DNA of 50,391 nucleotides, taken from the NCBI GenBank assembly GCA_025201805.1, contig MU619275.1, positions 183,308-233,698 on the forward strand, in the 5' to 3' direction. The notes below the pieces were generated by a model. It did not search any database. It was given only the letters and a program-made list of their open reading frames with translations, and was not told the DNA's origin. The first letter of the stretch is position 1. Each line of letters begins with the position of its first letter. Positions 1 through 50,391 of the stretch are shown in pieces. Source of the DNA: Parasitella parasitica (taxonomy: Eukaryota; Mucoromycota; Mucoromycetes; Mucorales; Mucoraceae). A program made the translations under genes and the position numbers.

Positions 1-370
1 TTATGGATACGATACGGATACGATACTGATACGATACGGATTTAGAGACACGATACGGCTATTTTTATGGGTATGATACTGATACGATACGGATTAAGAG
101 ACATGATACGGAAATTTTTATGGGTATGATACGGATACGATACTGATACGATACGGGTACGATACTGGTATGATACGGGTACGATACTGGTATGATACGG
201 GTACGATACTGGTATGATACGGGTACGATACTGGTATGATACGGGTACGATAGTGTTATGATACGGATTTAAAGACACGATACGGATACCGATACGATAC
301 TGATACGATACCGATTTAGATACATGATACGGCTATTTTTACGGATATGATACGGATTTAGAGACATGGA
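1..370. repeat. GATACG-type minisatellite
   Basis: The stretch is built almost entirely from short units of the form GATACG, GATACT and GGTAC/GGTATGATAC. From about 120 to 255 a roughly 22-bp unit (GATACGGGTACGATACTGGTAT) repeats about five times with few changes. Between the arrays sit short spacers such as GGATTTAGAGACA and GGCTATTTTTA, which also recur, so there is a higher-order repeat as well. The reading frames across it encode only low-complexity peptides and are not credible genes. Similar motifs return at about 549-560, 585-592, 2690-2716 and 3698-3714 around the neighbouring paralogous genes. Confidence 0.9.
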
Positions 371-878
371 TACGAATGAAACATAACTCCTCAGCTGTAT
401 CTTTCATTGATTTGTTAAAACCATTTTGCTAATCAAGTCTGTACCTATACGGATATCTGAATACTTTTACATGAGGGAATGTTCATGAATCTATTATATA
501 TTAGTATACCTTTTTTGTTGCCCTCACACAATGATTAAAGTGAAAAGTATCGTATCGCTAATGACATCCAAAAAAGCTATTGGCGTCACGGATACGTCAA
601 ATAAAATTGTGGTGGTAGTGTTTGGTTGGAAAGATTATAAGAGATAAATAATAAAGGTATTATTTAGAGTAGAGAAAATATTCAACTAGACCAAGTCATT
701 TCAGATGTTTGAAGAATTATACAGTACGCCATATTTATAAGAACACCGATTATCGAATGACGACGTATGGCTACGGATAGAATATTCTTTTTTTCTCAGT
801 TCCTTTCACTAAAGTATTATGGTGTTTTTGTGAGAAAGCAATGTGCGATTATACTGGTAGGTTTGTTACAGTTTAGAA
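371..878. other. Intergenic, scattered GATACG-like motifs
   Basis: AT-rich DNA between the minisatellite and the decayed gene. Isolated copies of the repeat core occur (for example GTATCGTATCG near 549-559 and CACGGATACGTC near 583-594). I see no coding potential and no RNA gene. Confidence 0.6.
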
Positions 879-1503
879 ATGTTAATATTTTCTCTCTCTT
901 ACATCCATAATAATATTTTAGAAGAAGATCAACATTGTCATGATTTTGCTGTACCAACTGAGTATTATCCTGGAATTGACTTGATTAGCAAGATCATTTT
1001 GACTGACGAACAAATCCTTGACAATATAACAGCAAGTCTTGTTAAAGCACCAAAAGGTTCATATTATATTGAGCCTTTAGAGTTTATACATAAACATGTA
1101 TTTTCTGTCCTATATGTTCCGTGTAATCTTCCAAATAATTCACCTCCCATAGTTATCAACACTATTGAGACTTTTGACGACGCAAAATTTAATCAAATCA
1201 TCCAACAATGCACCAACGTTTTCGAACTATATAATATTGCCCCTATCTGCGTGATTATTGTTGCCCAAGAACTTGATGAGAGCAACGTTGAAGTAAGCTC
1301 GTGAATCAAGAGCTCTCATTCCTAAGAGAAATACCATGTGCATTTTGGGCAAAGCAGTGTTTATTAGTTTCATCGAAGGATAGTAGGATCAACAAAAGTA
1401 AACTAAAATATCACCCTTTATTGGAAATTATCATAGCTATTACAAGCAATGACAAAGCCATATTATGTAATAATGACTTGAATGATTAAATGGTACTCTT
1501 TTT
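879..1503 (+). pseudogene. Decayed paralogue of the 1530-2660 gene
   Basis: The translation aligns along its length with the protein encoded on the opposite strand at 1530-2660. Shared blocks are PGxDLISKxxLTDxQ, EFIxK, VLYxP, PPxxI and REIPC-like/FWAKQCL. The copy is broken. The frame that runs to about 1300 stops and the homologous sequence continues in another frame from about 1301, so there is a frameshift; the only GT-AG candidate there is about 18 nt, too short for an intron. The second frame ends in TAA at 1487-1489 where the paralogue has lysine, and detectable similarity ends soon after. The three acidic/polar positions that could form the nuclease site in the paralogue (Asp, Glu, Gln) read Ser, Asn and Ile here. 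So this is a dead, truncated copy. Confidence 0.75.
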
Positions 1504-1529
1504 AACGACAGTAATAAAATATTTTTTCT

Positions 1530-2660
1530 TCATTTAAAGGATCTGTTATAGTGGCATCTTAAACTTTCCCTAGTTTTAAAATGCTTGATTATTTTTATGT
1601 CATCAAGATGCCCTTGCTCAAAGCACTTCTTCCAGCTGATTCTTCCTGATTCGATACTTTTGAATCGTTGTACAAATTGGTGCAGTTCTGCTTTATTCCT
1701 CTCGTCATTGAAATCAACAGAGTTTGTGAGCTTCCTGTTTTTGTTTAAATAGACCAAGGGAGGAGCTTCTTCAATGGGTGTTGTTCCTATAGCTTCGCAG
1801 TATTTTCTTTTTTGTCGTTGTAAGAATCCTAAAGCATCGTCCGTATAGCTTAATGCCTTTTCAATTTCTCCATTTTCGAGGCACCTTTTTATCTTGTGGA
1901 GTTGAATTTGACTACTGGTACATATGTTGCTAATTGCTTCCAACTTTTCATCTTCTTCTCCACTCAGTTGCTCAAGATTGGCGTGTGCAATCGAATACAG
2001 CAATCTCACCCATTTGTCATTTTTTCCATAATCCAATGTACTCAATGACAATGATTGTGAGCAAATGAAGTGACCTAATGCTTGCAAAGGATGTAATTCT
2101 TCATCGGTGTTGTGTTCGTTTACTTTTAATGTTGAAGATGTCAGTACTAGGCATCGTTTTGCCCAACCTATACATGGTATGTGCCTGGCGAAGAGAAAGT
2201 CGCTATTCGGTGCCGTCAGGCTCATAAATTGCGCAGTGGCACTTGCGACTCCAATTATCACTAAAATAGGGTGTTTCTTGTATTTTTCGTATATGAGTGT
2301 ACTGTAATGAATAGCGCGTACCAAGAATTTTTCATCCACTTGATTTTGAACTTCAATAAGTACAGGCGGAAATGCACTTAAAGGATCGTGAGGAGCATAA
2401 AGGACATCGCATTTGTTTTTGTTTATAAACTCTGTTGGTGTTACAGCATAGTGGTCTTCTGCCACTTCTGGTACGAGAACTTTTATAAGCATGTTGATGG
2501 TTTGAGTGTCGGTTAAAACCATTTTACTGATCAGATCAGTTCCTGGTCTGTAGTTGTATGGTAGAGCGCAATTAGTATAGTCTAAAAAGTTATATAAGAA
2601 AGTATTTACAACTCTATAGTATATTCGCTTACCATTTTCAATATTGAAATAGTCAGACAT
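1530..2660 (-). CDS. PD-(D/E)XK-like hypothetical protein (Rpn-type?)
   Basis: A single uninterrupted 376-residue frame; the ATG at 2658-2660 is the first in frame. I do not recognise it by name. The central part (about residues 80-140) has the order expected of a PD-(D/E)XK nuclease core: Asp85 in CDVLY, then a beta-strand-like LIEVQ with Glu103 and Gln105, then a helix and a second hydrophobic strand (PILVIIGV). The E-x-Q variant is typical of the Rpn/PDDEXK_2 transposase-associated families. A conserved block RHIPCIGWAKRC follows at about 165-178. The C-terminal third is charged and probably helical. A GATACG-type repeat lies about 30-60 bp upstream of the start. The nuclease assignment is inference from motif spacing; a catalytically unrelated fold is possible. 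Confidence 0.6.
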   Translation of the reverse strand: MSDYFNIENGKRIYYRVVNTFLYNFLDYTNCALPYNYRPGTDLISKMVLTDTQTINMLIKVLVPEVAEDHYAVTPTEFINKNKCDVLYAPHDPLSAFPPVLIEVQNQVDEKFLVRAIHYSTLIYEKYKKHPILVIIGVASATAQFMSLTAPNSDFLFARHIPCIGWAKRCLVLTSSTLKVNEHNTDEELHPLQALGHFICSQSLSLSTLDYGKNDKWVRLLYSIAHANLEQLSGEEDEKLEAISNICTSSQIQLHKIKRCLENGEIEKALSYTDDALGFLQRQKRKYCEAIGTTPIEEAPPLVYLNKNRKLTNSVDFNDERNKAELHQFVQRFKSIESGRISWKKCFEQGHLDDIKIIKHFKTRESLRCHYNRSFK

Positions 2661-4835
2661 TATTCCTGAAATTCAGAAAGAATAAAGAAACGTATCGTAT
2701 CCGTATCCGTATCGGTACCCTTATAAAAAAGACTGACTTTTATTTCTGGTTTCAAAAAAAAGTGTTTCCCATTAAGACTAATATATCAGCGTATATTGCG
2801 AGGGGTAAAGTTGTAAAGAATTGTTATGGAGACGTTCAAGTTAAGAAAAGAGTCAATATGTTGATTTAAAAATGTACTTTTACTTGGCATTTATCATAAT
2901 TATGTTAAACAAGAGGGCTAACTGCGATGATGATCACTTTTTTAATAGCACTTTCCCACTTTTACGTGATTTTTTCTGTCCAAGCAATTATATTTATAAG
3001 CAACATGATGCAAATTCACTTGTACGCATATTGGATGAAATTAGCATGCCTATTTTTACATGCAAGGTTGATTTACATACGCCTTATTTCTTTGCTAACT
3101 CGAATTTATTTTTTATTTTTTACGGCTAACAAATAAGACTTGCCATTTTTGATCTGATGTTGACAGATGGCAGCTGCAAATAAGACGTAAGTCCCATTAT
3201 TTACTGTAGTTTTAAACTTTTCATGTTGTTCTATTCAATTGCCTCAAGCAAAGCATGCTTGTGAAATTAATTCAGATGTGAATAAACGTTTTTCGAAGCT
3301 AAATTTTGCAATACGCATAGTGTTTGCCTTGATCGTTTGCCAACGCCTGAGAATTGTAGACGTTACAAATACAATAAAGAGTATAGTGTGGTTCCAATAA
3401 ATAGAAAATTTGATTTTATGAGGAAAAGTCAGAACAAATTATGTAGAGAAAGTTTAAATAAATAATTTCTATGCAGACATTTAGCATGTAGAATTGTTTA
3501 GTCTTTATATTTATCATATAAGAAAGCGTTTGCCTGAAAATTGATTTAGTCAAAATCATCAATTTTCCTTATAGTAACACGCTTCAAATCAACGAAGAAT
3601 ACTACCCTCAAATAAATAACTCAGAGTGTGTTAACTTTATGCACTCTGAAATATCAGATCTTGTGTTTACGCCTCGTGTCCATGGCTGTAAATTCATATC
3701 CGTATCCGTATCGTAATCATGACTGTAGTTATTATTTCGCTAGACGTTTTCATAGTGGTAGCTAAAGTCGGTTTATTATTTGATATTGACTACAGTTTGT
3801 ACTAGCCTCATACCAACATAGAAAAACTCTAGTAAAAATGACGCTCATACTTCTTATTTGTGTTTAATTTGAATAGAGTGTAGTTTTCGTGGTTAATAAA
3901 TATTTCCCTTTCCATCTACGTAAACCACACTACTTGTTAGATGTGCAAACATGTCTTTCGATTCGAGTCCATATGTTCCATCGTGATTTCTAAATTAGGG
4001 AATACATTTAGGAGGGTTTGAAGTGTATTGAAGAGCATATTGTGGCTTTCAACGGAAGATTGCTACTTTAAATGATGAAGAGTCTATGCCAGCATTTACA
4101 AGCTACATGGGACGTAATATGGGCTCAAGTAGATGAAGGCACAGTTTGTTGAAATTGTTTAAATGTCAATTTGAAATGGATGATTTATTCAGTCGCAAAG
4201 ACTTTTGAGCTCGCAAATTTTTATACAACATACCAGGTGTCAAGAAATCGTTTAAACAAACGATATTCTATCACAGGTAAGCAGTTTTTCATTTTTTTGC
4301 AAATAATGTAAATGGAGTTTCGTCTGCGAACGGATCGTTCAAATGTTGAAGAAAGACAAAAGTCTTTCTTTAAAATCAGGATTCGCTGTCTGACAAAACG
4401 TGGTTTATATTCGAGGACTGAGTGACTGAAGGTACCATGGAATAAAGTACAAATAGTTAAAGAGTCTCGTTGTGTTAAAGAAGAAGGCGTTGCCAACAAA
4501 AATTTTCACAGCTTTTATAGCAATTCAAACCAAAATGACTGTTAATCTTGGCTTTCCAATGTACGACAGACATCTACATGGATGGAAAATGCCATGATAG
4601 GGTGCATGTACACACCTGCAGCGCATGCCAGTGAGCACATTGTAAAGATCTTTACTTGCAAAGAGCAAAATCATCAGATCTGGTGAGATTGCTCAGCAGT
4701 GAATGCTTGGTTTCTGTTCAAAGCTGTTGTAGTGTTTCGAAAACAAATACAGAAAAAAAAGGGGGATTAAAAAGCGAGAGTACTTTGGCCTGCCTAGCCA
4801 AAACAGTTTACCTTTTTTATATTCTTTGTTCAAGC
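2661..4835. other. AT-rich intergenic region
   Basis: About 2.2 kb with no gene I can support. Short overlapping frames at 2872-3136 encode AT-driven Phe/Ile/Tyr-rich peptides without start context, domain or splice partners. GATACG-type motifs appear at 2690-2716 and 3698-3714 (as CGTATCCGTATC). The last few hundred bases are the upstream region of the Akr1 gene; frame-open sequence from 4656 precedes the chosen ATG at 4836. Confidence 0.5.
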
Positions 4836-7420
4836 ATGACATTAGAGGATCAAAAGGAAGACAAACAGCCGCTGCTCGATGAAAACGAAGGACAAGAGGC
4901 CTTCACAACAACTGCAAAGAGCTCCTTTCCTCCCATTTCGAAGCAGCAATCAGCACTACCACAACCACAACCACAACCACAACCCACAGCCACGATTTCT
5001 ACCGAGCAAGCAACAGCCGAGATAGCAACTGGAAACACGGAATGTAAGTTGTTTGTTTTTGGACGGCAAACCATAGCATCGCTAATGCTGCTTTTCTAGC
5101 TGCAAGTATATTCGATGCAGCTCAGAGGGGCTCTTTCCAAACTATACAATACCTACTAGATAACAAAATAGCGAGCGTTAATGACGTGGATAACCAAGGC
5201 GCTACCGCACTGCATTACGCTACTCTCGCAAACAACGATGTGTGTGTCAAATATCTGATTGATAGGGGAGCTGTTGTCGACGCACCTGCGGGCGATTTGC
5301 AGGCAACGCCTTTACATTGGGCCAGCAGACAAGGCCGTTTGGGCGCCGTCCATCGTCTGATTAAAGAAGGAGCAGATCCCTCGCTCAAAGACGGCCAAGG
5401 CTTCAACGCACTGCACTTGGCTGTACATTCATCTCATGCCATGCTAGTGCTGTATTTGCTGTATTTGGATATCGAAATTGATGTCGCGGATAATGTGGGC
5501 GGCCACACACCACTCATGTGGGCTGCTTATCAAGGACACTCACAGTCTGTCGATTTACTTCTCAAGTTTGGAGCCAGTGTCACAGCTACCGACCATTCCC
5601 AACTAACACCACTTCACTGGGCTGTCGTTCGAGGCAACAAGATGTGCATCCGCAAAATGCTGGAATATGATGCTGATGTGAATGCTCGCGACCAATCTGG
5701 GAAATCTGTCATGGATTTTATCCACGAAAAAAAGTTTGATCGCACCTGGGATAGGGCTGTATTGGAGTTTGATGTTTTGGCTGAAGGCAACGCTGCTCAA
5801 GAAGCACGAGTTGGGAAATATCCCGGATCAAACGGGAAACCACTGCCAAAGGTAAACTACCCCACATATACATGTATAAAAGAAAAGAAAAGTCTGGACG
5901 ATGGTAGCTGACATTCCCACAGCGTGCAGTAAACACGGTGGCATATTTAGCCCCGTTCTTTACGTTGGGATTAGCTTTGAAGTGTCTTGCCATGTTTCCG
6001 TGGTATGCTGGATTGCCACTGGCCATCATGACGTTTGCAGTTACACACATTGGCATTGTTAAATACCTGGTTCAAGTGCCTAGCCATGATGCTGTGTGGA
6101 AAACACCTTATTTCTCAAGCATATTCCAATCTTCTGCATTTTGGGTGGTCGTAACATGGATGTTTGTCCTTTTGCCTTGTACGTAGAATCGACCCAGGAC
6201 AATCCTAATCTCTTTTACTCACCCTTTTATTATGTGCTAGCGACTTCCCATCTCCTCTTTACTAATCTGATATTCTTAATCTCCTTTTTCATTGCCATGT
6301 TTTCGTTTTTCAAAGCGGTTTCGGCAGACCCTGGATTCATCAAAAAAGATCTATCGAGGGAAAAGCAGCATAGAGCAGTGGAGGACTTGGTGGATCAAAA
6401 TATGCTGGATGTTCGACACTTTTGTTTGACTTGCTTGGTAACGTAACATTGAACGGCTAAATAGATGTCAGGCTCATGATGCATGCAACGTATATTATAG
6501 ATCAAAAAGCCATTGAGATCCAAACACTGCAAAGTGTGCAATCGCTGCGTCGCTAAATTTGACCAGTAAGTCACTAACTTTAAACTTGTTGCGCTGCATG
6601 CACATTAAACTTCTGTCTATGATAGTCATTGCCCCTGGATCTTCAACTGTATTGGCGTTAATAACCACAGGCCCTTTTTACTTTTTTTAATCAACATGGT
6701 CATTGCCATTATAGCATTCTCTATGCTGTCCGTCAGTTGTAAGTTGACTGGTCGTGCACAAAAAAACTACCACATGATAGCTCATCGATACTTCAAAATA
6801 CAGACCTCTCTATTACTGCTCCCATTTACGATCATGGGCCTGACAGCACCTGTTTGTTGGGATCAACCATCTGTGGCTACTTTGACTATGACACTTGGAC
6901 ATTAGCATTGACCATTTGGGTGCTTTTCCAGTTGACATGGTCTATCTTTTTATTAGGCGTTCAATCATACCAAGTGGCTGTTGGTATAACTACGAATGAA
7001 AGTGCCAATGTGAACCGTTATTCCTACATGAACACTAACCAAGACATGATTACCAATTTGACTGTGGGTGGTATCGAAGGAAGCGATGGTCCCTCTGCGG
7101 GTGCTGGTGGTGCTGGTGGTGCTGGTGGTGAGCACGGCCTCCATAACGGCCATGGACATAGACATGGACATGGCGGATTCTGTCCTTGTCTTCAGTTGGT
7201 CGCAGGTGCTCGAGCTTTACACAGAGCTCGCAACAGACGCAGCAATATGAACAAAGGTGGCAACGTCTTTGATCATGGATGTTGGAATAACTGCTTGGAT
7301 TTTTGGTCTCCTGATGGAGGCGCATCAGGAAGCCTCAACTATCATGAAATTTATGATATCCATCAGATCAACTACAAACAAAAACCTCACCATCGTCATC
7401 AACAAGCATTGGATGTATAA
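4836..7420 (+). CDS. AKR1: Palmitoyltransferase Akr1 (ankyrin-DHHC)
   Basis: Seven exons: 4836-5043, 5100-5851, 5923-6178, 6241-6437, 6501-6565, 6626-6738, 6804-7420, giving 735 residues, close to the family length. It transfers palmitate from acyl-CoA to cysteines of membrane-associated proteins, in fungi at Golgi/endosome membranes. The acidic N-terminus has a Pro-Gln repeat (residues about 43-50). It is followed by IFDAAQRG and about five or six ankyrin repeats (TALHYA, TPLHWA, NALHLA, TPLMWA, TPLHWA). Several membrane segments come next, then the cysteine-rich DHHC domain: CKVCNRC, with the catalytic D492-H-H-C495 split by an intron and followed by PWIFNCIGVNNH. The two last membrane spans (WTLALTIWVLFQLTW) follow. 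The C-terminal tail carries a Gly/Ala run and a His/Gly-rich stretch. It is convergent with the gene ending at 7523. Confidence 0.93.
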
Positions 7421-7452
7421 TACTTGTAAAAATACCCATTTAAAATGTATTC

Positions 7453-7458
7453 AATAAA
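7453..7458 (+). terminator. Poly(A) signal AATAAA of Akr1
   Basis: AATAAA lies 33 bp after the Akr1 stop. Only about 100 bp separates this stop from the stop of the convergent gene, and TTTATT copies at 7471-7500 can serve the other strand, so the two 3' ends probably overlap. Confidence 0.5.
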
Positions 7459-7522
7459 ATACTGCGTAGCTTTTTATTTTTATTTTTTTTTCGTTTATTG
7501 GTCTTTATAATCTTGCTAGTCG

Positions 7523-8719
7523 TTACGTGGTTGTGTGCTGAGGTCGATAGGGTCTTTTTGGTGCTGTTAGTGTCGGGTCGTTGTTGAGGTATGCTGGTGT
7601 CGATGTTGTATTTCGGTACGTGCGATGAGATGATGTTGCTTTGGCCCATTTGCTCTCTTGGGTTCCTCCTGGCTGAAGTGCTGTTTTTCCGTCATTTCCT
7701 ACCACACCGTCATCAATCATCATGTCGTAATCTTCATCCATTATGTTGCGTTGCTGCTGCTGCTGATATCTTTGTGGCTGCTGTTGTTGATATTGCTGTA
7801 GTAGTGCCGGTGGGTAAAAGTCGTCAACCTCCATTATATAATCCTCGCCCGATGCTGATGCTGTGGGTGCTGCTGGGTGCTGTTGTTGTCTCTGGTGATT
7901 CCATTGGTTAGTAGATCTAGATAACACTTTATTCAAAGAAATGGCTGCTGAAGCCTTGCCTATACGATTTAATAAGCCCTCCATTTTGGGAACTGATTCT
8001 GCCGAGATTGAATCCACATCATGAACCATCACTTTTATGCAGAGATTCCTGTCATTTGAAAGCAATGTCACTCTTTTCTGAGTTAACTGTTGGAAATACA
8101 AGCAACAATCCAAAATACGATCATCGCCTTTGATATCTTCATTCTTAAGCATGTCTTCGCTCCACACTTCGTTCATTTTCTGCCCGCGTAACGAGATGGT
8201 CTTTTCTCGGAGACGCATTTCGATAAATCGCATCGCTTTCCTGGCGCCTGCGCTGATATCTGGGTTGCCTTGCTAAAAGCAGGTGAATTGAACGTCCATG
8301 TAGATTTCTGTGTGTATATAGACGCTATTACCTTTAATCCATCTAATTCTCGAATCACAACCCAAGGTAATAAAACCAACAAGCTCCCTGGGTTCTCTTC
8401 TGCCAAATCCAATATTGTATCCAAGTAGCCCAGCTTGGACAGTAAGAAGTTGGTATCTAAAATGCAGATTTCTTGAAATGATTCCAACACTATTTGTGTT
8501 GATTTAGTCTACACTCTTCTTTTTGTCTAGCCTTTCTATGATTATGTTACCACTCTGTTGCTCATTGGTTGTACATCTCAAGATGGCTGAGGCTTTGATG
8601 TCGTTTTTCTGGTGTGATCCAGAGTAACTCGCACGAATACTTGCAATTTGATCATTCACGTCTGCAATAAACTCTGGTCCGTCGATATCCATGAATTCCA
8701 TACCGTCGTTTCTACTCAT
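7523..8719 (-). CDS. Swt1-like PIN-domain endoribonuclease
   Basis: Three exons on the minus strand: 8719-8551, 8489-8332, 8272-7523, giving 358 residues, with introns of 61 and 59 nt. The PIN domain starts with the strand ICILDTNFLL (catalytic Asp68), then LLPWVVIRELDGLK (Glu104), ARKAMRFIEMRL, and GDDRILDCCLYF and LLSNDRNLCIKV supplying the other acidic residues. All four PIN acidic positions appear present. Order and wording of these blocks resemble Swt1, a nuclear-pore-linked RNA quality-control endonuclease, but the C-terminal helical domain of Swt1 is not evident. Instead there is a Gln-rich, low-complexity tail (about residues 255-300) and a Thr/Pro end. Another PIN-family member is possible. 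Confidence 0.75.
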
Positions 8720-10464
8720 TTTTCTCTATTGGTGTTTGTCGGATGAGGAAACAAAAAGAGGCTTTGGAAATTGTTTGAAAAGAGAACAATCTTGAAAAAG
8801 GGTGTTCTTATGGGATCTATACGACACTCACTGACTTGGTGCCATGATCATTACAATGTACCTTAATTGTTTATACTAAAGACAAGATCTCTTGCTACCG
8901 AGTTGTACTTGGATGAAGCAATGGATGGAGCGTCCAGAAGCTACTGTATTGAAATGGCAAGGTGATCGTCTATAATGGTTCAAAATCATGGTAAAATGGT
9001 ACAGTTCGCGACAGACTGGATTTTGAATTGGGTGGTGTTATAATGCACAGGGGGATGAAAAGTCTTATCTTCCAAGGTTGTCCCAAAGAAAGTCTTAAAA
9101 AATGTGGTTGAAGAACGACAGGTTGGCCAAACTTGGAGCGTCAAGGAACGCATAGATGTGAAGATATGCTCACTGGTTTTGTTTGACAAACTGAGAAAAA
9201 TCATACTTTTTCAGTTTTGTCATTAATCCAATGTGTTTACAATGAATAAAAGTCTTTGTTTTACTCTTTTCATGTTTTTTGGGGGGGGGGAGTTAGGCCC
9301 TGTTAATAAAGTTGCGGTGACAGCCAATTAACATAGTGAACAAAATGCATCTCTTGACATATGATTTGCATGTTAACGGTTAATTTTACATTTGCGATAA
9401 TGTATATTTATATAAATGGAAATATTTATGAGTTTTGGGGCCAAATCTTACATGAAAGTTTATGGATCAGACTCTGTTCCTGCTCAGGTTAGTTTGCATC
9501 AATCTCATTTAAACATGTAAACACGGCTATACTTTTTTGTCTTATCCAATATTTTTTTAGAGAAGCCTTACTTCTCGGAGAGTAAATTAACATTGGTAAG
9601 AGGTGTATGCCTCGTGGTATATTCTTGAAACACATGTATGCGATACAAGTTTGCATGATATATTTTAACATGTACGACAGCTTTTAATAATCGTGTATTA
9701 CATTGTTTTGCATGCAAGGAGTTGATGTCCCACATTACAGATAAAAAGGAAGCCTTTCTTTGTATAATATGGAAATGTATCGTAATCATTGAGGATTGAT
9801 TGGGTCTTTTACTTGCTCGAGCAGACAAATCTATTGGAAATGCAAATTAAGGTTCTCCCTCTTCCCGCATGACATTGGGATTCATGATCTCTTTAAATGC
9901 TCTGATGATTAAAAAAAAAAAAAAAAAGGCCCATTTTTAAAGCATTGTTGATTATTCCGAGGTTCTCACAGTACAAAGCTTGATATATTTGTACAGACCT
10001 GATTTTATTCGGTTGATTTAGGCTTTAAATCAGATCCAATAGGATGCAGCATTTTTTGAAATTGTTGAAGATCGATTTTGGATAAGATCCGGTCATGTGA
10101 GTAAAAGAAACGACAATGTAATATCCATTATTCATTATCACTTTTTTTTTATTTTATATGTGGATATAAAAGTTTCCGCAATGTAATACATGTACAGAAC
10201 TGTGTGGTAAGCACAGAACCCGTATATTGTACGGTGAAAATCAACTCTGTGGGAATCAAGGTATAATGTTGAATGAACGTACTGATGACAGGTTGTGTTT
10301 CATTTGAGATGCAATCATAGTATAAAAAAAAACTGTTGCTGGGCCCCGTTTCACAGGCTGCTGCTAAATTTACCTTCTAAAGATTTAGATTTATATCATC
10401 TAACTTGTCTCTCTTTTTCTTCCTCCTTCTTCCCTTTTCTCGTGGCACTAGATTCATCAGCATT
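8720..10464. other. Intergenic region
   Basis: About 1.7 kb of AT-rich DNA between divergent promoters. It contains a run of about ten G (9281-9290), an A-tract at about 9911-9927 and a pyrimidine-rich stretch (10403-10441) just before the PH-domain gene. No reading frame here has support. Confidence 0.5.
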
Positions 10465-11535
10465 ATGGTTTTTGGTAACCGTTCTCCTCAGTCACAAGTG
10501 TCATCTTCTTCGTCCTCCACAAAAGCATTGAGCAGAGGAAATCATATAAAACCGCTGGAAATTTTGACCAACGCTTTTGCATCTGTTTCCAACGCAGCGC
10601 CAATGTCCGGATCAATACCGTTCCCTTTTAATCAAGAGCAAAGCCTAGCAATAACCATGAAGAGAATAAAGACAAGTGACAGCATGTTGGACTTGAGCGA
10701 CCCTCAAACCTATCGGCCCAAGTTGCATGGTATTCATGTGGATGCGATTCTGCAGCAAGCTACATGTTCCGGATGGCTGAACAAGCATCGTGCACCTACA
10801 TTTTCGTTCATGAAAAATATCAAAAGGCGCTATGTAGTGCTTGTCGACCGTATGCTCTATGCGTTCAAGTTGGAAACACCAGATACCTACCGGGAATTCC
10901 TGGAGCTGACAAAAAATACACATGCATTTGTAACAGATCAATTTGCCGGCGAACTATTTTGCATTGAAATCAGAAAAGTGGGCCCCGACGACACCTGCAG
11001 TTGGTTCCTCCAGGCAGATGATGCTGAATCAATGAAACTCTGGCTAAATCGAATCAAGAAAACCGTCGCGTTACTCCGTGCTGGCACTAGCGATAACACT
11101 ACCATTACTGAGGAAAGCTTGGCAACAATTACAACCGAAGACGAAGAATATGCTCGTATTGCCCACAATGTAAAGAAGCAAGTCATATACAGCTCACCAG
11201 CATCCAGCCAAAGCAACGTATCTTTAAGCGACAGTAATAGCTGGCCTCATTCGCTAAGTTCATCGTTTATTACGACAAGCATAAATCCAGTACAGCCCAT
11301 CACTCATTCTAATAACATGGAAAATGAATCCATACTCTCTTTTGCATCATCCGATTACTCGTCTATTCTGGATATAAATCCTAGCTTCAACAGCTCAAGA
11401 AAATCATCTTTAAGAGTGGCTAGACCCAGTTTATCATCATCATCAACAAACTATTCTCTGCCAGCAGTGCTACCACCACAATTACCGCCGCCTAAATCTC
11501 AACCACCACCTATTCCTTCATATGCCTTTTTATAA
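10465..11535 (+). CDS. PH-domain protein
   Basis: Single-exon gene of 356 residues. I chose ATG 10465 (MVFGNR) rather than the in-frame ATG at 10405, because the intervening codons lie in a C/T-rich tract typical of fungal 5' UTRs. The N-terminal 95 residues are Ser-rich and disordered. A pleckstrin-homology domain spans about 101-203: SGWLNKHRA, a basic KNIKRRYVVLVDRMLYAF, CIEIRKV, SWFLQADDAESMKLW with the invariant Trp193, then NRIKK. The remainder is Ser/Thr/Asn-rich and ends in a Pro-rich segment that could bind SH3 domains. PH domains bind phosphoinositides or proteins at membranes; the particular role cannot be told. AATAAA is at 11572-11577. Confidence 0.85.
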   Translation: MVFGNRSPQSQVSSSSSSTKALSRGNHIKPLEILTNAFASVSNAAPMSGSIPFPFNQEQSLAITMKRIKTSDSMLDLSDPQTYRPKLHGIHVDAILQQATCSGWLNKHRAPTFSFMKNIKRRYVVLVDRMLYAFKLETPDTYREFLELTKNTHAFVTDQFAGELFCIEIRKVGPDDTCSWFLQADDAESMKLWLNRIKKTVALLRAGTSDNTTITEESLATITTEDEEYARIAHNVKKQVIYSSPASSQSNVSLSDSNSWPHSLSSSFITTSINPVQPITHSNNMENESILSFASSDYSSILDINPSFNSSRKSSLRVARPSLSSSSTNYSLPAVLPPQLPPPKSQPPPIPSYAFL

Positions 11536-13285
11536 GACAACATTCCATTTTATTTGTATATACTCTTCAATAATAAAATCATTCTTCCATTACAACCCAT
11601 TCATACTAGAGCATTAGTCTGCACTAATGAATTCGCTATTCAGACATCTCTATAAATAGTCAATCAAACAAACTACTGACTTTGCAAATCTTCTTTCGGG
11701 ATTACATTACTCTGCTTGATTCTGATTTCGGTTAATTATTTAAACTCATTATCGACTACAATGCTGAAGCCGTCCTATCAACACAAGCAATGTTTTTGAA
11801 AAATAATTATATACTGACGCATGATTAAACCGCATTCAAGGTACGACAAACGTATAGTTGATTTGCACGACATTATGGCATTACTCGACGCTCTCTAATA
11901 TGTCCGTGATACATATCAAACCGCAACCAGTCATCACTGATGACCAAATCATCACAAACTTGCTTGATCAAACACGCCATGCACTATCATTATGAAAATG
12001 CATATATATATTATTCAACAGACTATAAATGTATCACAGCATACTAATGGAGTTGAAAATTCAGTACCAGTGGTGCTCAGAGTCCGATGCTGACAATACA
12101 TTATACAAAAAAACTGCCTTTATTTGATGGCCATGTTAACAGCATATGTAAATAAGGAGCTGAAACGTGGTTCTTTGAATACAACCTTCAGGAGGGAAAA
12201 AGAAAGTAATACGCGAAAAAAAAATGGGACGACAAAAAGCAACATTATACCAAGATTGCAACATGGCAACCCCCTGTTCTTGCTTCGACGTAATGTCAAA
12301 GAACAAAAAACCCGCCACCAAAGGCCTCCGCCGCCTTTTGCCTCCGCACAAACAGGCTTTTTTAACAAACAATTAGAACCACTTGCCTAAAATAGATTCT
12401 AGTTCTATTTATGAAAAAGATCTGCCTCAGGGGTAATACAACACTATAAAGTTCGCTTTCAAACTACGAAAAGGTTAAACTGTATTATAGCAACGTGTTG
12501 GCATACTAAACAGGTACTTTCTGTGTGCCTGTGATTATTTCATGCTCGTGTGAAGCGCATCTGAAAAACCTGATAATATAGTGTTAAGGCCTATATTTAT
12601 GTGTAAACTTAGAAAAAAGAAGGCGGATAACCTATCATTGTTGGTTAATATAGAACAATCCATCAGATTACGATAGTGCGCAATACTCTAATTGGACATG
12701 TAGTTAAAACACATTCAAGATTTTGCTGAAAATTTTGTAACAACGGAAAAAATCAGCAGACCCTTTCTGGTCTTTTTTTTCTGAGTCAACATGAAGCTGA
12801 AATAATACACCATGCAGCGAAGAAATCAATCTGACATATCCATGTGTTTTTTTTTAACAGCTTTTCTTGGCAGTATACATCCTGTATGTTCAAGAAATTA
12901 CAAAACTCTTTGAAGCGAAAAATGCAACTAGATTTAAAATAAAAAGACCTAAATAATCGTAGGAATACAATGATATGGCACGTATCATTGGGAGTTGTGG
13001 GATGAAAAAGCGGAAACAAAAGTCTTTGTAGTACACTTCTTTTTTTTTTTTTTTNNNNNNNNNNNNNNNNNNNNNNNNNNNNNNNNNNNNNNNNNNNNNN
13101 NNNNNNNNNNNNNNNNNNNNNNNNNNNNNNNNNNNNNNNNNNNNNNNNNNNNNNNNNNNNNNNNNNNNNNNNNNTTCTTTTTCTTCTTTTTCTGCTTAAT
13201 TGTCACTTCATCTCTTTTCTCTTGTGTGCCCCCTTTCCTTATCCTTTCCTTTCAATTTTATTACTCTTACTCTCATTCTCCCATA
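11536..13285. other. Intergenic region with assembly gap
   Basis: Mostly AT-rich non-coding DNA containing the 120-N gap at 13055-13174. The gap is flanked by poly-T and a C/T-rich tract that runs to the start of the homeodomain gene (13175-13265), probably its 5' UTR. Purine/pyrimidine-skewed frames at 12120-12390 do not look like genes. Confidence 0.6.
13055..13174. other. Assembly gap (120 N)
   Basis: Exactly 120 N, bordered by T14-T16 on the left and TTCTTTTTCTTC on the right. The true length is unknown; the homopolymer context suggests a sequencing or assembly failure in a pyrimidine tract of the downstream gene's promoter or leader. Confidence 0.95.
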
Positions 13286-13751
13286 ATGACTTCTATACTG
13301 CAAGAACAGCCAGTACATACACCACATTCTTGGTCTCAGCAATTGGCTGACGATAATGCGGTACAAGTCGATAGTCACCACCATCAGCACGAACAAGATT
13401 TGGACGACGTGCAGGCAGATAGCAACTCAGGCACCAATTCAACCCCACCTGTTCGTAAAAGAACAAGAGCTACTGCAGATCAATTATCCGTTTTGGAAGA
13501 TACATTTGCAGTAAATGTCAGCCCAAATTCCAAGTTGAGAAAGCAATTAGCCGAGCAACTTCAAATGAGTGAAAGGTCAATTCAAATATGGTTTCAAAAC
13601 AGAAGAGCAAAGGTTAAACATATGCAAAAACGAGCTCAAATGCAAATGCATCAAGCATCTATCCGAGCTCAATTGTATCAGTATCACCAACAACAACAAC
13701 ATCAATACGGCCAACCTTTGTTACCAATGCAACCAAACTCATCTGTCACTG

Positions 13752-13782
<31 letters not shown>

Positions 13783-15440
13783 ATACCAACATCCTTATTA
13801 CTATTCGAATGCTGCGACTCGCTTAGCTATTCATACAAGAGCTCAAAGCGTGGATGCTGTACAATATAATAATGCTAAAATGTTGAATCTACATCAGCAG
13901 CATCAACTACAGCCTCAAAACATGTTGTTTACACCTGCCTCGTCTGTCCCTCCTCCTCCCTTTACCACCACGGATACACAATATAGTATAACTCCCCCTC
14001 CCCCACCTCCAATGTCATATCCCTCATACTATGGCCATCAACAACCTAGCTCTGCGTCTTCTTCTGCATCTTCTTGGCCTGCTCATCTCCAAGATGACTT
14101 GCCGCTGACGAGACAGAGCATGCCCCCTCAAGTCTATCCGTACGACTTTAATACTTCAGCGGAACAATCTTCTATTGGCGTAGAGTTTCCCGAATACTTG
14201 CATGGCCAAGTATCTCCTTCTCCTAGTCCTTTTCATCAACAGCAAAAGTTGAATGCTGCTATTCCAGCCTTGATTTCTGTTCCTGACGCTGGTCCAACTG
14301 CTATTTTAGCTTCAAATCTGACTCATTCTAATGACAGTAGCCCAACTCCTGCTGCTACCTTCTCAACATCACCAGGTAACTTTATAATCTAGTGCCTTTT
14401 TAATACGGCTTACTAATATCTCTGTCTACGTAGAAGCCTCAAGCAGTAATTTAGACGTATCAACCATTGATCCCTCTAATTTAATTATGCCTACAGCTGT
14501 TGGTGCTGATAAAACCGCAGATGAAAGCGCTGCCAAGAAAGAACCTTCAGCTACACCTGAAAATAGCAGCGTCAAAGATGAAGCTCTGCAGCAGCAACAG
14601 CCATCTAAAGAGGATGAAGAGCCCAAAGATTTATACCTTAGTGCCACAACATTAACTGTTGGTACATGGCATCGTCTCAAGATGCATGAAACAGATCTTG
14701 TCTGCGTATATCGACCAGATACCAGAACGTTTGCCTGGCATATTGTTGATGGTGGTTGTCATTTCAAGATGGAAGTCGCTCAAAAAGCCGTTTCAAGCAT
14801 TGAATTTGTATTTGATCAACATGAGGCACTAGCCGACGTTCATTTTGATATAAGTGAGCCGCCTTTATTCTACATGGAATCAACCACAACTGCTGCTACA
14901 GCCTGCGCCACAACCTCCACGATACCAGTAGATGAATCATCAAACACCACCACCAACAAGAAAAAGAAGATTATCGCTACCAACAAGAAAAACGAAGATG
15001 GCGATAACCTTGAGGACGAAAAGCTTACCCAGGCTCCATCGCCCATGTGGGTTCAATGCTCTGATTTCACAGAAGGAAAACAGGCCTCTCGGTTCTTCCG
15101 ACATACATTAAAAGGTGTTGCTCATCATATGAGACAAGAGCTTTTAGCGCTTATTCATAACCATGAAGAAACTAGACGCTTTGTTCATTTTATCGGGCCA
15201 CAGCAATATCAATCAATGTACCAGCCTATTGTGGACTCGCAAGCTGCTTCTGACAGTCATCCCCAACATTTCGCTCATCATCCTCATCATTACCTTCATC
15301 GTCGTATTCAGCAGCATTCGCCTGCCAATGAAGAGCATTTATTATTTCAAGCTGCTACTGCTGGATTCATGAACCCAAACATGTATTGGCCAAATCAACC
15401 AGCAAACGAGCCTGTTGCTTGTGAATTGTACATGAACTAA
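13286..15440 (+). CDS. Homeodomain transcription factor (Phx1-like?)
   Basis: Two exons, 13286-14375 and 14434-15440, separated by a 58-nt intron with a TACTAAT branch site; 698 residues. The homeodomain is at about 57-113, from RKRTRATADQLSVLED through QIWFQNRRAKVK, with the helix-3 WFQNRR core intact. It is followed by Gln/His-rich and poly-Ala (ten or more Ala) tracts and Pro-rich stretches. A second conserved-looking block lies in the C-terminal half (LTVGTWHRLKM, DLVCVYRPDTRTFAWHIVDGG, FKMEVAQKAVSSIEFVF). This resembles the C-terminal domain of fungal Phx1/Pah-type homeodomain factors; that match is from memory and tentative. Downstream come a Lys-rich segment and a His-rich end. Nuclear regulator; targets unknown. 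Confidence 0.85.
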
Positions 15441-16658
15441 GCTTTGTGCCTGTATTTTTCTCTATTTTTTTTTTTCAATTTTTTTTTTGTACGTGTGGTG
15501 TGTATCTTTCTCCCCCTCCCTCCCCCCTATATCTCTTTTCTATAGTGTACCATATTTTATTCTTCCTTCTTTTGATAAACAATAAACAAACAATATAAAC
15601 TGAACCCCTTAAACCAACCTTTTGTTTTTTAAAAAAAACAAGTTTATTAGTGTGCACCGTTAGTAACAACAAGATTCAGCTTACAACCTGTTAAACAAGT
15701 TCTCTGTATCATGTTACAGCATGCGAAAAGGTACGCTGAGTGGCGTCATGAATTTCATTTTGAAAACCCTACTAGTAACTTTAGCAGCAGGTTCTGTAAG
15801 ATCATGTAAATCCGTATCAAAGGAATCAGATAAGCGACTGGGAGAACTCTCCTGTAGCAGTGTATTAAATGATACAATGTCTTGGAATCAGACTTGGAGT
15901 TCTACGGTATTAATTAAAATAAAAATAGATTTTTTAACCCCCTAAAATAATAATGTCAAAAAGATACTGATAAAGAGTTGCTAATTGACAAAGTTTCCTT
16001 CTATTGCTTCATTTTCCCTGCATTTTAGTAAGTTGTGTTCCAGAGGCAGTACCTAAAGGTTTTTTTTTATTTTATCAGTAATAAAGCAATACACCGAGTC
16101 AAACATTCAGGGCAAATACATTCTAGAACTGAAAGTCGTTTTTCAGTTCCCCACCATCATAAATCTAAACTATCGCTCATGTATTTCGTGTGTCCTAAAT
16201 TTTGTTAATGTAATGATAGCAAGATTGTTTATTTCTCTACATCTCATATCTTGCTTCTGAATAATATTTACAAATGAATATAGAAGGGCATTTCCGGAAA
16301 TGTAATTATGCTCAGACCTTCATGAACCGTTGTTATCAGCGAATCCCAAAGACATAGATATCGGTCAAATAGTATTGAAAGAACCGAATGATTGGGATAA
16401 TTTCATTTTCCTATTTTGATTCTTCCAAGTAACTTTGTGCGTGTATTCGAAATCACCCTATTTCATCACCAATCAAGGGTAAGAAACTTGATGATTTTAT
16501 CTGTCGAAGCCATAGACCATACTTCGGTTTCAAACCAATAAAAGCGTTAATTTAAAATCAGGTTTATTTAAATTTACAAGTGCACTGTTTAACGATGCAA
16601 TACCAAACGCGAATAAAAATATAGTACAAAAAAAAAAGAAGACATGTAAACGATAAGG
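15441..16658. other. Intergenic region
   Basis: About 1.2 kb between the 3' ends of two convergent genes. AATAAA copies near 15580-15590 probably belong to the homeodomain gene; an AATAAA-rich A/T stretch near 16610-16640 may hold the permease 3' UTR. Nothing else is supported. Confidence 0.5.
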
Positions 16659-18639
16659 CTATTCCTCGGTTGTCTCGACCGGACCTTTGTATGACTTACG
16701 ACCAGAAACAAACCAAAACATGACTGAAAAGCCCATGATGCCACAGATCATGACTGATGCCCAGTTCATTGTATCAGCAGCGACAGGAGAGACTGATGGA
16801 ATACAAAGAATGACGCCAAAGAATACGACCCAAACACAGCTGATGACGTTAAGCGGAATGCTCAATTTCCCCAAGTTGAAAGGACCTTTGGGCATGTCAT
16901 TTCTCACCCAAATAAGACGACACAGCAATGGCAGACCGTACGAAACGTTAATAGAGATAACAGCTGCGCTCATGATAGCTTGCCAGTACACTTCAGATCC
17001 AAAACTCTGCATGCATATAACCAAATCATTAGTATCAAATTAGCTCTTTCCATGTAAAAATAACTTACAGGCATAATAAGGATAATTGAAATAAGCAGCT
17101 GCAATATCAAGGCGTTTGTAGGGACATTCGTCTTGGGGTCAAGTTTATACCAAATCTTGGAGTAAGGGAAGCAGCCATCTCTGCTGAGAGCCCAAAAAAT
17201 GTGAACAGTTGCCAAAATTGAATTACAAAGAGAGCAGAATTGGGCAACCAGCATAATTACCAAGAAGAATACGCACAACTTGTCGTTTGTAGCTTGAGTA
17301 AAGAAAGTAGCGATTGGCATGCTGGAATTGACGATTGCATCAACATCTTGAATAGAGAAAAGCGTGATGAGGATAAGTGCAAAACCTTGGACAACTGCAC
17401 TGACAATACAGATGATGATGCCTTGCATAGACAGCAAATTTAGCGATGCTTGTTATATAATATGCATAAGATTTACCGCTTCTACTTACCGCGTGGGGCT
17501 GTAACATCTGCTCTCTTTGTCCCTTCTACAATTTGAGCACCACATTCATAGCCCAGTGGAGAAAAACGAAGATGTTAAGTCTTTATGCTATTTGCAGCTA
17601 TCATCGTCATCTTAAAAAAGGATTTAATACTTATCTAATGTCCATCCACTTTGAAGCTACATAAGAAGAGCATGCAAAAATTAGTATTTCAAGCTATAAT
17701 AGGATCGTTTGCACACGACTTACCAATCCAAGTAGAAACGCCATTCCCTTATTATCGTAGCCAGTACGGTTAATAAATTCAGTAAACACCCATTTAGCGC
17801 TTTGGTGAGTAGGAGCCATAGCAGGAACACAGCAGATTATGATAAGTGTGCCAATGCCAACCCAAAATATAATGAATTTGTTCATGAGGGAACTAAACTT
17901 CATGCCCAGCCAGTTGCAGAACGTAGCAAAGATGAATATGCCACAATAAAGCCCAACATACGCTCCTTGAGAAGTGATCTGCGAAACATTGAGGACGTTT
18001 GCAATCCCAAAAATGAAGTCAACACTGGACCACGCAAGAGTGATGTTGGCTGTGACCAAACCTATACAATATACATAACCACTGATCCATGCCATGACTA
18101 TGCATATAGAGGACAATAAGGACACAACATTATACACTCTATATTTTTCTCAATGGTTGCTTTCTTACATGGACCCCATTTCTTATTACTCAATAAGAAC
18201 GACCAAGAATACACACCGCCAGCTAGTGGATAAGCAGATATGACTTCGGCCATAGAGAAAGCAATACATAAAACGAATGGCACCACGACAATCCAACCCC
18301 AAAATAAAGACGAAGGTCCACCCGCTACCATGCTACCACCAAAGCCCACCATCCAGTTGGGAAGAATGCCCATGGTCGTAAATCCAAAGCCTGCCTGGAC
18401 AAACAGGCTGATTTCGCGCTTGAATTCTTGCTTGTAGCCCAAATCTCGTAGTCGCTGAGCATCATAGTCCAGGTTGCTGGATTCAACATGTTGAATATCT
18501 AATTTTTCGTCTGAACCTGCCTTCCCTGCATCCTATATACATATGACAGGATGTTGGCCATATTGAGGATATAAATATAAAGTGCCATATTTACTGTAAC
18601 CACATTCATGTTATCTTCGATTTTATCGTGCTCAACCAT
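16659..18639 (-). CDS. Amino-acid/GABA permease (APC family)
   Basis: Seven exons on the minus strand: 18639-18595, 18532-18169, 18097-17724, 17656-17635, 17555-17490, 17421-17069, 17006-16659, giving 523 residues, the usual length. It is a 12-helix proton symporter of the APC superfamily, GABA/choline (Uga4/Bat1-like) branch. Family marks: FGFTTMGILPNWMVGFGGSM, the sequence FSMAEVISAYPLAGGVYSWS, a 22-nt exon encoding LQSGWTL, joined to VGYECGAQIVEGTKRADVTAPRG, then the IPLNVISCVWVVFFG region near the end. All but one intron are GT-AG with GTAAGT-like donors. The one between exons 4 and 5 has no usable GT-AG solution and reads as ATAAGT...CCAC. Substrate (GABA, other amino acid or amine) cannot be assigned from sequence alone. 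Confidence 0.9.
17556..17634 (-). other. Putative AT-AC intron in the permease
   Basis: 79 nt, read on the minus strand from 17634 to 17556. The exon-intron junction is AG|ATAAGT, the U2-type consensus with A in place of G at +1; the 3' end is CTCCAC|TGGG after a pyrimidine tract. A CTTAAC branch-like element lies about 19 nt before the end. Joining here gives Trp-Thr-Leu-Val-Gly-Tyr-Glu in frame, the expected family motif. Every AG between the donor and that motif leads to a stop or a wrong frame. Confidence 0.7.
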
Positions 18640-19515
18640 TTTATCTGTAATGTAGAAAAAAAAACAAATAGAGAGAGATACTAGGCAAACTTTGATTTTT
18701 ATACAACAAGTGTCTACTGGTTTTCTATCTCACATCTCACATTACATACGACGAAACTCACATACACACGCTTATAAGCTTAAGAGTTTTTTGACACTGT
18801 ATTTGCATATCTAATCGATAGATGTAGAACCTTAATTCACTACTAGATGGAAATAGCTGTTTATGGTTCAAATAGCTACCTTATATATCCACAATGTAAC
18901 CCTAGATGACAAATATTATTTCCAAACAAGAACTTTTGTTGTTTTTTCTTTAGGCCGTGGGTTATGTTTTCTCCTGTAAAGCACTACATATATGCTCCGT
19001 AATACGCGAAAACTGCTTATTGAATGGTCGATATACCAATCACCGAGCTTTCGCTGATAGCGTTATCTTGATAGTTCGTATCCATATCATATACGAAAGC
19101 GGGTTAAATGTTTAAACTCTGACCGTGAGAGTTATCTTTCAGAATGGCAGCGAAGTATCAAAATGGAATGACTAAACTAGGCCAACTCGCAACATTTGGC
19201 TAGAATAATGTGGCTATGACATGCTTGTCTCGAATGCATATATGAGAAAAATGCTAAAAATTATACGAGAGGATAGCACAATAGCTTAGATTACGTTGAG
19301 ATGCTCTAGATTCGGTGATATTACATTGAACACCCTGATATACTAAGAAATGGCGACAATGATAAAACAATCACGCGGCTCAAGTGCAATCGTTTGGCGT
19401 TTCGCATTCACACGATCTGGATCTTTAAGTGTGTAAATATACACATGTGAATGGCAGATTTCTTTGAGATACAATTTCTGGAGGGCGGGGGGGGGGTTTT
19501 ATTTGTTTATTTCAG
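18640..19515. other. Intergenic region
   Basis: Permease promoter side and the 3' region of the zinc-finger gene. It contains GAGAGAGA near 18670 and a G-rich run at about 19481-19496. No gene seen. Confidence 0.5.
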
Positions 19516-22000
19516 TTATTTCGATTTATGTACCTTTCTTACATGGGATTGGAGCGAGGGTCTGTGGGCAAACTTCCTATCGCACTTTGCACAGTAGAAA
19601 TCCGGATGCGATAGATCAATTTTTGCATCTGGAAAGAGTATCTCTGTCTTTCTACGACGTATTAATGGCATAGAATCTTCTCTGCAATGATAACGATGCT
19701 TTCTATAGTCCTCGGTCGTTGACTTTTTACAGATCATGCAATAAAAGTTTGGTTCAAGTGCTTTGCGCTTCCGTTCATATGCCAAATCAAGAGAGTGTTC
19801 AGTCAAAAGATGCACGCGATATGTGGAGCGAGAGGCATGTTTATAATCACAAGAACGACAGTAAAAGTTGGGATCATTTACATCAGGTTGTAATTGGGAT
19901 TTGTTGGGTCTTTCTCTTGTCTTCTTAGGCCTTTTTGGTGGGAGTGGTGCTTCTGTTTTGTGCATCAATACCATGTGTTTTCGAAAATACGAGCAAGTGC
20001 TTAGAATCTTATGGCAGATATTGCAGTAATATGGATGACTACTGGGATCAGTTGGAGACGACTGCTTCTTTAATGTTTTGAAGCTAGGCAGTTGACTCAT
20101 GATATGAACTCTTCGCAAATGCATTACGTAGATATGTCTTTTTGTATAGGTCTTATCACACGTTCTGCAATAGTTGTTCAGATCGAGTGGATCGGGAATT
20201 AGGTCTGGATTAGCATTGGGACCTACATACAGCGACGGGAGTACCATATCATGGACAGCGCGGCAATGATAGCGATGGTTTGTCTTATTTGAGTTTGATT
20301 TACGGCAGACTCTGCAGTAAAAATTGGGGTCATCTGGATCTGGTAGCTCTGCCTTTGTATTGGTGGGCTCTCTAATGTCACCGTCAGAGTCCAGCTTGTG
20401 AATCTGGATACAGTGCATTTCGAATCCCTTTATCGTCGAAAACCTGTAATTGCAAGCTTTGCAATAGTTGTCGGGATCGTTAAAGTCAGGGAGAACATCA
20501 AAGTTGAAGACTTTGATTTTATGGCGAGATTTCAGATGGTTTTTGTACCATTTCCGACAGAGAAACTTCATGTCGCATGGAAGACAGTAATTGTTAGGGT
20601 CGTCAGGATTAGGCTTCAAGGCATGGTTCGCTGCAGGGCCTACAACGTATGGCTCATGTCGAATGCGAAGATGGGAATGATACCGAGTTTTGGTTTTGTA
20701 ACTAATGTTACAAGCACAGCAACGGAAATTTGGATCGTCCACATCAGGTGTAACATCCAAGATCTTTCGTTTGAAGGGTGTAGTGATTATGTGATGGACA
20801 TCTTTCAGATGGGCTCGATAGTCTTGTATGGTGGCAGAGGTTATTCGACAGACTCGGCAATAATGGTTGGGGTCTTCAGGATCAGGGACCTCCTCTGTAT
20901 TTATTTGCTTTTTGGTTTTTTCAATCAATGGCTTCAGCACCATATGATGAATAGCTCTCAAGTGCTGTCTGTATTTTCGACGGTTCTCGTGGCTCTCTTC
21001 GCATGAACGACAGTAGAAATTGGGATCATTGACACTGGGCTCCAAACCGTGATGCTTAATTTTTCTCTCTCTTTCTTTATGACTGATTGAATGCGCTGTT
21101 TTTCTATGCTCCAAATAGGAGAGATAGGTTGTTTCCTCCACATTGCATTTCTTGCATGTGTAGTAATAGGCCAAGTCTCCGTCCCCTCGGTTATTATTGG
21201 GAGCTATAAGCGGATAAAATCTGTTTACTATTCTTTCATGCATCTGCAACTGTGTCCAGCAAATTACCAGCATGTACACTTAGAATGCTTGTTGGCTTTT
21301 CTGTTTCTTCTCGCTTGAACCTGATTTGGTTTTCTTCTGCTATATCTGTTTCCTCTTCTCCTTCCTCTTTGTCTATATGAGTGCTGCATTGGCTTTTGTC
21401 TAGATTGAGATATATTTCAACGCTTTGGTCGTCTTCTGCCGTATCAGCATTATTGCGTGAAGTTTCTTGCTTGAGACCTGCCTCCAAAATTCCTTCTTCT
21501 GGCTCCATGTCAGTTTGACTATCTGTTGTCTTTCTCTTGAGATCAACAACCGCTTCCTGTTTTTCTTTCTCTATGCTGAGGAACTTGTCGATCTGCTCTA
21601 TCTTGAAATTGATTTCAATGGCTTCTTTTTTCGCCTCGTCCTCCTCCCACACTTCTTCTCCGTCTTCTACTTCCGCTTCCTTGTCTTGGCTTTCTTCCAT
21701 GTCAGTATGGTATTCAAAATCAGGGGTGTGTTCAATTGACTTTATCTTGTGAGTTAAAAACACGCAATCTTTTGCAGCGGATGACTCTCTAGATGAGTAT
21801 TCTAACAATTCATCTATCTCTTCTTCTTTTATGTTAAGGCTCTTATGGATCATTCTGTCGACTTGGTGGTCTGAAGAGTTGTCAACGTAAACCGCGTTAT
21901 CAAAAATGCTTGCAACTGTAGATGAATCTGTTACAGGCCACGCTGGAGAAGGGTCTTCTTGTTTCTTGACAGCAATGTTCCTTCCTCGTCTAAGTTTCAT
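19516..22000 (-). CDS. C2H2 zinc-finger protein with 12 tandem units
   Basis: Two frames join across a short intron. Best phase-consistent solutions are 22000-21268 plus 21227-19516 (40-nt intron, GTAATT donor, 814 residues) or a donor at 21279 (52-nt intron). The N-terminal 240 residues are strongly acidic (Glu/Asp runs). The rest is an array of about 12 C-x2-C...H-x3-5-H units. Nearly every unit is preceded by a linker of the form P-[DE]-x-[DN]-DPNxYC, unlike the TGEKP linker of classical arrays. The eleventh unit (EPNFYCMIC) lacks the final His. Fingers have about 12 residues between Cys and His and many aromatic residues. Likely nucleic-acid binding in the nucleus; targets unknown. An open frame on the opposite strand at 20398-21006 is a shadow. 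Confidence 0.8.
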
Positions 22001-23017
22001 GTTCAACTAAAACTTCTTAAATGTCAAAAAAAAACCACCACACAATTAGGGTAGGCATTTTTTTTTTCTTGCAAGTGCCCACAAGTCACTGTGTGCACAC
22101 AAAGGGGGCAAGCATACACCTACAATGCTTGCGTTATTAAAACAAAAACCTTCAAGAGTATGTTTCGTTCTAAACAACGAGTAAATCTCTTGTGATTAGT
22201 TGACCTTACGCTGAGCTTTTAATGATTTAATTTGGCAGCTTATAGAAGTTTCTTTTCCCATGATTCTTATCTCTCTCTTGCTACACAACCCCTTGAATTT
22301 CATGTTTGAAGATAGATCTATGCGGCTTGGCAAAACATCTATGTTGATTAAAGTGGGATTTCTAACCTCGTTCGTAAATGAAATGAGTATTTAAAAGACT
22401 TTTGCTTCAATTAACCGTTATTTGCTAACTATCATGTATGTACTTTGTATATATTCTCTCACTTTTCTTTGCAAATCTCCGCTTGAATGCGACAAACTCA
22501 AGCTTCAAAAAACTTGAAATACATGTACTCTCAAATTGCACAGCATCCTCAAAGCATTTCACATTTAAAATCGGTAACATTATAGTATTTTCCAAAGATA
22601 AACACATAATATAAACAGTCAAACCAAATGTCTTATTATGATGGTTTTTGTTATTCTTGTGAAAGCCAAACAGACCAACAACAGGATGTTTAAGGTAATA
22701 CCAAAGCTTACGCTATTAACACTAGTCCTTATTACTATTATTTTATGTCTTCATCAAAATTCATTAAATAAAGACTGCTTTAAATTGATCCTTGGAGATT
22801 GAATCAGGCACTGAATAAGATGTCAAGTGTGCCGACACCATGGACAGCCAAAGTGAACAAACACACATTTGATCAGCCATGGAGTATGCAGTGCAAAAAT
22901 ATCCACTTTAGATTTCAAGAAAAAAACTGAATGAAAAAATAGAAATAATGGCTTGTTTCTTTGGTTTTATGATTCGCGTTTCTGTTTTTTTTCCTATGCG
23001 ACGATATCCTTTTACTC
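22001..23017. other. Intergenic region
   Basis: About 1 kb of AT-rich DNA, probably the promoter of the zinc-finger gene on one side and the leader of the 23018 reading frame on the other. No supported feature. Confidence 0.45.
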
Positions 23018-23803
23018 ATGTACTACTTTCCACATACGAAAGGAAAAGATTGGGACGTTATTGATGCTTTTTGTGCTTACGACAAAGAATTCTCTGACCT
23101 TGATCCTCTCAGTATCCTTAAAATAATGGAATCTGCTTTGATTCAGTTCGAAAAGGCACAAGCTTCATTGAGGAAGTATGTCTTTCGTGTCCTTGACAAT
23201 GTTAAAGTAAGAAATCTTTGCAATGTCTTGATTCCATTCATTATTAATTTTTTTTTACCTAAAGAAACTTCTCAGCTTGAATTGCGTCAAAGAAAACACT
23301 CTTGATGATACCGATCCAAATGAACAAATACCTCACGAAGAAGCATCCGAGAAGTAAAACGCACCTGTTGAAGCAAACACAAATGAACACTCGCCCCAAA
23401 GTCCTGACGTCCAATCGACTTCTTCTAGTTTTTATAGCAATAAACCTTCTGGCTCCATTCCTAATGTTACCAATCGAGTCAAAATCGCAAAGTTTTCTGG
23501 CAACTTTGTGAACGGAGGTGTACAATATGTCGACAACGTAATGAAACTCAAAGTTTATTTGCAGCTTGTTTTTATTTTATTTATTTATTTTTTAGCGTTT
23601 GCATGATATCTCAAACGTTACACCCTCCGCTGATAAGCTGGTAAATGACTTCCTATCATATTTTAATTCCTGTAATCATTTTTAATGCATAGACCAGCGT
23701 GATTTTAACTGAAGGATCCAAAAAGTATCGAATTACAACGCCTGATCACAAATCTGACAATTTGCACCAGCCAAAAATTCGTAAAGTTCAATTGATACAT
23801 TGA
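23018..23803 (+). CDS. Hypothetical protein, five exons
   Basis: I do not recognise this. A phase-consistent model is 23018-23206, 23265-23353, 23402-23537, 23596-23640, 23693-23803, giving 189 residues. The start follows a pyrimidine-rich leader. The first exon encodes an amphipathic, acidic segment (DWDVIDAFCAYDKEFSDLDP) and a helix rich in Leu/Lys. The middle is Ser/Pro/Asn-rich and the end basic. The 48-nt intron at 23354-23401 is proposed only because without it an in-frame TAA occurs at 23355-23357; the alternative is a nonsense-mutated pseudogene. It may continue into the frame at 24226-24659 through exons I could not place. Confidence 0.35.
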
Positions 23804-24225
23804 AAAGCTTAGTACATATTGGAACATCTTTTGCATCGGATAATCCCATCACAATGGGCAGTGTAGTAAAAAAGTGTAAAAACAACAATAGATATAATTT
23901 AATCCCTTCTTTATTTTGAAATAGGATAACGTGCAAAGGTTAGACATTTTAACTCTATTTATATTCGTTGTTGTAAACGGTCTGTCTGTCAGTTACGCCG
24001 TAACTGTCAGTCAAGTTTTTCTGTATTTGATTCTACATAATCAAGTACGGTATTCTAATATCGATGTTTCTGACACATTTGTAAATGACATGCATAGACC
24101 AGTCCTTATATTGGTCTATACGTTCCAAATGTGGTTTCTGGCTCGATTTCTTTTATAAATGCTTCGCGGTTTCACGGTTAGATATTTAGGTAATTTGTTC
24201 ATTAACTTGATTTGGCATCTCTAAG

Positions 24226-24659
24226 GTAGCTCCATAAGAGATGACATTCAATTACTTTTTTGTGGGAAGTTTTATCACTTCAGCACAGGCAGCTACAAAA
24301 CTTATGAACGGCACCAATCTGAAAACAGATCTCTTCTTAGCCATGGATTGCTCGAACACATCCTACACCATCTAGAAAATGACAATAATGAATCCTTTGT
24401 ACAACAATTATGGACAGCAGGGACTGATGGGTTGACAGATAAAGCAACTGCTTTGTTGGAGATTATCCGGTACACTTTAACATCATTCCACCCTGTGTTC
24501 AGCAACGTATCCCTTTTGACGCAAAATCATGAAAAAGCGCCTTTTATTGAAAACATTGTACCATCTTTCTTGTCACTGTCAAGGACCACAGGTTTTGTTG
24601 AAACCCAACATGTGTTAAAGCAACTTATGAAAGAAAAACTTCGGATTGATTTTGAATGA
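24226..24659 (+). CDS. Partial ORF, possible 3' exon of hypothetical gene
   Basis: Open from an AG acceptor at 24225 to TGA at 24657-24659, about 144 residues. It begins SSIRDDIQLLFCGKF, continues with a helical, charged segment (GLLEHILHHLENDNN) and ends KLRIDFE. Composition looks coding, unlike the AT-driven frames nearby, but there is no starting ATG context and no recognised domain. It could be the last exon of the gene beginning at 23018 or a separate decayed gene. Sequence between 23804 and 24225 has several possible splice sites, none decisive. Confidence 0.35.
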
Positions 24660-24929
24660 AGGACCCTCAGTTGCAAACATGTTTCAAGAATAGTTTTTTC
24701 ATGTCTATTCTTGTATGAATAAACACTCTTTATCATCCACTCTTTTCCAGCCTGACTGTGCTGTTAAATTTTTTTTGGTGATCGGCCATTGGTGATTCTG
24801 TTCGTTATATGCTGAAGGAAGCCACACTATGTTGAATTTAAAGTCGATTATTTGTTTGCAGTTGCTGTTACTTTTTTCAGTTCTTGCAAAGTTCAAGCGG
24901 TATACTATCAATCCAAATAAATATAACAG

Positions 24930-25693
24930 ATGGGAACAGGGGACAAAATTGCACTTATTCTGGTTGATATTCAAAATGATTTCCTTGAGAAAGGTTCGCT
25001 TGCAGTGACCGACTCTAATAGTATTTTACGTCCTGTAAATAGCCTTATACATCAGGTAAAAGCGAAGAATGGACTCATTATCGCAACCAAGGTACAATAG
25101 CAAACAATTAGGACATGAATTGCAGATCTAGACTCTAATTATTATCAAGGACTGGCATCCACAAAACCATATAAGCTTTGCTTCCAATAATTCAGATAAG
25201 CACGTATTTGAGACTAAAGAAATAGAGTATGATGGAATCAAAGGAATGCAAGTAATGTGGCCCGATCATTGTGTGGTAAGGTAAATAGGATCAGTATTTA
25301 TTAAAAAAAACTGAAAGGTTAAGGTAGCAAAATACGTTCGGTTCAGAGATATCCAAAGAAATCAATGAAAATGACATTGATTTTATTGTTAAAAAGGGCA
25401 TGAATCATCGCGTAGATTCTTACAGCGCTTTTGCCGATAACAATTATTCAGAAATCACAACTTTGGCAAAGATATTATATCAAAACCACGTTGAGACCGT
25501 CATAATTGTTGGTCTTGCAGCAGATTATTGTGTCAAACTAACTTGTCTTGATGCCATCAAATTCGGGTTCAAAACTATCCTGGTGAAAGAATGCACGAAG
25601 CCTGTCAATAAAGAGCGATTTGAACCCACACTTGCTGAGCTAAAGGCAAAAGGCGTTTTCATACAACATTACTCTGAAACCTTTGTTGAATAA
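24930..25693 (+). CDS. PNC1: Nicotinamidase (Pnc1-like)
   Basis: Three exons: 24930-25091, 25150-25275, 25328-25693, giving 217 residues, the normal size. It hydrolyses nicotinamide to nicotinic acid and ammonia in the NAD+ salvage pathway, in cytosol or peroxisome. The isochorismatase fold is clear: LVDIQNDF with catalytic Asp13; DWHPQNH with metal ligands Asp55 and His57; MWPDHCV with His94; VKKG with catalytic Lys119; and GLAADYCVKLTCLDA with nucleophile Cys164. All expected active-site residues are present. The HRVDSYSAF substrate loop is typical. It converges with the gene ending at 25839; AATAAA at about 25782 may be its poly(A) signal. Confidence 0.93.
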
Positions 25694-25838
25694 ATATCTG
25701 AAAATTTGCATGTACTTAATCTTTTCCTTCATCAACAAAAAACAAAAACAGAGAATCAATAGGCTTTTATATTATGTAACGTAATAAAGTAATATACAGT
25801 TTTCGCTAGTTTGTTCCATCTAGTAGAATATCAGGTTC

Positions 25839-27449
25839 CTACAAAGGCTCAACAAAGTTTGCGGGAAACTAGCAAGATGTTAGCACAGCTGCTGCTGTCG
25901 TAGTTTCTAACACTTACGATGCCTTGACGGCTGTCGATTCTCCCGGTCCACCAGTCATCCTGTGTATTTGATTTTTCGACAACGGTAATGATATCTCCCT
26001 TGTGGAATGCCAAATCACCTTCTTGCTCACCGGCGAAATTGAACAAAGCACGAGCACGAGAGCCTTCGTTGTTATTTGTGAGAGTCAAGGCTCGACTATT
26101 ACTGTTTTCGTAGCTCGTGAGATTGGGTGATGGAACACCTGAAATCAGTCTTGGGGGATTATTCTCACAATTACTATCTTGCCTCCAAGAAGAAGTGCTG
26201 CCTCCTCTAGACCTATTTCCATAGCTATCATTGTTTCGTACATTAGGGCTAAGTCCTCCTCCTCCACCTGTTTTAGCCAAATTATGAACAGCGGCACGAC
26301 TGAATGATAAAGCTCCATTAGGTGAATCCATACTATCATATGCATTGTTATTTGATCTTCTGCTGCTGGGTGTGTCGTCATAGCGATTATACGGATCATC
26401 ATTACCATCGTGATTCCGATCAAAGCTGCTGTAGCGCCCGTCTGATCTATAACCAGTATTGTAATTATCCATATGTCCAAAACTTCCACCGCCTCTATGA
26501 CCGGATTTTATCTCTAATGCACGATATAGAGAGTCTGCCGCTGGAGGTGGAGGAATTGTACCGTTCAACAAATCACGAGTTTTCACTTTACTACCATACA
26601 ATTTCTTATTGGCATCGAAACGTTCAAGGATGACGGACCCTTCCAATGATACACCTGCAAATAGACCTCTTGTCTTACTATAAGAATAAACAGCAGAAAC
26701 ATTTTTGATGGATGCAGTTCCAGAAGCTTCAGCATTTCTGCCAATAGGGCCAGCTGCAACTAATAACATTTACCAAGAATAGTAAATACTTGCTCCGATA
26801 CATCGAACTTGCTTGCTTCTTTATTTACCTGAAATGTTTCCACCTAAAGTAATGGATCCGTGGTGCATAAATGATTTCACAGCAGATGCTGTATTCAATA
26901 CCATAATAAAGTCTGTAAGCTCCGCACCAACTTGTCCACCAAATCCCATACCACCTGTTATTATTGCAGATGGTGCTGACCAATCTGATAATATATTGAG
27001 TAAATATGTTTGTATAAATACCTGTAAAAAACAACTTACTTCCATCAGGTAACCTATAGACCGAAGAGAGGGGGAGGGGGTTAAATTCAAGCACAAGTTT
27101 TAGTAGAACTTAATTACCTAGCAATTACTAAACCTGAGCCTGCTCGCCCCGAGAATAAAAATCCAGCCTTCAAAACAGTAAATATTGCCAAGCCTTTTGC
27201 ATCACTAAGAATATGAGAAGGGATGATAAAGTCTACACCCTTTCCATCATCTTACTCCCGAGAAAAGTTAATTTATCTTGCCAATTAGAGTTTTATACGA
27301 CTTTTTACCTGTAAAACTATTTAGTATACGAGCTGCTTTTCGACATTCGGCTAAATTAACGATAGCGTTAATAGGCTATGCATTGCATGATTATAATATT
27401 TACAAGCCAAACTTGAAGGAAGAGGTGAGTTAATGCTAAATCCCCCCAT
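25839..27449 (-). CDS. SYLF (Ysc84) and SH3 domain protein
   Basis: Seven exons on the minus strand: 27449-27404, 27350-27309, 27250-27118, 27053-27040, 26984-26829, 26759-25918, 25868-25839, giving 420 residues. It matches Lsb3/Ysc84 actin-patch proteins: N-terminal SINSPLPSSLASECRKAARIL and SFTDDGKGVDFIIPSHIL; AGFLFSGRAGSGLVIARLPDG; NWSAPSAIITGGMGFGGQVG; and TDFIMVLNTASAVKSF of the lipid-binding SYLF domain (about residues 1-215). A Gly/Asn/Ser-rich low-complexity linker follows. The C-terminal SH3 domain runs from ARALFNFAGEQEGDLAFHKGDII through DDWWTGRI to GIFPANFVEPL. The fourth exon is only 14 nt and the last 30 nt. Expected role: membrane and actin binding at sites of endocytosis. Confidence 0.92.
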
Positions 27450-28055
27450 ATTAAATATATTGAACTTGAGAAAAAAAAAAAGAAAGAGGTATTGGGCACC
27501 ATAATGCCCAACACTTTTCTTTTTATTCTTCAACTGACTTTCAAGCACCTACATTTACATCATAGATTACTAAATGAAGGTTGTTTGACACAATTAGTTT
27601 GCGAACACTTACTTTGACTTTCATGAAAATCATTACTTTGCGTTTCAATCTTGGTTCGCTTAGGAAATCTATCGTCGTGATTGCTGTCAGTGATCATCAC
27701 CTTCTTATGATGATAAGAGATGTGAAACAAACATCGTGCATAATTTCAAAAGATTGAAACCAAATTCCGCACAAATTATATTCTCAAAATACCATGGATA
27801 GGAGAAATATGCTTTTATTCATAATTACTACTGTAGCAAATTTCAATTGAATCTGCCACATAATTTTATGCTTAATCTGAGTAAAGAGAATATAAAATAC
27901 ATTTACAAGGGCTATAAACAGTTTTTTCATAATTTGATATCCAATTGCTAATAGTATATCCTTCATTTTTTAAAGCATTACTTTAACACTAGTGATTTTT
28001 CACTCGAATAAGCCAAGCTCACTACACAGAAAACATTGACGATTGCAGATGTGCA
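27450..28055. other. Intergenic region
   Basis: AT-rich DNA between the SH3-gene start and the left inverted repeat; presumably the SH3-gene promoter. No gene or RNA is visible. Confidence 0.45.
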
Positions 28056-28442
28056 TACAGTCAAGCTTATAGAAATTGGAATTTTCTTGAATATAATTGA
28101 AAAATAAATGCCCACTTTCGACCATAAAAAGAAGACTAGTTTGCCTGGACATTTGACCACATTTTACAGATAGTCTGACCAATTTTTGGTCAAATAAATC
28201 ACAAAGATTCTTTATTTAAGCGTTTAGGGATATACCTTATGAAATGCTAAATGAAACTGCAAATATTCAACTGGAACATCTTTGCTTCCTTCAACGACTC
28301 TTGAGGTAGGAGTTTCCACATCCAACTCGCTCATTCTGACTCTATTCTTCAAAGCTTTTCAAAAATGTCTAATAAGATTGAGCTCAGGTGAATAGAATTA
28401 AAATCATACAGGTATGTATTCCATTCGATACTTACAGGATTA
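28056..28442 (+). repeat. Left inverted-repeat arm
   Basis: Matches the complement of 31456-31862. Shared from TACAGTCAAGCTTAT at the outer end to ATTCGATA-TTACAGGATTA at the inner end, with scattered substitutions and small indels. The central 150 bp is nearly identical between arms. Confidence 0.85.
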
Positions 28443-28680
28443 GCGATGCAGCGGATAGAGGACGGGGATTAGCATTACTATGATATCAGTACAAGTTCCA
28501 CTAATTCACATTATTCGGCTTTGTAGGTGCCTCGGTTTTCACATCATGTTGGATGGCCATTGTATTAGGATTTTGAATAAGATTAGGATGGAAGTTGAAG
28601 CAAGTGGGATGTGGTAACATAAAAAGTGTAGTTAGTAATAAGTCTAATAATTAATATATGTTAAAAAGTAGCAAGGGAGA
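28443..28680. other. Spacer inside the inverted-repeat unit
   Basis: About 240 bp between the left arm and the tandem repeats. No coding or structural feature recognised. Confidence 0.4.
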
Positions 28681-29250
28681 AACCCAAATGGATGATGAAC
28701 GCAGATCGTCATAACATTGGTAACGTCGAGAAGTTTGTCTCCAACCTTACACGAAAAAACAAAAGTTTTTTCTAGCAAGATTTTCTCTGACTACTGTTCC
28801 CATTGCAACTTCCACACGTGTGCAGAAGAAACCCAATACATGTACATCCAAGAACCATTCATCGCACCAGTGACAAGAGGAATTCGCCTCCAATCTTACA
28901 CGAAAAAACAAAAGTTCCCTCTAGCAAGTCTTCTCTGGCTACTAACCGCCTGCAACTCCCTGTGTGAAGCAAACCCGAATGGATGATGAACGCAAATCGT
29001 CATAACATTGGTAACGTCGAGAAGTTTGTCTCCAACCTTACACGAAAAAACAAGAGTTTCTTCTAGCAAGATTTTCTCTGACTACTGTTCCCATTGCAAC
29101 TCCCACACGTGTGCAGAAGAAACCCAATGCATGTACATCCAAGAACCATTCATCGCACCAGTGACAAGGGGAATTCGCCTCCAATCTTACACGAAAAAAC
29201 AAAAGTTCCCTCTAGCAAGTCTTCTCTGGCTACTAACCACCTGCAAGTTC
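28681..29250. repeat. Nested tandem repeat, 291-bp period
   Basis: Two tandem copies of about 291 bp (GATGATGAACGCA begins at 28691 and again at 28982). Each copy itself contains two diverged half-units offset by about 149 bp, both starting near CTCCAA(C/T)CTTACACGAAAAA (28739, 28888, 29030, 29179). The two 291-bp copies differ at only a few positions, whereas the half-units differ more, so the half-unit duplication came first. Short open frames across it (28717-29396) follow the repeat and are not convincing genes. Confidence 0.85.
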
Positions 29251-29510
29251 ACACCGCCTTCCAGATGAACAGTATCTGTTTTTTTTTATTACTTTTTACC
29301 TCTTTCACATCTTCTAAATTAAGGCTAGTGTCCCATTTTCATTTGACCGATCCCAAACTGATTGCAAATACGATCAAAGATAATAGTGTGATATAAAGCA
29401 AACAAATAATGAACATGGTCAATATTGGTTTTATCAGCTGATTTCATTGACTGCTTTAAGTTGTACAATTATAAAGGTTGACACTAATGCTAATCTGATA
29501 ACATCTAACA

Positions 29511-31176
29511 ATGCCACCTAAAAAAAAAAGTAAAGCTGTTAAAGAAGGTTCCCGAAGATGCTAAATGGTGTCTTGATCGTTCCAATCACCTGTCGTTCAG
29601 AGACTTTATTGAAAAGTGGGATTGCCTTGACAGAAACCAGGCTCAACAGCGATTTGGGAACATCTTGAGCGAATATTTCAAATCAAAAAGCACTACTAAT
29701 ACGAAGATTCGCGATGACTACAAGAATTGGTTTCGAGTACAGACTTCATACGATTCTGGTCTACGCGGTCAGAATCGAATACACTACTTAAAACTGAATT
29801 GGGTTGTAGCGAGATCATCGACATTGTGATTGAACAGCGACTCAAATATCTACAAACCACTGCTGCAAGCAACGGGGAGCCTGGTGGTGATTCCTCTGCT
29901 CTTAATGTCTCTAGCAGTTCTTCTACTCCTGATGTCTCTGGTGATTCTTCTGTTCCCAATGAACCAACAAGTCTCACTCATACCATGTTGCTTGAAGCGG
30001 GGGACTATTTGATCAGTGTCATGACTAACTTTTTAAACAAAGAAGATACAAACGATAATCCATGGATATTCAAGGATATTGACATTAGTCATTTATTCCG
30101 CGAATACCAGGCTGCTACTAGCGAAATCCTGGTGAAACACAAGGCCCTAACAGTGGAATCCTACGTGCATGAACTCGCGTCTTTGACCCACATTATTTTC
30201 CTTTGCAAAGATCAACATAGCGAGATTGCAGAAAAGGTTTTTTCTTTGGAAACACTGCAGCAACTCACGGCTTTCCTTGAACGAAAGACAATAAGCCGTG
30301 AACTTGACTTTCCTTCGAACCATTTTATGACAATCACCAATACTCTTACGGATCTCAGCTTGGCAAACAAAACAAGAGAACAAGCAATTATGGAGTTTAC
30401 AGTTCTGGCTTCTCAGATAAATTATGGCCAAAAGCGTCTTCTATATGGTATTATCAACCTGTAAGTTTTGATGGAATTTATAAAAATTATGACTTAACTG
30501 ACTTTTTTTGTGGGACCTCGAGTGAAGGATTCAGAAACTCCCAACAAGCCCTTTAAATGTCTACAAACAAATTAGTGAAAGCGAGTTGTGGAATACGTAC
30601 TTCGATCCCCTATTGTCTTGCATCATCAGCGATCCTGACCGGCTCATTCATCTTCGCTGGACTAATTCTACCCCTATGGAAAAAGGAAAAAGTCGACCTG
30701 ATGCAGTAATTAGTGAAAAGCAACAAATGTCATTTGGAAATAGTGTCGGTTATGGTGAGGCCAAAAGCCAGCAAGGTTCTTGTAGCAAGTCATTATGTCT
30801 GGACACGCTCCGTTTGGCGATATTCACAAAAAATGCCATTGATATCAATAAGCTTGATGGTGCTCTTGCCTTTTAAATCCATGCTTTCAATATCACTTTT
30901 TACCTTCAAAAATTAACTGCCAAGGGTATATATACCGTTATTGAAATTGCTCACTTTCGCTTTCCTCAACCCCTGGATGATTTACCCTCTCTCTTCACTA
31001 TGATCAATATCAAAAAACTCCTTGGTGTCAGCGACGTTTTCTGGAGCCTCTGTAAAAAATCCAAGCAATCCGATATAATTGAAGAAAGATACAGAAGAAC
31101 TCTAGTGAGTTTGGATGCCATGATTGATACAGCTCAAGACATCACACGCCGATGTGTTTTGAGATTTGGCCACTAG
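29511..31176 (+). pseudogene. Broken PD-(D/E)XK-like gene of the inverted-repeat unit
   Basis: Coding-like sequence runs from ATG 29511 (MPPKKK) to TAG at 31174-31176 but in pieces. (1) Near 29520-29529 a run of ten A leaves the start frame shifted relative to the long frame VPEDAKWCLDRSNHLSF. (2) A further frame change falls between about 29730 and 29790. (3) After a clean 67-nt GT-AG intron (30461-30527) the frame reads to TAA at 30874-30876, beyond which the same frame continues open for 99 codons. The last exon has RPDAVI, 18 residues, then GEAK, the spacing of a PD-(D/E)XK active site, followed by DTLRLAIFTKNAID and FRFPQPLDDLPSLF. The family name is unknown to me. At least one lesion (the TAA) looks real; the A-run could be sequencing error. 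Confidence 0.65.
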
Positions 31177-31455
31177 TCAATGATTATAAATGAGTATATA
31201 CTACTGTATAGTTTCTTTTTTTTTTAAAAAAAAAATTGTCTATTTCAAATTAATCAATGGTGTCTCCTCTGTCTTTTATGGCAAACATATATCTGGTTAT
31301 GGCTAATGGCATTCACTAAAGGAAGACACACAACTTACCAACCATAACATGTATTATATATAAACCCTTTCATTTGAATTGTAATAAAAACATTCGGTAA
31401 TAGTTGCAATGTATTTTTATTACTTATCTACCATCATTTTATGGTAATGTATCTT

Positions 31456-31862
31456 TAATCCTGTAATTATCGAACGAGAATACGGTACACACCTGTATAA
31501 CACTCATTCTATTCACCTGAGCTCAACTTTATTGAACAGTTTTGAAAAGCTTTGAAGAATAGTGCCAGAATAAGCGAGTTGACTGATGTGGAAGCTCCTA
31601 CCTCAAGGGTCGTTGAAGGAAGCAAAGATGTTCCAGTTGAATATTTGCAGTTTCATTTAGCATTTCATAAGGTATATCCCTAAACGCTTAAATAAAGAAT
31701 CTTTGTGATTTATTTGACCAGAAATTGGTCAGACTATCTGTAAAATGTGGTCAAATTAGCCTCAAACGTCCGGGCAAACTAGTCTTCCTTTTACGGTCGA
31801 AAGTGGGCATTTATTTTTGAATTTAGGTCAAGAAAACGCCAATTTCCATAAGCTTGACTGTA
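31456..31862 (-). repeat. Right inverted-repeat arm
   Basis: Complement of 28056-28442. On the minus strand it carries AATAAA (31815-31810), about 115 bp downstream of the SCP2 stop, so the arm may provide that gene's poly(A) signal. Confidence 0.85.
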
Positions 31863-31929
31863 ATAGTTCATGCTAACACTCTTTTATTTAGAGATTGGCA
31901 CATGATTATTTGTGAATCGGTTTGGACAT

Positions 31930-32654
31930 TTACAATCGGTTTGACCTTTTGTTGGCCAAGGTCATTAGCTCTTCATTGTTTTTGATGAATTCCAATGCAC
32001 GCTATTTATGAAAAATTACGTTTGAGCTGCAAAAGAAATTTCCTTTATGTATATAGCACATCGTAAACTTACGTCTTTACCGCCTGCTCTTTCAAAAACC
32101 TCTTCCAGCTTTTGTGCAAGGACGAGATCGCCACGAACTTTGATCCTGCCGGCCGTGTAGGCCTTTACACCAGTTAAGCTGAATGCATGGTAAGTTATTA
32201 CATATACATTGATGCAAAAAGCTAATTCCATACCCTCCTGTGATAAAGTTCAAGAGGTCATGGTCTTCCACTTGAATCTTGACCCTCTTAATTTTCCCTT
32301 GTGTAGAAGATCGAGCTTTATCCTTGTCTGAAGTGATAACAGGTTGAATTTCATTTCCTACACGTTGAAAAAGGTTTGGATCCAGGGCAATGATGTGCAA
32401 CGCGTCGACTATTATGATTACCTTGCAAAAGGAGATACCTTGAATACAAAAAAAAAAAGCAAGAATAAATCATGAACACACTTATAACCTTATCCGATAG
32501 ATAATTCATACCAAGTTGCTGCTGGCTTTCTTCTTTTTGTTACAGTCAAGATGAATAAACCTTTGACATTAGGCCAGAGAGAGTCATCCAGAGCCAATTG
32601 GCGGTCAAGCTCAGGTAGAACAAGATCGGATATAAGTGAAGTCTTTTTTGGCAT
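31930..32654 (-). CDS. SCP2 sterol/lipid-transfer protein
   Basis: Five exons on the minus strand: 32654-32512, 32438-32422, 32357-32234, 32178-32073, 32001-31930, giving 153 residues. The second exon is only 17 nt and encodes the YLLLQ strand. Family features: KGLFILTV, TWYLLLQG, VKIQVEDHDLLNFITGG, then LTGVKAYTAGRIKVRGDLVLAQKLEEVF, the SCP2 lipid tunnel signature, and a final helix ALEFIKNNEELMTLA. The protein ends Asn-Arg-Leu, a weak but possible PTS1 peroxisomal signal. It probably carries acyl-CoA or sterol inside peroxisomes. It lies in the same orientation just downstream of acyl-CoA oxidase. A shorter last exon (stop at 32006-32008) also splices but lacks the final helix, so I prefer the longer one. 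Confidence 0.87.
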
Positions 32655-32930
32655 AGGATATATGATCAATGGGTTTACAAAGAAAGAAGGGGATGAATAT
32701 GCGTGATATAAGATATTTCTGAGTTCCAAGCATGTGAGTCTCTCACACTTGTTGTTTACATTGAAGCAAGGCGTACAAAGATACAAGTTGCATAATAATA
32801 ATGTCTTTTTTTTATTATTTCTTTGAAGGTGTTTTTCAGAGTATTTTTTGTAAATATAGATTCAAATAGAGTACAGAAAGAAGAAAACATGATGTGATCT
32901 AATAAATTAAAGGTCTTGTAATGTTATTAT

Positions 32931-35218
32931 TTACAACTTGGCAGGTTGGGCAGAGCCTTCCAACTTCTTGGGTCCTTTGACAACAAAAGGCTTGATGCAC
33001 TCATCGTAACCATCAACAACCAAGGTGTGATTTAAAGGTTCTCTTTCAGCCATTTCAGTCATAGATTCATAGACTTTACCGTCATAGCGACCCAGAGCAG
33101 AATGCAAAAAGTAATCTGGCAAAGCAAAGGCATCCACCAACGAAACAGCCTCCGGGCGGATTTGTTCCAAAAGATGGATAACTTGCTCCTTCAACATGGC
33201 AGATTGATCAGCATTCAAATAACCGGATACAAGGAACTCGGAGAGTTCCTTTTCCATGGTGTGAAGAGCAAAGAGGGAGGCGAGGACGCGGAGAACCTTT
33301 ACCATAGGGCGATTTTCAGGCTTGGAGAGTTGTTCATCATTTTGGAGAGTGACAATAAAGTTGCGGATAAGCATGAATTGACTGTGAGCTTTGGAAATAC
33401 GACTAATTTCAACCAGCATAGAGTTCCAAGAGCGGCCATGATGGTCGATTTGCTCAGCGACTTTAGCAATGCCGAATGCGGCACGGAAACCAAAGGCAGA
33501 CAAGATCAACTCAGGGTTCGAGAAATCTTCAGGCTTTGTCGCAGGACATTTGGCATTGGGATTCTCCAAATATTGAGTCAAGTAGGTAACGGTTTGATTG
33601 TATTCAGAAGGTTCAGCTTTGCCCGCAACAACATTACGGAAAGTCTTGAGCAAGTAACGAGCAGTTTGTTGAGTAAGGATGTAGTTATCGCCTTCCCAAG
33701 TGACATTGGGGAGGTAGTCTTGATAAAATTGACCCAAGCCAGAAAACATGCTGTAACCATGACCACCGCAGGCACGTCTGCAATCTTCAATGGCATCAAT
33801 GGCCATGGTAGTAGTCAAACTCTTGAGGCCGGAAGAACTGGCATGGAGATCGGCCAATAGAGAGAAGTTACCTTGTTGCATGGCTTCTTGGTTCAGGTTA
33901 TAAAGACGAATCATTTCACGTCCAGTGAAGAAACAAGCATACGCAGCGGCAACAGCAGGCAAAAGGCGATATTGCTGCATGGTATAGTCGAGAACAGGTG
34001 TCTCAATGACCTTATTATCCCACTTTCTGGGGTTGGCAGCATCGACAAATTGCTGACGAATAGCAGAATAACGAATAGCAATGGTAGTAGCTTTGGCAAG
34101 AGCATAACGAACACCTAAAACAATGTGTGCACGAACAAATACCATGGTGCCATAAGACAGCTTGGCATTAGGAGGCTTTGAGTATTCACCAGTGCCGGCT
34201 TTAACTTGAGAGTACTTGGCCAAGAAAGCAACATGAGGAATACGGTAATGATCAAACATAATGAAGCCGTTGTCGACAGTATTGAAACCAAACTTGGGCC
34301 CAATATCACCTACAGTGATCCCTGGGAGAGGAGTGTGGTCTTCAAGGCTACGGATTTGGACGCAAAAAGGGTGAGGACCCAAGTCCTTACCATCTGTAAT
34401 CAAGCGTGCCATGACGATCGCATGATTAGCAGCCTTACCAAGACCGCCAATCCACCATTTAGCAGATGTCAAAGTAGGTGAATGGAGCTCAAATTCGTTG
34501 GTCTCAGGGATATAGGTAGCAGTAGTTTCCAGACCTTGAACATTAGAGCCATGGCCAAGCTATATATAATATTAGGACTTAGTATCTGATCCTTCAATCC
34601 TCCTCATTCACAAAGGGTACTTTACCTCAGTTTGAGCATAACACCCAATGATACGATGCTTCAATGCAGGTTCAAGGAAAAGCTTCTTTTGTTCGTCCGT
34701 GGTTTGATTTCTTAGAGTGGGGATGAACATGTTGTAATGAAGCGTAAACTAGTGAAGGTGATAAACATGACTAATTGAGCTTTGTATGTGTCATTTAAAC
34801 AGGACTTACAGGACTGGATTGATCAAACAAGAAATTGGCAATCTGGGTGTCAGTTTCATCCCAATTTTGCTCCCTATGTTAAACCCGCTTAATAAATCCA
34901 TACCATCAGATGATAAATCGCTTCATGAGATACATACTTTACAACCTCGATGAGACGCTTATCCTTCCACAAAGAAGTAGAAATCTTATCCTTACGGCTC
35001 AGATAATAGCGGTTGGTTTTATCGAAAGCAGGTTCGGACTCCATGACTTCGAGTACCTTGTGCATTTTTTGCAGCCATTCTTCAGTGTACATGAATTTAG
35101 ACAGTTCGTTGACGTCAAATGTGCCTTTTGCTCTTTCATTAGCTAAGAAAAGTTCACCAGAAGGACCCTTGGGCGCAAGTTTAGGAAACTTGGTAGCAAC
35201 GTTATTATCAAAAGTCAT
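32931..35218 (-). CDS. POX1: Peroxisomal acyl-CoA oxidase
   Basis: Five exons on the minus strand: 35218-34938, 34873-34810, 34748-34626, and 34559-32931 with a long uninterrupted last exon; counted this way four coding blocks give 698 residues. It catalyses the first, FAD-dependent step of peroxisomal beta-oxidation, making trans-2-enoyl-CoA and hydrogen peroxide. Signature stretches: CYAQTELGHGSNVQGLETTATY (flavin/substrate site), KWWIGGLGKAANHAIVMA, VGDIGPKFGFNTVDNGF, RRACGGHGYSMFSGL with the catalytic region, and VTWEGDNYILTQQTARYLLK. It ends Ala-Lys-Leu, a good PTS1. ATG 35216-35218 follows a TATA element. Neighbouring SCP2 on the same strand suggests shared peroxisomal lipid metabolism. 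Confidence 0.95.
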
Positions 35219-35280
35219 TATATTTGTAGAAGTATTTTGTGTTTAGGAAGAAATGGAAACAAAGAAAAGGCGGGGTAGAG

Positions 35281-35288
35281 TTTATATA
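35281..35288 (-). promoter_or_regulatory. TATA box of acyl-CoA oxidase
   Basis: On the minus strand the sequence TATATAAA lies 63-70 bp upstream of the acyl-CoA oxidase ATG, followed by a C-rich CTACCCCGCC element before the start. Position and form suit a core promoter. Confidence 0.5.
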
Positions 35289-36293
35289 TAGTTCCGTCAA
35301 TTGAAGTGACTAAACACAAATACATCGAACACCGTCAATTTGTACACCTGCATTTCACACAAACCTTGATTTAACTTTTTGTCAGCATAAATGATATACT
35401 CCGCACTCAATTGTGCATTATTCTACATGAGCTGATTTAATGTTTATAAGGATGGAATGTACCATCAATCCAAAATGAAAAGCATTGCCATGTATATACA
35501 GAGCAAAAAAAAATAAATGCTTGTAATTTGATAAAAGAACAGCCTCAAAATTTAGAAAAGTTATTAGTGTGCAATATATAATCGAGAAACAGAATCTGAT
35601 TAATAATATGCATTCACAATTATTTGTATAAACATATCTTATTTTTTTTTTTTGTGCATCCATATTATCTGATGCATAAAGGATTGACATTGATGCTATT
35701 TAATAAACAACCTGGTTGTGTTTATACATATTGTATCACGAAATAATCGCATGAGTAGTATATTTTTAATGGTTGTTAATAATGGAAGTGTGGGGATGCA
35801 TTCCTGCGCTCCAATCAGATGAACCAACTTTCATATGATTATGGAGGTAGTTGAAGAATAGTTTTTCCTTCTTACATACGCTGCTTTTTTCTTTTCTGAG
35901 CCTGCTTATTACGTAATGATGTACATAACGGCAGCTTCCATAGGAACATCTTATTGATGTATATTATGCATTAATTCATTGCGGAGTATTCATGCTTCGA
36001 AATCATGCCCTCATTTAATGGATCTTTTACCAAACAGCTTATAAATTTCCATGAGACGCATTTTTGGGTTGAAAAAATAACAATCAGAGGCTCAGCTTTT
36101 GTTGTGGACCCTGCATACAATATCTGGCTCCCACTTACATTTGTTGAGACTCACATAGTTTACTTTTGCCTTTTTCCGAAATTAACAGTTTAGAGTTATG
36201 TATTGTATGTGTATTATGTGAATATTCATATAGGATGCTATATATATTTAATGAATGGCACTACTGTATTTACATTATGCAATTTTTTCTCCT
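35289..36293. other. Intergenic region
   Basis: Remaining acyl-CoA oxidase upstream region and the SEY1 3' flank. AT-rich; short frames at 35418-35690 and 36005-36193 lack support. Confidence 0.5.
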
Positions 36294-39263
36294 CTAATCG
36301 CTTTTGTCTTTTATATCAGACAGTTCATATTGTTGACTTCCGTGGCCAGTAGTATTGATAGCTTCTGCAAGCCGAGATTTAGCCATTTTAGTAGCTTCAT
36401 TTATGACTGTAGTAACGATCCTTTCTGCAGGACCCCAAAGATTGAGAGCATAAACAACATAACCAATGCTGACACAGAGGATAAAAAGTATAAGGTAAAG
36501 AGGACTTTTGATAATAGCCATGAATTCATTCCACCCAAGAGCAATCATCATGATGATAACCCAAGATGGAATCTTGGCCGTTGTAGCTACTACAGAGCGC
36601 TTGGCTTCCAAATAAAACGCATCTGATTCGCGTTTAAATCTGTTGGTGATGTCAACTTGCTTGGCCTCGCCTAAAATTGTTAGTGATTGTTCAAAGTCAA
36701 AGTCGTCTGTGGATTTGATTACGAACTCTTCATCCAAGCTCAAGTCAATCTTGGAGAATATTTTGATCAACAACAAGGTCTAAGATATTTTTTTTTTGTT
36801 AAAGCAATCAATCTAAAGTAATCGTTGCCATCTGTTCACTGGAATTACCTCATCTCTAGCTTTTTTAAAGTAAGAATCTATGTCGTCTTCTGGCTCCCAG
36901 ACTTTGGGAAGTCCCTTGTCGTCATAACGGAACTTTTCTTCGAATCTTAAATAAAAGTGAGTAAGACCTTGGATACAATCTGTTACTTTAACATTCCAAG
37001 TACCTGTTACGAAGCTTTAATAATAGCAAATTGTCTGTCAATTCTTCATCCACTTTTTTACGGAGTACAACCCAAGTCTGTCTCTTAAGATCAGCAGTAG
37101 ACTCGGCAATTTCTTCTTCTGAGGAATCGAAACCTATAAAGATGTTGTATCAGCAATACTATTTCTTTCTACAAAGTGTTTCCACTCACTTTTAGCTTTT
37201 TTAGCCAGCAGTTTTTCGCCATCAGAAACAGTTGATTTGTATATTTCAATGATTTTGTGCCACATGTCTTTTTCAGGACGATTAAGTTCGAGAGCAACAG
37301 GATCTGCAAGTTCAGATTCAATTTGCTTTTCAAGCGACTTGTTCATCTTTCTGAATTCCTCGACTCGAGCTCTTGATGATATTTCTGTGAAATCTTCGTT
37401 TAAAAGCTCTTGTTCGTGAGAGTATGACCAATCTGTATCTGATAAGATGATAGCTAAAAGAAAAGAAAAATCAGAATAAACTTAATTACGACGACGATTG
37501 CCTGCCGATGCCTCGTCCTCCCCCCCCCTTTTTTTTTTGTTCTACCTTTAGCACCATTTAAAAACATATCATTAGCTTCTTTTTTACAAGAAGACACAGC
37601 CTCGGCAAAGTTATATCCAGGTATTTTCAAGTGCTTTTGGAGGTTTTCATCAAACCTGATGATGGCCTTCTTGTGGAGGTTATTCAATTGACCAACAAAA
37701 TATACTCCCAATTGAGTATTCAGCTTGACAAGCATTTCTAGTCGCTTTTTTTGATAAACACCTTGATTATAACGAGATGCGCTCTTGTCAAAAGTCTGAA
37801 TTGCTTCTTCCCTCATCAACTTCATTTGTTCACCCAAGTCAGGAATGATTTGATTCTTTTCCAGGATGGGTGATTTGAATGGAGCAATTTGCTCTTTAAA
37901 TGCTTCAAACGCAGCCTACAATACAAATCAACGGGTTGGTATAAATGTCTGAGATATATCAAGTGATGCTACTGTACGTTTGAAATTTCGTCACATCTAT
38001 ATTGGGCTAATAATTCTTGTTGGGTAGGTAGGTCCAAATCCTTGTTGGTAAGCACTTTATCCCAAATACTAGAAGCATACATAGTATAACCATCTGCGGG
38101 AATCCGTTTATGATATTCAGGGCGGAAGACAAAATCAGGATTCTCGGCATCGTTGAATCTAGTATTGGTAGGTCGGTACATGTAAATACCCTTTACAATT
38201 TCGCTTTTTTTTTTTACCTTGAGCGAAGTTTTATTACTTCTTGATCGAATTTTTCTGGCAGCAAAACCTTGTGTGGCAACCCAGTAAACATGAAATCAAA
38301 ATAGTCAGTAATTTTGCAATCCTCTAGACCTTCAGGCTGTAATAAAATTCTTTAATCAAACAAAACATTCCAAGATGGTGCTCATTCATTTTTCTTTACC
38401 TTTGACAAGCTCTCCCAAATCTTTTCTAAATCCGCCTTCAATGTCTTTGCTAGATTTTCTAAGGGTGTGGCGCCAACGAAATCTCGAATGACCATCAACA
38501 ATAAAGTCTTTTCTTTGCTACGAGATACAACAGTTGACAAAAGCACGTGTTTATCATAACCAAGAACACTACCTTTTCTGATTTTGAAACAGCTGTAAGT
38601 TGACTTCAAACACAGTTTTCAAAAGACCCATATTTGCACCTTGGTAAAGGCCTACTTGATGTTCCCATAAATTGATAATGATAACTTCGCTAGTTGCCAT
38701 AGAAAACAAGGCAGACTTTCGTTCAAAGTCTTGATCTTCACCTCTTTCACGGCCGTCAGTACCCTCGACATCCATCACAAGGACATGCATCCCTCTACCA
38801 CGAGACAGCCAAATGCCTTTTGTAGTCTGTTGACGCTGGTTTTCATCCATTTCAACAAATGAGGTACCAAAGAGCCGATTCAATAAGGTGCCTTTGATGG
38901 TGGAAAGGTAAATTGACTGTTGTGTGCTTGCGGGGCAAGGATACTTACTTTTGCCGGTACTTTGAGAGCCAAAAACGGCCACAACGTTATATTTGAAGCC
39001 AACATCTGCTAAACCCCAGGTTTTCATGTAATCAGGAAGTAGCTCACTAGCATTTAAGTGATTAGTATTTGATGAATTAATTGTAGAAAAAGATTGCATT
39101 ACGTGAATTTTTGATGTTCATCTACAACTTGAAGACGAGGAATAGTCTCCAAGTCATGGTCCCAGTCTTTGATTGCACTGGTGCTTGTCTTGATTGTGGA
39201 TAAGGTTTCAGTAGGGGCAGAGATCGAAGGGTTTTCGTCAGAGTGACTAATAGTGGATTCCAT
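36294..39263 (-). CDS. SEY1: Sey1/RHD3 atlastin-type dynamin GTPase
   Basis: Eleven exons on the minus strand: 39263-39103, 39046-38949, 38891-38573, 38517-38400, 38336-38218, 38158-37978, 37915-37546, 37453-37190, 37133-37004, 36945-36849, 36779-36294, giving 780 residues, matching the family. It mediates homotypic fusion of ER tubules. The GTPase domain has [14 protein letters not shown] (P-loop at about 80-88, split by an intron), a switch threonine in [26 protein letters not shown] (G3) and VIRDF (G4-like). A long helical stalk follows ([26 protein letters not shown]). Near the C-terminus are two close membrane segments ([33 protein letters not shown]) and a cytosolic tail. All introns are 55-92 nt GT-AG. 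Confidence 0.95.
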
Positions 39264-39470
39264 CTTGAAAATATCTGTTGAAGAGTGGAGAGAAAAGAAA
39301 AACCGATACTATCAAGTTTTTATACACAACGGAACTGGAACGGAGCAGCCAATTGATGTGCACTGTGTATGCAGATTTTTGAATAAGCGTCGCTTCCGGA
39401 GCGTCATGTCGACGCATCTCATCTGCTCTTTTCGTCCATTCCAGACATTGTGCCGCATAGATATAACAAG
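39264..39470. promoter_or_regulatory. Shared divergent promoter, SEY1 / MAT2B-like
   Basis: The only 207 bp between the two divergent start codons. It must carry 5' leaders and core promoters of both genes. It is GC-richer than surrounding intergenic DNA (for example CGGAACTGGAACGGAGC and GCGTCGCTTCCGGAGCGTC), consistent with a housekeeping bidirectional promoter. No single factor site is assigned. Confidence 0.5.
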
Positions 39471-40886
39471 ATGAAAGTTGTTGTCACTGGTGCTTCAGGC
39501 TTATTGGGTAGAGCAACTGCAAAGCAATTCAAAAATGCTGGTCACCATGGTAACTATGAACAAGATATTCAGTGAAAGCTGTATTAGACAAAACCATCAA
39601 ATGTAGTTGTTGGCACAGCGTTTTCTCGTACAAAAGGCGATTTAGCCAAAGTAAGTCATGAGATTTAATTATCACTGATCAAGTCTGTTTACCAATTTTC
39701 ATATGTTAGTTGGATTTAACAGATGCTGCAGCAGTAGAACGCTTTTTAAAAGAACAGAAACCTGACGGTAAGCTTCATCTACAGACATATTTCTTGTAGT
39801 ACCGACATTTCACGAGCTAGTTTTGGTTCATTGCGCTGCTGAGCGTCGCCCAGATGTTGCAGAACGGGATCGAGATGCCGTGTTGCGCGTAAGTAGAAGG
39901 TCGAAAGATGCCAAGATCTTATTCTAATTAGTCCTGTTTTCAGCTAAATGTCGAAACCCCTAGAGATTTGGGAAAAATCTGTAAAGAAACAGGAATCATG
40001 CTCATCTACATTAGCACTGATTACGTCTTTGATGGAAATTCTCCTCCATACGAAGTCGAAGATAAGCCAAACCCTTTGAACTTTTACGGCCAAACAAAAT
40101 TAGATGGAGAGGAAGCTATCAAAAGTGTGTATCCTGAGGCCGTAATTCTTCGTGTGCCCATCTTGTATGGCAACACCGAGTATAATGGAGAATCTGCAAT
40201 TAATGTCTTGATCGATGTTGTTTTAGTAAGTTTTTATAATCTGAAAGGATAACTCCATCATTCTGATCTTTATTGTTGTAGAAGCACGACAAACCCGCTG
40301 ATGTTGATAATGTTGCAAGCCGTTATCCTACCAATGGTATGTCTTTTATCAATGTTGTACATTATTTAATTACTGTATATTCACAATCTTGCAGTTGAAG
40401 ATGTTGGAAGAGTGCTCAAGGATTTGGCAGGTACAGAATTTATTTGCATTTTATCATCTGATGATTCTCGACCGTATGTCTTACCACTGCTTTAGCTGCC
40501 AAGATTGAAAATCATAAAGATATCAAGGGAATCTACCATTTTTCAGGCAAAGAGAGAGTTACAAAATACCAAGTCTGTGGTGAGTCAAAGCGAGATAAGG
40601 ACATAGTGTGGGCGACTGAACGAAATCGAATTAGAAATCATAGGTGACATTTTGGATGCTCCTATCAATCACCTTACGCCACAAAACACTGTCGACAAAG
40701 CTGCTTCAGGTACTTGAAATCTTTAATGAATAAGGTTTTGATTCGCGTTTGTAACATTGTGATAAACAAGTTTCCAGACCTGAAGATTCTCATTTGTCCA
40801 ACAAACGTTTGCAAGAAAACGGCATTGACATAAATTGTGTGAAGCTTGCCACTTGGTTCTCTGAGAATTTAGGGCCTAGGGACTAA
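39471..40886 (+). CDS. MAT2B/RmlD-like NAD(P)-dependent reductase
   Basis: Ten exons: 39471-39549, 39607-39650, 39710-39767, 39821-39888, 39944-40225, 40282-40336, 40395-40430, 40496-40579, 40635-40709, 40771-40886, giving 298 residues. Short-chain dehydrogenase, extended type: Rossmann start VVVTGASGLLGRATA, HCAAERRPDVAERD, IYISTDYVFDGNSPPY, catalytic-type Tyr-x3-Lys in FYGQTKLDGE and RVPILYGN. It is closest in wording to the regulatory beta subunit of methionine adenosyltransferase (MAT2B), itself homologous to dTDP-4-dehydrorhamnose reductase (RmlD). Either role is possible; the AAERRPDV and SRPEDSHL/NKRL parts favour MAT2B. One exon is only 36 nt. It lies head-to-head with SEY1, about 207 bp apart, so they may share a promoter. 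Confidence 0.85.
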
Positions 40887-40896
40887 CTAATTGATC

Positions 40897-40902
40897 AATA
40901 AA
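40897..40902 (+). terminator. Poly(A) signal AATAAA
   Basis: AATAAA 11 bp after the MAT2B-like stop codon, in the right orientation. Very close to the stop, so a short 3' UTR is implied. Confidence 0.45.
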
Positions 40903-41060
40903 GGCATATTGCCTACAACCGACGCTTGTGCTTGCCTGAGATCAGAAGCCTGCTGTGGTTTTTAAAACTATGAATCTGCGTGGACTGTTTGAGCTTACTG
41001 ATAAGAGATGCCATGAAAGAGGGCACGTTGCCGAGTACGTTGGGTCTGAGGGAAACCGAG

Positions 41061-41170
41061 ATAATTAAGTGGGTCGGGATCTTTTGCAGTCTGGAGAGGA
41101 GGGATGTTCATATCAGCCAGTAACCGATGCCAAAAGCTACTGGCATGACAACCAGACAGCGAAGCCCTAC
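41061..41170 (+). ncRNA. Possible structured RNA (H/ACA-like?)
   Basis: The 440 bp between two plus-strand genes is unusually GC-rich for an intergenic region here and contains nested complementary arms: TCTGG (41090-41094) with CCAGA (41152-41156), enclosing ATGCCA (41127-41132) with TGGCAT (41141-41146). GGG near 41071 could pair with CCC near 41165. AGATAA (41060-41065) fits the box H consensus ANANNA, and ACA about 41168 followed by three bases fits a box ACA end. No rRNA guide element was tested. It may equally be a leader of the WD40 gene. The strand is taken from the box order only. Confidence 0.25.
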
Positions 41171-41328
41171 AGAACAAATCCATATAATACAGTACTTTAT
41201 TTGAACAGTCGACATCATTGTTTGAAGGCGCGATTACGAACCAAACGCGATTTTAAAAAGCTGGAGATAAGCGTGTTGTCAGGATCTTTTCCCCTTCAAC
41301 ATAAATTGTATAATAAAATAAACACATA

Positions 41329-43254
41329 ATGACATCTAATCATAGCAAGCGTGTGCGTAATGTTTTACCTAGAAATGCCTCACGAAAAGCATCAAACAGC
41401 AATGCATCAAGTTCGGATTCAGTGCGAGAACATCGACATCTAAAGCGAGTCAATTCTTCAGAAGACTATATCGAGCACCAAGATTCATCAGAGGACAGAA
41501 CTAAAAGATCGCATCGTCGACGTTCGGTTGACAAGGCTTCAAGCCACTCAAAGCACAGTGGGTCTTTGTCCAAGTCTTCAGCTACTCCATCAAATGCAAA
41601 ATCAGCTGGGAGGAAGAGAAGCCTTTCCTCAAATGAAACGAAATCAGCAAAAAGGCCCAAGAGAGCTGCCAAACCCGGTCGCCCTCCTCGGAAATTACCT
41701 TTACTGAGTAATAGATGCTCAAATATGCTGCAGACTCGTATTAAAAACACATCTTTTCCCTTATGTATAGGTGACACTTACATCCTGAAATATGTCCTCG
41801 AAGGACACGCGGAAATCAACATCCCTGTGCGAGACAAGGACGACGTCGAAGATAGTAAGGATATATGGTGTTGCGAGTTTGAACCTACCGCCAATGATTC
41901 AGGCCCTGCCCAAAACTTGGCTATCTGTGCGTCGTACACTGTGCTGTTTGCTGACACATCTCAAGGCAAATATGTGAAAAAATACACTCATGTTGAAAAT
42001 CAAGAGATTTTCTACTGCATGGCTTGGACACGACTTGAAGGGGAGCATTTACTCGATGCAGCAGCGTTAGACGAGGAAGAGGAAGTTAGATTCTGTAATG
42101 TTCTCGCAGTTGCAGGCCGACTAGGCTCGATCAAACTAATAAGCCCGTTGCAGAATGAGTGTTATCGCTACTTGTCTGGACACCAAAAAGCTGTTTTGGC
42201 AATGACATTTGCTAAAACAGAGCCTCGCTGGCTATTCAGTGAGTCCACACGCAGGAAAAGATGCAGAATTGCTACTAACATCTTACTTTAGCTGCTTCTG
42301 CTGATAAAACAGTTCAATTATGGGATATCGGGTCGCCAACTAACACGACGGATAACTCCATGTAAGATTTGATTGAAAAATATTCAGCCTTCTGTTACCC
42401 GTAATGCTGATGAAATACGATAGATGTTTGGCCCGCTTCAAACTACCAGAAAGCTCTGGCGAACCTTCAGCTGTGAGTGTATCGTACGATTTATCCACTC
42501 TGATGGTGGGTTGTAATAATGGCGATTTGGTTGAATTCAAGATAACTGCGGCCCAATTGAAGCAGTTCAAAAAGCTAGCAGAATCATCCAGGCAAAATGA
42601 CTTCAAAGCAAATAAAGGAACCAAGACACCAACTGTTGATCGTTCGATTAAATTTCCCGCAGGAGATGAATGGCATGAGGGCTATGTGGATGATATTCAT
42701 ATCCTCGGTCAAGACGGAGACAATCGTGATAAATCATACAACAAAATCGGTATGGCTACGAGCAAGAAAAATATCATTTTATTTACTAAACACATTCATC
42801 TGTAGTCTCCCGAGGAGCAAAAGATATGGAAATCCTCGTGTGGGATCCTGTTGGAAGCACACGCACTGATGCGAACATTGAAATGTCATTGGATTGGCCG
42901 GATGCAGCAGACTGTACAGGATTAAGATTCAGAGTGATTGAGAAAAATGGGCAAAAAGTACTGCTTGCAGGAGAGTACGATGGCCAAATTTTCATATATA
43001 ATATTGGCAATGGGCGAAAGAGTAAAACGCTGGCGGATAACAGTAAAGAACAATTTACACCAGATAGAGTAAGTTTTTCAAAGTGAAGGCATTCATTATA
43101 TAAATATATGTATTGATAAAGTCTGTAGATTTTGGCTCATAGCATGTCAACTGAAATGATACGTGATGTAACCTGCTCATACGACACCAAGACCATAGCT
43201 GCTGTCGATAACAATAATAATATTTTTATCTGGACATCATCAAGTTCCCGTTAA
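41329..43254 (+). CDS. WD40-repeat nuclear protein with basic N-terminus
   Basis: Five exons: 41329-42238, 42292-42361, 42424-42749, 42806-43068, 43129-43254, giving 564 residues; the first intron has a perfect TACTAAC branch site. The N-terminal 130 residues are Ser/Lys/Arg-rich with an AT-hook-like core (KPGRPPRKLP), suggesting nuclear DNA or chromatin association. The rest is a beta-propeller: DIWCCEFEP, NVLAVAGRLGSIKLI, YLSGHQKAVLAMTF, WLFTASADKTVQLWDI, MEILVWDP, VLLAGEYDGQIFIYNIG and AVDNNNNIFIW at the end. It could be related to chromatin WD proteins such as Eed/Esc or the LRWD1/ORCA propeller, but I cannot choose. A long charged insert lies between blades (FKANKGTKTPTVDRSIKF). Confidence 0.8.
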
Positions 43255-43521
43255 ATGTTTGAAACATCACTCAATGAACTCTGTAGTTTCAAAAAAACGA
43301 TATATAAAGTATATCGCCCAACATCAAATAGCGCCTAATCTAAATCTAAAATGACATGAAGCTTCGTTTTTTTTTTGAGAACATTATGCTTGTAATAAAC
43401 ACTATTTTTGGTTTTATTTTGGAACGTACACTTTTGCACAATAGACTAAAAAGGGGTAAAAGAAACATGTACAATGTGTGTTTGATCATAAAAATTTCTA
43501 TAGAGAATAATTTGACTGGCC

Positions 43522-45058
43522 TTAGCTCTTCCAAGCACTAGGATTTGTACGATTACAGATCAATTGAGTACGATCATAGGAGTTGCGGTTCTTGTTGGCA
43601 ACGATTTGGAAACAAGTGGCACTGCCTTGACGGGAAGAAATGACGGACCATGAAAGGAAGATTTCCCAAATGCGAACCAGCTTTTCACCATACTTGGCCT
43701 TCATAGCGTCTTTGTTCTTCATCCAGTTCTCGTACCATCTGTCAAGAGTGGCAGAGTAATGAACACCAACAGTATCGACGTTATGGATTTCAAAACCGGC
43801 CATTTCAAGTTGACGAAGATACCAATACAAAGGAGTGGAGGCATCGGCACCAGGGAAAATATATCTGGCCATGAAGAGACCCCTTTAATAGTAGAGTTTA
43901 AAAAGACTAATTAGTCCATGTAACCTTCACATGCAATGAATAGACAGAAAAATACCAAATAAAGTCCTCGTATTGCCATGTAGCTCTCAAACCAGCAACC
44001 TGCATGTAAAAGAGACCATCATCTTCCAAGAGCTCACGAATTTCACAGAGGAAGGTCTGGAAGCGACGAATACCAACATGTTCAGCCATTTCCACAGCCT
44101 GTTATAAGGTTGAAAGTCAGTATGGAAACGTAACAAAGAAAGATGTCCTTACCGTGATTTTGTCATACTTTTGGGTCTTGGGAATGTCACGATAATCCAT
44201 ACAAAGGAGATTAGCCTTGTCCTTGACGCCCCATTCTTTAATTCGTTCTTCGCCAAACGCAACTTGATTACGAGCCAGAGTGACACCAGTAGATTGACTT
44301 CCGTAATTCTTGGAAGCATAGGCTACCAAAGTTCCCCAACCACACCCAATGTCCAAATGCTTTTCGCCCTCCTTCAAGTGGAGCTTTTCGCAGACGAGTT
44401 TCATTTTGTTTTCTTGCAGCTCCTCCAAAGTTTCGCGCTTGGTAGGGTCTGAAATGATACCGGATGTATAAACCATAAGAGGGCCCAAGAAGGCTTCATA
44501 GAAATCATTGCCACGGTCGTAGTGATCACGGACTTGGTTCTCATCTTGTTCGCGAGAGTGCCAGAAGGTCTCAGGAAGCCATTGAGTCAAGAAGAACTTG
44601 AATTGGCCAAGCGTAAACTCGAAAGCAGCCCAGTCGTGACGAAGCTCCATAATTTCCAAAGCATCGCCATTGAAATCAACCTTACCGACAAAATAAGCTT
44701 CAAAGAAAGTTTCCATAGGAATCTTGTTGCGGCCGTTGTATTTGGCCTTGAGTTCAGCATCGTGGAAAGTCAAGTAGTGCTCGATAGGTTTGCCAGGAAG
44801 AGGGATGTGGTTTCTGTAACGGGGAGCAAAACGAGAGAAAAGGTAGATGGTCGATGCCAAGATGGGCAGGAACAAGAGCAATGTGATGACAGGGAAGGCC
44901 CAAAGAGGCGATCCCAATGTATAGGTGATGAATGCGGGAATACCTATAACAGCAGCACCCAAAACACGGTTATCAAACGTCTGATTGCCAGCACCTTCAG
45001 CAGGTAGGGTAGCGTTATTGATAGCCGCCCAAGTGGTCGGTTTAAATGGTTTTGACAT
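43522..45058 (-). CDS. Sphingolipid C9-methyltransferase
   Basis: Three exons on the minus strand: 45058-44153, 44098-43956, 43882-43522, giving 469 residues. It adds the C9 methyl branch to the sphingoid base of fungal glucosylceramides using S-adenosylmethionine, in ER-type membranes. Two hydrophobic segments lie at about 33-50 and 53-75. The cyclopropane-fatty-acid-synthase-like catalytic domain has NQVRDHYDRGNDFYEAFLG, MVYTSGII, the SAM-binding HLDIGCGWGTLVAYA (about 234-248), GVTLARNQ, CMDYRDIP and AVEMAEHVG, then LFMARYIFPGADAS. The N-terminal TM pair and length separate it from bacterial cyclopropane synthases. The ending NRTNPSAWKS is intact. It is convergent with the WD40 gene (about 267 bp apart). 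Confidence 0.92.
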
Positions 45059-46779
45059 CTACATGAGAACGTTTGGTTAGTTGAACGCGACAATGAGCAG
45101 TGGAGATCTCCTCCTAAAAAAAACCCCAGAAAGAACTCCCGTTTCTCGTCGCATAGTTGCGGTTGGCATGAATATTTTTTTTTTTTTTTTTTACCTTTTG
45201 TGTGTCTTCTAGTGAAAAAGAGAAAAAAGGAAAGAGAGCAGCGAAAATATCAGGCTTTAAAGAAATTCGAAAAAGTTGAGTTTTGCCTAGTTCTCTTTGT
45301 GTTACATGTCAATAGCTATTAACTGGCTGCTGATACGGTGATTAACGAGGATATCCGCTTTTAGGCATTAGCAATTTAGGTCTCGTTTTCTATACAGTAT
45401 GTTATTATCCGGTTTTTGGATATCATACGGTAAAAGAGCTAAGGAATTGAGTTGTACAAGATTTTGAATTGTTGTTTTGTTTGTTTTATTTGTTTTGAGA
45501 AAGCAAACAATAAAGCAGGCCTCATCCTGAAACAAGATAACGCGCGAGTATACTTGAACATTGCACAGTAAAAAGAGCCGCTGTGGATACAACATAATGC
45601 GGATGTGTGCCGTACTGGGATTATTTTAGTGCTGAGCAAGACTTTGCTTATGCTCTTGATCTTGCAAAACATACCATCAGTCGAATATGCATTGCCTACA
45701 AAAGAAACCACTGTCCCAAGCAAAATTTATGGGAGATCAGAGGCACATCACTATCAACAATGTGAGAAATTAAGACCTTATTGAACCGGTTACAGCTGTT
45801 ACTACTAATGTTGCACCAACCTACAAACATGGATTTACTTTACCCAGATAACTGAAATAGCTGTCTGTAAAAGCAGCAGATTTTTCATATTTATATCCAT
45901 GTAATAGCTTGTAACCGAGAATGCATCCAAAGTTTGTTAAGGATAAATCAAAAATACGTAATGTAAATCAAAAGAGAATCAAGTAATCAAACGAAAGAGG
46001 ACCCTTTTTTTTTTTTTTTTTTATAAAAGTTTTGTTTTGAAACATAAAGCTATGATCATAGGGCAGTCGTTTGGTATAGCTTCGGCTTTGGTTTAAAAGG
46101 CTTTTAATGGTCATATTCTCATGATACTAAATTTTTAATTGAGTACTGAGCAATATTTCAAGGCTTTGAAAAGTCCTCCAGTGTCGCATTATTTTTATAC
46201 TTATTTACAAAAAAAAATTGCATTTCATTTCATGCTTTGTATATAATATATGTCTAATTGCTTTTTACATATCCTTCCACGTCCAAATTTCATAACATCG
46301 TATACATACATTGAACAAACAGTGGTGCAAGGCTCGAGAAAAAAAAATTTCAAGCTCCTCGTAATCTGACATGTAGATCTTTCAGGGCAAATAGCTTAAA
46401 TGCAACTGAGGCTTACAAACCTCGCTTTACTTCATAATCACATCAATAGAGTTATATATAATATGAAAAATGTCAAAAAAAACACAAAAATCCTATTACT
46501 TTTCTCAGTTAATGTACAAAAACTTTATCGCTATATCTAAACAACCAACCATTGATTACGAAGAATAGACAAAATTAAAAAACTAGCCAACACAAAAAAT
46601 CGATAAATTGTTAAAGTATTTGTTCGCTTATCCTATACAAAATAAGCAAGGGAGTTTGGCATCGCACAAGGCAGGCGGCAATGACCCATGTCTGAAAGTA
46701 CCATTTACTGAATATTATCATAACCATCTAAAAGCAGTTTTTTTTTTATTCTTTTATATATATAAGGTAAATGTCGTAA
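45059..46779. other. Intergenic region
   Basis: About 1.7 kb holding the methyltransferase promoter and the 3' flank of the carrier gene. Poly-T runs at 45175-45192 and 46004-46022. Many A/T tracts; no supported gene or RNA. Confidence 0.5.
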
Positions 46780-48078
46780 TTAGGCCCTGACGGGAGCAGT
46801 AACGCGTGCCTTACGAGCACCGAGGAGAACGAGCACCCAAACAGACCAGTCAAACAAAACTTCCTTGGCAAGGAACAAGAAGGCAGCGGTAAGAACGGAT
46901 TGCACAATCTTTGAAGAAATACCCTTATAAAGACCGGCGACGCCTTCACTTGCAATAATTTTCTTAAAACCATCTAAAATGGAGGAATACTTTTCATCAC
47001 CTTGCTGGCTAACTTGCATACGAGACTTGATGACAATGTATGGGTAAGTGATGGCAGTAGCGCAAAGCTTAGAAATAGCACCCAAGAGGAAGAAATCAAG
47101 ATTACCAGGAGTCTTATGCTTGGAAAGCTTGTTTTTGGCTTGTTCAAAGACAGTATATTGGATGATAGGGTTGATGACCAGCACCAAAGCAGCACGAACA
47201 CCAGCATAAAGGCCGGCAAGGCCTTCAGTCTTGAGGATTTGAGCACCAACAGAGAAGGCATTAGCTTTGGAAGCTTTCTCATCACCCTCAACACCCTTCC
47301 TAACTGTCAAACGAGTCTAAAAAAAAATATCATGACTAATATTAGATGACCGAAATTTAACCTCTTTCCCACAGATCTTACATTGACTGTCCAGATAGGA
47401 TGAGTGGCAATAACAACAGCGCAACCAGCAATAGCACCAGACAGCATAGATTCACCAGTGCTCATAGGCTTACCCTTACCCTTGGCCTTTTCAAAAATAG
47501 CCTTGACAGCTTCGTAACAGTAGTAATATACACCTATAAATGTGTCAATGACACACTGCTCCCAAAAGCAAAGAATTTTAGTCAAGCTTACCATTAGTGA
47601 TGGCAATACCAAAAATGCCGGAGCTCAAACCACTGAAAGAAGAGATACAATAAACATCATGCAAACAAGATATCATCACGCTTCAATAAATGAACGAAAC
47701 TTACGAATACAGGCCCTTGGGACCTTCCTTTGCAAGAATTTTGACAAAGGCATCCAAGGTGTTCTATAAAAGGGCAGTTGAAAAATGAGCATTTGTCATG
47801 ATGGTACAAACAGCTTCAAATTAGATTCCCGTCATTCCCATTGTAGGAGAAATCAAGGCACAGAATTGTAAGCTTTGTTTACCTTGTAAGCATCCTTGCT
47901 GGCATCATTCTTTTGGACTTGGAGACGAGAGCTGATCGATACAAGGGGATAGGTCAAGGCCATAGAGACAATACCTCCACCAGCACCTAATAAAACCAGT
48001 TTTCACGTCAACGTGCATTCGTCAGTTAACGCATTCGAACGACCTACCAGAAAGAGCATGAGCAACGTTATCAGACAT
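46780..48078 (-). CDS. ANT1: Peroxisomal adenine-nucleotide carrier (PMP47/Ant1)
   Basis: Six exons on the minus strand: 48078-48048, 47986-47883, 47763-47705, 47632-47592, 47533-47382, 47316-46780, giving 307 residues. Member of the mitochondrial-carrier (SLC25) family, peroxisomal subgroup, which exchanges ATP/AMP (or CoA/NAD-type cofactors) across the peroxisome membrane for fatty-acid activation. Three repeats are visible: ALSGAGGGIVSMALTYPLVSISSRLQVQ, SGAIAGCAVVIATHPIWTVNTRL and LLGAISKLCATAITYPYIVIKSRMQ. PIWTVNTRL and NGVYYYCYE are characteristic of the PMP47/Ant1/SLC25A17 branch. The C-terminus is basic (ARKARVTAPVRA). It matches the peroxisomal theme of acyl-CoA oxidase and SCP2 12-15 kb away. 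Confidence 0.92.
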
Positions 48079-48648
48079 CTTGGGTAATAACTATTTGTAA
48101 TGAAAAAGAAGAACAAGAAAAAGAGATGGAAAAAAAAAAGGATAGTAAAAAATAGAGATTTAAATGGCAGTAAAAATTAACTGATATAATTGATGTGTCA
48201 TGAATATAATCTGGGGAAAGTGACTGAGAAGGCCTTCTTCTGTTGTGTGGTTTCCACTGGGATTCAAGACATGTGAAATGAAGCAGCCAGCGAATCAGAA
48301 CAAAGTGTGGAGAGATTTGAGTAACAGTTTAAATCATTCAACTCAATCTTGCTGACAGAGCCAAAATTGCGTGCAGTTCTCACATGTATTCCGCTGCAAC
48401 CCGAACAACAATGAATTTTGAATCTCCATGTAAAATCAATTTCATTGCATAAGCATATTCTCCTTTCATATGGTCTTTGGATGCGTCTTGCTTTTTTCGG
48501 GCTGCATGTCAAATTTTTGGCCTACTCTAAGCAGTGACTGGGCCGAATTCACCTCATTATAATTTGTTCTCTTTTCTTTTGTTCTTCCACTTCTTTTTCC
48601 TTTCTATTCTCATTTCATTAAATTAACCCCTCACTCTTAATAAGCAAC
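48079..48648. promoter_or_regulatory. Divergent promoter, carrier and peroxidase
   Basis: 570 bp between head-to-head genes. The last about 70 bp before the peroxidase start (48563-48640) is a strong C/T tract, typical of fungal 5' UTRs. On the carrier side lie A-rich stretches. No specific regulatory site is claimed. Confidence 0.45.
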
Positions 48649-49641
48649 ATGTCTACATCCCAAGCTTCCCCCGACAAATACACTCAAGTCAGAGAAGATA
48701 TTGCAAAGGCATTCCCCAATGAAGATTATGATGATGGATCATTTGCCCCTGTTGTGTAAGTCATCATGCGCTACGCAATCATTTAGATTTCTAATCATAT
48801 ATGCCGCCCTAAAGCCTTCGCTTAGCATGGCACGCAAGTGGCACTTACGATAAGGAGCACAAGGATGGCGGTAGTGATGGCGCTACTATGCGTTATAAGG
48901 CTGAAGCAGAAGACCCTGCCAATGCTGGTTTAGAACATGCCAGACATTTCCTTGATCCTATCAAAGCCAAGCACGGTTGGATCTCATATGCTGATTTGTG
49001 GACGTAAGTATTTATAACAGAGATCGAAGGATTTCAGCATATTTATCCTTCGTTAGTCTTGCTGGTTGTGTCGCTGTTGAGCACATGGGTGGTCCCCATA
49101 TCGAGTGGACTGGTGGTCGCCGCGATAAGGGTAATGAGACTGAATGCCCTCCTCTTGGTCGTCTTCCTGACGGTGCTCTTGGAAAGGACCACGTTCTCGA
49201 TGTCTTTGTTTCTCGTATGGGCTTCACTGTCCAAGAAACTGTTGCGTTGATCGGCGCTCACACAGTTGGTCGTTGCCATGCTGACCGCTCTGGTTTCGAT
49301 GGTCCCTGGACTTACAATCCTACCCGTTTCTCTAATCAATTGTAAGCGTGTTGACTATAGGATCCAATGGGAAAATGTTGTTTACTGATGCCCGTCTCTA
49401 TAGCTACAAACTTCTCCTCAATGTTACATGGGTTGAAAAGAATTGGGATGGCCCCAGACAATTTGTCGATGAAGATGAAGGAGAAATCATGATGTTGCCT
49501 ACTGATATGGCACTCTTGGAAGAACCCTTTCGTCAATACGTGGAACTCTATGCCAAAGATCAACAAAGATTCTTTGATGACTTCTCTGCTGCTTTTCTCA
49601 AGCTAATAGAATTGGGTGTTGCAAAGAGATCAAAGATGTAA
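48649..49641 (+). CDS. Class I haem peroxidase (cytochrome c peroxidase-like)
   Basis: Four exons: 48649-48755, 48815-49003, 49057-49341, 49404-49641, giving 272 residues. It reduces hydrogen peroxide using a haem. The distal site [11 protein letters not shown] holds the catalytic Arg, Trp and His; the proximal haem ligand is in [12 protein letters not shown]; and the Trp of [10 protein letters not shown] corresponds to the radical Trp of cytochrome c peroxidase. The protein begins directly with the peroxidase domain (VREDIAKAF), with no mitochondrial targeting sequence, so it fits the cytosolic, Ccp2/ascorbate-peroxidase-hybrid type in fungi rather than mitochondrial Ccp1. The last residues (VAKRSKM) end Ser-Lys-Met, a possible PTS1, which would place it in peroxisomes beside an H2O2-producing oxidase. 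That location is inference. Confidence 0.92.
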
Positions 49642-50391
49642 AGTCGAAACTGCATTGCCCGTCTATTCATTTTTGTCATTTCTCATGATCATATTTATTT
49701 TTCCTTTTTTACCCCTTTAAAATCATAATGTTTATTCGTTTTAACATAGATAAGACTTTTCTACATATCGTAATTAAATATTCTTCTTTTTTATCTGTAC
49801 GCGTATATACTTGCCAACTGTCCTAGAGGTTCCAGAGGCAGCTGATCAAAGTTTATGGACCTCAAATATTTATATATTTTTTTTGTTTGGTTTTCACATG
49901 AAAAAATTACTTGTTCCCAGGACTTCAGAAATTCAAATGTAACGTTCTTATCTGAATAGTGGTCTATAAACGGTAAATAATTTTGATAAGGAGGGGGAGG
50001 GATTTTGGTACAACCATAACCCAATCAAAGAAGGAAAATCTTTCATTTCCAGCTGCTATTTCCTGCAATGTCTGTCTTTTCGTAACTTTTGACAAGATTA
50101 TGTCGCTCACATCAACACATACCAGCACAAACACAAGGCCCATCAAGCCTAGTCAGGACTATGTACGGCCGGTTAATTCAAAGTGGCAGTCGGACGGGGA
50201 TGGTTATTTGTGGCTTTATAAGAATATATAATTATACAGATGAAAATTGCTTTTGCCCATAGCTTTGATGCACATGCCGCCCAGTGGAAATTAAGTATGA
50301 TTTATCAGAATGAGAAATTATTCAAATAAAACGGTTGTGAATTAATCAGGTAAAGATCTCGTTTATTACATGGAAAAAATGATGGTTTATA
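49642..50391. other. Terminal intergenic region
   Basis: Peroxidase 3' flank followed by AT-rich sequence to the window end. Short frames at 49791-50231 do not resemble genes. The beginning of a further gene beyond the edge cannot be excluded. Confidence 0.45.

Follow-up and report, generated by a model that had tools for sequence, protein, structure and literature searches.

The fourth intron of a permease gene of Parasitella parasitica, as judged from sequence, is very probably a genuine AT-AC intron that is removed by the major (U2-type) spliceosome. The gene lies on the minus strand (18639-16659) of the window, the 50,391-nucleotide stretch of contig MU619275.1 analyzed here, and its seven exons encode 523 amino acids. 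The whole protein belongs to the Pfam family PF13520, AA_permease_2 (8.1e-53; 180.3 bits against a gathering score of 27). The six introns measure 62-79 nt each; intron 4 is AT-AC and the other five are GT-AG. In the gene model, exons 1 (18595..18639), 2 (18169..18532) and 3 (17724..18097) are followed by intron 3 (17657..17723, 67 nt, GTAAGT...TAG) and by exon 4 (17635..17656), a microexon of 22 nt that encodes LQSGWTL (counting the L before it) and ends on the first base of a V codon. This confirmed the normal GT-AG intron and the 22-nt exon of the original prediction. Intron 4 (17556..17634, 79 nt, phase 1) consists of the donor ATAAGTATT, a likely branch CTTAAC and the pyrimidine-rich tail CTTCGTTTTTCTCCAC. 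Exon 5 (17490..17555) completes V, continues with GYECGAQIVEGTKRADVTAPR, ends on the first base of a G codon and is followed by intron 5 (17422..17489, 68 nt, GT-AG), exon 6 (17069..17421) and exon 7, including the stop codon (16659..17006).

The borders around intron 4 read AG|ATAAGTATT...CTTAACATCTTCGTTTTTCTCCAC|TGGG, with intron ends ATAAGT...CTCCAC. The predicted junction unites exon 4, ending in ...GGACATTAG, with TGGGCTATG of exon 5 and gives the in-frame peptide GLLQSGWTL-VGYECGAQIVEGTKRADVTAPRG. The paralogue on contig C17, which is 63% identical and intronless here, reads SGWALVGYECGAQ across the site. To place the junction, donors in the first 80 nt were combined with acceptors at least 20 nt beyond, disregarding dinucleotides, and the joins were scored against the matching stretch of 73 of the 78 homologues considered (P0001, P0002, P0008, P0027 and P0076 were left out because this stretch did not fit the search pattern). 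Of 2307 in-frame joins, 683 were free of stops, and the AT-AC join ATAAGT...CTCCAC scored highest among these (131.6), in agreement with the originally predicted in-frame junction after WTL. AT...AC termini are thus what the reading frame demands, with neighboring joins of unrecognized ends 1.5 points lower. These runners-up (130.1) were AG-CC and GA-CA joins in which L replaces V, and since the margin is only 1.5 points, the exact base relies on splice-site sense and on the read-through proteins of Mucor described below, not on the score alone. The AT-AC intron was confirmed in this way and is presumably removed in vivo. A genome search with the 79-nt intron, which skips very common words, found it at one place, its own, and gave no sign of a dispersed repeat.

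Conventional ways of processing the region were rejected. GT-AG and GC-AG joins failed on both the reading frame and the homologue score: the best in-frame GT-AG join scored 49.2 against 131.6 and was 13 residues short, which bears out the earlier statement that every AG acceptor gives a stop or the wrong frame. For skipping of exon 4, 12 AG acceptors were listed, of which four were in frame and three of these four ran into a stop; the remaining one, at 17515 within exon 5, would cost 21 residues. Retention of intron 4 gives ...GWTLDKY-stop. The stop at the fourth codon (DKY-TAA) might instead serve a regulatory switch, in which an unproductive or alternative transcript arises by retention or by the use of a GT-AG intron that begins with GTATTA inside the AT-AC one. 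There is a GT at 17630 with AGs downstream of it inside intron 4, and an Arabidopsis reporter is described in which a U2-type AT-AC intron encloses a GT-AG one (PMC5473141). However, retained introns usually contain stops and GT/AG pairs commonly occur by chance, and such a switch would supplement AT-AC splicing rather than substitute for it; we regard it as very unlikely.

We further compared the site among homologous proteins. The protein search found 335 proteins among 7996 scored candidates, and the best 120 of these were listed. Among the best 80 homologues that were aligned, 76 were uninterrupted through the site of intron 4. Three enter the intron after GWTL, namely the orthologues of Mucor velutinosus (P0001, GWTLDKYSRNLHGGTKRAD), M. 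bainieri (P0002, GWTLDKYLPKSTKKHKRLTFLFCFYWVMNVVLKLSKEPKELMLQLLVV) and M. atramentarius (P0008, GWTLDNMKSNVSFLFLLGYECGAQ), and P0076 (Zychaea) lacks eight residues at the site. A search with a 146-aa piece returned 12 proteins, including P0129 (two contigs, 14 members), which terminates GWTLDKYLNLFIVFGF, reading into the donor of intron 4. The same oddity was observed at the same residue in the three Mucor species and P0129, a recurrence that goes beyond chance. Back-translation of LDKY gives YTN GAY AAR TAY, that is, G|AYAARTAY, and the window has TTA GAT AAG TAT; the DNA of the relatives is deduced here from proteins and is subject to codon degeneracy and possible model errors.

The acceptor side could also be read from two of these proteins. 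The M. bainieri model continues out of frame across the next exon, ending in the tail WVMNVVLKLSKEPKELMLQLLVV, and a single DNA can encode both this tail and the proper-frame GYECGAQIVEGTKRADVTAPRG over 22/22 residues, compared with 0/2000 shuffled tails. The codon before the shifted-frame stretch is TAY, so the intron there would end in AC or AT, not AG. In P0008, Leu precedes GY; if the exon starts with TG|GG, the last intron base would be C or T. The deposited permease models of the three Mucor species thus appear to be wrong at intron 4, probably because gene prediction made no provision for AT-AC introns. In a midpoint-rooted tree of 40 rows, six of them (P0129 included) under half filled, P0001, P0002, P0008, P0129 and the window's protein formed one clade with support of 100/98. 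Mycotypha africana P0028, which has a clean model, adjoins this clade. Elsewhere in the tree, the C17 paralogue (L003, G000:C17) is very close to P. parasitica P0022.

These observations bear on the possibility of a sequencing or assembly error in an intron that is truly GT-AG. Only one assembly represents the intron, and either end is one base off GT...AG. Such an explanation needs two independent errors precisely at both end bases, yet the donor reading is shared by three named Mucor species and P0129, and M. bainieri has a non-AG acceptor; an error is therefore hardly credible. The argument that a joint change of both ends speaks against a sequencing error thus gained support from the relatives. 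The orthologue comparison suggested with the original prediction was achieved in part: relatives share the oddity, as read from proteins rather than DNA, and the GT donors found elsewhere are likewise peptide read-outs.

Those read-outs point to the direction of change. P0134 shares 95% identity over 131 residues with P0012 and P0016 (a paralogue in M. bainieri and M. lusitanicus) and reads L-GGN-AAR at the same codon and phase, so that its +1 base is G. The peptide LSKS of Umbelopsis vinacea P0137 is compatible with A|GTAAGT provided that the first Ser is AGY. In P0127, of the other paralogue clade, the reading ...L-GTN-GGN implies an intron tail that ends in G, and a more distant relative, P0132, is compatible with a GT donor placed one base upstream. 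Judging by the apparent GT donors that a Mucor paralogue and Umbelopsis have at this site, GT-AG seems to be the older state and AT-AC the derived one, and a change from GT-AG to AT-AC is likely. An intron with GT-AG ends at this phase-1 site would have been the starting point, with G1 turning into A and G-1 into C in the ancestor of these Mucor species. We consider it slightly better than an even chance that this was a direct major-class switch by paired changes of the first and last bases in the ancestor of the Mucor clade, kept in at least five lineages; it would be a natural counterpart of the paired suppression of end bases, with no U12 ancestor.

Other homologues varied around the site. 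Five of the six paralogues inspected in the genome (C17, C152, C61, C2 and C82) are uninterrupted through it. The sixth, C160 (L017, G000:C160), apparently has a GT-AG intron about one codon downstream on our reading of the DNA, and hence not at the same position as intron 4. P0128 and P0132 give hints of introns a few bases away from the site, which together with C160 may reflect sliding or repeated gain. P0129 is continuous over the place of intron 3 but enters intron 4 (window 17556-17723), and in P0139 intron 3 is apparently present and intron 4 absent; the two introns flanking the microexon may therefore come and go independently. No DNA of a relative was found in bacterial and archaeal contigs.

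To assess which spliceosome could act on intron 4, the genome (30.7 Mb, 232 contigs) was searched for minor spliceosome components. U6atac was found over the cut-off (64.5 bits), and U12 (49.1 bits, E 1.5e-7) and U4atac (47.9 bits, E 5.2e-6) were below their cut-offs of 53. The matches contain recognizable cores, AAAGGAGAGAA in U6atac and ATGAGTAAGGA in U12, as compared with the human sequences. U11 had no match in the genome search, although such a search does not show absence, and CENATAC (PF14968), a profile that the control genomes cannot test, had no match in the genome. The snRNA search suggested earlier thus succeeded for U6atac and fell short of the cut-offs for U12 and U4atac. The RPS13 gene (L025, G000:C110) has a textbook U12-type GT-AG intron after ...PPTWK (198 nt, phase 2), with the sequence GTATCCTTTTTT...CTGCCTTAACCC...AATAG, the donor GTATCCTTT, the branch CCTTAAC and the end TAG. 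With U6atac over its cut-off, U12 and U4atac below theirs and this intron in RPS13, a minor spliceosome seems to be present in the genome.

We then compared the pairing of intron 4 with that of the RPS13 intron as a control, using the 5' end of U1 and a piece of U2. The donor of intron 4 formed a duplex of -6.0 kcal/mol with U1 and -1.3 with the genome's own U6atac, while the RPS13 donor gave -2.2 with U1 and -7.2 with U6atac; the five GT donors of the permease gene ranged from -2.0 to -10.9 with U1. Beyond +1, the donor ATAAGTAT matches the U2/U1 consensus, with G at +5, and its description as a U2 consensus with G1 changed to A stands. Because it pairs with U1 and not with U6atac, the donor is of the U2 type. 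For the branch, the duplex energies were -3.8 with U2 and -3.4 with U12 in intron 4, and -3.0 and -6.4, respectively, in RPS13; the branches of three GT-AG introns of the permease gene gave -4.4, -2.4 and -7.8 with U2. The branch ACTTAAC agrees with CCTTAAC at 6/7 positions, but the CTTAAC branch, originally likened to that of U12 introns, does not decide between the two types. A branch profile built from a sample of 24 GT-AG candidates in open frames was too noisy and was set aside.

The presence of what seems to be a minor spliceosome keeps another route in play, in which intron 4 would be a U12-type AT-AC intron whose donor has decayed, or else a hybrid that enters the minor spliceosome via its CTTAAC branch. 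The snRNA matches and the RPS13 intron are consistent with this, as are the branch, which has 6/7 positions of the consensus CCTTAAC given in PMC3033335, its five contiguous pairs with the genome's U12 next to a U2 pairing only about as good, and the fact that CTTAAC is still possible at the equivalent place in M. bainieri (MGN YTN ACN). The S13 U12 intron is itself on record for Rhizopus and Phycomyces (PMC2846911), and the low score of U12 here fits the third stem of U12 described as atrophied in basal fungi (PMC4133162). The donor, in contrast, differs at 4/8 positions from the U12 rule ATATCCTT (RTATCCTT, with T allowed in place of either C but not both; PMC2846911) and pairs far less with U6atac than the RPS13 donor does. 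In addition, the tail of intron 4 is pyrimidine-rich, the stretch before the acceptor in M. atramentarius is WSN AAY and not CTTAAC if the deposited model runs straight through, and GT donors of the U2 type apparently occupy this site elsewhere. Processing by the minor spliceosome is therefore unlikely. The original reading of intron 4, which did not choose between the two spliceosomes, is supported.

Under the preferred reading of a U2-type AT-AC intron, U1 would bind AG|ATAAGTAT even though the +1 base is mismatched, U2 would attach close to CTTAAC, and the terminal A and C would replace the contact normally made by the first and last G of an intron, which is well established and named in PMC2831892. 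Introns of this kind are known (PMC2831892, PMC7072748, PMC3033335, PMC5473141), and intron 4 probably belongs to this rare class; AT-AC accounts for 0.019% of annotated fungal splice sites (PMC7072748). SCN4A intron 21 and other sodium-channel introns ('AT-AC II', PMC2831892) and the AT-AC introns of Caenorhabditis elegans (PMC3033335) likewise combine AT-AC ends with a G at donor +5; use of the major spliceosome is described there as shown for SCN4A and otherwise presumed (PMC2831892, PMC3033335). Unlike these, intron 4 lies next to a 22-nt exon in a permease of a Mucor clade, and other genes apparently have GT donors at this site. With U12-type AT-AC introns, intron 4 shares the end dinucleotides and CTTAAC, but its donor differs from their ATATCCTT and hardly pairs with U6atac. 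Within Mucoromycota, Table 2 of PMC2846911 gives EST-based totals of 'other AT-AC introns', with 3 in Rhizopus oryzae and 31-32 in Phycomyces blakesleeanus; these likewise failed the U12 test.

In PMC2831892 it is proposed that existing U2-type AT-AC introns descend from U12-type AT-AC introns in which they are trapped as a subtype, since switching would require both ends to change simultaneously. Searches of open-access literature by AT-AC introns and their switches, a set that lacks most subscription papers, showed no paper on intron 4 or on a U2-type switch from GT-AG to AT-AC. What this case adds is the shared distribution in a clade, the apparently wrong gene models and the probable direction of change. 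U2-type AT-AC introns are scarce, and the present locus is a legible example from a single fungal clade, in an organism where both spliceosomes are apparently present. The locus also exposes a practical problem, in that the models deposited for three Mucor species are apparently wrong at intron 4. If true, a direct switch would be a route to U2-type AT-AC introns that bypasses a U12 ancestor.
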